Shown: positions 1-49,620 of the stretch, piece after piece | Layout of the letters: each line of letters opens with the position of its first letter | How positions within the stretch are numbered: position 1 is the first letter of the stretch | Assembly (NCBI GenBank): GCA_021731365.1 | Contig: JAKFXL010000007.1 | Location: forward strand, 1 to 49,620 | Direction: 5' to 3' | Source of the DNA: Gammaproteobacteria bacterium | Lineage (GTDB): Bacteria > Pseudomonadota > Gammaproteobacteria > Tenderiales > Tenderiaceae | DNA: 49,620 nt | Notes under the pieces: generated by a model | What the model was told of the DNA's origin: nothing | What the model saw: only the letters and a program-made list of their open reading frames with translations | The model's database searches: none | Program-made: the position numbers and the translations under genes

Positions 1-1
1 T

Positions 2-382
2 GAGTTGCGGCAGGCAGGCACACATGATGTTGAGATCCACTGCCTCAAGATTGGGCTGATTCCGATGCGGAGCTCTGACTCAATGGCGATCACCCGCCAT
101 GACCCGTTGCGAGACTATTACCTTGATCTAACTAATCTTAAGTTGACAACAGAGGCCGACGTACAGAATCTGTTGGGGCGTTTTTGGCAACGCTTCACCG
201 CCGCAGATAGCCCTCTCCAGGCCTTGGCGGTGCTCGGGTTATCAGAGCCTGTCAGTTATGATGAGGTGAAGGCGCAATACCGCCGTCTGGTGATGCAGCA
301 CCACCCAGACCGTGGTGGTGATAAGGATCTGTTGCAACAGATCAACCATGCCATGCGTCAACTCAAACTCTTTTATTCATAA
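2..382 (+). CDS. DnaJ-related protein, C-terminal part (5' partial)
   Basis: The reading frame is open to the left window edge, so this is the C-terminal part of a longer gene. The last 45 or so residues form a J domain with the diagnostic HHPDRGGD loop (HPD motif), which in DnaJ proteins stimulates the ATPase of Hsp70/DnaK. The preceding DPLRDYYLDLTN segment and the C-terminal position of the J domain match the gammaproteobacterial 'DNA-J related' family, in which a family-specific N-terminal domain precedes the J domain. No Gly/Phe or zinc-finger region follows, so this is not a canonical DnaJ chaperone. It probably works as a specialised DnaK partner; the client is unknown. The gene ends 84 bp before the sigma factor and looks unrelated to it. 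Confidence 0.85.
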   Translation, partial: ELRQAGTHDVEIHCLKIGLIPMRSSDSMAITRHDPLRDYYLDLTNLKLTTEADVQNLLGRFWQRFTAADSPLQALAVLGLSEPVSYDEVKAQYRRLVMQHHPDRGGDKDLLQQINHAMRQLKLFYS

Positions 383-466
383 AACCAATACGTTAGTCTT
401 TAAAAAATATTTAAGGCGCGCTGATTATACCTGGCAGTGTCACCACTGGAATCTCTGCTCTTCATT

Positions 467-1054
467 ATGAAAATAAGTCTGTTTTCAAGATCCAAAGGGA
501 ATGGCACTTCGTTTGAAGAGCTGCTTGCCCCCCATGTTGAACCCCTGTATCGATTGGCCTTCCGTTTTTGTGGTTCGCAGCATGGCGCTGAAGATCTGGT
601 GCAGGATCTGCTGATCAAACTGTACGAAAAGCACAATGAACTATTGAAGGTGGAGAATCTGCGCCCCTGGTTGGCACGTTCTCTACGCAACCACTTTATC
701 GATACCTTGCGCCAGCAGCAGCGCTCACCTATTGAGTACGGCCATGAGGCGCGTGCTGAAGAGTCTGGTGGCCATCAATCTGATTATGGTGCTGATCCGG
801 CACACCGTCTGGCCATGACCCAGCTACAAGAGAGCATCCTGGTGGCGATGGAGTCGTTGAACGAGGAGCAGAGGACGCTGGTTATGATGCATGATCTGGA
901 GTCGTATACACTGGCGGAGATCGCCGAGATATTGGATACCCCTATCGGCACGCTGAAGTCACGTCTGCATCGCAGTCGTGCCCGGCTCAGAGAGATTCTC
1001 GAAGCGGGAACCATTTCCGTTGGTTCAGCGTGTTTAGAGGAGAGAGGTGAGTAA
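467..1054 (+). CDS. ECF-type RNA polymerase sigma factor
   Basis: A 195-aa sigma-70 family protein with only regions 2 and 4, the hallmark of extracytoplasmic-function sigma factors. Region 2 contains the -10 recognition helix area (GAEDLVQDLLIKLYE, then RPWLARSLRNHFIDTLR). Region 4 carries the -35 helix-turn-helix (YTLAEIAEILDTPIGTLKSR). A GTG at 437 would add ten residues; ATG 467 is chosen because it gives the usual short leader before region 2, but neither start has a clear Shine-Dalgarno. The gene overlaps the next one, a membrane anti-sigma factor, by 8 bp, so the two are co-translated. The signal it senses is not visible; the downstream envelope genes suggest a cell-envelope role. Confidence 0.93.
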   Translation: MKISLFSRSKGNGTSFEELLAPHVEPLYRLAFRFCGSQHGAEDLVQDLLIKLYEKHNELLKVENLRPWLARSLRNHFIDTLRQQQRSPIEYGHEARAEESGGHQSDYGADPAHRLAMTQLQESILVAMESLNEEQRTLVMMHDLESYTLAEIAEILDTPIGTLKSRLHRSRARLREILEAGTISVGSACLEERGE

Positions 1055-1736
1055 AATGGGCAAAATGGAGTGTACTCAGTGGCAACAACGGCTTGATGAC
1101 TACGTCGATGGTCAGCTGAGTGCGGTGGATATGTCCGCCATGCAGCAGCATGTCGCGGTGTGCCCGGACTGCCGTGTATTGCTGGAACAGCAGGACCGAC
1201 TGATGCAGTCGTTGCGGACGATGCCCGTGCCGCCGCTACGCCCGGGGTTTACTCCGCAGGCACTAAAGCTGGCGGTGGTGCAGGGGCAACAGCGTCGTCG
1301 TGGTTTTGCTACTGGCTTCAGTAGTGCCCTGGCAGCGGGTGTCGCCCTCTGGGCGGTGGTCACCTTTATGGTGCCAGACAGATCGTTACAGCCTGACGGG
1401 GTGGCCCAGGTTCAGTTGGCACTCTATCAGGAGAGCACTGTTAATCTGGTCTTTTATTCACCCAAGCCGGTGAGCAGTGCCACGCTCTCCATTGCGTTGC
1501 CCGACAATGTTGAGCTGGTGGGGTTTCCGGGGGAGCGGACAATCTCCTGGCAGACTGCCCTGACCGAGGGGCAGAACGTATTGCCACTGCCACTCCGTGC
1601 CAGTGGGCAGGTCAGCAGCCAACTGTTAGCGAGCATTGAGTCTGGCGGCAGCAAAAAAAGCTTCCATCTTCAGATTGGTGTGTTTGAGCCTGGAAGTACC
1701 AGCTTTCCATCACCACTCTTAAAAAATATGGTGTGA
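1047..1736 (+). CDS. zinc-finger anti-sigma factor, single-pass membrane protein
   Basis: The N-terminus has the zf-HC2/ZAS anti-sigma signature: Cys9, then His35-x3-Cys39-x2-Cys42 (HVAVCPDC), which binds zinc and clamps the partner sigma factor. A hydrophobic segment at about residues 87-109 predicts one transmembrane helix, leaving about 120 residues in the periplasm with a beta-rich look. The GTG start at 1047 has AGAGAGG upstream and overlaps the sigma gene by 8 bp; an ATG at 1056 is a possible alternative. Gene order, overlap and domain content make it the cognate inhibitor of the preceding ECF factor. How it is inactivated (proteolysis or conformational change) cannot be read from the sequence. 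Confidence 0.88.
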   Translation: MSKMGKMECTQWQQRLDDYVDGQLSAVDMSAMQQHVAVCPDCRVLLEQQDRLMQSLRTMPVPPLRPGFTPQALKLAVVQGQQRRRGFATGFSSALAAGVALWAVVTFMVPDRSLQPDGVAQVQLALYQESTVNLVFYSPKPVSSATLSIALPDNVELVGFPGERTISWQTALTEGQNVLPLPLRASGQVSSQLLASIESGGSKKSFHLQIGVFEPGSTSFPSPLLKNMV

Positions 1737-1761
1737 TGGTAAACATGTATAGGAGCCTATT

Positions 1762-2169
1762 GTGAAGAGGTTTAGATTAGCCATTCTGGCCACGCTGCTA
1801 CTGGCGCTTGCAGGCGCTGTGCAGGCGCGGGACGGTATCGACGAGATCACCATGCAGGTGATGGAAGATATTGTTAAAGAGGATAAGAGGAGTGGTGTCC
1901 GTTATCTGGAGCTGCCCCGCCCGGCGGCGCACAAAAAGGTGGAGACTCAAGGGGGAGAGCGTGGCCAGAAAAAACCTCAACCTACTGATAAAGAAAATAA
2001 AAAAGATCAGAAAAACGAACGGTATAACAGCGAAAAGCAACGCAAGGATGATGGCGATAGTAAAGAACGTCGTGATGAAAAACGTGAGCCTCGTATGGAT
2101 GACCGTTCCGGCGTAGAGGAGTATCGTCATAAACGTGACGCCGATGGGCATAAGTCTGATAACGATTGA
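1762..2169 (+). CDS. small secreted protein with highly charged low-complexity tail
   Basis: 135 aa beginning with a clear signal peptide (MKRFRLAILATLLLALAG, cleavage near VQA-RD). After about 30 ordinary residues the rest is almost entirely Lys, Arg, Glu, Asp, Asn and Gln and should be disordered. GTG start with AGGAGCC about 6 bp upstream. It follows the anti-sigma gene by 25 bp and precedes the TPR/barrel gene by 35 bp, so it is probably in the same operon and exported. I do not recognise a family. It could be a periplasmic target or accessory of the sigma/anti-sigma pair; that is a guess from position only. Confidence 0.7.
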   Translation: MKRFRLAILATLLLALAGAVQARDGIDEITMQVMEDIVKEDKRSGVRYLELPRPAAHKKVETQGGERGQKKPQPTDKENKKDQKNERYNSEKQRKDDGDSKERRDEKREPRMDDRSGVEEYRHKRDADGHKSDND

Positions 2170-2204
2170 CCGGGTGGTCGGGTAAGGGATCGGTAGGGGG
2201 CAAT

Positions 2205-3542
2205 ATGGGTGGTTGGAAAGATGCCCTCGCCAGGGTTGGGGTTATGTTGTTTTTGGCTTTTCCGCTTGCACTGTATGCTAAGCCGGAGAGTGTGGCGGGC
2301 GCTTTGTATAACGATGCGGTCGCTGCCATGCGTGCTGAAAACTACAGTGTTGCCGAAGGTCTGTTTGAACGGGCGCGCCGGGCCGGGCTTGATAGCGCGG
2401 CACTGCATTACAACAGTGGTGTTGTTTTTTATAAGCTAGGAAGGTACCCGCAGGCCAAGTCAGCCTTTATGGCCTCTAAAAAAAGCGGCGGGAACCCGGC
2501 CCTGGCGCACTTTAATCTGGGACTGACCGCTTACCGTATGGGGCAGTATCCTGAGGCGCGAAACTGGTTCAAGCTTGCAGCCGCCGACTCCAGCAACCCA
2601 CGGTTGTCAGAGATGGCGACAGAGATGCTGGCTACCGTTGAAGGGGCAGAGAAGGGAATGGCGTCTGTGGCGGAGGCGGAATCTCCCTGGGCGCTGGCGG
2701 CAGATCTGAAATGGGGTGTTGACGATAATCTCACCCTTGAAAACAGTGAGTTGGGGCAGGTGACACGCCTCAAAGACAGCTATCTTGATCTCTATGCGGC
2801 GGCCCGCTACCAGCTCTCGGGTAGCAGGAGAGAGGGTCTCTGGGGACAGCTCTCGGCTGCATCGCAGCAGTACCGGCAATACCCCCTCTATGACTACGGT
2901 CAATATGATGTTGGACTGTTTAAGGCGAGCAGTTATGGCCTGCTGGCCACCGGTGTGGGGTTGCGCCTCTCTCACAGTACGGTCGGTGGTAGTAGTTATC
3001 TGCAGAAATATACCCTGCGTCTCCAGGGTGACTACGCCCGCCGCCCCACGCAGCGGTTACGCCTCCGTTACGATATCAGCCGTTATGATCCGACCGATAA
3101 CCGATATGGTTACATTGCCGGCCTGAAGGGTAATCTCAATATTGAGGGTACCTGGTACGTGGGTGAGCGCAGGTACAGGGTGGGTTACGACTGGGAAAAC
3201 AGCAGTCGTGATGACGATCTGTCGGGCAATAACTTTACCAGCTACTCAGCGGCACGCCACGAGATATCGGCCTCTGTGGCCCAGAGGGTTGCTGACAATC
3301 TGCAGCTTACCGTGGGCGGGGACTATCGCCAGAGTCGCTATCACGACGCGGATGTGAGCGCTGGGGTGACCGGTTTGCGTCGGGAGGATGAGCGCTGGCG
3401 CTGGATGTTGGCAGCAGAATACCGGCTCACCCGTTACCTCGATCTTGTGGCCGAATACCACTACAGTGATAACGACTCCAATCTTTCCGCTAGCCGATAC
3501 CGGCAAAATCAGTATCTGCTGGGGCTGCAGGGTAATTTTTAA
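2205..3542 (+). CDS. TPR-containing outer-membrane beta-barrel protein
   Basis: 445 aa. The start at ATG 2205 has TAGGGGG just upstream and gives a proper signal peptide (hydrophobic VGVMLFLAFPLALYA). Residues about 25-150 hold three TPR-like repeats (LYNDAVAAMRAENYSVAEGLF; LHYNSGVVFYKLGRYPQA; AHFNLGLTAYRMGQYPEA). The remainder alternates aromatic and polar residues in repeated beta strands and ends in ...LLGLQGNF with a terminal Phe, the classical outer-membrane barrel signature. The architecture resembles SLAM/DUF560-type proteins (periplasmic TPR plus barrel), which move or display surface proteins, but I cannot confirm that family. It is last in the sigma/anti-sigma operon, so it may be that sigma factor's main output. 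Confidence 0.78.
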   Translation: MGGWKDALARVGVMLFLAFPLALYAKPESVAGALYNDAVAAMRAENYSVAEGLFERARRAGLDSAALHYNSGVVFYKLGRYPQAKSAFMASKKSGGNPALAHFNLGLTAYRMGQYPEARNWFKLAAADSSNPRLSEMATEMLATVEGAEKGMASVAEAESPWALAADLKWGVDDNLTLENSELGQVTRLKDSYLDLYAAARYQLSGSRREGLWGQLSAASQQYRQYPLYDYGQYDVGLFKASSYGLLATGVGLRLSHSTVGGSSYLQKYTLRLQGDYARRPTQRLRLRYDISRYDPTDNRYGYIAGLKGNLNIEGTWYVGERRYRVGYDWENSSRDDDLSGNNFTSYSAARHEISASVAQRVADNLQLTVGGDYRQSRYHDADVSAGVTGLRREDERWRWMLAAEYRLTRYLDLVAEYHYSDNDSNLSASRYRQNQYLLGLQGNF

Positions 3543-3624
3543 GATTCTGTTCACAGTCGCCGGAATGAGTCTAAATAGGGTAAAATGGCCTCCCGTTTAC
3601 TCAGCCACATAAGCCGCCACGTCC

Positions 3625-5787
3625 ATGGAATCAGCTACTAATATCTTCTCCTACCGTAAATACTGGGCCAAACGCTTTGGTGTCGCCCCGGTATTGCCGA
3701 TGTCCCGCGACGAGATGGACCGGCTCGGCTGGGACAGTTGCGATGTGATTCTAGTGACCGGTGACGCCTATGTTGACCACCCCAGTTTTGGCATGGCGCT
3801 GATTGGCCGACTGCTGGAAGCGCAGGGGTTCCGGGTTGGCATCATTGCCCAGCCGGACTGGAACAGTGCCGATGCATTTAAGGCGCTGGGGCGGCCCAAC
3901 CTCTTTTGGGGGGTGACGGCGGGCAACATGGATTCGATGGTCAACCGTTATACCTCCGAGCGCCGCATGCGTTCCGATGACTCCTATTCACCGGATGGCA
4001 AGGGTGGTACCCGTCCGGACCGTTCTGTGATGGTTTATGCCCAGCGTTGTCGCGAGGCGTATAAGGATGTGCCGTTGGTGATTGGGGGTATTGAGGCGAG
4101 TCTGCGTCGCATCGCCCACTATGACTACTGGTCTGACAAGGTGCGCCGTTCGATTCTGCCGGACTCCAAGGCCGATCTGCTGGTATATGGCAACGGTGAG
4201 CGTCAGGTGGTGGAGATTGCCCATCGCCTAGCCGCCGGTGAGCCGATTGATACCCTGACCGATATTCGTGGCACCTCGTTCATGTGTAAGTCAGTGCCGG
4301 AGGGGTGGCTGGAGATAGACTCAAGCACGGTGGATGAGCCGGGCACTGTTCAGCCGCACAAAAATCCATACGAGCAGACCCAGACTGCCGCCACCTGCAA
4401 CGACAAGGCGGCAGAGATGGTGGCGGGCAAGATCAGTGACCAAAAGATCATCCAGTTTCAGCCACCGGTGAAGAAGCGTGTGGACCGCGCCCGCAGTGTG
4501 ATCCGTCTGCCCGCCTATGAAAAAGTTAAAGAAGATTCGGTGTTGTACGCCCATGCTGCCCGTATTTTGCATCTCGAGACCAACCCCGGTAACGCCCGTG
4601 CCCTGGTGCAGCGTCACGGTGATCGTGATGTCTGGCTTAATCCGCCACCTATCCCACTCACCACCAAAGAGTTTGATGGTGTGTTTGAGCTGACCTATAC
4701 CCGACTGCCGCATCCCAGTTATCAAGAGGCACGTATCCCGGCCTACGAGATGATCCGCTTCTCTATTAATATAATGCGTGGCTGTTTTGGTGGCTGTACC
4801 TTCTGCTCCATCACCGAGCATGAAGGGCGCATCATTCAGGACCGTTCCGAGGCGTCGATCCTCAAGGAGATCGAGACCATTCGTGATACCGTGCCCGGTT
4901 TTACCGGCCACATCTCCGACCTTGGCGGGCCAACGGCCAACATGTATCAGCTGCACTGTCGCACACCGGAGATCGAGTCGGCCTGCCGCCGTCTCTCCTG
5001 TGTCTATCCCGATATCTGTAGCAATCTCAAGACCGACCATGGCCCGCTGGTACAGCTCTACCGCAAGGCGCGGGCCCTGCCGGGCATCAAAAAGATCTTT
5101 GTTGCCTCAGGGTTGCGTTACGATCTGGCGGTGTTGTCACCGGAGTATGTGAAGGAGCTGGTGACACATCACGTTGGTGGTTATCTCAAGATCGCGCCCG
5201 AACATATCGAAGAGGGGCCGCTGAGCAAGATGATGAAACCAGGCATCGGTGCCTACGACCGCTTTAAAGAGATGTTTGATAAATACTCACTTGAAGCGGG
5301 CAAAGAGCAGTACTTGATCCCCTATTTTATTGCCGCCCATCCTGGTTCCACCAATGAAGATATGCTTAATCTGGCCATCTGGTTGAAGAAGAATGAGTTC
5401 CGTCTCGATCAGGTACAGACCTTCCTGCCCTCCCCCATGGCGTTGGCAACCGCGATGTATCACAGTGAACGTAATCCGCTGCGCAAGATCCGCCGTGATG
5501 ATGAGAAGCTGCTGACTGCCAAGGGGGGGCGGCAACGGCGGGTTCAGAAGGCGTTTTTACGCTACCACGATGCCGAGAACTGGCCGTTGCTGCGTGAAGC
5601 GCTGAAGGAGATGGGGCGAACTGACCTGATTGGTAACGGTAAACGCCATCTAATACCGACGTGGCAGCCCCACGGAACCGGCAAGAGTCCCGAAGGCACT
5701 CGCCGTGCACCTCTGGTGGCCAGGGCTAAAAATGGACGGCCGGAACATAAACCCGCCGGACGGACAGCGGCTAAGCGGGGGGGGTAG
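3625..5787 (+). CDS. ygiQ: YgiQ family radical SAM protein
   Basis: 720 aa, the usual length for the YgiQ (UPF0313) family. The radical SAM cluster motif C387-x3-C391-x2-C394 ([17 protein letters not shown]) would bind the [4Fe-4S] cluster that cleaves S-adenosylmethionine. The N-terminus has the family hallmark of starting near FSYRKYW, followed by a cobalamin-binding-like Rossmann region ([17 protein letters not shown]). The C-terminal 60 residues are basic and disordered. The substrate of the family is not established as far as I know. It is transcribed alone; 81 bp separate it from the barrel gene. Confidence 0.95.
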
Positions 5788-5871
5788 TTCCCTTACTTTG
5801 TAAAAATAGAACCCTGTTTTTAAACGGCGGGTTCAACCCGCCCGTCGTTGCACTAACAAGGTGAGCCTGCG

Positions 5872-6669
5872 ATGGTTGAAATAGTGGTGGTCTACCTGCT
5901 GCTGGGGGCGTTGGCCGGTCTGGTTGCTGGGCTGTTAGGCGTGGGTGGCGGGGTTGTCATTGTGCCGGTGCTGGTTGTGCTGTTCCAAGCACAGGGGTTT
6001 GATTCGGCCAACATTATGCACTTGGCACTGGGGACCTCACTGGCGACCATTGCGATTACCTCACTTTCATCCATGATGGCCCACCACCGTTTGGGTTCAC
6101 TCCATTGGCACACCGCATTATGGTTGGCACCAGGGTTAGTGGTGGGTGCGCTGTTGGGTGCGCTGCTGGCTGATCAGATGGCAAGTGTTACGTTGCAGCG
6201 TCTGTTTGGGCTGTTTGAAGTGGCGGTGGCGCTTTATATGCTGTTGGGTAAAGTGGCCAAAGGTGTGGTGGAGCGGGTGATTGCAGTCTCAGAGTTGATG
6301 ACGGTGGGGCTGTTTGTGGGCACGCTTTCATCACTGCTTGGCATTGGCGGTGGCTCGATGACGGTCCCCTATCTGAGCTGGCGTGGGCGGTCGATGCGTG
6401 AAGCGGTGGCCGTCTCATCGGCGGCAGGTTTTCCGATTGCCATAGCGGGAGGGGTTGGTTATCTATTCACCGGGCTGGATGCAACATCACTGCCCAGCTT
6501 TGCTACCGGTTATCTCTACTGGCCAGCGTTTATTGCCATTGGCAGCATCAGTCTGCTGGTGGCCCCCCACGGTGCGCGGCTGGCCCACCGTCTGCCGGTG
6601 GCCCGGTTAAAACAGCTCTTTGCAGTTGTCCTGCTGCTGATCGGTCTGGCGATGCTGCTTAAAGCGTGA
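5872..6669 (+). CDS. TauE/SafE family membrane permease
   Basis: 265 aa, strongly hydrophobic with about eight predicted membrane helices. The internally duplicated glycine-rich motif is visible twice: GLLGVGGGVVIVPVL near residue 22 and SLLGIGGGSMTVPYLSW near residue 155, the two half-repeats of the TauE/SafE (DUF81) fold. Family members export sulfite, sulfoacetate or related organic anions; the substrate here is unknown. No sulfur genes lie next to it. A short GC-rich palindrome (5826-5842) lies between it and ygiQ. Confidence 0.9.
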   Translation: MVEIVVVYLLLGALAGLVAGLLGVGGGVVIVPVLVVLFQAQGFDSANIMHLALGTSLATIAITSLSSMMAHHRLGSLHWHTALWLAPGLVVGALLGALLADQMASVTLQRLFGLFEVAVALYMLLGKVAKGVVERVIAVSELMTVGLFVGTLSSLLGIGGGSMTVPYLSWRGRSMREAVAVSSAAGFPIAIAGGVGYLFTGLDATSLPSFATGYLYWPAFIAIGSISLLVAPHGARLAHRLPVARLKQLFAVVLLLIGLAMLLKA

Positions 6670-6809
6670 CCTGTTTTGTCGATTATTCAGCTATTAATAA
6701 GATATATACCACACGGTTATTCTGCTTTTGTGAAGTGGGTCACGGTAAATAGACTCTTCAGTCGCTACAAATAGGCTAGGTGTAGTCGGTTTGTAGAAGG
6801 AGAGTCGAG

Positions 6810-7193
6810 ATGTTTAGAAAAGCGGGTTGGCAGGTGGTGCTACTGATTGTGTCATTGTTGGGGGTGGCCCAGACAGCACACGCGGCGGAGGGCATGAGGG
6901 CCAGCTTTGATGCGGCGGAACGGGGGCATTTTGATAGTGCCGTGACGATCTGGAAGGCGTTGGCAGAAAAGGGTGATCCACAGGCCCAGTTTAATCTTGG
7001 TTTGATGTACCACAGTGGTTTGGGCATCGCCCAGAGTGAAGGTGAGGCGGTGAAGTGGTATCAAAAAGCGGCGGAAGGTGGATACTCTGCGGCCCGTGTC
7101 TATCTGGCAGTCGGTTACGAAGAGGGGTGGTTTGGCCTGCCTCAGGATCAACAAAAAGCGCTCTATTGGCGTGAAACCCTAGGGCAGAACTGA
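6810..7193 (+). CDS. exported Sel1-repeat protein
   Basis: 127 aa with a signal peptide (VVLLIVSLLGVAQTAHA, cleavage before AEG). It has a complete Sel1-like repeat (GDPQAQFNLGLMYHSGLG) flanked by partial repeats (HFDSAVTIWKALAEK; GYSAARVYLAVGYEEG). Sel1 repeats are TPR relatives that serve as protein-binding scaffolds. The start ATG has GAAGGAGAG about 6 bp upstream. It stands alone between the permease and rsd; its partner is unknown. Confidence 0.82.
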   Translation: MFRKAGWQVVLLIVSLLGVAQTAHAAEGMRASFDAAERGHFDSAVTIWKALAEKGDPQAQFNLGLMYHSGLGIAQSEGEAVKWYQKAAEGGYSAARVYLAVGYEEGWFGLPQDQQKALYWRETLGQN

Positions 7194-7353
7194 GCATTTC
7201 CACTGATATTGGTGGGTAGCGGGTTTGATGTTGCTGTAATAAAGTTCTTTTTCACTATTAATTCCTGATGTTATCAAGCGCTTGGGGCTATGCGCCGGGC
7301 CATTCTTTGGTATGATCTTTACATTAAGGTATATCTATCTGAGTGGAGGAACT

Positions 7354-7815
7354 ATGGCAGCGATAACGGATAAGCCGCAGACTGATCGACGCGGACGTTC
7401 ATTGGTGATGATCAATAAGTTAGTTGATTCGCGGACAAAGATGTTGGCGCTCTATTCGCAACTTGCCCGGCAGAAGCCGTTTGTGGGCAATGTTGAAGTG
7501 CCCGGTTTGCTCGAGGCGTTTTGTCAGGCGTTGGTGGATTATGCTGCCAACGCCCATTTTCAGCTCTACCGCTACTTTGCTGAGAAGAACGAGCGTCGTC
7601 AGGAGATCCACGTAGTGGCCAAAAATATCTATCCGGATATTCTTGAAATCACTAACAAGGTGCTCGACTTTAACGATAAATATGATTGTGGCGACCATTG
7701 CGCCCAGTTTAGTGAGCTGGAAAGTGACCTCTCCAGTGTGGGTGAGCTGTTGGCCGACCGTATTGAGCTGGAAGATAAACTGATTGCTGCCTTTGGTTAT
7801 AGTTTCGACGATTGA
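7354..7815 (+). CDS. rsd: Rsd/AlgQ family anti-sigma-70 factor
   Basis: 153 aa, close to the 158 aa of E. coli Rsd and Pseudomonas AlgQ. It is an all-helical protein with recognisable family features (RTKMLALYSQLA near the N-terminus, LVDYAANAHFQLYRYF in the middle, LEDKLIAAF at the C-terminus). Rsd binds the housekeeping sigma-70 and helps alternative sigma factors compete, chiefly in stationary phase. ATG 7354 is chosen because GGAGGA sits 5 bp upstream; an upstream in-frame start at 7282 has no ribosome site. Together with HPF, DksA and RelA in this window, it adds to a set of growth-rate and stringent-response regulators. Confidence 0.9.
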   Translation: MAAITDKPQTDRRGRSLVMINKLVDSRTKMLALYSQLARQKPFVGNVEVPGLLEAFCQALVDYAANAHFQLYRYFAEKNERRQEIHVVAKNIYPDILEITNKVLDFNDKYDCGDHCAQFSELESDLSSVGELLADRIELEDKLIAAFGYSFDD

Positions 7816-7933
7816 ACCTTTCTAGTTGATATATCCTTAAAAAACCTGCCCCGCTCTGGGGTGGGCTGTTCCATATAGCTATACGCTGTGATCGATTAAA
7901 TCCCCTCTGATAGTAGTAGCGAAGATAAACATA

Positions 7934-10393
7934 ATGACCGCATCAAAAGCCCTGTCAGTAAAACAGCTCTATTCTTTCTGTGATGTGAGTCAGTTCGGTT
8001 TTAATACCACAGCAGAACTGGATGAGTTGAGTGAGATTATTGGCCAGGGGCGCGCCTTGGAGGCGATTCACTTTGGGCTGGGCATCAAAAAACATGGCTA
8101 TAACCTGTTTGCATTGGGGCCGGCAGGCAGTGGCAAACAGGGGGTGGTGCGCCAGCTGTTGCGGCAGCGGGCGGCCGCTGAGCCAGCATCGGTTGAGTGG
8201 TGTTACATCAATAATTTTGCTCAGCCACACAAACCCTTCGTGCTTGCCTTGCCACCTGGACGCTGTGCTCAGCTCTCGCGGGATATGGATCAGTTGGTTG
8301 AAGATCTGTGTGCTGTAATTCCGGCGGCCTTTGAAGGGGATGAGTACCATCGCCGTATTCAGGGGTTAGATGATGAGCTGTTTAACAGGCAGGAGCAGGG
8401 GGTAGAAAAAGTACGGCAGCTGGCGATAGCAAAACAGCTGGTTTTGATTCCGACTCCGAATGGCTTCACCTTTGCGGCCATGCGTGGTGATGTGGTGGTG
8501 AGTCCAAAAGAGTTCAAGCAGCTGCCTGATGATGAGCGGGTATTGCTGGAGACAGAGATTGGCTTGTTGCAGGATGAGCTGCAGCGGGTATTTAACCAGC
8601 TTCCACAATGGCAGCGTGAGGTACGGGCACAGGTTAAAACATTGGATTGCACAGTGACTCTGGCCGCCGTGGGCGGGATGGTTGAACGGTTGAGAGCCGA
8701 TTACGTGGACCATGCCAGGGTGCAGGAGTACCTGGGCGCTGTACAGGACAACATTGTGTTGACCGTTGATGAGTTCCGCCGTTTGGATGCTGCTGAAGTA
8801 TCAGTACCAGGTGATCTGTTCAAACGTTATCGGGTTAATCTGCTGGTAGGGTACAACGGTGGTGATTGTGTGCCGGTGGTTTTTGAAGACAACCCCACCT
8901 ATCAAAACCTGGTTGGGCGCGTTGAACATACAACAGTGATGGGCACGCTGGTGACCGATTTTACGTTGATCAAAGCCGGTGCCTTGCACCGTGCTAACGG
9001 TGGTTACCTGGTGCTGGATGCCAACAAGTTGCTGCAGAACCCCTTGAGTTGGGATGTATTGAAACGGGCGTTGCAGTCCAGGGCGATTCACATCGCGACT
9101 TTTGAGCAGATACAGGGGGTGGCCAGTACCGTTTCACTGGAGCCTGAACCCATACCGTTGAGTGTTAAGGTGGTGCTCCTGGGGGACCACTCACTTTATG
9201 ACCTACTGCATCAGAGTGATCCGGAGTTTAAAGAGCTGTTTAAGGTGGCGGCTGATTTTGATGACCAGATGGCGCGCAGCTCGGAGAGTAATCTGCTCTA
9301 CGCCCGCCTCATTGCCACCCTGGCCAAAAAAGAGGGGTTGATGGCGTTTGATAAGGGGGCTGTGGCACGGGTGATTGAACAGGGTGCCAGAATCTCCGGT
9401 GACGCCAAACAGCTTACTACTCACATGCGTAGTATTTGTGATCTGCTGTGTGAGTCAGATTATTACGCACAACAACAGGGTAGTGGACTGGTGCGGTGTG
9501 GCGATGTGCAGATGGCGATTGATGCACAGATTCGTCGCAGCAGCCGTATTCATACACAGGTACACGAATCGATTCAGCGCGGCCTGTTACTGATCCAGAC
9601 ACAAGGTACCGAGGTGGGACAGGTCAATGGCCTCTCCGTTATAGAGCTGGGTGCGCTGGGTTTTGGCATGCCAACCCGCATCACTGCTCAGGTGCGTGTG
9701 GGTGATGGTGATGTACTGGATATTGAACGTGAAGTGGATCTGGGTGGCCCCGTTCACTCTAAAGGTGTGATGATTCTGGCCGGTTATCTAGGCAGTCGTT
9801 ATGCCAGAAACTGTCCTCTGGCGCTCTCTGCCAGCCTGGCCTTTGAACAGTCCTATGGTGAAATTGAAGGTGATAGCGCCTCCGCAACAGAGCTGTATGC
9901 ACTGCTCTCGGCGCTTTCAGGTGTGCCGATCAAACAGGGCATTGCAGTGACGGGTTCAGTAAACCAGCGTGGACAGGTGCAGGCAATTGGTGGTGTGAAT
10001 GAGAAGATCGAAGGCTATTTTGATGTCTGTAAGTTGCAGGGATTGACGGGTGAGCAGGGGGTGCTTATTCCGCATAGCAACGTTGATGATCTGATGTTGC
10101 GCCAGGAGGTCGTGGAGGCAGTTGCCGCTGGTATGTTTACTATCTACGCGGTGACTACCATTGATGAAGGGATTGAGATTTTAACGGGGTGTGTGGCAGG
10201 TGTAGAGGATGCACAGGGCATATTTCCTGAAAATAGTGTTAATGGTAACGTGGCCTTGCAGCTGCTCCAGTTTGCCGAGTTGCGTCATGAGTTTGGTGAA
10301 GAAAAGAGAGCGGCTGCCGATGAAGAGGACGACAAACATGGCAATGACTCCAGCATTGATCTACAGGCCAATCGGAATGTGCCGCCGGGGTAA
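7934..10393 (+). CDS. Lon-like ATP-dependent protease (LonB/YcbZ type)
   Basis: 819 aa. An N-terminal AAA domain has Walker A GPAGSGKQ at residues 62-69 and a Walker B-like LVLDA after ANGGY. The C-terminal Lon protease domain has the Ser-Lys dyad: Ser648 in EGDSAS and Lys691 in GGVNEKIEG, 43 residues apart as in E. coli Lon. There is no N-terminal Lon substrate domain, so this is the 'Lon_2'/YcbZ-like branch rather than Lon itself. A long insertion between the Walker A and Walker B motifs looks helical and charged. The last 40 or so residues are acidic and variable. It is probably a soluble cytoplasmic protease; substrates are unknown. It is monocistronic, 119 bp before relA. Confidence 0.9.
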   Translation: MTASKALSVKQLYSFCDVSQFGFNTTAELDELSEIIGQGRALEAIHFGLGIKKHGYNLFALGPAGSGKQGVVRQLLRQRAAAEPASVEWCYINNFAQPHKPFVLALPPGRCAQLSRDMDQLVEDLCAVIPAAFEGDEYHRRIQGLDDELFNRQEQGVEKVRQLAIAKQLVLIPTPNGFTFAAMRGDVVVSPKEFKQLPDDERVLLETEIGLLQDELQRVFNQLPQWQREVRAQVKTLDCTVTLAAVGGMVERLRADYVDHARVQEYLGAVQDNIVLTVDEFRRLDAAEVSVPGDLFKRYRVNLLVGYNGGDCVPVVFEDNPTYQNLVGRVEHTTVMGTLVTDFTLIKAGALHRANGGYLVLDANKLLQNPLSWDVLKRALQSRAIHIATFEQIQGVASTVSLEPEPIPLSVKVVLLGDHSLYDLLHQSDPEFKELFKVAADFDDQMARSSESNLLYARLIATLAKKEGLMAFDKGAVARVIEQGARISGDAKQLTTHMRSICDLLCESDYYAQQQGSGLVRCGDVQMAIDAQIRRSSRIHTQVHESIQRGLLLIQTQGTEVGQVNGLSVIELGALGFGMPTRITAQVRVGDGDVLDIEREVDLGGPVHSKGVMILAGYLGSRYARNCPLALSASLAFEQSYGEIEGDSASATELYALLSALSGVPIKQGIAVTGSVNQRGQVQAIGGVNEKIEGYFDVCKLQGLTGEQGVLIPHSNVDDLMLRQEVVEAVAAGMFTIYAVTTIDEGIEILTGCVAGVEDAQGIFPENSVNGNVALQLLQFAELRHEFGEEKRAAADEEDDKHGNDSSIDLQANRNVPPG

Positions 10394-10512
10394 CATGTTA
10401 TCTGTGAGTGATGGTGTTTTAATCTCGCAGTGATGCGGATTACTATTTAAACAGTCACAGTGGTCGGAAAACGGTTCCGTTTTTACTATTCGATAACTGA
10501 TATGGAAAGCTG

Positions 10513-12726
10513 ATGGTCAATGTAACAAGTTCCCATGGTGGAGACTCCAGCAAGGGATACATCGATGTCGATGAGTGGCTTACATCCATTGAGAAAAAAT
10601 ACCCCGAAGAGGGGTTTAAAACTATCAGTCGTGCCTGCAGCATGGCGCAGCAGGCGCACGCCGGTCAGATGCGCGTCTCGGGTGCCCCCTATTTTCAACA
10701 CTCTCTTGCAGTAGCCAATATTCTGGTGGAAGTGCATATGGATTACGAGGCCGTATCGGCAGCGATTCTCCATGATGTTGTTGAAGATACCGACATCACC
10801 CTTGAGCAGGTGCGTACGGAGTTTGGTAACAGCATTGCTGCGCTGGTGGATGGGGTGACTAAAATGATGGTCATTCAGAGCTTCAAGGGGCTGGATGACG
10901 CCTCGCGCAAAGAGAAAAAAGAGCAGGCGCAGGCAGAAAGTCTCCGCAAAATGTTGTTGGCGATGGTGGAGGATGTGCGGGTGGTATTGATCAAGCTTGC
11001 TGATCGCACTCACAACATGCGTACCTTGGGGTCGTTGCCGGAACATAAGCAGAAACGTATCGCTCGCGAAACCCTGGATATCTACGCCCCACTGGCAAAC
11101 AGATTGGGCATGTGGCAGATCAAGTGGGAGCTGGAAGATCTGGCCTTTCGCTACATTGAGGCTGAGACCTACAAACGTATTGCCAAAATGCTCGATGAAC
11201 GGCGTGTGGATCGTGAACGGTACATTCGTGAGTTTATTGAAACTCTGCAACGTGAACTGACCAAGACAGAGGTTAAGGCCGATATCACTGGCCGCTCCAA
11301 ACATATCTACAGCATCTATCGCAAGATGGAGCGTAAAAACATCGACTATCACCAGGTATACGACGCCCGTGGTGTACGTATATTGGTGGATACTATCCCG
11401 CAATGTTATACCGCGCTGGGCATTGTGCACTCGCTCTGGAACCATATCCCCGGCGAATTTGATGACTACATTGCCACGCCAAAACAGAATAACTACCAAT
11501 CTATCCACACCGCGATTTTTGGTCCCGATGGCAAGGTGGTGGAGGTGCAGATCCGTACCCATAAAATGCACCAGGATAATGAGCTGGGTGTGGCAGCACA
11601 CTGGCGTTATAAAGAAGGCACCGGTTTTGATGCCGATTTTGAGCGCAAGATAGCGTGGTTACGGCAGCTGCTGGAGTGGAAAGAGGAGGTCACTGATGCT
11701 GGTGACTTTGTTGATCAATTTAAGTCAGACTCGTTTGAAGACCGTATCTATCTGTTTACCCCAAAGGGCAATGTAGTCGACCTGCCCAAAGGGGCAACCC
11801 CGCTCGATTTTGCCTATCACATCCATACAGAGCTGGGGCATCGCTGCCGTGGTGCCAAGGTTAATAACCATATGGTGCCCCTGACCTATCAACTTAAAAC
11901 CGGCGAACAGGTTGAAATTCTGTCAGTGAAACGGGGGGAGCCGAGTCGTGACTGGTTAAACACAGAGCTGGGGTATCTACACACTACGCGCGCCCGGAGC
12001 AAGGCGTTGCATTGGTTTAAGCTGCAGCACTTTGATACCAATGTTGGCACAGGCCGCGTCATGCTCGAAAAAGAGTTGCGACGGCTGGGATTGAGTGAGG
12101 TGAATTTTGAAAAGCTATCGCGGCAGCTGAACATTCCTAAAGTAGATGAGTTTTTTGCTGCATTTGGCCGAGGTGAAATTAAAACCTCACAAGTGGTTAA
12201 AGTGATTCAATCGCTGAGTGATACAGAAGAAAAAGAGGTTCAGATTCAGCCGCGCCCACCTAAGAGCGACGGTGAAGGTGGTGTGACCATTGAAGGGGTT
12301 GGTAACCTGCTAACCCAAATTGCAAACTGTTGCAAACCGCTACCAGGTGATGAGATCTGTGGCTATATCACCCGCGGTCGTGGAGTCACCATTCATCGTA
12401 AGGACTGTGCCAATATTTTGCGTTATATCAATCAGTCGCCAGAGCGGTTGGTTGAAGTGGCGTGGGGCGAGGAGGTGAATGAAAAGGTCTATCCTGTTGA
12501 TATTCAGATACGTGCATTTGACAGACAGGGATTGTTGCGGGACGTGGCCGCCATCCTCTCCAGCGACCGGGTGAATATCATTGCGGTGAATACTATTACG
12601 GATCAAAAACATCACATCGCCAGCATGACCTTGACGTTAGAGATTAATGATCTGGATGAACTAAGCCGCCTGCTGCAAAAGATAGATGCGCTGCCTAATG
12701 TGCTGGATGTTAAACGCCAGGGGTAG
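10513..12726 (+). CDS. relA: RelA/SpoT-family (p)ppGpp synthetase, RelA clade, with intact HD site
   Basis: 737 aa long RSH with HD hydrolase, synthetase, TGS (starting near EDRIYLFTPKG) and C-terminal ACT (VDIQIRAFDRQGLLRD) domains. It makes, and may degrade, (p)ppGpp in the stringent response. The synthetase region resembles RelA: PLANRLGMWQIKWELEDLAF, and the catalytic loop has EFDD (315-318), the acidic EXDD signature of monofunctional RelA rather than the RXKD of SpoT/Rel. Unlike classical gammaproteobacterial RelA, the HD site is intact: His63, His87-Asp88, Glu91-Asp92 and LADRTHNMR (162-170). The protein could therefore be bifunctional. Assignment as relA rests on the synthetase half; no other RSH gene is in the window. 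Confidence 0.88.
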   Translation: MVNVTSSHGGDSSKGYIDVDEWLTSIEKKYPEEGFKTISRACSMAQQAHAGQMRVSGAPYFQHSLAVANILVEVHMDYEAVSAAILHDVVEDTDITLEQVRTEFGNSIAALVDGVTKMMVIQSFKGLDDASRKEKKEQAQAESLRKMLLAMVEDVRVVLIKLADRTHNMRTLGSLPEHKQKRIARETLDIYAPLANRLGMWQIKWELEDLAFRYIEAETYKRIAKMLDERRVDRERYIREFIETLQRELTKTEVKADITGRSKHIYSIYRKMERKNIDYHQVYDARGVRILVDTIPQCYTALGIVHSLWNHIPGEFDDYIATPKQNNYQSIHTAIFGPDGKVVEVQIRTHKMHQDNELGVAAHWRYKEGTGFDADFERKIAWLRQLLEWKEEVTDAGDFVDQFKSDSFEDRIYLFTPKGNVVDLPKGATPLDFAYHIHTELGHRCRGAKVNNHMVPLTYQLKTGEQVEILSVKRGEPSRDWLNTELGYLHTTRARSKALHWFKLQHFDTNVGTGRVMLEKELRRLGLSEVNFEKLSRQLNIPKVDEFFAAFGRGEIKTSQVVKVIQSLSDTEEKEVQIQPRPPKSDGEGGVTIEGVGNLLTQIANCCKPLPGDEICGYITRGRGVTIHRKDCANILRYINQSPERLVEVAWGEEVNEKVYPVDIQIRAFDRQGLLRDVAAILSSDRVNIIAVNTITDQKHHIASMTLTLEINDLDELSRLLQKIDALPNVLDVKRQG

Positions 12727-12758
12727 TGATCCCGCTCAGTAAATTTATCTACAGGCGC

Positions 12759-13055
12759 TCAGCGGTCACTATCGGCATAAAACCCCATATACTCCAAACC
12801 CTCTGAGCCTGAGGCGGTATCCAATGTGAAAAAATCCAGCTCTCTGACAGGTTCTTCTAACTCTTCCAGCCACTCCTCATCGGGTTCTATCTCCATGGCC
12901 CCCAGTTTGTGCCATATATCCATCTCAACATCTTCATAGTTACCATCTGGATACTGTATCTGTATGCCCCCGTGCTCAATGTCAGTAATACGGAAGACTT
13001 CGGCATCGGCCAGTCGATACCATTGATGGAGCTTGGGTGGGATTGGCGAATACAT
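12759..13055 (-). CDS. small acidic protein of unknown function
   Basis: 98 aa, acidic, with no signal peptide or membrane helix. It begins MYSPIPPKLHQWYRLADAE and has several Trp, Tyr and Glu residues (IQIQYPDGNYEDVEMDIWHKL). An excellent ribosome site (GGAAGGAG, 7 bp upstream of ATG) supports it as a real gene. The short beta-strand pattern with a PDGNYE turn suggests a small beta-barrel or Tudor-like fold, but I do not recognise the family. It is convergent with relA, ending 32 bp from its stop, and divergent from hpf. Confidence 0.72.
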   Translation of the reverse strand: MYSPIPPKLHQWYRLADAEVFRITDIEHGGIQIQYPDGNYEDVEMDIWHKLGAMEIEPDEEWLEELEEPVRELDFFTLDTASGSEGLEYMGFYADSDR

Positions 13056-13361
13056 AACAGCTCTCCTTCCGCCATATAAATGGCTTATATCCGCACGGGT
13101 GAGTGAAAACAGAGGGTGTTGCCACTATGCCAGGTACTGCGGATATCCGGGCTAGTGTTGTTGCGTAACCATTAGGTATATCGACGTTGGTAACGTTCAT
13201 CTTGAACTTATTTATATAGTAAAAAACTAGTAGGCGTGATGTGGAAAATGTATTTATACTGGAAGTCAGAAGAGTTTTTTCCCTGCCGGGCATTAGCCGT
13301 TTCATCCAGGCGTGGGCAGGGTGGGTAAATCGGATGAACAGCAAATACCAAGGAGAAATAT
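13056..13361. other. intergenic region between divergent genes
   Basis: About 306 bp that must hold the promoters of the minus-strand acidic-protein gene and plus-strand hpf. The hpf ribosome site (AAGGAG, 13350-13355) is clear. The part around 13200-13250 is AT-rich (tatttatatag). I could not pick a convincing -35/-10 or -24/-12 pair, and I see no repeat or RNA structure. Confidence 0.5.
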
Positions 13362-13724
13362 ATGAAACTACCGCTGCAAATTACCTCCCGCAACGTCTCT
13401 CTTTCTGAAGCAGCAGAGCAGACTATTCGTGAAAAAGCAGCGAAGCTGGACCAACTCTGTGACTGTATCATGGGGTGTCGTGTTCTGGTTGAAGCGCCAC
13501 ATCGCCACCAAAACCAAGGGAATCAATACAATGTTGTGATTGATATTACTGTCCCTGGTTCTGAGATTGTGATCAAACGTGAAGAGAATGAGGACCTTTA
13601 CGTTGCCATTCGTGATGCCTTTGAGGCGGCTAAACGTAAGGTTAAAGAGTATTCTGATCGTCAAAAGGATGTAAAGGGCGCAGAGGGTATTCCACTGGTG
13701 GATATGGAACCCACACCTGAGTAA
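13362..13724 (+). CDS. hpf: ribosome hibernation promoting factor (HPF/RaiA family)
   Basis: 120 aa with the small HPF/YfiA fold: N-terminal strand LPLQITSRNVSLSEAAEQTI, the central strand NVVIDITVPG and the helix EDLYVAIRDAFEAAKRKVK. These proteins bind the 30S decoding centre and inactivate ribosomes, with 100S dimer formation, in stationary phase or starvation. The protein is somewhat longer than short HPF (about 95 aa) and lacks the long-HPF C-terminal domain; the last 15 residues are an acidic tail. AAGGAG lies 6 bp before the ATG. It stands alone, not in the rpoN-hpf cluster common elsewhere. Confidence 0.92.
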   Translation: MKLPLQITSRNVSLSEAAEQTIREKAAKLDQLCDCIMGCRVLVEAPHRHQNQGNQYNVVIDITVPGSEIVIKREENEDLYVAIRDAFEAAKRKVKEYSDRQKDVKGAEGIPLVDMEPTPE

Positions 13725-13754
13725 TTTACTCCAGTAATGTTGTTTAGATATCGA

Positions 13755-13782
13755 CTGTGCCAGGGACTGGTTCCTGGCACAG
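13755..13782. terminator. hairpin between hpf and nitroreductase gene
   Basis: A perfect 10-bp stem (CTGTGCCAGG / CCTGGCACAG) with an 8-nt loop lies between two convergent genes, 30 bp after the hpf stop and 4 bp before the stop of the minus-strand nitroreductase. Placement suggests a shared bidirectional terminator, but neither side has a run of T. Confidence 0.5.
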
Positions 13783-13786
13783 GTTG

Positions 13787-14386
13787 TTAGAAGGTGTTGA
13801 GGTACAGTACCTCCTCCAGTGTCAATTGCCCTGCGCGTGGGTACGGTTCTTTAAGTTGTTTGCCAATGGCCAGCATTAAGCAGATGCCATGGTCCTTCGG
13901 TAGTTTAAGTAGCGTGGCCACCTCGTTGTATTTAAATCCCAGCATGGGGCATGAGTCATAGCCCATCTCTTTGGCCTTGAGCATTAATGTCATGGTCGCC
14001 ATGGAGGCCGAACGAATGGCCTCATCGTGCTCAGCCTGAGCACTCTGTCCGTAGTAGCCCATGTTTCTAAGCATTGCGCTGGCAACCTCCTCAGGTGCGT
14101 TGCGCCAGTAACGTTCAGGCTCTTTTTGCCAAGCTTTTATGTCCATGCAGATGAAGAGCAGCAGTGAAGCATCGGTAACCTGAGGCTGATCCCAGGATAG
14201 TGTCCGCAGTTGTTGCCGTAGCCCTTTGTCCTCTGCCCAGAGAAAACGCCAGTGCTGAATGTTAAATGCCGTTGGGGAGAGCATAGCAGCTGTGATGAGC
14301 TCCTCAACCTCGGCTTTGGTTATCTCGTGGTTAGGGTCAAAAAGCTCGATTGAGCGGCGGGTTTCGATGGCGTGGCTAACATTCAC
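13787..14386 (-). CDS. nitroreductase family oxidoreductase
   Basis: 199 aa. The N-terminal ETRRSIELFD with a nearby AAMLSPTAFNIQHWRFLW is the FMN-binding signature of the nitroreductase superfamily (Arg-Arg-Ser and the Ser/Pro-rich loop). The C-terminal region KLPKDHGICLMLAIGKQL matches the family's closing strand (usually LAIGYP). Members reduce nitro compounds, quinones or flavins with NAD(P)H; the physiological substrate is unknown. Start is GTG at 14386. It is monocistronic and convergent with hpf. Confidence 0.88.
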   Translation of the reverse strand: MNVSHAIETRRSIELFDPNHEITKAEVEELITAAMLSPTAFNIQHWRFLWAEDKGLRQQLRTLSWDQPQVTDASLLLFICMDIKAWQKEPERYWRNAPEEVASAMLRNMGYYGQSAQAEHDEAIRSASMATMTLMLKAKEMGYDSCPMLGFKYNEVATLLKLPKDHGICLMLAIGKQLKEPYPRAGQLTLEEVLYLNTF

Positions 14387-14455
14387 AACACAATTACCTA
14401 TGGCTTCATAACGCCGGCATTTTATAACAAAGAGGAGGGGATGCGTGAATTAGGT

Positions 14456-14488
14456 GTAGCAGATGTTGCGATGAGCAACATCTGCTAC
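14456..14488. terminator. long perfect hairpin downstream of pbpG
   Basis: A 14-bp perfect stem (GTAGCAGATGTTGC / GCAACATCTGCTAC) with a 5-nt loop, 13 bp past the pbpG stop codon. Its position fits a transcription terminator or mRNA-stabilising structure for the minus-strand gene, but no T tract follows it. Confidence 0.5.
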
Positions 14489-14501
14489 CGGCGCTGTGTG
14501 A

Positions 14502-15404
14502 CTAAGAGTCGGTAAGTTTGCTGACCTGGGTTCTGTTATCAACCTGCATGAGCCACTGTTTGATTCGGTTGGCGTCACCAAATTTGGAGTACTTGCCCTG
14601 GGAGTTCAATAGGATCACTGCCAGTGGCCGGTCATTGATAATGGTATGCATCACCAGGCAGTAACCGGCCGATATGATGTAACCGGTTTTGCTTAGATTG
14701 ACGTCCCACTCCTTGTCACGTACCAAGGCATTGGTATTTCTGAACTCGATTTTACGGTTGAGACGTTTATCCACCACATGGTCAGTCCCATTGGTCGACA
14801 TCTCTTTAATCTGTGAATAGCTGTGAGCAGCAATGATCAGTTTAACCAGATCCGTAGCGGTGGAGACGTTTTCATCATGCAATCCAGTAGAGTCAACAAA
14901 GTGAGTGTTTTTTAAGCCCAGAGCACTGGCTTTATTGTTCATTGCTTTAATAAATGCAGATGCGCCACCGGGATAGCTGTGCGCTAACGCGGAGGCGGCA
15001 CGATTTTCACTGGCGGCCAGGGCGAGCAGCAACATCTCATGGCGTGTGAGTTTTGTGCCAACAGGGAGTTTGGAGCGGGAGTGGCGCAGTCTGTCCACAT
15101 CATGGTTGGTTACGGTGAGAACCTCATCCTGTGGCAAATTTGCATCTATGACGACCATAGCGGTCATGAGCTTTGTGAGAGAGGCGATTGGCCTGACCAC
15201 GTTTGGCATCCGCTCCAGCAATACTTCGCCTGTTGATGGGTCATAGACCACCACTGAACTGGATTTTAATCCAAGTTCTGCGGCGCTGGTTGACAGCTGC
15301 GGCGGAGCAGCATGAGCGAACTGTTCGGCCATGGTGGCAGGGGCGGTGAGTATTAACGATAGCCACAGTCCGACAGGTAAGAGTTTTTTGGTGTTCTTAT
15401 GCAC
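14502..15404 (-). CDS. pbpG: D-alanyl-D-alanine endopeptidase (PBP7/8)
   Basis: 300 aa with a signal peptide (VGLWLSLILTAPATMA). The three penicillin-binding motifs of S11 peptidases are present: S75-x2-K78 (SLTK), S132-E-N134 (SEN) and K239-T-G241 (KTG). The motif spacing and absence of the extra C-terminal domain of PBP5/6 point to PbpG, a periplasmic DD-endopeptidase that cuts peptidoglycan cross-links. The catalytic Ser is Ser75. It is monocistronic. Confidence 0.92.
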   Translation of the reverse strand: MHKNTKKLLPVGLWLSLILTAPATMAEQFAHAAPPQLSTSAAELGLKSSSVVVYDPSTGEVLLERMPNVVRPIASLTKLMTAMVVIDANLPQDEVLTVTNHDVDRLRHSRSKLPVGTKLTRHEMLLLALAASENRAASALAHSYPGGASAFIKAMNNKASALGLKNTHFVDSTGLHDENVSTATDLVKLIIAAHSYSQIKEMSTNGTDHVVDKRLNRKIEFRNTNALVRDKEWDVNLSKTGYIISAGYCLVMHTIINDRPLAVILLNSQGKYSKFGDANRIKQWLMQVDNRTQVSKLTDS

Positions 15405-15779
15405 GTATATTAATCCTTCAGCAAATGGTCTTTCCGAGTCGTTTTTCTATCGAGTGCGTGATGTTTGCTGTCATGGTTGAACCCTATCGTAATTTGTTTC
15501 CCGGGTACAGCCTTATCGGCTTGAACCGCAGTAAAAACAAGGGGTGAGTCCATAAAAATAAATATTGAACCGTTGCTGTTTAGCCCTGTGTTGTTATTAG
15601 GCTACAGTTTTGGGATGGTTTATTTTGAATAAGCAAGTGTGTCGTCTTATATCGGCTTGGACTGCAAAGAATGAGATGTTTTTTATGCTTTTGTAAAGGG
15701 TAGTGGGGGAGGGTGAGCTTGGTTTATAATTGTCTCCTCCTTCTAGGTGTAGTGCGCGATATAGGGTATTGGGTTGAAT
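15405..15779. other. intergenic region upstream of pbpG
   Basis: 375 bp without a convincing gene. It should hold the pbpG promoter (minus strand). A TATAAT occurs at 15725-15730 on the plus strand but without a matching -35. The rest is AT-rich and shows no repeat. Confidence 0.4.
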
Positions 15780-15863
15780 ATGCAAAAAATCATGATGATT
15801 GTTGTGTTTGGCGGGTTGTTTATAGCGATAATGGCACTGACTGTTCTTAAATGGTTTATGTAG
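15780..15863 (+). CDS. possible 27-aa single-membrane-helix peptide
   Basis: An ATG-to-TAG frame encoding 27 residues, almost all hydrophobic (begins MQKIMMIVVFGG, ends LKWFM), which would form one transmembrane helix with a basic residue at each end. A TATAAT lies 50 bp upstream, but the ribosome site is poor (GGGTTG). Such a composition can arise by chance in T-rich DNA, so this is only a candidate. The next 200 bp before tRNA-Leu show no gene. Confidence 0.25.
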   Translation: MQKIMMIVVFGGLFIAIMALTVLKWFM

Positions 15864-16065
15864 CGGATTTCAGCCCCCTGCTGTGGGTGATGTTGGATGC
15901 TATTGTTTCGGACGGTTGATTTTTCATCTGGCCAGTGTGGATATTGCCATGTATACTCCCGTTGTCTTCATTGGCTGGTAGCTGTTTGGTTTATATGGGT
16001 TTATGGATCCATGGCCACTTCCTCACGGGAGAGATAGCAAGTCAGTTCACTTCGATAGAATCCCT

Positions 16066-16154
16066 GCCTGGGTGGCGAAATTGGTAGACGCAAGGGACTT
16101 AAAATCCCTCGAGGGGTGACCCTCGTACCGGTTCGATTCCGGTCCTAGGCACCA
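16066..16154 (+). tRNA. tRNA-Leu (anticodon UAA)
   Basis: 89 nt including encoded CCA. Acceptor stem GCCTGGG pairs with CCTAGGC with one G-U; the D arm has AATTGGTAGACGC; the anticodon stem AGGGA/TCCCT holds the loop CTTAAAA with anticodon TAA; there is a long class II variable arm (CGAGGGGTGACCCTCG) and T arm GGTTCGATTCC. Its 3' end is 20 bp from the stop of an integrase remnant, so it is a likely past attachment site. Confidence 0.97.
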
Positions 16155-16174
16155 TGTAACTCAATAACTTAACT

Positions 16175-16432
16175 TTAATCATGCAGATCATTTCCTTGCT
16201 GCATTGTCCATATATTGTCCACTCTAGCCAAAGGGTTCAGTTTTTTGGCCTCTTCCAAGTGATCAGGTGAAAAATGGGCATAACGCATGGTCATAGTAAA
16301 GCCTGAATGACCTGGCACGCCCTGCAGAACAAGAATATTACCCCTATCATAAAACTCTTTTGCCACCGCGTCAGTCTGCCAGTAGAGCGCGTATCTCATG
16401 GGCATGATCATCTCTCTTGTTATGTGCGACAC
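16175..16432 (-). pseudogene. tyrosine recombinase (integrase) C-terminal remnant
   Basis: The translated segment GHSGFTMTMRYAHFSPDHLEEA is the C-terminal box of phage-type tyrosine integrases: the GHS motif and the Tyr nucleophile in MRYAHF. Upstream, the expected catalytic Arg (HxLRHT box) and the core-binding domain are missing; the first 35 or so residues do not look like integrase. The usual LGHS is PGHS here. The remnant ends 20 bp after the 3' end of tRNA-Leu and points toward it, the arrangement of elements integrated in tRNA genes. It is a decayed relic and cannot be active. Confidence 0.8.
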
Positions 16433-16442
16433 ACTGCTGCGG

Positions 16443-17391
16443 TCACAGGCCGAAGAGTGAGCTGAAAGAATTCATTTGCTGTTCCAGTGTCGCTACTGCG
16501 CCTACATCCCAGATGCGGATGAGGCCAAAAAAGAGCCAGGTCCCGGCGATGCGGCGCAGGGTGCGCAGCATAGGAAAGGCGTTTGGCACTATCGGTTTGC
16601 CACGTCGCGCCTGTTCGCGCAGCATCGAGATGTAGACCCCCAACCCAGGTATGAATGTATAGAACAGGTAGGGTTCGATGCGTGTCGCCAGACCATTGCC
16701 GCTCCAGAGCCACGTCAGTACCAGCAGCTTTAGCCCGGCCAGGCGTGAGCGTGTGAGTTGTGCCTGATCAATTGCCTGGCGTGAAGCAAGATAGTCGTGT
16801 CCCTTGCCATATGGGACATTGCTGCCATCCCAGAGCGGCAGAAAATAGTAAAGGTGGTCGCTAAAACCACCAATCTTGTTATGACAGCGTCGTGTCGAGA
16901 GCATCAGATAGCCGGTGCGCCAGACAAAGAACGGTAGCAGCGCCACAAACAGCAGCACCATCGGCCAGATGTCGGGATAGTGTTCTTTCAGTGGTGGTAC
17001 GGCCAGCAGCGCGGTCACTACGATCATGTGCATGGTGATGATTGGATGTTTTTGTACTGGCCCGGGCAGAGCAGGGAAGTGGCGGCCTGCGCGATTGATC
17101 CCATAGAGCAAAAGTAAAATGGCAGCTATGCTACCGCCCGGCACACTCCACTCTGTGATGCCGTGTGATTGCAGCCATACTATCCAGCTGGCTTGGATTG
17201 GCATCGGTACTGAAAAGTTGATGTTGAACTCGCCCTCCATGAAGGTGATGATCTGAAGCGTTGCTAACGAGTCGATCAGGCCGGAGTCACTCAGGCCGGT
17301 CTGTTCATCAATGGCGCTGATCGGGGTGTCTGAGTGCCAGATTGTCTTGAGAAAGCAGAAGAGTTTCTTTTTAGTAGATGTCGTCGGTCAT
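16443..17391 (-). pseudogene. frameshifted acyl carrier protein running into a membrane protein
   Basis: The open frame continues upstream of the first ATG (17240). At 17345-17240 it encodes an acyl-carrier-protein-like stretch, GLSDSGLIDSLATLQIITF, with the DSL phosphopantetheine-attachment Ser. An ATG at 17391 starts MTDDIY and then stops (TAA); removing one T at 17373 would join MTDDIY to the ACP frame, so a single-base change appears to have broken the gene. From about 17190 to 16443 the frame encodes a hydrophobic protein with about six membrane helices (SIAAILLLLYGI; MVLLFVALLPFFVW) and a KGHDYL region, which I cannot assign; its end faintly resembles MBOAT acyltransferases. Translation from ATG 17240 could still yield 265 aa. 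It lies between the integrase relic and tRNA-Ser. Confidence 0.5.
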
Positions 17392-17709
17392 GCCAAAGCC
17401 TTATTGGAGTTGTCTGTTTGGCAATGTTGAATGTCGGTTTTATATTGTTATTGTGTCAGCAAGATTACCAGAACCGAGTTGACTGTGTGTTTATGCAATT
17501 GATATCAAATGGGATTATGTCAGGTCAATACCCTGATGATGTCCGTGGTGAGTGTATGTATAACAGATGAGAAAGGTGGGGTTACGTTAGGCGCTGATAA
17601 GCATGGGGCTAGTCTTAGTGTATTTAAATGAGGGGGTATGTGATACAGGCTCCCCAAGGGGGAAAGTTTTTTTGATGGTTGGGTAATAGGGTCGGAAAGG
17701 CAAAAACAT
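17392..17709. other. gene-free stretch before tRNA-Ser
   Basis: 318 bp. A 78-aa plus-strand frame (17334-17570) exists, but it has no ribosome site, no recognisable sequence and overlaps the ACP relic in antisense. I see no repeat or hairpin here. Confidence 0.4.
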
Positions 17710-17797
17710 TGGCGGAGAGCGAGGGATTCGAACCCCCGGAGGGTTACCCCTCAACGGTTTTCAAGACCGCCGCATTCGACCACTCTGCCAGCTCTCC
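17710..17797 (-). tRNA. tRNA-Ser (anticodon UGA)
   Basis: 88 nt including encoded CCA. Acceptor GGAGAGC/GCTCTCC is perfectly paired; the anticodon loop CTTGAAA carries TGA; the long variable arm (TTGAGGGGTAACCCTCC) marks a class II tRNA; T arm GGGGGTTCGAATCCC. It is transcribed away from the Bax-inhibitor gene. Confidence 0.97.
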
Positions 17798-17996
17798 AAA
17801 CCGGGGACAGAGGATATCAAAATCTCAGGGAATTTCTATAGCTTAAGGCAAAATATTTTAATTTAAATGCAATATGTGGTTTTTATGGTTAATATTCGGT
17901 TGAGAAACTTTGATGGTAGACTATGGTCCTAGATGATGTGTCTGGTTCTGACGTCCATTTTATAACAGTTTGCCCTAACAGAGGAGTTTTACAGCA

Positions 17997-18680
17997 ATGA
18001 GACCTGTAGCACGAGTGATTAATGGTAGTGCCGTTGGCACGGCTTCGAGCAGTAGCGTGCTTCGCAACACCTATACCTTGCTGGCAATCACGCTGCTCTT
18101 CAGCGCAGCCACTGCCGGTATCTCCATGGCGATTAACCCACCACAGTTCACAGGCCTGGTCTGTTCGTTAGTGGCGATGGGCTTGATCTGGTTTGTCTTG
18201 CCTCGTACCGCTAATTCGGCTGCAGGTTTGGGCGTGGTGTTTGGTATTACTGGTCTGCTTGGGTTTGGTCTGGGACCAATGCTTTCTCACTATCTGAATA
18301 TGCCTAATGGTTCGCAGATTGTTATGCAGGCGTTGGGGACCACTGGTGCTGTTTTTATCGCCTTGTCGGCATATGTGATGGTGACCAAGAAGGATTTCAG
18401 CTTCATGGGTGGCTTCCTGATGGCGGGGCTGATTGTGGCTGTTGTCTCCATGTTAGTGGTGGTGGTGGCGGCTATGTTCGGCTATCCAATGCCGGGTGTA
18501 TCGCTGGCGCTCTCTGCCCTGGTGGCACTGCTGATGTGTGGTTTCATCCTTTATGATACTAGCCGTATCATCAACGGTGGTGAGACCAACTACATTATGG
18601 CGACTATTGGCCTCTACCTGAGTATCTACAATCTGTTTGTCAGCCTGCTGCATCTGATGGGGATGAGCAGCGACGATTGA
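17997..18680 (+). CDS. Bax inhibitor-1 family membrane protein (YccA/YbhL type)
   Basis: 227 aa with about seven membrane helices. The final part contains the BI-1 signature GFILYDTSRIINGGETNYI, in which Asp residues form the pH-sensing pair, followed by a last helix (LYLSIYNLFVSLLHL). In E. coli YccA modulates FtsH; others leak calcium or protons. GAGGAG lies 10 bp before the ATG. A strong terminator follows, so it is a single-gene unit. Confidence 0.93.
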   Translation: MRPVARVINGSAVGTASSSSVLRNTYTLLAITLLFSAATAGISMAINPPQFTGLVCSLVAMGLIWFVLPRTANSAAGLGVVFGITGLLGFGLGPMLSHYLNMPNGSQIVMQALGTTGAVFIALSAYVMVTKKDFSFMGGFLMAGLIVAVVSMLVVVVAAMFGYPMPGVSLALSALVALLMCGFILYDTSRIINGGETNYIMATIGLYLSIYNLFVSLLHLMGMSSDD

Positions 18681-18702
18681 TATGGTTGTGATCTGTTAAC
18701 AG

Positions 18703-18726
18703 CCCCGGCCAAGCGCCGGGGTTTTT
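18703..18726 (+). terminator. rho-independent terminator after the BI-1 gene
   Basis: Stem CCCCGGC/GCCGGGG with a 5-nt loop followed by TTTTT, 22 bp after the BI-1 gene stop. Confidence 0.9.
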
Positions 18727-18764
18727 ATTTGTGTCCTACAAATCTGTACGAGAGGATTGTTGCC

Positions 18765-19754
18765 ATGTTGAATCAGCACCCGTTTGCGCCGTTTATCCGT
18801 ACCCTTGGGCGTGGCCAGAAGGGGTCGCGTTCGTTAACGCAGGATGAGGCCCATGAAGCTATGGGCATGATCCTTGACGATCTGGTGGAGCCGGTGCAGC
18901 TGGGGGCGTTTCTTATGCTGATTAGGGTGAAAGAGGAGACGCCAGCGGAGGTGGCGGGATTTGTCCATGCTGTACGGGAACGGATCGAGTTGCCTGAGCA
19001 GTTACCGGCGGTGGATCTGGATTGGTCCAGTTACGCGGGCAAACGTCGTCAGCTGCCATGGTTTATTTTGAGTGTTCTGCTGCTGGTGGATAGTGGCATT
19101 AAGGTGTTTATGCACGGCTTGCGCGGGCGGATGGATGATCGCCTTTATACGCCTGAGGCTTTGGCGGCGCTGGGTATCCCGTTGAGTGACTCATTGAGCG
19201 ACGCCGCCAGGCGCATTGAGAGCGATGGGTTTGCCTACATTAATCTGGGGCAGTTTTTTCCACGTCTCCAGGAGTTAATCGATCTGCGTGAATATTTGGG
19301 GCTGCGCTCGCCGGTTCATACGGTGTCACGCATGATCAATCCGTTTCAGGCCCCGGCCCAGATGCAGGGCATTTTTCATCCCGGCTACCAAGAGATTCAC
19401 CAAGGGGCCGGTATGTTGGTGAATCAGCCCCATATGGTGGTGATTAAAGGGGATGGTGGGGAGATTGAGGTGAATCCGGATGCTGAGGTTGGACTCTATT
19501 CGGTACATCAAGGGGTGGCAACCCATGAGTCCTGGCCGGCACGGTTTGCGCGCCGCCATACCAAACCGGGGGAGCTGGATGTGTCGCTGCTGGCGAAGGT
19601 TTGGCGCGGGGAGTGTGAAGATGAGTATGGTGGTGCGGCGGTGATCTCTACCGCTGCTGTGGCGCTTTATATGATGGGACGTGCAGAGAACCGAGAGGTG
19701 GCACTAACAATGGCGGAGGGGTTGTGGCAAGGCCGTTCAAAGGGGTTGGTATAG
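18765..19754 (+). CDS. TrpD2/YbiB-like glycosyltransferase-fold protein
   Basis: 329 aa resembling anthranilate phosphoribosyltransferase in overall fold: helical N-terminus (TQDEAHEAMGMILDD) and the core LLLVDSGIKVFMHGLRG. The glycine-rich GTGGD phosphoribosyl-binding motif of true TrpD is absent, as in the YbiB/TrpD2 group, which binds nucleic acids and is linked to the DNA damage response in E. coli. I therefore call it a TrpD2-like protein, not tryptophan biosynthesis. ATG 18765 has AGAGGA 8 bp upstream. Confidence 0.85.
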   Translation: MLNQHPFAPFIRTLGRGQKGSRSLTQDEAHEAMGMILDDLVEPVQLGAFLMLIRVKEETPAEVAGFVHAVRERIELPEQLPAVDLDWSSYAGKRRQLPWFILSVLLLVDSGIKVFMHGLRGRMDDRLYTPEALAALGIPLSDSLSDAARRIESDGFAYINLGQFFPRLQELIDLREYLGLRSPVHTVSRMINPFQAPAQMQGIFHPGYQEIHQGAGMLVNQPHMVVIKGDGGEIEVNPDAEVGLYSVHQGVATHESWPARFARRHTKPGELDVSLLAKVWRGECEDEYGGAAVISTAAVALYMMGRAENREVALTMAEGLWQGRSKGLV

Positions 19755-19821
19755 GTTGCGCTATATATAGTATGGTGAGTGTTGATGCCTGAGGTGTTTT
19801 TTGTGGTGGGACAGTAACGCC

Positions 19822-19851
19822 GCTTACCGTAGGTAATTTCGTACGGTAAGC
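19822..19851. terminator. hairpin between convergent trpD2-like gene and acs
   Basis: 10-bp perfect stem (GCTTACCGTA / TACGGTAAGC) with a 10-nt loop, 20 bp beyond the acs stop and 68 bp beyond the TrpD2-like stop. A probable shared terminator, although the T tracts are weak. Confidence 0.5.
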
Positions 19852-19870
19852 AGTATTAACTTTTGATTAC

Positions 19871-21838
19871 TTACACTTTGCCTTGAAGCTGTAACAGGAT
19901 CGCTTCGTTTTCAAGGGTGGAGGTGTCTTGGGTGATCTCTTCGCCTTTGGCGATGGTGCGTAGCAGGCGACGCATGATCTTGCCGGAACGGGTTTTAGGC
20001 AGATTGTCTGAGTAACGAATATCATCGGGCTTGGCGATGGGGCCGATCTGTTCAGCCACCCAGGCTCGCAGCTCCTTGGTCAGTACTTCGTCAACGCCAC
20101 CTGCCGGTCTTGTCCCCTTGAGTACAACATAGGCAAAGATCGCCTCACCTTTGATCTCGTCGGGACGACCCACCACCGCCGCTTCGGCAACCCGTGGGTG
20201 GGCCACCAGTGCGGACTCCACCTCCATGGTGCCAAGGCGATGGCCGGAGACGTTGAGCACATCGTCGATGCGCCCCATGATCCAAAAATAGCCATCTTTA
20301 TCACGGCGGGCGCTGTCGCCAGCCAGATAATATTTACCGCCAAATTTGGGCCAGTAGGTCTTGATGTAACGTTCATCATCGCCCCAGACAGTGCGTAACA
20401 TGGAGGGCCACGGTTTTTTGATGACCAGATATCCTCCTTTGTTGGGCTCGTTGATGCTATTGCCGTTCTCGTCCACCACATCGGCGATGATGCCGGGTAG
20501 GGGCAGGGTGCAGGAGCCGGGTTTGGTGGCGACAGCACCGGGGATCGGCGCGATCATGATGCAGCCGGTTTCGGTCTGCCACCAGGTGTCCACAATCGGG
20601 CAACGCTCCTGGCCGATGGTTTTGTGATACCAGATCCACGCCTCTGGATTGATGGGTTCGCCGACAGAGCCAAGCAGGCGCAGGCTGGAAAGATCGTATT
20701 GGGCCGGAATCTCATCGCCGAGTTTCATCAGGGCGCGAATCGCCGTGGGGGCGGTGTAGAAGATGGTGACCTTGTGGCGTTGGCAGATATCCCAGAAGCG
20801 GCCAGCGTTGGGCACGGTGGGGGCCCCTTCGTAGATTAGTATGGTGGCACCCACCGCGAGCGGACCGTAGGCCACATAGCTGTGGCCGGTGACCCAGCCC
20901 ACGTCGGCAGTACACCAGAAGGTATCGCTGTCACGAATATCAAAGACCCACTTCATTGAGGTGATGGTCCCCAGTAGATAACCGGCGCTAGAGTGCTGGA
21001 TACCCTTAGGTTTGCCAGTGGAGCCGGAGGTGTAGAGCAGGAACAGGGGGTGCTCGGCCTCGACCCACTCAGGCATGCAGATGCTGTCCATGCAGTCGAT
21101 GGCATCATGCCACCAGAGATCACGCCCCTCTTTGAATTCAATAGCATGGCCAGTCCGTTGATAGACAATCACCTTTTCGATGGTGGCGCAGCCGGAGGCG
21201 AGGGCCTTGTCGGCAGCCGCCTTGAGTTCAACGATTTTGCCGCCACGATGGCCGCCATCGGCGGTGATCAGCATCCTGGCACCGGCATCCTCGATGCGGT
21301 CTTTGAGGGACTCTGCCGAAAAGCCACCAAATACCACCGAGTGGATAGCGCCGATGCGGGCGCAGGCCTGCATGGCGATGACCGCTTCGGGGATCATGGG
21401 CATGTAGATGACAATGCGATCACCTTTAGTAATACCCTGTGCCTTGAGGGCGTTGGCAAAGGCGCAGACGTCGGCATACAGCTGGTGGTAGGTGAGTGTG
21501 CGGATATCCCCTTGTTCGCCCTCGAAAACAATGGCGGTGTGGTTGCCTTTGGTCTCCAGATGGCGGTCCAGGCAGTTATAGGAGACATTCATCAACCCAT
21601 CACTGAACCACTGGTAGTGGGGTGCGTGGCTCTTATCAAGCACGGTTGAAAAAGGTTGGTGCCAGCTAATTTCGCTGCGGGCCTGTTCGGCCCAAAAGCC
21701 AGTGTAATCTTCGTTAGCATGGTGCCGCATTGTGGCTAATGTATCGGCACTACTGATGCGTGCGTCTGCCTTGAATATGGCCGCTGGCTCAAAGAGTCGC
21801 TCTTCATTCAGGACCGAATCGATGTTTTCGACACTCAT
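19871..21838 (-). CDS. acs: acetyl-CoA synthetase
   Basis: 655 aa, the usual Acs length. Adenylation motifs are all present: [11 protein letters not shown] (P-loop), WWQTETG, and the C-terminal TRSGKIMRR with Lys620, the residue acetylated to switch the enzyme off. It converts acetate, ATP and CoA to acetyl-CoA. The start at 21838 (MSVENIDSV) is preceded by GGGAGG at 7 bp; an upstream in-frame ATG at 21859 has no such site. Confidence 0.97.
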
Positions 21839-22077
21839 TATTTGCCTCCCTAGCGGCATAACGGCTTTGATGATCGGCCTAATATAGCAGCCTCACACAG
21901 TTGGTGCATGTGATGATGTTGTCAGAAGGAACAGGGATTGTCGGTAGCACCAGCAATAGATGTATAATGCCATCTAATGGATGAGAGTGAGCTGCCGATA
22001 GGTCGGGTGGTATATCTCCTTGGTGTCAGGGAAAAACCATTTTGCTGGTCAAGCGCCAGCTCCTTGAACGTAGTTGG

Positions 22078-22431
22078 ATGAGCAAAAGAGCTGCCAAGGT
22101 AGGGAGTTCAAGTGGGTTTTGGAGAAAAGCATTGAAACGCGGTTGTAAACTTGTTATTAAAAGCGTCAATCGAGATGGGCGGCAATTTCGTCCGAGTGAT
22201 TGGATTGAGCGCATTTCAACTCAGCTGGCCACCTTTGGTCCAGACCATCGTCTTCACTATTCTACTGCGGTACAGCCTTCGATTATCGAGGGGGAGAAGT
22301 GTTTGGTGGTTGACCAGGCGCTTAAAGAGGAGAATCCGGAGGCGTATGACTTCATTATGGTCTTTGTTGAGGCCAACCGTCTTCAGGTGATAGAAAACTG
22401 CGAAATTCCACCCGACGCTCAGCCCCTTTAG
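22078..22431 (+). CDS. DUF3579 family protein
   Basis: About 117 aa from ATG 22078 (a TTG at 22042 is possible; neither has a good ribosome site). The segments FRPSDWIERISTQLATFG, EKCLVVDQALKEENPEAYDF and ANRLQVIENCEIP match the DUF3579 family known from beta- and gammaproteobacteria. Function unknown. It is convergent with dksA and shares a terminator with it. Confidence 0.78.
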   Translation: MSKRAAKVGSSSGFWRKALKRGCKLVIKSVNRDGRQFRPSDWIERISTQLATFGPDHRLHYSTAVQPSIIEGEKCLVVDQALKEENPEAYDFIMVFVEANRLQVIENCEIPPDAQPL

Positions 22432-22460
22432 AGGGTGGCTGATGTCGGTGGAATAAAGAG

Positions 22461-22482
22461 AGGGGGCTTAGCCCCCTTTTTG
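22461..22482 (+). terminator. terminator between DUF3579 gene and dksA
   Basis: Stem AGGGGGC/GCCCCCT with loop TTA followed by TTTTTG on the plus strand, 30 bp after the DUF3579 stop. The TTA loop is also the TAA stop codon of dksA on the other strand, so the hairpin overlaps the end of the dksA coding sequence. Confidence 0.85.
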
Positions 22483-23091
22483 TTTTTCCTTGATTTCATC
22501 AAGGGTTTTGCAGTCGATGCAAAGTACCGCTGTAGGACGTGCTTCAAGGCGGCGAATGCCGATCTCTATGCCGCAGCTCTCGCAGTAACCATAATCGTCG
22601 CTATCGAGCATGGTGATTGATTCCTCGATTTTTTTGATCAGTTTACGTTCACGGTCACGGGTTCTCAGCTCCATGGTGAAGTCTGATTCCTGACTGGCAC
22701 GATCATTGGGGTCGGGGAAATTGGCTGCTTCGTCCTGCATGTAGTGAACAGTGCGGTCGACCTCTTCCATCAGCGCGTGTTTCCATGACTGCAGCAGCGC
22801 CCTGAAATGGGTCAACTGCGCAGCGTTCATGTACTCCTCACCCTTTTGCGGCTGGTAGGGCTTGAAGTTGCCAAATCCTTGCAGGAGCGACTCGGCTCGT
22901 GCCTTTGCTTCAGCAGCATCGACCTTTTTTGGGGACGTTGTTTTTTTGGCAGGTGCCGGTGCTGCCGCTGCTTTTTGGGTGGTGCTGGACGCGGCTACTT
23001 TGGGTTCGGCTGTGCTGACGGCTGCTTTTTTCTTGGGGGCAGCCGCTTTTTTTGCGGGCGCTGCCTTGGCGTCTGACTTGGTTGGGGACAT
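22468..23091 (-). CDS. dksA: RNA polymerase-binding transcription factor DksA, long N-terminus
   Basis: 207 aa. The C-terminal 135 residues match DksA: the coiled-coil segment, the DPNDRASQESDF loop at the coiled-coil tip (Asp residues that reach the polymerase active site), and the C4 zinc finger CESCGIEIG...CIDCK. DksA with ppGpp reprograms stable-RNA promoters. The first 75 or so residues are a low-complexity Ala/Lys/Pro tail resembling histone H1 tails, absent from the 151-aa E. coli protein. AGGAGAAGGG precedes ATG 23091. Confidence 0.93.
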   Translation of the reverse strand: MSPTKSDAKAAPAKKAAAPKKKAAVSTAEPKVAASSTTQKAAAAPAPAKKTTSPKKVDAAEAKARAESLLQGFGNFKPYQPQKGEEYMNAAQLTHFRALLQSWKHALMEEVDRTVHYMQDEAANFPDPNDRASQESDFTMELRTRDRERKLIKKIEESITMLDSDDYGYCESCGIEIGIRRLEARPTAVLCIDCKTLDEIKEKQKGG

Positions 23092-23280
23092 TCCCTTCTC
23101 CTGAATACTAGAGGGCAAAGAGACGATATATACCGGAAAACGGTGGTGTAAGCAATACATTGGCGGTTGTGATCTGGTTTCTGGGGCGGTTAAAAATGGC
23201 GCTGTTTCAAGAGGTTGATACTTCTGGATCGGTGATACAATTACGGTTTTGATTTTTTCGTCGGGTTAAAGGGAAGAAAT

Positions 23281-24054
23281 ATGAGCAATATTGAGGCATT
23301 AATTTTTGATGTTGATGGTACCTTGGCTGATACCGAACGGGATGGCCATCGTATTGCTTTTAATCTGGCGTTTCAGGCCGCAGGTCTCGATTGGGACTGG
23401 AGCATCGAGCTGTATGGTGAGTTGCTGGCGGTAACCGGTGGGAAGGAGCGCATCCGCTTCTATCTGGAAAAGTACAATACCAGCTTTAAAAAGCCAGCGG
23501 ATTTCAGCGAATTTGTGGCTGGGCTGCACGCCTCCAAGACCGGGTTTTATACCAAGTTGATGGCGCAGGGGAAGATTCCACTGCGTCCAGGGGTTGAGCG
23601 CCTGTTGCGGGAGGCGAGAAGGGCGGGTATGCGTATTGCGATTGCCACCACCACCACGCCAGAAAATGTGACGGCCCTGTTGGGATATACCCTGGGTGGC
23701 GGTGCGCTTAAGTGGTTTGAGGTGATTGGTGCCGGTGATGTAGTGCCTGCTAAAAAACCAGCCCCCGATATCTTTAACTATGTGATGAAAAAGATGAATC
23801 TTGCACCTGAGCAGTGTGTTGCCTTTGAGGACTCCTACAACGGTATTCGTTCCGCGACCCAGGCCAAACTGACGACCCTGATTACGACAACAGGTTACAC
23901 CCAGGATGATGATTTTTCCGGGGCGGCGATTGTGCTGGATCAGATGGGCGAACCCAATGCGCCGTTTAAGGTGATTGAGGGGAATGCCCACGGCCATGGT
24001 TATGTTGATCTGGCCATGGTGCGTGCCCTGCACAAGGCGGCGCATGGCGGATAA
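23281..24054 (+). CDS. CbbY-like HAD phosphatase
   Basis: 257 aa. HAD motif I is DVDGTLADTE (nucleophile Asp10, acid Asp12), with motif II in IAIATTTTPEN, motif III Lys in KKPAPDIF and motif IV EDSYNG. The sequence is of the CbbY type; CbbY in autotrophs removes xylulose-1,5-bisphosphate, an inhibitor of RuBisCO. The substrate here is not proven. It overlaps the following aminotransferase by 11 bp, so the two are co-expressed. Confidence 0.87.
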   Translation: MSNIEALIFDVDGTLADTERDGHRIAFNLAFQAAGLDWDWSIELYGELLAVTGGKERIRFYLEKYNTSFKKPADFSEFVAGLHASKTGFYTKLMAQGKIPLRPGVERLLREARRAGMRIAIATTTTPENVTALLGYTLGGGALKWFEVIGAGDVVPAKKPAPDIFNYVMKKMNLAPEQCVAFEDSYNGIRSATQAKLTTLITTTGYTQDDDFSGAAIVLDQMGEPNAPFKVIEGNAHGHGYVDLAMVRALHKAAHGG

Positions 24055-25216
24055 GGCCAATGTTGCCCGGCGCATGGCGGCGATCCAGCCGTTTTATGTG
24101 ATGGCGCTGCTGGCGCGGGCGCGTGAGCTGGAGTCCGAGGGGCGTGACATTGTGCACATGGAGATCGGTGAGCCGGACTTTGAGACGCCCGCCCCGATTA
24201 CAGCCGCCGGTATTGAGGCGTTGCGGCAAGGGCATACCCAATACACACCGGCGCGTGGCCTGTTGGCGTTGCGTCAGGCGATTAGTGTTTTTTATAAAAC
24301 TGAGCACAATGTTGTTGTTGATCCTGAGCGGATCATCATTACCCCTGGCTCTTCGGGGGCGTTGCAGCTATTGATGTCGACGCTGATCAATCCGGGGGAT
24401 CAGCTGTTGATGGCCGACCCTGGCTACCCCTGTAACCGTAATTTTGTGCGACTGGTGGAGGGGGAGCCGTTCTCTATTCCAGTGGCTGCGGAGACGGGAT
24501 ACCAACTAACCCATAGCCATCTTCAGCAATATTGGAGCAGTCGTAGCCGGGCGGTACTGGTGGCGTCACCCTCAAACCCGACAGGGACGCTGATCGCTAG
24601 CGATGAGATGGCGCAGATGGCGCAATTTGTACAGCAGCGCGGTGGCCACTTGCTGGTGGATGAGATCTATCACGGTCTGGTTTACGGCACCCGTGCTGAA
24701 ACAGCACTGGCGATAAGTGATGAGCTGTTTGTCATCAACAGCTTCTCCAAATATTTCGGCATGACCGGTTGGCGGCTAGGCTGGCTGGTGGCACCGTTGG
24801 TGTATGTGCCGGCATTGGAACGGGTGGCGCAGAACATCTTTCTTTCGGCCTCAACACCGGCCCAGTATGCCGCCCTAGCGGCGTTTTTGCCTGAGACACG
24901 ACTGATTCTTGAAGAGCGTCGTTGCATCTTTCAGCAGCGTCGTGACTATCTGCTGCCGGCACTGCGACAGTTGGGGTTTGATATTCCGGTGACGCCGGAG
25001 GGGGCCTTTTATCTTTACGCCAACTGCAGCCGGTTTAGTGACGACAGCGAAGAGTTCTGTCGTCGCCTGCTGGAGGAGGCGGGGGTGGCGGTGACACCCG
25101 GTAAGGATTTTGGTCATCAAGACCCATCCCGTCATCTCCGTTTTGCCTATACCACTTCTCTGGAACGGTTACGGTTGGGCGTGGCGCGGATAGAGCAGTT
25201 TTTGACGACGCTTTGA
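24044..25216 (+). CDS. PLP-dependent class I/II aminotransferase
   Basis: 390 aa. The start at ATG 24044 overlaps the HAD gene end. Class I aminotransferase features: IVHMEIGEPDFETP near the N-terminus, YTPARGLLALRQAI, SNPTGT, LVDEIYHGLVYG, and Lys236 in NSFSKYFGMTGWRLGW that forms the Schiff base with PLP. The C-terminal Arg that grips the carboxylate (LRFAYT) is present. It probably transfers amino groups among Ala/Asp/Glu-type substrates; specificity cannot be set from sequence alone. Confidence 0.9.
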   Translation: MADKANVARRMAAIQPFYVMALLARARELESEGRDIVHMEIGEPDFETPAPITAAGIEALRQGHTQYTPARGLLALRQAISVFYKTEHNVVVDPERIIITPGSSGALQLLMSTLINPGDQLLMADPGYPCNRNFVRLVEGEPFSIPVAAETGYQLTHSHLQQYWSSRSRAVLVASPSNPTGTLIASDEMAQMAQFVQQRGGHLLVDEIYHGLVYGTRAETALAISDELFVINSFSKYFGMTGWRLGWLVAPLVYVPALERVAQNIFLSASTPAQYAALAAFLPETRLILEERRCIFQQRRDYLLPALRQLGFDIPVTPEGAFYLYANCSRFSDDSEEFCRRLLEEAGVAVTPGKDFGHQDPSRHLRFAYTTSLERLRLGVARIEQFLTTL

Positions 25217-25274
25217 CCTGTGAGTGGTTTATGCTGCTTGCACTCTCTTTATAGAATTGAATAGGGCTCTGCTT

Positions 25275-26951
25275 ATGAAACCTGTGCGTGTTCTGTTTTC
25301 GATCCTGCTGCTCTCTCTCTTTGTGATCCCGCCTGCCTGGAGCCAGGACTCCTCTGACAGCGCCCAGCCGCAGCAGCCAGAGGTTTGGCGTAACTTTGGT
25401 AACCTGATCACGACGATGGATGGAGTGCAGAAGGATCTGGTCAAGGCGCGTGTGGCGCTATCGGCAGCACAGTTTGAGGGTGAACGTACCCAGGCGGAGG
25501 CGGAGGTGGCGCGTCTTAGCAATGAGCTATCCTCCCTTCAGGTGGCGTGGGAGATGTGGGCGACAGGCGGGGTTGATTTGCAGCTTTTTACCGCCTCTCA
25601 GCAGCAGGCGCAGCAGAAGTTTGATTGGCGTGAGGAGCTGCAATCGGTCTTTGAGCCGATTTTGATGGAGATGCGCCGCCTGACTGACCGACCCCGCAAG
25701 ATTGAGCGGCTGCGTTCTGATCAGGGCTACTATGAACACCGGCTTGCGGCAGCGGAGACGGCGTTAACAAGTGTTAAAAACTACCACCTTAAGGCTCCAA
25801 CGCCCGATCTGGTGGCGGCGTTTGCCAATCTGGAAGAGCGCTGGCAAAAGCGTCATGATGATCTGCAGAGCCGGTTGGATCTCGTTAATTTTGAACTGCA
25901 GGAGCTGCTGACCCCCTCATCGGACCAAGAGGCGAAGGCGATGGAGTCGCTCAAGCAGCTCTTTACGGGGCGGTTGCTCAATCTGTTACTGGCGGTGACA
26001 GCAGCAGCGTTGGTCTACGGGCTCTTCTGGAAACTTAATCAGTTATATGCCCGTTCGTTGTTGCGACGCGGGCGCAATCCAAAGCTGTTTACCCGTGTGG
26101 TCCACTTGACGTTGGTGCTTTTTGCTTCGTTGTTGGCGCTGTTGGCGGGCATGTCGGTGCTCTACGCCCAGGGCGACTGGATATTGCTGGGGCTGGTGAT
26201 CATTCTCCTGGTGGGGTTGGTGCTGGTGCTGCAGCGCTCGTTGCCCAGCTATCTTACCGAGGCACGACTGCTGCTGAATGTCGGCCCGGTACGGGAAGGT
26301 GAGCGGGTGATCTACCGTGGTCTGCCGTGGCGGGTACAGACCCTGCGTGTGCAGGCAACTTTGGTCAATCCACTGTTGGATGGGGGTGTTTTGCGCCTGC
26401 CGCTGCGGGAGTTGGCGACGTTGATATCCCGTGTTGCCAGTGAACGGGAACCGTGGTTTCCTACCCGTGAGAGTGACTACGTGGTGCTGAGTGATGATAG
26501 TTTTGGCCAAGTAGTATTGCAGACACCCGAGATGGTGGAAGTACGGGTTGCCACGGCGATCAGGATCTTTCCGACGGCTACTTTTCTGGATATGACCCCC
26601 AGAAATCTCTCACTGGAAGGTTTTGCAGTCATTCTTCGTTTTGGTGTTGATTACCAGCATCAGGCCGATGTGACCGGCGTGATTCGCGACACGCTGGAAC
26701 AAGAGCTGATGACAGGGGTGCATCAATTGGCCCAGGGCAGCCATTTGCAAGGCTTGAGGGTGGAGTTTGCCGAGGCAGGGGCATCGTCGCTTGATTTTGT
26801 CGCCATCGCCAACTTTGCGCCGGAGGCGGCGGAGGCCTACTTGCAGCTGCGCCGGGCACTGCAGCGCATCGCCGTGGATGCCTGCAATACCCACGGCTGG
26901 GTGATTCCGTTCAACCAGATGACTGTGCATCTGGCGCCACAGGAGAGCTAA
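25275..26951 (+). CDS. MscS-like membrane protein with long periplasmic coiled coil
   Basis: 558 aa. A signal peptide (VLFSILLLSLFVIPPAWS) is followed by about 210 residues rich in Glu/Gln/Arg/Leu that should form a periplasmic coiled coil. Three or four membrane helices follow (LLNLLLAVTAAALVYGLFW; VLFASLLALLAGMSVLYA; LVIILLVGLVLVL). The segment after them, NVGPVREGERVIYRGLPWRV, resembles the MscS beta domain, and the end has an MscS-like alpha/beta region. The pore-lining Gly/Ala pattern is not obvious and the usual IPN is LPL. I call it MscS-like rather than a proven mechanosensitive channel. ATG 25275 is chosen to give the signal peptide. Confidence 0.68.
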   Translation: MKPVRVLFSILLLSLFVIPPAWSQDSSDSAQPQQPEVWRNFGNLITTMDGVQKDLVKARVALSAAQFEGERTQAEAEVARLSNELSSLQVAWEMWATGGVDLQLFTASQQQAQQKFDWREELQSVFEPILMEMRRLTDRPRKIERLRSDQGYYEHRLAAAETALTSVKNYHLKAPTPDLVAAFANLEERWQKRHDDLQSRLDLVNFELQELLTPSSDQEAKAMESLKQLFTGRLLNLLLAVTAAALVYGLFWKLNQLYARSLLRRGRNPKLFTRVVHLTLVLFASLLALLAGMSVLYAQGDWILLGLVIILLVGLVLVLQRSLPSYLTEARLLLNVGPVREGERVIYRGLPWRVQTLRVQATLVNPLLDGGVLRLPLRELATLISRVASEREPWFPTRESDYVVLSDDSFGQVVLQTPEMVEVRVATAIRIFPTATFLDMTPRNLSLEGFAVILRFGVDYQHQADVTGVIRDTLEQELMTGVHQLAQGSHLQGLRVEFAEAGASSLDFVAIANFAPEAAEAYLQLRRALQRIAVDACNTHGWVIPFNQMTVHLAPQES

Positions 26952-27113
26952 GGAGCCTCTGAATAAGTCCACCGTACCCAAAGCACTTCGTGGGGTAGGC
27001 TCTTCGTGGTGAGCTTGTCGAACCATGAATAGAGAATATTTAATAATCAATACGTTACGTTGCCAGCCCTTCGACAGGCTCAGGGCGAGCGGGGTTATTC
27101 AGAGGTTCCCTAA
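26949..27113. mobile_element. MITE-like repeat, copy 1
   Basis: About 163 bp with imperfect terminal inverted repeats (left CCTCTGAATAA at 26956-26966; right TTATTCAGAGG at 27095-27105). Inside, TGAGCTTGTCGAACCA and the inverted CCTTCGACAGGCTCAGG form a long imperfect palindrome around an AT-rich centre. A second copy is at 41105-41241 and a fragment at 47066-47087. It has no coding capacity, so any movement would depend on a transposase elsewhere. The left end starts at the TAA of the MscS-like gene. Confidence 0.75.
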
Positions 27114-27114
27114 A

Positions 27115-27140
27115 ACTCACCCCTCGTGTGAGGGGTGAGT
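27115..27140 (-). terminator. terminator of the gltA transcript
   Basis: Perfect 11-bp stem (ACTCACCCCTC / GAGGGGTGAGT) with loop GTGT; on the minus strand it is followed by TTTT. It lies 5 bp beyond the small membrane-peptide gene and directly beside the MITE end. Confidence 0.88.
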
Positions 27141-27144
27141 GCTT

Positions 27145-27267
27145 CTATTTTTCAATGGTTTTGTTGAGTGATGCGGTTTTGTCCCGTTTTGCCAGCTTCA
27201 GTACAAAAAGCACCATGCCGAGGGTGAGCAGCGCCAGAGTCACTTCTATATATATTAAAAATTCCAT
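27145..27267 (-). CDS. 40-aa membrane peptide translationally coupled to gltA
   Basis: A 40-residue frame, MEFLIYIEVTLALLTLG followed by more hydrophobic residues and then a basic tail (KLAKRDKTASLNKTIEK). One membrane helix is predicted with the positive tail in the cytoplasm. Its ATG shares the A of the TGA stop of citrate synthase (TGATG), a classic coupling arrangement, and a strong terminator follows at once, so it is the last gene of the gltA transcript. I do not know the family. The coupling and terminator make a real gene likely. Confidence 0.65.
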   Translation of the reverse strand: MEFLIYIEVTLALLTLGMVLFVLKLAKRDKTASLNKTIEK

Positions 27268-28553
27268 CAGCGCTGATCCATCGGCACGTAGTTGCGCTCC
27301 CCTTCACCGGTGTAAATCTGGCGTGGTCTGACGATGCGGCTGCTGGGGTCATCATGTTGCTCTTTCCACTGGGCGATCCAGCCGGGCAGGCGGCCAATGG
27401 CAAAACAGACGGTGAACATGTTGGTGGGGATGCCGATGGCGCGCAGGATAATGCCGCTGTAAAAATCGACATTGGGGTAGAGTTTGCGTTCAACAAAGTA
27501 GGGGTCGTTGAGTGCCAGCTCTTCCAGTTTGCGGGCGATGTCGAGCAGTGGGTCGTGGCGGTTCATGCTGGCCAATACGCGGTCACACGCCGCCTTGAGT
27601 ATTTTGGCGCGGGGATCAAAATTACGATAGACACGATGGCCAAAGCCGGAGAGGCGGAACGGGTTGGTTTTGTCCTTGGCGTCACGAATGCACTGCTCCG
27701 GTGAGATGCCACCTTTGTAGATGCGCTCCAACATCTCCACAACATCGACGTTGGCACCGCCGTGCAGTGGCCCCCACAGTGCTGATACCCCCGCCGCGCA
27801 GGAGGCAAAGAGGTTGGCGTGAGAGGAGCCAACGACCCGCACCGTGGATGTGCTGCAGTTCTGCTCGTGGTCGGCGTGCAGGATAAACAGCAGGTTGAGT
27901 GCGTCCTGGATCTCATCGGTGACCACGTACTGCTTGTATGGCAGTGAGAACATCATGTGCAAAAAGTTGGCGCAGTAGCGCAGGCTTGGGTCGGGATAGA
28001 TAAAAGGCAGCCCCATGGAGCGGCGATAGGCGAAGGCGGCGATGGTGCGGGCCTTGCTGATCAGCCGTGCGGCGGCCCCTACCAGCCCTTCGGGGCTGTT
28101 CACTTCGAGAAACTCTTTATGGATACAGGCGAGATTGTTGAGTGTGGCGGAGAGGATGGCCATGGGTGGGGAGTCGGCGGGAATAAACTGGAACTGATCT
28201 TTAATATCTTCATGCAGTAGCTCATTGGCGGTGAGCCTGGCGCGGAAATCGATATGCTCCTCTTCATTGGGCAACTCCCCAAAGATCAGTAGCCACGCCA
28301 CCTCAATAAAGTTGGGGTGCTGGGTGAACTGTTCAATCGGGATACCACGATAACGGAGAATGCCTTTGTCACCGTCGATGTAGGTGATGGCACTTTTGCA
28401 GAAGGCGGTATTGCCCAGCGCCGGGTCGTAACTGGTCATGCCCGTTTTTGCCAATAGCTGGGAGATGTCGATGGCCCGGTTGCCATCACTTCCCTCAACA
28501 ATAGGCAGTTCAATCTGCTGATCCCCAAAGGTAAGAACTGCCTTTTCTGTCAT
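27267..28553 (-). CDS. gltA: citrate synthase (type II)
   Basis: 428 aa, typical of the hexameric, NADH-regulated proteobacterial enzyme. Catalytic regions are visible: HADHEQNCSTSTVR (first catalytic His area), the LWGPLHGGAN loop, SGFGHRVYRNFDPRA, and the Asp-containing closing segment ERKLYPNVDFYSG. It condenses acetyl-CoA and oxaloacetate at the entry of the TCA cycle. It is divergent from cysM, with 194 bp between them. Confidence 0.97.
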   Translation of the reverse strand: MTEKAVLTFGDQQIELPIVEGSDGNRAIDISQLLAKTGMTSYDPALGNTAFCKSAITYIDGDKGILRYRGIPIEQFTQHPNFIEVAWLLIFGELPNEEEHIDFRARLTANELLHEDIKDQFQFIPADSPPMAILSATLNNLACIHKEFLEVNSPEGLVGAAARLISKARTIAAFAYRRSMGLPFIYPDPSLRYCANFLHMMFSLPYKQYVVTDEIQDALNLLFILHADHEQNCSTSTVRVVGSSHANLFASCAAGVSALWGPLHGGANVDVVEMLERIYKGGISPEQCIRDAKDKTNPFRLSGFGHRVYRNFDPRAKILKAACDRVLASMNRHDPLLDIARKLEELALNDPYFVERKLYPNVDFYSGIILRAIGIPTNMFTVCFAIGRLPGWIAQWKEQHDDPSSRIVRPRQIYTGEGERNYVPMDQR

Positions 28554-28747
28554 GGCGTAACCTCAAACGTGGTGAAAAATTAAACCCCAATCTAGCACAG
28601 GGTGTGTGTAAAAAGCATGGGGCTAAACAGGGCGCTGGCTCGATATGTCTCGATATATATAGTATGGAGCTGCGGCTGTGAAAACGACCCGTTGTCCTTT
28701 AAATGACTATCGCTGCCGAAATGACGGAACTTCAACGTTAGGATAGA

Positions 28748-29650
28748 ATGCGCGCTATGAACAGCTTCCCAACACTTGAGCACTTTGTCGGCAATACTCC
28801 GCTGGTGCGTTTGCAGCGCTTGATCACCCATAGTAGCAATACTGTTCTGGTCAAGCTGGAGGGGAATAACCCCGCTGGCTCGGTGAAAGATCGCCCGGCC
28901 CTGAGCATGATCAAACATGCTGAGGCGCGGGGCGATATCAAACCGGGTGATACCTTGATCGAGGCAACCAGCGGTAATACTGGCATTGCCCTGGCGATGG
29001 CGGCGGCCATCAAGGGCTATCGCATGGTATTGATCATGCCGGAAAACATGAGCGTGGAGCGGCGGGCAGTGATGAAGGCGTTTGGTGCCGAGATTATTAT
29101 CACACCGCGTGAGGGCAGCATGGAGGCGGCGATCGATCTGTCTAAGGCGATGGAGCAGCGCGGTGAAGGCAAGGTGCTGAACCAGTTTGGTAACTTTGAT
29201 AACCCATTGTCCCACTATGAGGGGACTGGCCCTGAGATCTGGCGCGATACACAGGGGGCGGTCACCCATTTTGTCAGTGCCATGGGCACAACGGGCACCA
29301 TTATGGGTACCTCGCGCTACCTTAAGGAGCAGAACCCCAATGTTCAGATTATCGGTGTGCAACCGGTGGCCGGGGCAAGTATCCCCGGGATTCGACGCTG
29401 GCCGCAGGAGTATATGCCAAAAATCTATGAACCTGAACGTGTTGATCGTATTCTTGATGTGACGCAGACGGCGGCGGAAGAGACAGCTCGGGCACTGGGT
29501 GCAGAAGAGGGGATTTTTGCCGGCATCTCATCGGGTGGCGCAGTGAGTGCCGCGTTGCAGTTAGCGCAGGAGGTAGAAAACGCCGTGATAGTGACTATCA
29601 TCTGTGATCGTGGCGACCGTTATCTCTCCACCGGCGTTTTTCCTCAGTAA
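28748..29650 (+). CDS. cysM: cysteine synthase B
   Basis: 300 aa. The PLP Lys is in NNPAGSVKDRPALSM; the substrate loop EATSGNTGIALAMA and the GIRRWPQEYMP region are specific for CysM rather than CysK. It makes cysteine from O-acetylserine and sulfide or thiosulfate. ATG 28757 is an alternative start, since AGGA sits only 4 bp before 28748. It is followed by the exonuclease homologue and rlmD in the same direction. Confidence 0.95.
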   Translation: MRAMNSFPTLEHFVGNTPLVRLQRLITHSSNTVLVKLEGNNPAGSVKDRPALSMIKHAEARGDIKPGDTLIEATSGNTGIALAMAAAIKGYRMVLIMPENMSVERRAVMKAFGAEIIITPREGSMEAAIDLSKAMEQRGEGKVLNQFGNFDNPLSHYEGTGPEIWRDTQGAVTHFVSAMGTTGTIMGTSRYLKEQNPNVQIIGVQPVAGASIPGIRRWPQEYMPKIYEPERVDRILDVTQTAAEETARALGAEEGIFAGISSGGAVSAALQLAQEVENAVIVTIICDRGDRYLSTGVFPQ

Positions 29651-29682
29651 CTTGAATTAATCAGAACGGAAGCTTTTTTCAA

Positions 29683-30408
29683 TTGAATATTTTCGCGTTT
29701 ACCTTTGCCACCATCCCCGATATCAGTGCGGGCCGTAAGCTCTATAACCTTGATGGGCTGAATGATAAAAATGTCGCTGAGGTGATGTTTCATCGTCAAC
29801 GTCAGTTCAAGGGTGATGAGCGGCTGCCCCTGCATCAACAGCAGATTGTGGCGCTTACGGCGTTATTGAGAACGGCTGACGCCATTAAGCTGGTGACGTT
29901 TGATGGGTGTTCCGGTTCGGAACAGGAGCTGGTGCAGCAGTTTTTTGCACTGATGGAAAAACATGCGCCGATGCTGGTCACCTGGAACGGTGCAGCGTTC
30001 GAACGTCCGGTGATGCATTACCGGTCTGTGTTTCATGGCGTGGGTTCTAACCACTACTGGAACAGCCATGCCCACCATCTGGATCTGGTAACACAGTTTA
30101 CCGGTAGTGATGCCGATGTAGCGGCACCGCTGGGTGAGATTGCCGCGCTGTTAGATCTGCCTGTTAATACAGAGCTGTCTAATAACTGGGATCTTCATTT
30201 GGCCGGAGAGCTAGAACAGATTCAGAACAACATCACCGTTGATGCTTTTAATATCTATCTGATCCATCTGCGCCTGCAGCTGGTGAGTGGACGTCTCTCC
30301 CAGGAGCGTTATAAAAGTGAGTGTCAGAAACTGCGCGAGCTGTTGCAACAGCAGGGCCAGCCATTTATAGATGACTATCTGGGCCGTTGGGTGGGGGGTG
30401 AAGCGTAA
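29683..30408 (+). CDS. PolB-type 3'-5' exonuclease homologue with degenerate active site
   Basis: 241 aa from a TTG start; the stop overlaps the rlmD start (TAATG). It aligns by eye along its length with the predicted 3'-5' exonucleases related to the PolB exonuclease domain: [49 protein letters not shown]. The family's motif I, usually FDIETIPD, reads FTFATIPD here: the catalytic Asp is Thr7 and the Glu is Ala9. Motif II has Glu in place of the usual Asp (FERP for FDLP). The motif III Asp is retained (ITVDAFN). Nuclease activity is therefore doubtful, although the gene is intact. The weak TTG start suggests low expression. Confidence 0.8.
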
Positions 30409-31742
30409 TGGGGCGCAATCGTCGTAACCGTAAGGTGATGCCAGCAGAGCCATTTCCTGCCCATATAGATTCACTTGAGCATGATGGCCGCGGTGTTGCA
30501 CGTATTGACGGTAAAATTGTCTTTATCGAAGGGGCATTGCCTGATGAAGATGTGATGTTTCATTACACCGCCCAACATAAAAGTTATGACGAAGGGCGTG
30601 TCAGTGAAGTGATCAAGGCTTCGCCGTCGCGTATTAAACCGGGATGTTCTCATTTTGAAATATGCGGCGGCTGTTCGTTGCAACATATGGAGCCTGCGGC
30701 ACAGATAAATGCTAAGCAGCAGATTTTGATCGATGGTTTTAAACATATCGGTAAGGTGATGCCAGAGACAATTTTGCCACCACTTACCGCTAGCCGTTGG
30801 GGATACCGCCGTAAAGCCCGGTTGGGCTGTAAATATGTGATTAAAAAAGAGGCGCAGTTTGTCGGTTTTCGCGAGAAGCGCAGTGCCTTTCTGGCGGACC
30901 TCAACCGTTGCGAAGTATTGCATCCTGCGGTGGGCGAACGGATTGCCGATCTGAAGCTGTTAACGCGCAGTCTCGAGGCCTACGATCGCATCGCCCAGAT
31001 TGAAGTGGCCATTGGCGATAGCGTGGTGGCGCTGATATTCCGTAACCTGGATGAGCTGGTGAGTGGTGACATCGACAAGCTGTGTCAGTTTGGCGTAGCC
31101 CATAATATTCACATCTATCTACAGCCCAAAGGGCCTGATAGTGTCTACCTGATCTGGCCCGAGTCGTCGCAGCTCTCATATCGACTGGATGATTTTGATC
31201 TGGAGATACTGTTTAAACCCAATGATTTCACTCAGGTGAATACAGAGATCAATCATCTGATGGTTAAATGTGCGGTTGAGATGCTTGATATACAACCCGA
31301 GGAACGGGTATTGGATCTTTTTTGTGGGTTAGGCAACTTCACCCTGCCATTAGCACGTAAGGCGGGTTACGTTGTCGGCGTAGAGGGCGATGAGCAGCTG
31401 GTACAGCGTGGTCGTGAAAATGCCGCACATAACCACATTACCAATATTGAGTTTCATGGCGCTGATCTGACCAAGGAGCCACACAGCCAGCCGTGGTTTG
31501 GGAGTGGTTTCGATAAAATATTGATCGACCCGCCACGCAGCGGTGCATATGAAATCGCAAAATATCTTGATGGCTTTGGGGCCAAAAAAATAGTCTATGT
31601 CTCATGCAACCCGGCAACACTGGCACGTGATGCAGGTGTGTTGGTGGAAAAGGGGTACAAACTTGTATCTGCGGGCGTGATGGATATGTTTCCACACACA
31701 ACCCATGTGGAGTCGATAGCGCTGTTTGAGCGGAGTGTTTGA
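30408..31742 (+). CDS. rlmD: 23S rRNA (uracil-1939-C5)-methyltransferase RlmD
   Basis: 444 aa. An N-terminal TRAM domain ([21 protein letters not shown], shown in part) is followed by the cysteine cluster [10 protein letters not shown] for a [4Fe-4S] centre. The SAM site is [15 protein letters not shown], and the catalytic Cys is in [13 protein letters not shown]. It methylates U1939 of 23S rRNA. Its start overlaps the stop of the exonuclease homologue. In E. coli and many relatives rlmD is next to relA; here relA lies about 18 kb away. Confidence 0.95.
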
Positions 31743-31862
31743 ATATGCGGTATGTTTGCCTGATGTGTCCGGTCAGGAAAAACACCGTATTTTGATGATG
31801 TCAGAAATAGGCCCGACAATAGGGCGTAGAAAGAGTGGGGTTGAGTTTACTGATAAAGTAAA

Positions 31863-31949
31863 TGGTGCCGAGGAGAGGACTTGAACCTCCATGGGGTTAC
31901 CCCCGCTAGCACCTGAAGCTAGTGCGTCTACCAATTTCGCCACCTCGGC
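31863..31949 (-). tRNA. tRNA-Leu (anticodon CAG)
   Basis: 87 nt including encoded CCA. Acceptor GCCGAGG/CCTCGGC, D arm AATTGGTAGACGC, anticodon stem CTAGC/GCTAG with CAG in the loop, a long variable arm and T arm GGTTCAAGTCC. The GC-rich run GCCCCCT directly upstream (minus strand) resembles the discriminator of stringently controlled stable-RNA promoters. Confidence 0.97.
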
Positions 31950-32095
31950 AGGGGGCATTGTATTATTAGGTCACTAGAAGAATTTCATCTCCCTAGTGGC
32001 GGCGCATTTTACGGCGGGGTGAGCTGACTGTCAATTAGTGTGCGATAATAATTGCCAACTTAAAAATGAATCAAGGATAAGAAAGAATATAACTT

Positions 32096-34420
32096 ATGGT
32101 TAAACGCCCAAAATTGAACGATCCCCTGGCTGAGCGTGAGGCTCAAAAATATGAGAACCCGATTCCCAGCCGTGAGTTGATCATGGAGTTGCTGGCAGAG
32201 AAAGGGGAGCCGTTGCAGTTTCAGCCGCTGGCAGAGATGCTGGGGTTGGAGAGCGAACAGGATGTTGAGGCCTTGACGCGCCGCCTGCGGGCGATGGAGC
32301 GGGATGGCCAGTTGGTCCGTAATCGCCGTGATGGCTATGGTCTGGCGAGCAAGATGCAGCTGATCACCGGCCGGGTGATTGGCCACGCTGACGGTTTTGG
32401 CTTTTTGGTGCCTGATGGTGGCGGGGATGATCTGTTCCTGTCGGCCAAACAGATGCGTTCGCTGCTGCATGGTGACCGCGCCATTGTGCGGGTCTCCGGG
32501 GTTGATCGCCGTGGCCGCCGTGAGGGGTCCGTGGTGGAGGTGCTGGAACGCGCCAATAATGAGATCGTCGGTCGTTTTCAGCTTGAACATGGGATTGGCA
32601 TTGTCGTTCCTGACAATAAGCGGGTGACACAGGATATTCTGATTGCTGCCGAATGGCGTGGCGGTGCTTCCGATGGCCAGATTGTGGTGGCGCAGATTAT
32701 TGAGCAGCCCAGCAGTCGTTCTCAGCCCATTGGCAAGATTGTTGAGGTGTTGGGTGATCATATGGATCCCGGCATGGAGATCGATATTGCGATCCGCGCC
32801 CACTGCCTGCCGCGTGAATGGCCGGTAGAGGTGAAGCAGGAGATTGCCGGGTTTGTGCCGGAGGTGGCTGAGGCGGACAAACTTGACCGTGAAGATCTGC
32901 GTGATCTGCCCCTGGTGACTATCGATGGTGAAGATGCCCGCGATTTTGATGATGCGGTCTACTGTGAACCCCATGGTGATGGCTGGAAGCTGCTGGTTGC
33001 CATTGCTGATGTATCTCATTATGTGCAGCTGGGTACGGCGCTGGACCGTGAGGCGACCACCCGTGGCAACTCGGTCTACTTCCCGGGGCGTGTGATCCCG
33101 ATGTTGCCTGAGATTCTCTCCAACGGACTCTGCTCCTTGAATCCGCAAGTCGACCGTCTCTGCATGGTGTGTGAGATGTTCATCTCCAGCAAAGGTGATG
33201 TGACCGGTTATGACTTTTTTGAAGGGTTGATGCGCTCTGCGGCACGGCTGACCTATACCGAAGTGGCTGAAATGGTGGTGGAACGTAACGCAGAGTTGCG
33301 TAGCCAGCATGAGCCGTTGCTGCCCCATCTGGAAGAGCTGCACAAACTATATAAGGTGTTCAGGGCCAAGCGTGATAAACGTGGCGCTATCGACTTTGAG
33401 ACCACCGAGACAAAAATTGTCTTTGGCCGTGACCGCAAGATAGAGCGTATTGTCCCTGTCGAGCGCAATGATGCACATAAGCTGATTGAGGAGTTTATGA
33501 TTGCGGCCAATGTGTGCGCGGCAGACTTCTTGCTCGATTATGAGATCCCCGCCCTTTTCCGTGTTCACAAAGGTCCCTCTGAGGATAAACTCGCCAATCT
33601 GCGCCAATTTCTTGCAGAGCTGGGGTTGTCGCTGGGCGGTGGAGACGAGCCGCTGCCAAAACATTATGCCAAGCTGCTGCATGGACTGGGTGACCGTCCT
33701 GATGGCCACTTGATTCAGACGGTGATGTTGCGGAGTTTGAGTCAGGCGGTCTACACGCCGGAAAATAATGGCCATTTTGGCCTAGCCTTTGATGGTTACG
33801 CCCACTTTACCTCGCCGATTCGCCGCTATCCGGATCTATTGGTACATCGTGCTATTCGCCACTGCCTGCATTACAACTCGAAAAAAGGGTTTGCCTATGG
33901 TCCGGGCGAGATGGCGGTGATGGGTGAGCACTGTTCGATGACCGAACGACGTGCCGATGACGCCACCCGTGATGCCACCGACTGGCTCAAATGTGAGTTT
34001 ATGCTTGAGCGTGTGGGTGAGGAGTTTGATGGCATTATTACCAGTGTCACCGGTTTTGGCCTGTTTGTGGAGCTGAGTGATATCTATGTTGAGGGGTTGG
34101 TGCACATCACCTCGTTAGCCTCTGACTATTATGAGTTTGATGCACAGAAACACCGTTTGGTGGGTGAGCGCAGCCGTGTTGTCTATCGTCTTGCCGACAA
34201 GGTCAGGATAAAGGTGGCGCGGGTTGATCTTGACCGCAAACGTATCGACTTTGATATGGCGGGTGTGGAGGGTGGTAAACCTGCAGATACGGTTGAAGGT
34301 ACTGATCAGGCAAAACCAAAAAAGAGATCCACTAAAAAAGAAGGGGATGTTAAGTCTGACGCCCCCAAGAAAAAGCGGCCCCGTAAAAAAAGAAGTAAAA
34401 AGAAGGTTGTGGTTGAATGA
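32096..34420 (+). CDS. rnr: ribonuclease R
   Basis: 774 aa. Domain order: N-terminal helix-turn-helix (RELIMELLAEKGEPLQF), two cold-shock domains, the RNB catalytic domain with DGEDARDFDDAV (metal-binding Asp residues), a C-terminal S1 domain (GFGLFVELSDIYVEGLVHI) and a Lys-rich tail. It is a processive 3'-5' exoribonuclease that degrades structured RNA. The stop overlaps the rlmB start (ATGA), as in many gammaproteobacteria. Confidence 0.97.
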   Translation: MVKRPKLNDPLAEREAQKYENPIPSRELIMELLAEKGEPLQFQPLAEMLGLESEQDVEALTRRLRAMERDGQLVRNRRDGYGLASKMQLITGRVIGHADGFGFLVPDGGGDDLFLSAKQMRSLLHGDRAIVRVSGVDRRGRREGSVVEVLERANNEIVGRFQLEHGIGIVVPDNKRVTQDILIAAEWRGGASDGQIVVAQIIEQPSSRSQPIGKIVEVLGDHMDPGMEIDIAIRAHCLPREWPVEVKQEIAGFVPEVAEADKLDREDLRDLPLVTIDGEDARDFDDAVYCEPHGDGWKLLVAIADVSHYVQLGTALDREATTRGNSVYFPGRVIPMLPEILSNGLCSLNPQVDRLCMVCEMFISSKGDVTGYDFFEGLMRSAARLTYTEVAEMVVERNAELRSQHEPLLPHLEELHKLYKVFRAKRDKRGAIDFETTETKIVFGRDRKIERIVPVERNDAHKLIEEFMIAANVCAADFLLDYEIPALFRVHKGPSEDKLANLRQFLAELGLSLGGGDEPLPKHYAKLLHGLGDRPDGHLIQTVMLRSLSQAVYTPENNGHFGLAFDGYAHFTSPIRRYPDLLVHRAIRHCLHYNSKKGFAYGPGEMAVMGEHCSMTERRADDATRDATDWLKCEFMLERVGEEFDGIITSVTGFGLFVELSDIYVEGLVHITSLASDYYEFDAQKHRLVGERSRVVYRLADKVRIKVARVDLDRKRIDFDMAGVEGGKPADTVEGTDQAKPKKRSTKKEGDVKSDAPKKKRPRKKRSKKKVVVE

Positions 34421-35154
34421 GTGATCTGGTGTATGGCATACATGCCGTGGCGGCAGTGCTTAAAAATCCGCAAAGTGTGGCTGAAATCTGCGTTGAGGGT
34501 GGAAATCGCCCCAACGCCAGGCTCGCTGAGTTATTAACTGAGGCGGCCAGCGCCCAGGTGAGGCTCAGCTATCTGCCGCGTGCCGAGCTGGATAGACTCT
34601 CTGAAGGTGCCCGTCACCAAGGGGTTGTGGCCCGCCTGATTCCGCATTTGCGGGCAGAGGCCCTGGATTTAATGGCCCTGATTGAGTCGCTTGATCACCC
34701 ACCTTTTTTACTGATCCTGGATGGGGTTCAAGACCCCCACAACCTGGGTGCCTGTCTGCGCTCTGCTGATGCGGCGGGCGTTGACGCGGTGGTTGTACCT
34801 AAAGATAAGGCGACGGGGCTGACCCCTGTAGTACGCAAGGTGGCGTGTGGTGCCGCCGAGTCCGTTCCGTTTTACCAAGTCACCAATCTTGCCCGTACGA
34901 TGCGTGAGTTGCAGCAGGCCGGGGTCTGGTTGGTCGGTGCGGCGGGTGAGGCTGACTCTGATGTGTATGACGTTGATCTTAAAGGTGCGTTGGGTCTGGT
35001 ATTGGGGGCGGAAGAGGGGGGATTGCGACGTCTGACACGGGAACATTGTGACAATTTGATCAAAATCCCCATGCTGGGTACCGTTGAGAGCCTGAATGTC
35101 TCTGTTGCTGCCGGCATCTGTATGTTTGAGGCGTTACGGCAGCGGCGTGTCTAG
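34417..35154 (+). CDS. rlmB: 23S rRNA (guanosine-2251-2'-O)-methyltransferase RlmB
   Basis: 245 aa SpoU/TrmH-type enzyme with an N-terminal substrate-binding domain and the knotted SAM domain: DGVQDPHNLGACLRSADAAG (motif 1), GLVLGAEEGGLRR (motif 2) and IPMLGTVESLNVSVAAGI (motif 3). It modifies G2251 in the ribosomal P loop. It is translationally coupled to rnr. Confidence 0.96.
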   Translation: MSDLVYGIHAVAAVLKNPQSVAEICVEGGNRPNARLAELLTEAASAQVRLSYLPRAELDRLSEGARHQGVVARLIPHLRAEALDLMALIESLDHPPFLLILDGVQDPHNLGACLRSADAAGVDAVVVPKDKATGLTPVVRKVACGAAESVPFYQVTNLARTMRELQQAGVWLVGAAGEADSDVYDVDLKGALGLVLGAEEGGLRRLTREHCDNLIKIPMLGTVESLNVSVAAGICMFEALRQRRV

Positions 35155-35267
35155 CGATTGACGTTGTTGTTGCGTTATTACCAATAAACTCAATTGCATC
35201 TGGCGGCCCAGTCCAGTAAAATTGCGCCCTTCATCCGTCTGGCTTGGCTTGATGGGTGATTCTCCTT

Positions 35268-35309
35268 GCCTTACCACATTGTGTGGGAGGCTCTAATAGC
35301 CGAGAGGAG
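35268..35309 (+). promoter_or_regulatory. candidate S6:S18 autoregulatory leader before rpsF
   Basis: The 50 bp before rpsF can fold: CCACA/TGTGG with loop TTG, extended by GCCT/AGGC, and next to it GGCT/AGCC around CTAAT. A conserved leader structure that binds the S6:S18 complex is known upstream of rpsF in many bacteria. Position and CCG/GGC bulge potential fit, but I have not matched it to the consensus base by base. Confidence 0.4.
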
Positions 35310-35317
35310 TGCTGTTA

Positions 35318-35728
35318 ATGAGACATTACGAAGTTGTATTTTTAGTTCACCCTGACCAGAGCGAACAGGTTCCAGCGATGATTGAACGCTACCGTTCAAT
35401 CGTTGAAGCCGATGGTGGCAGTATTCACCGTCTGGAAGATTGGGGCCGTCGCCAGTTGGCCTATCCTATTGCCAAAGCGCATAAAGCACACTACGTATTG
35501 ATGAATGTTGAATGCAGTCAAACCAGTATTGATGAGCTGGGCAGTGCCTTCCGTTTTAATGATGCTGTGGTTCGTAATATGATCATCCGTATGGATGAGG
35601 CAGTGACTGATCAGTCTTTCCTTGCCAAGAGCCGTGAAGATGAGCGTGAAGAGCGCCCGGCACGTGTCTTTGATGAGAGCGATGATGATAGCAGCAGTCC
35701 TGCGCCCGATGTAGTGGCAGAGGCTTAA
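35318..35728 (+). CDS. rpsF: 30S ribosomal protein S6
   Basis: 136 aa. The N-terminus [18 protein letters not shown] and the central strand [19 protein letters not shown] are typical S6. The C-terminal tail is long and acidic ([18 protein letters not shown]), as in E. coli S6, whose tail is poly-glutamylated. GAGAGGAG precedes ATG 35318 by 8 bp. First gene of the rpsF-priB-rpsR cluster. Confidence 0.98.
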
Positions 35729-35736
35729 TCACGCTT

Positions 35737-36042
35737 TTGGAAAATCGTCTGGTGTTGAGCGGTACGTTTTGCAAGGCACCTGAAACACGATATTCCCCTG
35801 CTGGTATTCCGCTCACCAGTTTTACACTGGAGCACCTCTCACTTCAAACAGAAGCGGGAATGGCGCGTACAGCAAAGTGTCGGATAGTGGTAATGGCAGC
35901 AGGGTTTGAGCTGAAAGATCAGATTGAGTCCGTGAGTGCGGAGCAGGTTGTGATGGTGACGGGGTTTATCTCTCGCGCCAATAACCGGCAAGGGGAGAGT
36001 CGATTGGTTCTCCATGCACAGCAGATTCAGACTGAAACCTAA
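35737..36042 (+). CDS. priB: primosomal replication protein N (PriB)
   Basis: 101 aa with the PriB OB fold: NRLVLSGTFCKAPETRYSPAG, IPLTSFTLEH and LVLHAQQI. PriB binds ssDNA and PriA to restart stalled replication forks. The start is TTG at 35737, 8 bp after the rpsF stop, with AGAGG about 12 bp upstream; the weak start is consistent with a lower level than the flanking ribosomal proteins. Its place between rpsF and rpsR is the standard gammaproteobacterial order. Confidence 0.94.
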   Translation: MENRLVLSGTFCKAPETRYSPAGIPLTSFTLEHLSLQTEAGMARTAKCRIVVMAAGFELKDQIESVSAEQVVMVTGFISRANNRQGESRLVLHAQQIQTET

Positions 36043-36074
36043 TTTAGTGATAGGAATTTTTAAGAGAGGTCAAC

Positions 36075-36302
36075 ATGGCTCGTTTTTTTCGTCGTCGTAA
36101 GTTTTGCCGTTTCACTGCTGAGAATGTTAAGCAGATCGACTATAAAGATCTGAACACTCTGAAGGCGTATGTAACTGAAACCGGCAAGATTGTTCCTAGC
36201 CGCATCACAGGCACCAAAGCCAAGTATCAGCGTCAGCTGTCTACCGCTATCAAGCGTGCCCGGTACCTGTCACTGCTGCCATATAGCGATGCACACCGGT
36301 AA
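36075..36302 (+). CDS. rpsR: 30S ribosomal protein S18
   Basis: 75 aa, basic, with the S18 features [49 protein letters not shown] and [19 protein letters not shown] lies 8 bp before the ATG. It binds S6 in the 30S platform. A terminator-like hairpin follows. Confidence 0.98.
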
Positions 36303-36311
36303 GTGAAAAAT

Positions 36312-36343
36312 CTCCGTTCCACTGTGGGAACGGAGTGTTTTTA
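36312..36343 (+). terminator. terminator after rpsR
   Basis: Stem CTCCGTTCC/GGAACGGAG with a 6-nt loop followed by TGTTTTTAT. It probably separates the rpsF-priB-rpsR unit from the genes downstream, at least partly. Confidence 0.8.
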
Positions 36344-36383
36344 TGGATATTAAAATGGATTTTGCAAGTGAGGGTGGCGGCTG

Positions 36384-37331
36384 ATGTATCCGTTGGCTAG
36401 TTACATCATGCGAGGTCCAATACAGGCGCTGTTAGTGACAGCAGCCTTTGCGCTAACGTCCTTGATCCCCATTCTGGGGATTTTGAGTGTTCTGAGTGGC
36501 GCGGCGCTGGCCCTGGCCACGTTGCGACATGGTGCAAGGCAGGGGCTGCAGGTTATGGCAGGTGCCAGCCTGATACTTAACCTCTTTGTATACGTTGCCA
36601 TGGGCACGGTATTGCCGGGAGTGGTTTTCCTGTTGTTCCTCTGGCTGCCGTTGTGGGGCTTGTCCCTGTTGTTGCGGCGCACCGTCTCCTGGTCTATTAC
36701 ACTCGATGCCGCTGTGGTGCTGGGCGTTCTGGTGGTGCTGGTGTTTTATATTGCAACGGGTGATCCGGCACAGTGGTGGCTGTTGGTGTTGGGTCAGTTG
36801 TTTGATGCGATGGCGACCCAGAGTGGCGGGATGGAGCTGGGCTTGCTGCGTGAGCAGTTGCCAAAGGTTGCCGAGTGGATGACTGGCATGTTGGCCGGTG
36901 CCTTTGTGCTGGGGTTGATTGCCAGCATTATGTTGGCACGCTGGTGGCAGTCGTTACTGTTTAATCCGGGTGGTTTTCGCCAGGAGATTTATGGTTTACG
37001 CCAGAGCCGTGTTGCCACGATGGTGGTACTGGCGCTGTTGCTGTTGAGTTTGTTTAAATTTGGAGTGGTAAGCCGACTGGCTGCGGATCTCATGGTGATT
37101 GCTGTGGTGGTCTATAGTGTGGCGGGTCTGGCGTTGGTCCATGCGTTAGTGGCTGTGCTGGGTAAACATCGTGGTTGGTTGATTGCGTTGTATGTGGTGG
37201 CGTTTGTACTGCCTTTTCATGCAATGACAGCACTTGCCGGTGTAGGGTTTGCCGACAGCTGGATGGACTTCAGGAGACGTTTTAAAGGCAGTGCCCCTCC
37301 GGGCGTTGCTGATAAGCGTGATGATGAGTAG
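36384..37331 (+). CDS. DUF2232 membrane protein
   Basis: 315 aa with about eight membrane helices and an YybS-like (DUF2232) layout: N-terminal helices (LLVTAAFALTSLIPILGIL), a glycine-rich middle and a C-terminal basic tail. In many proteobacteria a DUF2232 gene lies between rpsR and rplI, as here. Function unknown; it may be an S-component-like transporter subunit. GAGGGTGG precedes the ATG. Confidence 0.8.
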   Translation: MYPLASYIMRGPIQALLVTAAFALTSLIPILGILSVLSGAALALATLRHGARQGLQVMAGASLILNLFVYVAMGTVLPGVVFLLFLWLPLWGLSLLLRRTVSWSITLDAAVVLGVLVVLVFYIATGDPAQWWLLVLGQLFDAMATQSGGMELGLLREQLPKVAEWMTGMLAGAFVLGLIASIMLARWWQSLLFNPGGFRQEIYGLRQSRVATMVVLALLLLSLFKFGVVSRLAADLMVIAVVVYSVAGLALVHALVAVLGKHRGWLIALYVVAFVLPFHAMTALAGVGFADSWMDFRRRFKGSAPPGVADKRDDE

Positions 37332-37370
37332 TTTTATAATTGGCTTAACGTAATTAAGCAGAGGTATGTG

Positions 37371-37820
37371 ATGGATTTAATCTTGTTGGAAAAGGTAGCA
37401 AATCTGGGTGGTTTGGGTGATCAGGTTAAGGTTCGTCCAGGCTATGGCCGGAACTTCCTGATTCCTAACGGTAAGGCTGTAATGGCTACGCCGGACAACA
37501 AGGCCAAGTTTGAGGCCCGTCGTCAGGAGTTGGAAAAAGCAGCAGCGGAAGCTGTGGCTGAAGCACAGGGTCGCGCTGAGAAGCTGAATGGCTTGACAGT
37601 GCAGATTGCCTGCAAGGCGGGTGACGGTGGTCGTCTGTTTGGTTCTATTGGTACCAGTGATATTGCAGCGGCGGTGAGCGCGGCGTCAGGTATTGATGTG
37701 AATAAGAACGAAGTTCGTATGCCTGATGGTGTAATCCGTTTGGTAGGCGAATTTGAGTATGATTTGCAGCTGCATGCGGATGTTGTTGCTTCCGTTAAGG
37801 TGAGCATTGTTCCTGAGTAG
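37371..37820 (+). CDS. rplI: 50S ribosomal protein L9
   Basis: 149 aa. The N-terminal domain [17 protein letters not shown] and [17 protein letters not shown] is the L9 signature, followed by the long connecting helix and the C-terminal domain ([15 protein letters not shown]). AGAGG precedes ATG 37371; a GTG three bases earlier is not needed. It binds 23S rRNA domain V at the L1 stalk base. Confidence 0.98.
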
Positions 37821-37829
37821 TTGTTCCAC

Positions 37830-37866
37830 CCCAGCCGAGCCGTGGGCTCGGCCGGGGGCTTTATTC
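37830..37866 (+). terminator. terminator-like hairpin after rplI
   Basis: GCCGAGCC/GGCTCGGC with loop GTG, extended by CCCC/GGGG across a mismatch, followed by GCTTTATT. The stem is very strong but the T tract is short, so read-through into dnaB is possible. Confidence 0.7.
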
Positions 37867-37920
37867 CTTTTCTATATACCTCGTGTTGCTGTGGCCCACA
37901 CATGGCATTAGGGTAAATTC

Positions 37921-39321
37921 ATGTCTGACTCATTTCATACCAATACCATTCAGGACGAGATGCTGGAGAGCCTGAAGGTTCCCCCCCATTCCGTTGAGGC
38001 CGAGCAGTCAATGCTGGGCGGCTTGATGCTGGATAACAGCACCTGGGATCAGGTGGTGGATATTGTGGCGGAGGAGGATTTTTACCGGCAAAACCATCGA
38101 CTTATATTCCGTGCTATCCGTTCTCTGTCGGAGAAGGGAGTCCCCTTTGATGTGGTGACGCTCTCTGAGTGGCTGGATAACAATAATGAATTGATTAATG
38201 TTGGCGGGCTCTCCTATCTGGGCATGCTGGCCAACAATACCCCCAGTGCTGCCAACATTAAGGCCTATGCCAATATCATCCGGGAACGTTCGGTATTGCG
38301 TAGCCTGATTCGTGTCGGTGGTGAGATCAGCAGCAGCGCCTTTAATCCTGACGGTCGAGACAGCCACGAGCTGCTCGATAATGCCGAGCGCATGGTTTTT
38401 GAAATTGCTGAACAGGGTGGCAAAGGGCAGGGCGGTTTTGCCGCCATTAAGGATGTACTCACTGGCGTGGTAGATCGTATTGATCTGCTCTACCAGCAGG
38501 ATAATCCGATCACCGGTGTGGCTACCGGCTTTGATGATTTTGATGGCATGACATCGGGCCTGCAGGGGGGCGATCTGGTGATTGTGGCGGGACGCCCCTC
38601 CATGGGTAAAACCACCTTTGCCATGAATATTGCCGAGTACGTGGCGGTAAAGAGTGACAATCCGGTGGCCGTGTTCAGCATGGAGATGCCGTCGGGACAG
38701 CTGGCGATGCGTATGCTCTCGTCCCTGGGACGTATTGATCAGAATAAGGTGCGTAGCGGTAAACTGGAAGATGAGGATTGGCCCCGTCTGGCGTCGGCAG
38801 TGGGGCTGCTGGCGGAGCGGCCACTCTTTATTGATGACCAGGGCGGTCTGTCGCCCAATGAGTTGCGCGCCCGTTGTCGCCGTTTGACCCGTGAACATGG
38901 CCAGATTGGTCTGGTGGTGATCGATTACCTGCAGCTGATGCAGGTCCCCGGTTCCAATGAAAATCGTACCGCTGAAATCTCAGAGATTTCGCGCTCACTT
39001 AAAGGGCTGGCCAAAGAGCTTAATGCGCCGGTGATCGCACTGTCGCAGCTCAACCGTAGTCTTGAGCAGCGCCCGAACAAACGTCCTATCATGTCGGATC
39101 TACGTGAATCGGGGGCGATTGAGCAGGATGCGGATGTCATTGTCTTCATCTATCGTGACGAGGTCTACAACGCCGAGAGTGAGGATAAAGGGACCGCTGA
39201 AATCATCATCGGTAAACAGCGTAATGGTCCTATCGGTACGGTGCGGCTCACCTTTGTGGGCAAGTACACCCGCTTTGAAAATCACATCTCCAACGCTTAT
39301 GGCGATGAGGGTTATGCATGA
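37921..39321 (+). CDS. dnaB: replicative DNA helicase DnaB
   Basis: 466 aa. The N-terminal helical domain (PPHSVEAEQSMLGGLMLD) is followed by the RecA-like ring domain with Walker A GRPSMGKTTFAMN, Walker B LVVIDYLQLM and the ALSQLNRSLEQRPNKRP segment. It unwinds DNA at the replication fork. No intein is present. It overlaps alr by 4 bp (ATGA). Confidence 0.98.
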   Translation: MSDSFHTNTIQDEMLESLKVPPHSVEAEQSMLGGLMLDNSTWDQVVDIVAEEDFYRQNHRLIFRAIRSLSEKGVPFDVVTLSEWLDNNNELINVGGLSYLGMLANNTPSAANIKAYANIIRERSVLRSLIRVGGEISSSAFNPDGRDSHELLDNAERMVFEIAEQGGKGQGGFAAIKDVLTGVVDRIDLLYQQDNPITGVATGFDDFDGMTSGLQGGDLVIVAGRPSMGKTTFAMNIAEYVAVKSDNPVAVFSMEMPSGQLAMRMLSSLGRIDQNKVRSGKLEDEDWPRLASAVGLLAERPLFIDDQGGLSPNELRARCRRLTREHGQIGLVVIDYLQLMQVPGSNENRTAEISEISRSLKGLAKELNAPVIALSQLNRSLEQRPNKRPIMSDLRESGAIEQDADVIVFIYRDEVYNAESEDKGTAEIIIGKQRNGPIGTVRLTFVGKYTRFENHISNAYGDEGYA

Positions 39322-40400
39322 CCTCTGTTGCCACCGTCGAGATTGACTGCTGGGCACTGCGACATAATTTAGCGCGGGTACGTGAATCGGCCCCCGGTAC
39401 CAGGGTGATTGCAGTCATCAAGGCCAACGCCTACGGCCATGGGTTGATCCGGGTTGCCAAAATATTGCAGCAGGCGGGCAGTGATGCCTTTGCGGTGGCG
39501 CGGTTGAATGAGGCGTTACAGTTGCGTGAGGCGGGCATTCAACAACCGATTATCTGCCTGGAAGGTTTTTTAAACAGCACAGAGCTGTACGAGCTGGCGC
39601 GTCATGATGTGCAGGTGGTTGTTCACCACGCCAACCATGTGGCGATACTGGAGCAGCAGCGGTTGAGTGAGCCGGTCAGCGTCTGGTTTAAGATCGATAG
39701 TGGCATGCACCGCCTCGGTGTGCCACCGCAGAGTGTGGCTGAGTTGTGGCAACGCCTGACGGCGTGCGATTCAGTGAAGGCGTTGCGGTTGATGACCCAT
39801 CTGGCCTCTGCCGATGATCCCCGGAGCGAACAGACGCAGCAGCAGTTGAAGTTGTTTGCTGACACAACAAAGGGGATGGCAGCAGAGGTCAGTATTGCCA
39901 ACTCGTCAGGTATTCTTGGATGGCAGCAGAGCCATGGTGATTGGGTGCGTCCCGGCTTGATGCTCTACGGCGCTTCGCCATTTATCAATGGGCGTGGCGA
40001 GGATGAAGGGTTGCAGCCGGTGATGACTTTTAGCTCTCACCTGATTGCTGTTAATCACTTTAAACGTGGCGATCCTATCGGCTATGGTGCCAGTTGGTGC
40101 TGCCCTGAGGATATGGCCGTTGGTGTGGTGGCCTGTGGTTATGGAGATGGTTATCCACGCCACGCCGTGCCAGGCACGCCGGTACTGGTGAATGGTCAGC
40201 GTCTGCCGCTGGTGGGGCGGGTCTCTATGGATACCCTCTGCATCGATCTGCGTGGTGCCGCAGGGGTGAATATTGGTGACGATGTTACCCTTTGGGGCAA
40301 AGGGTTGCCGGTGGAGGAGGTCGCTGAGTGCGCGGCCACCATTCCTTATGAGCTGCTCTGTGCTGTGGCCGGGCGGGTAGCGGTTGAGGTGATTAATTAA
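39318..40400 (+). CDS. alr: alanine racemase
   Basis: 360 aa. The PLP Lys35 is in VIKANAYGHGL, and the second catalytic Tyr is in DPIGYGASWCC. The C-terminal beta domain is intact (VGRVSMDTLCIDL). It makes D-alanine for peptidoglycan. dnaB-alr is a common gammaproteobacterial pair. Confidence 0.97.
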   Translation: MTSVATVEIDCWALRHNLARVRESAPGTRVIAVIKANAYGHGLIRVAKILQQAGSDAFAVARLNEALQLREAGIQQPIICLEGFLNSTELYELARHDVQVVVHHANHVAILEQQRLSEPVSVWFKIDSGMHRLGVPPQSVAELWQRLTACDSVKALRLMTHLASADDPRSEQTQQQLKLFADTTKGMAAEVSIANSSGILGWQQSHGDWVRPGLMLYGASPFINGRGEDEGLQPVMTFSSHLIAVNHFKRGDPIGYGASWCCPEDMAVGVVACGYGDGYPRHAVPGTPVLVNGQRLPLVGRVSMDTLCIDLRGAAGVNIGDDVTLWGKGLPVEEVAECAATIPYELLCAVAGRVAVEVIN

Positions 40401-40479
40401 ATGGGGATAAGGGTGCGGCGACTGCTGTACTGTTGAAGCTGTTTTGTTTCCCCCCGTGATTTCAGCAGAGGTGTCAATT

Positions 40480-40854
40480 TTGAAGCCACGAATACATCTG
40501 CACTTCATTCAGATTATTACGATATTGATTGGGCTTTTGTCCGCCGGAACAGTCCTTGGCGCTGGGATATACTTTCGTGACGTTATGGACATGTCGGGAT
40601 CGGTTTTTGGCTTTCTGTTTGTTGGCTCTTTTCTTCTGCCACCCATACTCTTCCGTAGCTATGTTGCACCGCGTTTAGCCGCTAAATGTATTAAGTGCGG
40701 TGGTAAGTCCTACCTTAAAGGCTACATGTGCTACACCTGTGCCAGTTGTGGAGACAAGCAGGCGTTGGATCAGTGGGGGAAAGGCGGTGATATCGTTAAG
40801 AAAATAGATAAGGCCGCTGATAACGACAAATCCAAACGGAATGATAGAAGATAA
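40480..40854 (+). CDS. two-helix membrane protein with C-terminal zinc ribbon
   Basis: 124 aa from a TTG start with AGAGG 8 bp upstream. Two membrane helices (FIQIITILIGLLSAGTVLG; VFGFLFVGSFLLPPILF) are followed by a cytoplasmic zinc ribbon with paired cysteines: CIKCGGKSYLKGYMCYTCASC. The C-terminal 30 residues are basic. The four-cysteine ribbon could bind zinc and act in nucleic-acid or protein contact. I do not recognise the family. It stands alone after alr. Confidence 0.7.
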   Translation: MKPRIHLHFIQIITILIGLLSAGTVLGAGIYFRDVMDMSGSVFGFLFVGSFLLPPILFRSYVAPRLAAKCIKCGGKSYLKGYMCYTCASCGDKQALDQWGKGGDIVKKIDKAADNDKSKRNDRR

Positions 40855-41104
40855 ACACTATTTTAGTGCTGTTCTCCTGCCTGTTTGTGCCAGATACTTT
40901 GCCCCCTCCAGACCCTGTTCACATTCGTACAATAGTTGTGTAACAGATTTTCAACACCATACCCCCTAAACTGCACCAGCACAGCGCTAAGAAAGGTGCG
41001 CTGCTTTGGCCAGCAAGCTATCTGAGATAAGAGTGACCATGAGAGCGGCAGTGGTGGCAGACTGACCGGTCTGGGTTTTGGCCATGGGTCCGGTGCGCAA
41101 CTTC
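40855..41104. other. gene-free stretch between zinc-ribbon gene and MITE
   Basis: 250 bp. A short palindrome CACTATTTTAGTG lies just after the stop codon. An 85-aa minus-strand frame (40863-41120) has no recognisable content and I reject it. Nothing else is visible. Confidence 0.4.
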
Positions 41105-41241
41105 TAAGTAACCTCTGCATAACTCTTCCGTTCGTGGTGAGCTTGTCGAACCACTAATCGAGGCCTCTTAATAATAAATATGTTACGTCACCAGTCCTTC
41201 GACAGGCTCAGGACGAACGGGGTTATTCAGAGGTTCCCTAA
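41105..41241. mobile_element. MITE-like repeat, copy 2
   Basis: About 137 bp, clearly homologous to 26949-27113. It shares TTCGTGGTGAGCTTGTCGAA, the inverted partner CCTTCGACAGGCTCAGGACG and the right end TTATTCAGAGGTTCCCTAA. It is shorter than copy 1 because its left arm lacks the extra 25 or so bp. Left terminal repeat is CCTCTGCATAA, one base different from copy 1. No gene inside. Confidence 0.75.
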
Positions 41242-41263
41242 GAGTTACTGAATAACCATTCGT

Positions 41264-41291
41264 GGATTCAACTCGTAAGTGCAACTCACAG
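41264..41291 (+). repeat. 28-bp inverted repeat, left copy
   Basis: Begins GGATTCAACTCG and ends CAACTCACAG. A perfect reverse-complement copy is at 44987-45014, so the pair brackets 3.7 kb containing the M48 protease, the DnaA-box region, selO and the RAYT. Confidence 0.85.
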
Positions 41292-41460
41292 GTCAAGGTA
41301 GATGGATCTGCCTTTGTTACTTTCTGTTTTCAGAACGTGTTGGGTCTGTTTGTATTTTGGCAGTGTTGCTGCCCCACCGCGATGTTCAGCAATGGATGCA
41401 TAAGTGCTGGTGTGAAGGTATAGTTAACGGCAACTAAATAGCCCCGATGGATGGATGATT
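41292..41460. other. gene-free stretch before the M48 gene
   Basis: About 170 bp, presumably containing the promoter of the M48 protease gene. I see no clear -35/-10 pair and no repeat other than those already listed. Confidence 0.35.
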
Positions 41461-42258
41461 ATGTATAAAAAACTGACCCTGGCAACCCTGTTTGTTGTGC
41501 TGACTGCCTGTGCAGTCTCGCCCACCGGGCGCAAACAGTTTGTTTTTATGCCAGAAGGGCAGATGGTGGTGATGGGGGTACAGTCATTTAACCAGATGCG
41601 TGATGAGACGCCGCCGGTGAAAGATGCCGCCATCAACAATTACGTGCAGTGTGTTGCCAGCGCGCTCACCCGTCTGCCAGCGGTACAAGAGAACAGTAAT
41701 GATTGGGAGGTGGTGGTCTTTGATGCCCCAGCCGTCAACGCCTTTGCCCTGCCGGGTGGCAAGATCGGTGTCTACAAAGGGTTATTGAGTGTGGCTGAAA
41801 CGCCAGACCAGCTGGCGGCGGTACTGGGCCATGAAGTTGGCCATGTGCTGGCACGCCACGGTAACGAACGGGTATCGCAAAACTTTGCCGTTAGCCAAGG
41901 GTTGACGCTGCTGGATGGCTGGATGGCGGCGAGCAACAACGCCAATCGTCAAACGGTAATGTCGGCCCTTGGGCTGGGGACCCAGGTGGGGGTGCTGCTC
42001 CCGTTTAGTCGTCTGCAAGAGAGTGAGTCCGACCAGATTGGACTGGAGTTGATGGCCCAGGCGGGTTTTGATCCGCGTGAAAGCATCAAGCTGTGGCAGA
42101 ACATGGGCAAAAACAGTGGCCAGCAGCCACCGGAGTTTATGTCGACCCACCCCGCCCACGATACCCGGATAGACCGACTCAGTAATGCCATGCCGCCAGC
42201 CCTGGCGCTCTATCAAAGAACCGCCAAACGGCCATCCTGTAAAATGCCAAAATTGTAA
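41461..42258 (+). CDS. M48 family metalloprotease lipoprotein
   Basis: 265 aa. A lipoprotein signal peptide ends in LTAC (Cys lipidated). The zinc site is H124-E125-V-G-H128 (GHEVGHVLARHG) with the third ligand Glu in ESESDQIGLELMAQAGFDP. This is the YcaL/LoiP group of small periplasmic membrane-anchored M48 proteases involved in outer-membrane protein quality control. ATG 41455, two codons upstream, is an alternative start. Confidence 0.92.
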   Translation: MYKKLTLATLFVVLTACAVSPTGRKQFVFMPEGQMVVMGVQSFNQMRDETPPVKDAAINNYVQCVASALTRLPAVQENSNDWEVVVFDAPAVNAFALPGGKIGVYKGLLSVAETPDQLAAVLGHEVGHVLARHGNERVSQNFAVSQGLTLLDGWMAASNNANRQTVMSALGLGTQVGVLLPFSRLQESESDQIGLELMAQAGFDPRESIKLWQNMGKNSGQQPPEFMSTHPAHDTRIDRLSNAMPPALALYQRTAKRPSCKMPKL

Positions 42259-42265
42259 ACTTGGG

Positions 42266-42467
42266 TTACCCACAAAAGCTGTGGATAACTATGTGCATGG
42301 ATTGGGGGGAGTGACGCTAAATCCTTGTTGTTACAGCACTGTTTATACAATGGTGCAATCTTGGTCAGTTGTTCCTGTTGTAAGAAAATCAATGAGTTAG
42401 GTTTTTTTGCCCGATTGATGAATATTTCTTGTCACCCTTGTGGAAAAAAGGTTTTTGCTGTGTATAA
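42266..42467. other. cluster of DnaA boxes in a gene-free, AT-rich stretch
   Basis: Between the M48 gene and selO (365 bp without a gene) are three matches to the DnaA box consensus TTWTNCACA: TTATCCACA (42280-42288, minus), TTTTCCACA (42439-42447, minus) and TTATACACA (42459-42467, minus), plus TTACCCACA (42266-42274, plus; one mismatch). The first two by position face each other 5 bp apart as an inverted pair. A weaker TTATACAAT lies at 42343. The flanks are AT-rich but there are no GATC sites. It could be a DnaA titration or reactivation site (datA/DARS-like) or an origin. Confidence 0.5.
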
Positions 42468-42469
42468 AG

Positions 42470-42494
42470 TTGCGTGTCAAGTATTGACACGCAA
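42470..42494 (+). terminator. hairpin after the DnaA-box cluster
   Basis: Perfect 11-bp stem (TTGCGTGTCAA / TTGACACGCAA) with loop GTA followed by TTTTAT, 2 bp after the last DnaA box. It has the form of a rho-independent terminator, but it is more than 200 bp from the M48 stop; it might end an unannotated transcript. Confidence 0.6.
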
Positions 42495-42623
42495 TTTTAT
42501 GGGCTGATTTTCAGGGTTTCTACTCAGCGTTTCGTTAAATCAAGCGGTTATCCCGGAGAGGGTGGTTGCTTTCCCCCGCCTATTGGCGTTTTAATATCCT
42601 GACTAAATTAATCTGGTATTTGC

Positions 42624-44117
42624 ATGAAGCGCTCACTACTTACCCTTGAACAGCTGCAATTTGATAACGGCTACCGGCAACTGCCCGCAGAGTTCTACCA
42701 CTCTGTGGCCCCTCAGCCACTGCACGGCAGCCATCTCATCAGTTTTAATGCCGCTGCCGCCGCGCTGATCGACCTGGATCCACAACAGGCCCAGCGCCCC
42801 GACTTCATCGACCACTTTAATGGTGCCACCCCACTGGCAGGGGCAGAGCCGCTGGCCATGTGTTACTCCGGCCACCAGTTTGGGGTCAACGTGCCACGGC
42901 TGGGGGATGGCCGGGCAATCCTGCTGGGGCAGGTGCGTAATATCGAAGGTGAACTGTGGGATCTGCAAGTAAAGGGCAGCGGCCCCACCCGTTACTCCCG
43001 CAATGCCGATGGCCGGGCCGTGCTGCGTTCCAGCATTCGTGAATATCTTTGTGGTGAGGCGATGCACGGGTTGGGCATCCCCACCACACGGGCACTCTGC
43101 CTTATTGGCAGTAATGAAGCGGTCTACCGTGAACAGCCAGAACCCGGCGCGATGGTGGTCCGTATGGCCCAGAGCCACATCCGCTTTGGCAGTTTTGAAT
43201 ATTGCTACTACACCGGCCAGCACGACAACCTGCGGCAGCTGGCGGACTATGTGATCGATGAGTTCTATCCAGAGGTCAGCGACCGCCCCGACCGCTACGT
43301 CGGGCTGCTGGAGGCGGTGATGGCACGTACTGTCCGGCTCATCGCCCAGTGGCAGCGGGTCGGATTTGCCCACGGCGTGATGAATAGCGACAACATGTCG
43401 ATCCTCGGGTTAACACTCGACTACGGCCCGTTTGGTTTTCTCGATACCTATCAAGCCGGTTTTATCTGCAACCACTCCGACCACCAAGGGCGCTACGCCT
43501 TTGACCAGCAACCTTATATAGGACTCTTTAATATGAGCTGCCTGGCGCAAGCACTGTTGCCACTGCTGGCAGACGAACCACAAGCCGGTGTAGAGACAGC
43601 CAAGGCCCAACTCAACCGCTACTGGGAACTCTATCGCCAGGAAGAGCTGCAGGTCGTGCGCGCCAAGCTGGGGTTACAAACAGAGCAGGATGAAGATCTC
43701 AACCTCTATCAAACGCTGCTCGCCCTGATGGAGGGGCAGGTCGACTACACCATCTTCTTCCGTGGCCTGTGTGACTTTGAACCGGGTAAAGTAGGTGCCA
43801 ACAAACTGCGCGACATGTTCCCAGATCGCGAAGCGTTTGATGTATGGGCAGCGCGCTACGGGCAGCGTTTGGCACTGGAGCAGAGCGATGACGCCGCGCG
43901 TAACTTGCGGATGCAACAGGCCAATCCCAAATACATACTGCGTAACCATCTTGCCGAAACCGCCATCCGCAAGGCTGAGGATGACGCTGACTATAGTGAA
44001 ATAGAACGGCTGCTGACACTGCTGCGCCACCCCTATGATGAACAGCCAGGGCATGAGCGGTATGCGGATCTACCGCCCGAGTGGGCGCAGTCGATAAGTG
44101 TCAGCTGCTCTTCCTAA
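42624..44117 (+). CDS. selO: SelO family protein adenylyltransferase
   Basis: 497 aa, matching YdiU/SelO. Motifs: MCYSGHQFGVNVPRLGDGRA, LQVKGSGPTRYSRNADGRA, the kinase-like HGVMNSDNMSILG with metal-binding Asn/Asp, and a C-terminus of SCSS that ends exactly as in the family (Cys replaces selenocysteine of the vertebrate protein). The enzyme transfers AMP to Ser/Thr/Tyr of target proteins, linked to redox stress. Its last 75 bp are duplicated downstream in decayed form. Confidence 0.96.
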   Translation: MKRSLLTLEQLQFDNGYRQLPAEFYHSVAPQPLHGSHLISFNAAAAALIDLDPQQAQRPDFIDHFNGATPLAGAEPLAMCYSGHQFGVNVPRLGDGRAILLGQVRNIEGELWDLQVKGSGPTRYSRNADGRAVLRSSIREYLCGEAMHGLGIPTTRALCLIGSNEAVYREQPEPGAMVVRMAQSHIRFGSFEYCYYTGQHDNLRQLADYVIDEFYPEVSDRPDRYVGLLEAVMARTVRLIAQWQRVGFAHGVMNSDNMSILGLTLDYGPFGFLDTYQAGFICNHSDHQGRYAFDQQPYIGLFNMSCLAQALLPLLADEPQAGVETAKAQLNRYWELYRQEELQVVRAKLGLQTEQDEDLNLYQTLLALMEGQVDYTIFFRGLCDFEPGKVGANKLRDMFPDREAFDVWAARYGQRLALEQSDDAARNLRMQQANPKYILRNHLAETAIRKAEDDADYSEIERLLTLLRHPYDEQPGHERYADLPPEWAQSISVSCSS

Positions 44118-44208
44118 GGTGTGATGGTTGTAGTGAGGATTGATAGGTAGAGCAGGACTCCAGACAGCTTCCGGTTCAAAACAAAAAGTAGGGTGGGCAT
44201 CGCCCACC
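44041..44208 (+). repeat. direct repeat A: selO tail plus downstream DNA
   Basis: The 3' end of selO and the following 90 bp (CAGCCAGGGCATGAGCGG ... REP hairpin) recur at 44229-44382. The most similar part (44125-44208 versus 44299-44382, offset 174) has few mismatches. It ends in a REP hairpin GGTGGGC-ATC-GCCCACC (44192-44208). Confidence 0.85.
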
Positions 44209-44228
44209 GCAGCCTAACCCCTATAAAA

Positions 44229-44382
44229 AACAGCCAGACCATGAATGGTTGCTGCTCCACCACCCGAGTGGGCGTAAGCCGTTCATCTTAAGATGCGCTG
44301 GTTGTAGTGAGGATTGATAGGTAGAGTAGGACTCCAGACAGCTTCCGATTCAATGTAAAAGGCAGGGCGGGCATCGCCCACG
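44229..44382 (+). repeat. direct repeat B: decayed copy of the selO tail
   Basis: Second copy of the segment at 44041-44208. The coding part has drifted and shifted frame (CAGCCAGACCATGAATGG, then CCCGAGTGGGCG), so it no longer encodes the SelO end. About 13 bp are missing relative to copy A. It ends in a similar REP-like hairpin (44367-44381; one stem mismatch) 17 bp before the RAYT start. Confidence 0.85.
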
Positions 44383-44398
44383 CAAAAACCCAACAGTC

Positions 44399-44959
44399 AT
44401 GTCGAATTATCGTAGAGCACAAGCAGAAGGCGGAACCTACTTCTTCACGGTTGTCACCTACCGCAGGCGACCGTTATTGACCTTGCCAGAGAGCCGAATT
44501 GCACTAAGATGCGCCATTGAAGAGGTGCGTAGCCAGTATCCCTTTACGATAGAAGCGTGGGTATTGCTGCCAGACCATCTCCACTGCATATGGCGACTGC
44601 CTGCAGGCGACAACGACTACTCGAAAAGATGGGGGCTGATTAAAGCCGGTTTTACCAAAAAAACCAAACACCTGTTTCAACGCGATGAATGGATGAGCGA
44701 CTCAAAGACACGCCATCGTGAAGTAACAATATGGCAGCGACGATTTTGGGAACATCAAATAAGAGATGAAACCGATTATCAGGCGCACATGGATTATATT
44801 CATCTCAACCCGGTTAAACATGGCTTGGTAAGTAATGTAAACGAATGGCCATATTCAACATTTCATCGGTATGTGCGCGAAGGTATATATGGGATTGAAT
44901 GGGGGTGTGGTGGTGATTCAGGTAAAGGAATGTTGGGTGAATGTGTTGAGGATGTTTGA
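44399..44959 (+). CDS. REP-associated tyrosine transposase (RAYT/TnpA_REP)
   Basis: 186 aa Y1-type single-strand nuclease. The N-terminus YFFTVVTYRRRPLL and LPDHLHCIW with the HUH pair His60/His62 bind the metal. The catalytic Tyr is probably Tyr133 in MDYIHLNPVKHGLV. RAYTs are domesticated relatives of IS200 transposases that act on REP hairpins. Matching REP hairpins with the same 7-bp stem GGTGGGC/GCCCACC flank the gene at 44192-44208 and 44963-44979, as expected for a RAYT with its own REPs. Confidence 0.92.
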   Translation: MSNYRRAQAEGGTYFFTVVTYRRRPLLTLPESRIALRCAIEEVRSQYPFTIEAWVLLPDHLHCIWRLPAGDNDYSKRWGLIKAGFTKKTKHLFQRDEWMSDSKTRHREVTIWQRRFWEHQIRDETDYQAHMDYIHLNPVKHGLVSNVNEWPYSTFHRYVREGIYGIEWGCGGDSGKGMLGECVEDV

Positions 44960-44962
44960 GTT

Positions 44963-44979
44963 GGTGGGCTGTGCCCACC
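44963..44979. repeat. REP hairpin downstream of RAYT
   Basis: GGTGGGC-TGT-GCCCACC, 3 bp after the RAYT stop. Same stem as the upstream REP but with loop TGT instead of ATC. The following CCTAC mirrors the GTAGG upstream of the left REP. Confidence 0.85.
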
Positions 44980-44986
44980 CTACAGG

Positions 44987-45014
44987 CTGTGAGTTGCACT
45001 TACGAGTTGAATCC
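44987..45014 (-). repeat. 28-bp inverted repeat, right copy
   Basis: Perfect reverse complement of 41264-41291 (begins CTGTGAGTTG, ends GAGTTGAATCC). A short REP-like string (TAGCGTAATCCGGG) follows at 45031-45044 and recurs at 46859-46872. Confidence 0.85.
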
Positions 45015-45163
45015 GCGCCGGAAGAAACGTAGCGTAATCCGGGAAAATTTGCTTCCAAACCCCATCACGCTTGTTTATAGTTACCTCGTTAGCATTCGAT
45101 TGCCCAGTACGCTGGAGAGTAAAAACAGGACCACCCCACATACCCAGGAAGGGTTAGATCACC

Positions 45164-46120
45164 GTGCACTTAACGCTAAAACCACTTGCCACTTTGAGTG
45201 AAGAGGAGATAGGCCTCGTCACACTCCCCTTTTTTGCCGTCAGCTACTTAAAAGGTAGCCAGCGCGGTTGTGGCACTCTCAGTGGATACGCCACCGCACT
45301 GGCCGCGTGTATGGATCGCCACGACAGATACTGTGACCACAAACAGCGCGCGTTTGAACGGTTGTGCCAGCAGGTTGAAGAGGCCGTGCTGGTTGTTTTG
45401 GAAAAGCAGCCACTCTCTGCAGCCTATTATCAAGTGGATGGTCAGTGGCAAGTCACCAAGTGTGTATGGGGTGTTTTTGCACGTACTCGCTTAGAACAGC
45501 AGCTAAAACACATCGAGCAACAGAAACATCAACAGGCATTCCGCCAGACCCAGCGAGTTACAGCCAGTGCCTTTATTATTGAAGAGATCAGTGAGGCGGA
45601 GCGCAGAACCATCACACTGGGGCCACACGAAGAGCCGGGGTATCAGTCTTGGAGTAATGAACAGCCCGCTGTCTATACAGGCCCCCCCGACGAAGGAATA
45701 GAACCCATCTTCAGTCCAATGGATGTGGTAGATGCTATGCTGGAAGGCACGGCCGTAGCGGGTATCCGTGACTATCTACCTTCGCGCCGTAATGTGGTTA
45801 AGCAGATGAAGGTTGATATAGAACCAGGAAGGGCAGCTAGTGACGGGGTGGCTCCAAAAAGTGCAAAGCCGTCTTTATCTGCTCATAAAGAGGCACTCAA
45901 AAAAGCGCAACAAGAAGTAGGGAAACTGCCAAAAGGCAAGCCAGGAAAGTTCGGAAGCCCACAAGCTGGGGATTCTAGAAAAGGATATAGGCTTGATCCC
46001 CCACACGATGGTGTGGCTACAGGTGAGCCAGAATCTAAACCCCATATTAATTGGTGGGATTACAGTAGTGGTAAGCGTGGAAAAGGTGGACGAAGTGGTG
46101 CTATACCAATAGAGGATTGA
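45164..46120 (+). CDS. putative polymorphic toxin with unknown N-terminal region
   Basis: 318 aa from a GTG start, with AGGAAGGG about 11 bp upstream. Residues 1-135 are Cys- and Gln-rich and helical, with no signal peptide, VgrG, PAAR or RHS motifs. Residues 136-236 are a linker with SPMDVVDAMLEGTAVAGIRD. The last 80 or so look like a polymorphic-toxin C-terminal domain: helix AHKEALKKAQQEV, Lys/Gly-rich KGKPGKFGSPQ, YRLDPPHDG with His281, HINWWDY with His294, and GKRGKGGRSGAIPIED at the end. Such His/Lys/Arg-rich tails are typical of nuclease toxins, but I cannot name the family. It is followed 6 bp later by an acidic protein that fits an immunity factor. A role in competition is inference. 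Confidence 0.6.
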   Translation: MHLTLKPLATLSEEEIGLVTLPFFAVSYLKGSQRGCGTLSGYATALAACMDRHDRYCDHKQRAFERLCQQVEEAVLVVLEKQPLSAAYYQVDGQWQVTKCVWGVFARTRLEQQLKHIEQQKHQQAFRQTQRVTASAFIIEEISEAERRTITLGPHEEPGYQSWSNEQPAVYTGPPDEGIEPIFSPMDVVDAMLEGTAVAGIRDYLPSRRNVVKQMKVDIEPGRAASDGVAPKSAKPSLSAHKEALKKAQQEVGKLPKGKPGKFGSPQAGDSRKGYRLDPPHDGVATGEPESKPHINWWDYSSGKRGKGGRSGAIPIED

Positions 46121-46126
46121 GGTGTT

Positions 46127-46567
46127 ATGGATCAGATAAAGGTTGATAATTTTGTTAAGGAAAATCCTGATGGTACTTTTCCAAAATATGTGGCCTTGGA
46201 CAAAGAGAGTTGTGCTGAGATTCGTTTGTCGCTTTCTGAAAGGCTAGAAATTGATGTTTCATCAGGTAGTATGGTGTTGGTTAATGCAATAGACAGGCTT
46301 GGCGAAATATGTGGCAGGTTTAATTGTGACGATGATGAATTGGACTTGAAAAAAACACTGTCTTCTTTGGAAATATACTGGCCAGAGTATGTTTTTATCA
46401 ATTGGTATCGATACGATGATATAGATAAGGTGAAGTTTTCTGATCTAGCAAACCATTTTGATGATGTTTGGTATCCGAATGTTGATGATATAGACATTTT
46501 TGATGAAACGTTTACGTGGGTGTTATCTTTGACTCACTACGGAGTGATAAAAATTTTAAGAGTTTGA
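46127..46567 (+). CDS. putative immunity protein
   Basis: 146 aa, strongly acidic (FNCDDDELDLKK; YRYDDIDKVKFSD; PNVDDIDIFDE), with no signal peptide or membrane helix. It starts 6 bp after the putative toxin stop, with GAGG between. The coding DNA is visibly richer in A and T than the neighbouring genes, which suggests transfer. An acidic partner right after a basic toxin C-terminus is the usual arrangement of immunity proteins. I recognise no family by name; the Trp/Tyr-rich acidic surface recalls SMI1/SUKH-type immunity proteins only loosely. Confidence 0.6.
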   Translation: MDQIKVDNFVKENPDGTFPKYVALDKESCAEIRLSLSERLEIDVSSGSMVLVNAIDRLGEICGRFNCDDDELDLKKTLSSLEIYWPEYVFINWYRYDDIDKVKFSDLANHFDDVWYPNVDDIDIFDETFTWVLSLTHYGVIKILRV

Positions 46568-46610
46568 TTTGTTATTGATGACGTTGATTTTCCATAACCT
46601 TGGTTGAAAC

Positions 46611-46628
46611 CACCGGCTTTAGCCGGTG
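46611..46628. repeat. TTTA-loop hairpin 1
   Basis: CACCGGC-TTTA-GCCGGTG, a 7-bp perfect stem. First of three hairpins with identical loops but different stems, 44 bp after the putative immunity gene. Confidence 0.8.
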
Positions 46629-46663
46629 ACTTTGACCTTAAATATTTTGACTCATGCGCGTTT

Positions 46664-46705
46664 AGCTGGGTGCGGTTAGACGACTTTAGTCGTCTGCACC
46701 CGGCT
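46664..46705. repeat. TTTA-loop hairpin 2, extended
   Basis: AGACGAC-TTTA-GTCGTCT inside an outer stem AGCTGGGTGC / GCACCCGGCT (one G-T pair) with a 4-nt bulge, so the whole folds into an imperfect 17-bp hairpin. Confidence 0.8.
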
Positions 46706-46713
46706 GCGCTAAC

Positions 46714-46733
46714 CCACCTACTTTAGTAGGTGG
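46714..46733. repeat. TTTA-loop hairpin 3
   Basis: CCACCTAC-TTTA-GTAGGTGG, 8-bp perfect stem. Hairpins of this form are seen at the ends of IS200/IS605-type elements, so the trio may be what remains of such an element or a non-autonomous derivative. Confidence 0.8.
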
Positions 46734-47137
46734 TAGTTTAGTTTATTTTTTAGCAAGGTAGCCCAATGGGATGGACTCCTCCTTCCTGATTGACTGGTTA
46801 ACTTCACTTCCAGTCTGGCACATTGATGCCGTTTAGCGAGTAGCCCGGATGCAGCGATAGCGTAATCCGGGGTTATCTTCCGTCCCGGATTCCACTCCGT
46901 TCCATCCAGGCTACAAATTCCAACGCGGTAAGGCGCACTGAGTAAGGCGTCAATGCCCAATGCACTCGCATTGCTCGCGGGGCAGGCTCTAAACGAAGCG
47001 CATTGCGCCGAATGGGGCTATTAGACACCGCCTGTAGCCCAAGTCTGAGAAGCTCTGTTTACTCCATTCATGGTTCGACAAGCTCACAAGGAACGAAGTA
47101 GTAAATCAGAGGGTTATAGCAACAACTCAGCTCCGAT
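46734..47137. other. gene-free stretch made of degraded REP-type repeats
   Basis: About 400 bp without a gene. It holds GCCCGGATGCAGCGATAGCG with AATCCGGG (46842-46872), facing CCCGGATTCC at 46885, a GCATTGCTCGCGGGGCAGG unit with GCGCATTGCGCC, and a 22-bp fragment of the MITE-like repeat (47066-47087). These look like piled-up REP/MITE fragments. Confidence 0.55.
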
Positions 47138-49620
47138 CTACTCCTCCCGCTCAGCCAATATCTGCTTCAACTCTGGCACACAAGAGCCGCAGTTGGTGCC
47201 GGCCTTGAGTGCTTTACCGATGGCTTCGGCGCTGGTGAGGTTTTGTGCCTTGATGGCGGCGGTGATGGTATTGATGCCGACGGAGAAACAGGCGCAGACG
47301 ATGTGGCCGACATCGGTCTGGCCGACGGGGGGTTTGCCGAGCAGGATGCCTTTGCGTTCGTCATCGGCCAGTGTCTCTTTGGCAAAGAGTCCGGCGAGCC
47401 AGCTGCGTGATGGCAGTTCATGGCTGGGGGCGATGAAGATGCAGCTCTCAACGCGGTTGCTGACCATACGTACGCCGCGATAGTGGTGGCGGCGGGCGTC
47501 GTGGTACTCCACCCAATTGACGTCGTGGTCACTGGCGCAAAGCATATTGCGCGCCCAGCTGGGCCAGTTTTCAGTGGCTTGATCGCCAGCAATTTCGTAA
47601 CGGTAGAAGCCGTCGCCGGTGGCGCGTACCCAGTAGCTTGCGCCTTCGATGTTGAGTTTGCGTCGTGACAGCAGAAAGCCGTGCCACGTGGCTTGATAGG
47701 GTTGAATCCGTACCGGGGTCTGTTTTAACTCTGGCTGGCCGGAGATGGGGTCGACCACGGGGTTGACCAGGGCATCAACACGGGCCTGACTGGCAAACTG
47801 GTCGTTCCAGTGCATCGGTATAAAGACGCTGCCGCGCTGCTGGCCATCGTCATAACGGACCCGTACGATCACTTCGCCCCAACGGCTGAAGACCTTGGCC
47901 AGTGCACCATCTTTTGCGCCGGCCTCTTTGCCATCCAGTGGGTGTATCTCGACATAGGGTTCGGCACTGTGTTCACTCAGTCGTGGTGCCTTGCCGGTGC
48001 GGGTCATGGTGTGCCAGTGGTCACGTACCCGGCCGGTATTGAGTGTGAAGGGGAAATTTGCGCTGGTACCGTTTTGTGGTGGACGTGGTTCGATGGCGAT
48101 GAACTGCGCCTTGCCGGAGGGGGTGAAAAACTGGCCGCTGGTAAACATGCGGGCGGTACCACGCCCCCCTTTTACTGGCCACTGAATCGGCTCCAGCAGA
48201 TCGTATTGGGCGTCGTTGATGTTGCTCAGTTCGCCAATATCAAAGTCGCGTTTGCCACCGTTCTGGTGGCCGGAGAGGGCGGCGTGTTCACGAAAGATGT
48301 CGGCAGCGCTGGTGAAATCAAAGCCGTTGCTGAACCCCATCCGTTGGGCCACTTCAGCAATGGCCCACCAGTCAGGTTTGGCCTGGCCGGGGGCGGCGAG
48401 GAAGGGGCGCTGGCGTGAGATGCGGCGTTCGCTGTTGGTGACGGTGCCCTCTTTTTCGCCCCAGCCGAGTGCCGGCAGCAGTACATGGCCAAGGGCGGTG
48501 GTATCGGTGTGGCGCATGATGTCTGAGACAACCACAAGGTCGCACTTTTGTAGCGCACTACGGACGTGGTCGGCGTCGGGCATGCTGACGACCGGGTTGG
48601 TGGCGATGATCCAGACGGCCTTGATGCTTCCGGCGTCGATGGCGTTAAACATATCCACCGCTTTTAAACCTTGATGGTCGGCGATGAGGGGTGACTGCCA
48701 GAACCCTTGCACCAGCTCACGATGGTCTGGATTGTTGATCTCCATGTGGGCGGCCAGCATGTTGGCCATGCCACCGACCTCACGTCCACCCATGGCATTG
48801 GGCTGACCGGTAAAGGAGAATGGCCCCATGCCGGCGCGGCCGATACGGCCCGTGAGTAGATGGCAGTTGATGATGGCGTTGACCTTGTCGGTGCCGCTGC
48901 TCGATTGGTTGATCCCTTGTGAGTAGACGGTGATGGCCCGTTCTGTACGGGCAAAGAGGCGATAAAACTCGGCGACGTCGGCAGCGGGCAGGCCACATTT
49001 TTCTGCCACGGCCTCCACGGTGGGGGCGGTTGTCTGGGCCATATCCAGGGCCGCTTGATGCCCTTCGGTGTAGTGGTTGACGTAGAGATCGTTAAACTCG
49101 CCATCCTGATTCAGGTAGGTCAGCAGGCCGTTAAAGAGCAGTGCATCGCTGCCGGGTTTAAGTGGCAGGTGCAGGTCGGCGATGTCACAGGTGGCGGTTT
49201 TGCGTGGATCGATAACGATGACCCGCAGATCGTTATCCTCTTTTTTCGCCTTAACGATACGCTGATACAGAACGGGATGGCACCAGGCGGTATTGGAACC
49301 CACCAGGACGATCAGTTTGGCGCGCTCCAGATCTTCATAGCTACAGGGCACGGTATCTGAACCAAAGGCGCGTTTGTGTCCGGCAACGGATGAGGACATG
49401 CAGAGGCGCGAGTTGGTATCGATGTTGGCGCTGCCGACATACCCCTTCATCAATTTGTTGGCGACGTAGTAGTCCTCGGTGAGCAGCTGGCCGGAGACGT
49501 ACATGGCGACGGCATCCGGGCCGTGCTCTTTGATCACGGCGTTAAAGCCAGCGGCGACACGATTGAGGGCATCGTCCCAGCTGCTGTCTACGCCGTCGAT
49601 CATGGGGGAGAGCAGGCGCT
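47138..49620 (-). CDS. nasA: assimilatory nitrate reductase catalytic subunit (5' partial)
   Basis: At least 826 aa; the frame is open to the right edge, so the N-terminus with its [4Fe-4S] cysteines is outside the window. Molybdopterin-oxidoreductase features include NSRLCMSSSVAGHKRAFG, LVGSNTAWCHPVLYQR, INCHLLTGRIGRAGMGPFSFTGQPNAMGGREVGG (read in two parts) and the C-terminal dinucleotide-binding domain (LNTGRVRDHWHTMTRTG). The end carries a BFD-like [2Fe-2S] domain, HIVCACFSVG and GTNCGSCVPEL, found in NasA-type enzymes that take electrons from NAD(P)H or ferredoxin partners. It reduces nitrate to nitrite in the cytoplasm. Confidence 0.92.
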   Translation of the reverse strand, partial: RLLSPMIDGVDSSWDDALNRVAAGFNAVIKEHGPDAVAMYVSGQLLTEDYYVANKLMKGYVGSANIDTNSRLCMSSSVAGHKRAFGSDTVPCSYEDLERAKLIVLVGSNTAWCHPVLYQRIVKAKKEDNDLRVIVIDPRKTATCDIADLHLPLKPGSDALLFNGLLTYLNQDGEFNDLYVNHYTEGHQAALDMAQTTAPTVEAVAEKCGLPAADVAEFYRLFARTERAITVYSQGINQSSSGTDKVNAIINCHLLTGRIGRAGMGPFSFTGQPNAMGGREVGGMANMLAAHMEINNPDHRELVQGFWQSPLIADHQGLKAVDMFNAIDAGSIKAVWIIATNPVVSMPDADHVRSALQKCDLVVVSDIMRHTDTTALGHVLLPALGWGEKEGTVTNSERRISRQRPFLAAPGQAKPDWWAIAEVAQRMGFSNGFDFTSAADIFREHAALSGHQNGGKRDFDIGELSNINDAQYDLLEPIQWPVKGGRGTARMFTSGQFFTPSGKAQFIAIEPRPPQNGTSANFPFTLNTGRVRDHWHTMTRTGKAPRLSEHSAEPYVEIHPLDGKEAGAKDGALAKVFSRWGEVIVRVRYDDGQQRGSVFIPMHWNDQFASQARVDALVNPVVDPISGQPELKQTPVRIQPYQATWHGFLLSRRKLNIEGASYWVRATGDGFYRYEIAGDQATENWPSWARNMLCASDHDVNWVEYHDARRHHYRGVRMVSNRVESCIFIAPSHELPSRSWLAGLFAKETLADDERKGILLGKPPVGQTDVGHIVCACFSVGINTITAAIKAQNLTSAEAIGKALKAGTNCGSCVPELKQILAEREE

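Follow-up and report, generated by a model that had tools for sequence, protein, structure and literature searches.

A gammaproteobacterial RelA orthologue with an EFDD synthetase motif and a complete hydrolase site

RelA is conventionally understood to make the alarm signal ppGpp and not to hydrolyse it. Work by Sajish (2009), as relayed by Atkinson (2011), reportedly concerned the EXDD and RXKD motifs of the synthetase domain. According to Sinha and Winther, gammaproteobacterial RelAs exclusively synthesise, the pseudo-hydrolase domain being inactive (PMC8012599). Tamman et al. placed the loss of the RelA hydrolase soon after the duplication of relA and spoT (PMC9974481); a duplication origin of RelA is assumed both there and by Atkinson 2011 (PMC3153485).

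The window, that is, the whole stretch of 49,620 nucleotides analysed here (contig JAKFXL010000007.1, from a member of the Tenderiaceae), contains a long RSH gene whose 737-aa product has the standard domain order of HD, RelA_SpoT, TGS, AH/RIS and ACT (Table 1). The gene lies in a segment (7934-14386) comprising a LonB-type protease, relA, a small minus-strand ORF, the ribosome-hibernation factor HPF and a nitroreductase. This gene order, small ORF included, was conserved in Tenderiaceae (L032, L033, L034, L242 and L243). In Pseudomonas, Legionella and Alteromonas, relA is adjoined by rlmD; in the window, rlmD is apparently a TrmA-like ORF (30408-31742), 18 kb from relA.

Table 1. Position of the RelA gene, its domains and its motifs within the window
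Feature	Position	Strand	Basis
Long RSH gene (RelA orthologue), EFDD and intact HD, 737 aa, ATG start	10513..12726	+	ORF, RelA equivalog score, trees
HD (ppGpp hydrolase) domain PF13328 (HD_4), residues 41-201	10633..11115	+	Pfam; 13/13 checked active-site residues
R54, S56, Y60, H63, hydrolase site	10672..10701	+	Alignment to RelSeq positions
HD87-88 and ED91-92 (HDxxED motif)	10771..10788	+	
Extended H-loop, helices 6-7, 27 residues	10864..10944	+	RelA feature in PMC8012599
K161, D164, R165, N168, T171 (KLADRTHNMRT)	10993..11025	+	
Synthetase domain PF04607 (RelA_SpoT), residues 260-369	11290..11619	+	Pfam
EFDD motif, residues 315-318, RelA-type acidic loop	11455..11466	+	
TGS domain, residues 412-470	11746..11922	+	Pfam
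Alpha-helical and RIS/zinc-finger region (AH/RIS), residues 492-605	11986..12327	+	Pfam
ACT/RRM domain (ACT_4), residues 658-735	12484..12717	+	Pfam

Thirteen hydrolase positions were scored on RelSeq numbering (R44, S46, Y50, H53, H77, D78, E81, D82, K141, D144, R145, N148 and T151), a set that includes the equivalents of A. baumannii SpoT Y51, E82, D83, N147, K140 and R144, where mutation abolished or reduced hydrolysis (PMC9974481). All 13 counterparts in the window protein (R54, S56, Y60, H63, H87, D88, E91, D92, K161, D164, R165, N168 and T171) matched RelSeq, RelBsu and SpoT, and every HD residue listed in the initial annotation (His63, HD87-88, ED91-92 and DRTHN) was present and correctly numbered. 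The co-occurrence of an EFDD synthetase motif and a complete hydrolase site in one RelA was confirmed. Against PF13328, the HD domain scored 202.7 bits, compared with 177.4 for that of the SpoT encoded in the same genome. The position of RelSeq K45 is occupied by V; this was rejected as a sign of inactivity because the position varies (K/A/S/N/V/M/R) across Rel and SpoT too. A structural model of residues 1-394 had a mean pLDDT of 78, with a loop (121-127) and both ends poorly modelled; the N-terminal model was closest to the catalytic fragment of the bifunctional S. aureus Rel (7oiw: Z = 40.1, 327 residues superposed at 1.3 A), above ribosome-bound RelA (5iqr: Z = 34.8). The predicted fold resembles that of bifunctional Rel, although a shared fold is no demonstration of activity.

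By descent, the window protein is a RelA. It passed the NCBI RelA equivalog (NF008124: 791.8 bits, cut-off 728) and failed the SpoT equivalog (NF008303: 632 bits, cut-off 947). Its H-loop is 27 residues long, against 15-18 in SpoT and Rel of other phyla and 17 in the SpoT of the same genome; an extended H-loop has been described as unique to RelA homologues (PMC8012599). The initial annotation had proposed a phylogeny of long RSH proteins and a search for a separate spoT. The former, calculated from synthetase and C-terminal columns only, placed the sequence among gammaproteobacteria inside a 74-row RelA clade (SH-aLRT 99); since HD columns were left out, this placement is insensitive to any decay of that domain. 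The latter identified a second long RSH with the motif KFKD (G000:C8), which is SpoT, and no PF13328 proteins other than RelA and SpoT were found in the genome.

The combination of motifs was not confined to this genome. EXDD RelAs retaining 8/8 core HD residues in at least one member were found in 29 of the 68 gammaproteobacterial families characterised (in the GTDB sense, Betaproteobacteria included), although these families were drawn from the top of the similarity ranking to the window, and the true share of intact families is lower because the sample is enriched for such similarity. The RelA sequences tabulated for their motifs were chosen by phmmer. The initial annotation had named, as one half of a refuting condition, that other members of the clade commonly carry both motifs; such members proved to occur in at least 29 families. 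An assembly artefact or isolated oddity was rejected because other members of the Tenderiaceae, and 28 families besides, have identical residues.

Elsewhere among RelAs, the HD site was decayed to varying degrees. E. coli RelA kept 2 of the 13 hydrolase residues and none of the eight core residues, and the RelAs of Pseudomonas and Legionella likewise scored 0/8; the series was graded, through 6/8 in RSYHHDLHKDRNT, 5/8 in RSYHHDDKKEQNT and 4/8 in -SSHHEEDKARTT, to 0/8 at its lowest. Intact RelAs occurred together with decayed or partly decayed ones in four families (f1, f37, f152 and f160). In f1, the family of the window, the sole change was H53R in one MAG (G008, locus L096), which marks either the onset of decay or a mistake in the MAG; it implies that constraint on the HD site is not absolute. 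Two partly decayed RelAs from Candidatus Marithrix (L060 and L061) had shortened ORFs of ~650 aa, and had lost R44 and S46 while retaining H53, H77 and N148.

Intact and decayed RelAs were intermixed on the tree, requiring a minimum of about 15 state changes, a count that is indicative only, or 9 when fewer sequences were used; with weak support for the deep RelA forks, the losses cannot be counted exactly. Forcing all decayed RelAs into one clade, as a single ancestral loss would imply, was rejected (lnL difference = 217, AU p = 6.7e-7). Given that the Chloroflexota outgroup is intact, and that the regain of ~10 catalytic residues is implausible, the direction of change would be repeated loss. 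RelA seems, from these phylogenies, to have lost its hydrolase site several separate times, and not once.

Where the site is retained, it has been constrained. Among 65 intact EXDD RelAs, selected for the eight core residues but not for the other five, there was no amino-acid change at 12 of the 13 positions, and synonymous codons varied at every one; position 50 was Y in 63 sequences and F in two. With the 13 sites excluded, HD identity was 54-56% for intact RelAs and 31-37% for degenerate RelAs, where SYN identity was 55-75%. This indicates that the HD domains of intact RelAs evolve more slowly than decayed ones, under purifying selection.

The window gene, a RelA orthologue, probably keeps the ancestral bifunctional state, RelA[HS]. 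The complete site, purifying selection, nesting within the RelA clade and the separate SpoT make this the best-supported reading at the level of sequence, as the initial annotation had suggested, but the accompanying idea that retention is specific to this lineage did not hold, at least 29 families having kept the site. As a RelA[HS], the protein would make ppGpp with its EFDD synthetase when activated on the ribosome by uncharged tRNA, as in E. coli RelA. Off the ribosome, (p)ppGpp would be hydrolysed at the intact HD site, in an Mn-dependent reaction; the synthetase and hydrolase states would be mutually exclusive, as in Rel. SpoT and RelA[HS] may then share labour, hydrolysis being duplicated in the cell. 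Several points count against a bifunctional enzyme: where SpoT is present a functional RelA hydrolase is not strictly required, the extended H-loop is of a type described from hydrolase-inactive RelAs (PMC8012599), the G008 RelA of the same family carries H53R, and V replaces RelSeq K45, albeit at a variable position. A search of open-access journal papers found no biochemical data or reports on RelA with an intact HD domain.

The main rivals to a bifunctional RelA are a site that is competent but silent in vivo, and a nucleotide sensor. The first supposes that the hydrolase is competent in isolation, while the RelA C-terminal domains lock a synthetase-prone state in the cell, making the enzyme synthesis-only in practice. 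The hydrolase/synthetase balance of SpoT is set by its CTD and core elements (PMC9974481), but long retention in many families and purifying selection on the HD domain argue for use in vivo, and a silent site is considered unlikely. The second supposes that the HD site binds (p)ppGpp or another nucleotide as an allosteric sensor for the synthetase, with negligible hydrolysis. It has a precedent in the pseudo-HD of E. coli, which controls synthesis via the H-loop (PMC8012599), and the window protein has the extended loop; however, E. coli RelA regulates without metal and catalytic residues, which a sensor does not need, and yet H63, H87, D88, E91, D92, D164 and N168 have all been kept here, leaving a mere sensor quite improbable.

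The bifunctional reading of the EFDD-bearing window protein has a counterpart in Chloroflexota, where named genomes encode EFDD, ELDD or QFDD alongside an intact HD domain. This Rel was the only PF04607 protein in nearly all of those genomes and the only PF13328 protein in most, although these are draft MAGs, so that lack of a second gene is uncertain in any single genome. As the sole long RSH, the Chloroflexota EXDD enzyme plausibly performs both reactions. The motif distribution indicates that EXDD does not mark synthesis-only enzymes; the initial annotation was wrong to treat EFDD as a signature of synthesis alone, given that many gammaproteobacterial RelAs, like the Rel of Chloroflexota, combine it with an intact HD domain. 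A contig named as Steroidobacteraceae (JAICUY010000012.1, L043) encoded a QFDD Rel nested among those of Chloroflexota, and is probably misbinned or misnamed. Another genome (G035) encoded an EFDD RelA together with a long RSH bearing LFDD (L112) that grouped with SpoT, placing an acidic motif beyond the clade of RelA and Chloroflexota Rel.

Many matches ranking below Tenderiaceae in the scan of named genomes came from Chloroflexota (45-54% identity), but the view that the window gene is a recently transferred Chloroflexota Rel, and hence no RelA, was rejected as very remote, since trees put it in the RelA clade beside other gammaproteobacteria, its identity to Pseudomonas RelA is 51% over its full length, and the order LonB-relA-orf-HPF is common to related genomes.

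Because some RelAs are intact, the HD domain of RelA itself can be used to place it. Once the EXDD columns had been deleted, RelA and the EXDD Rel of Chloroflexota formed a group (SH-aLRT 92 for the NTD and 100 at full length), and SpoT grouped with alpha- and zetaproteobacterial Rel in the same NTD and full-length trees; the alpha and zeta labels were partly inferred from RSH content, with Azospirillum and Sinorhizobium sequences as anchors. Duplication within Proteobacteria requires that RelA, SpoT and alphaproteobacterial Rel group together, and trees in which they were forced to do so were rejected (p = 0.017 for the NTD, p = 0.0055 at full length). These trees suggest that RelA and Chloroflexota EXDD Rel form a clade that excludes SpoT and alphaproteobacterial Rel, contrary to a duplication origin; however, phylum sampling was thin and the searches were 'quick', and so this is held tentatively, at somewhat less than an even chance. 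A joint account, which is more doubtful, would derive RelA from an EXDD bifunctional Rel shared with Chloroflexota, by ancient lateral transfer and not by duplication of Rel/SpoT; RelA would have entered Proteobacteria as a bifunctional enzyme and undergone many independent losses, and living bifunctional RelA[HS] would be represented by the window gene and by related genes from at least 29 families.

Should many RelA lineages hydrolyse ppGpp, the accepted account of early loss and exclusive synthesis would fail, EXDD would be unusable for calling enzymes synthesis-only, and some species should be able to do without spoT. Deletion of spoT alone was not achieved in Xanthomonas (PMC8693919). The natural series of intact sites, sites with one residue lost, half-decayed and fully decayed sites would offer material for studying how a catalytic domain becomes a regulatory one.

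Compared with known systems, the window protein resembles the RelA[hS] of Beta- and Gammaproteobacteria, typified by E. coli RelA, in its EFDD motif, extended H-loop, TGS, AH/RIS and ACT domains, coexistence with SpoT and NF008124 score above the cut-off. It differs in having 8/8 core HD residues where E. coli RelA has 0/8, and in keeping all 13 of the wider set it lacks the degenerate HD domain by which RelA[hS] is defined as synthetase-only (Atkinson 2011). SpoT[HS] shares the intact HD site and is encoded in the same genome, but has an RXKD-type motif (KFKD), a short H-loop (17 residues) and a separate clade, and the window protein scores below the SpoT equivalog cut-off. The Rel[HS] of Firmicutes and Actinobacteria (RelSeq, RelBsu and RelMsm) have identical hydrolase-site residues and the closest predicted fold, but an RXKD motif, a short loop and a distant position in the tree; they are typically the one long RSH of their genome (PMC3153485). 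Of the features that define Rel[HS], the window protein has the complete HD and synthetase domains, but neither RXKD nor the status of sole long RSH. The EXDD-type Rel[HS] of Chloroflexota, which branches as sister to RelA, likewise combines E/QFDD with an intact HD domain, but usually shares its genome with no other PF04607/PF13328 protein, and most E-type members have an H-loop of 35-47 residues, longer than that of the window protein.
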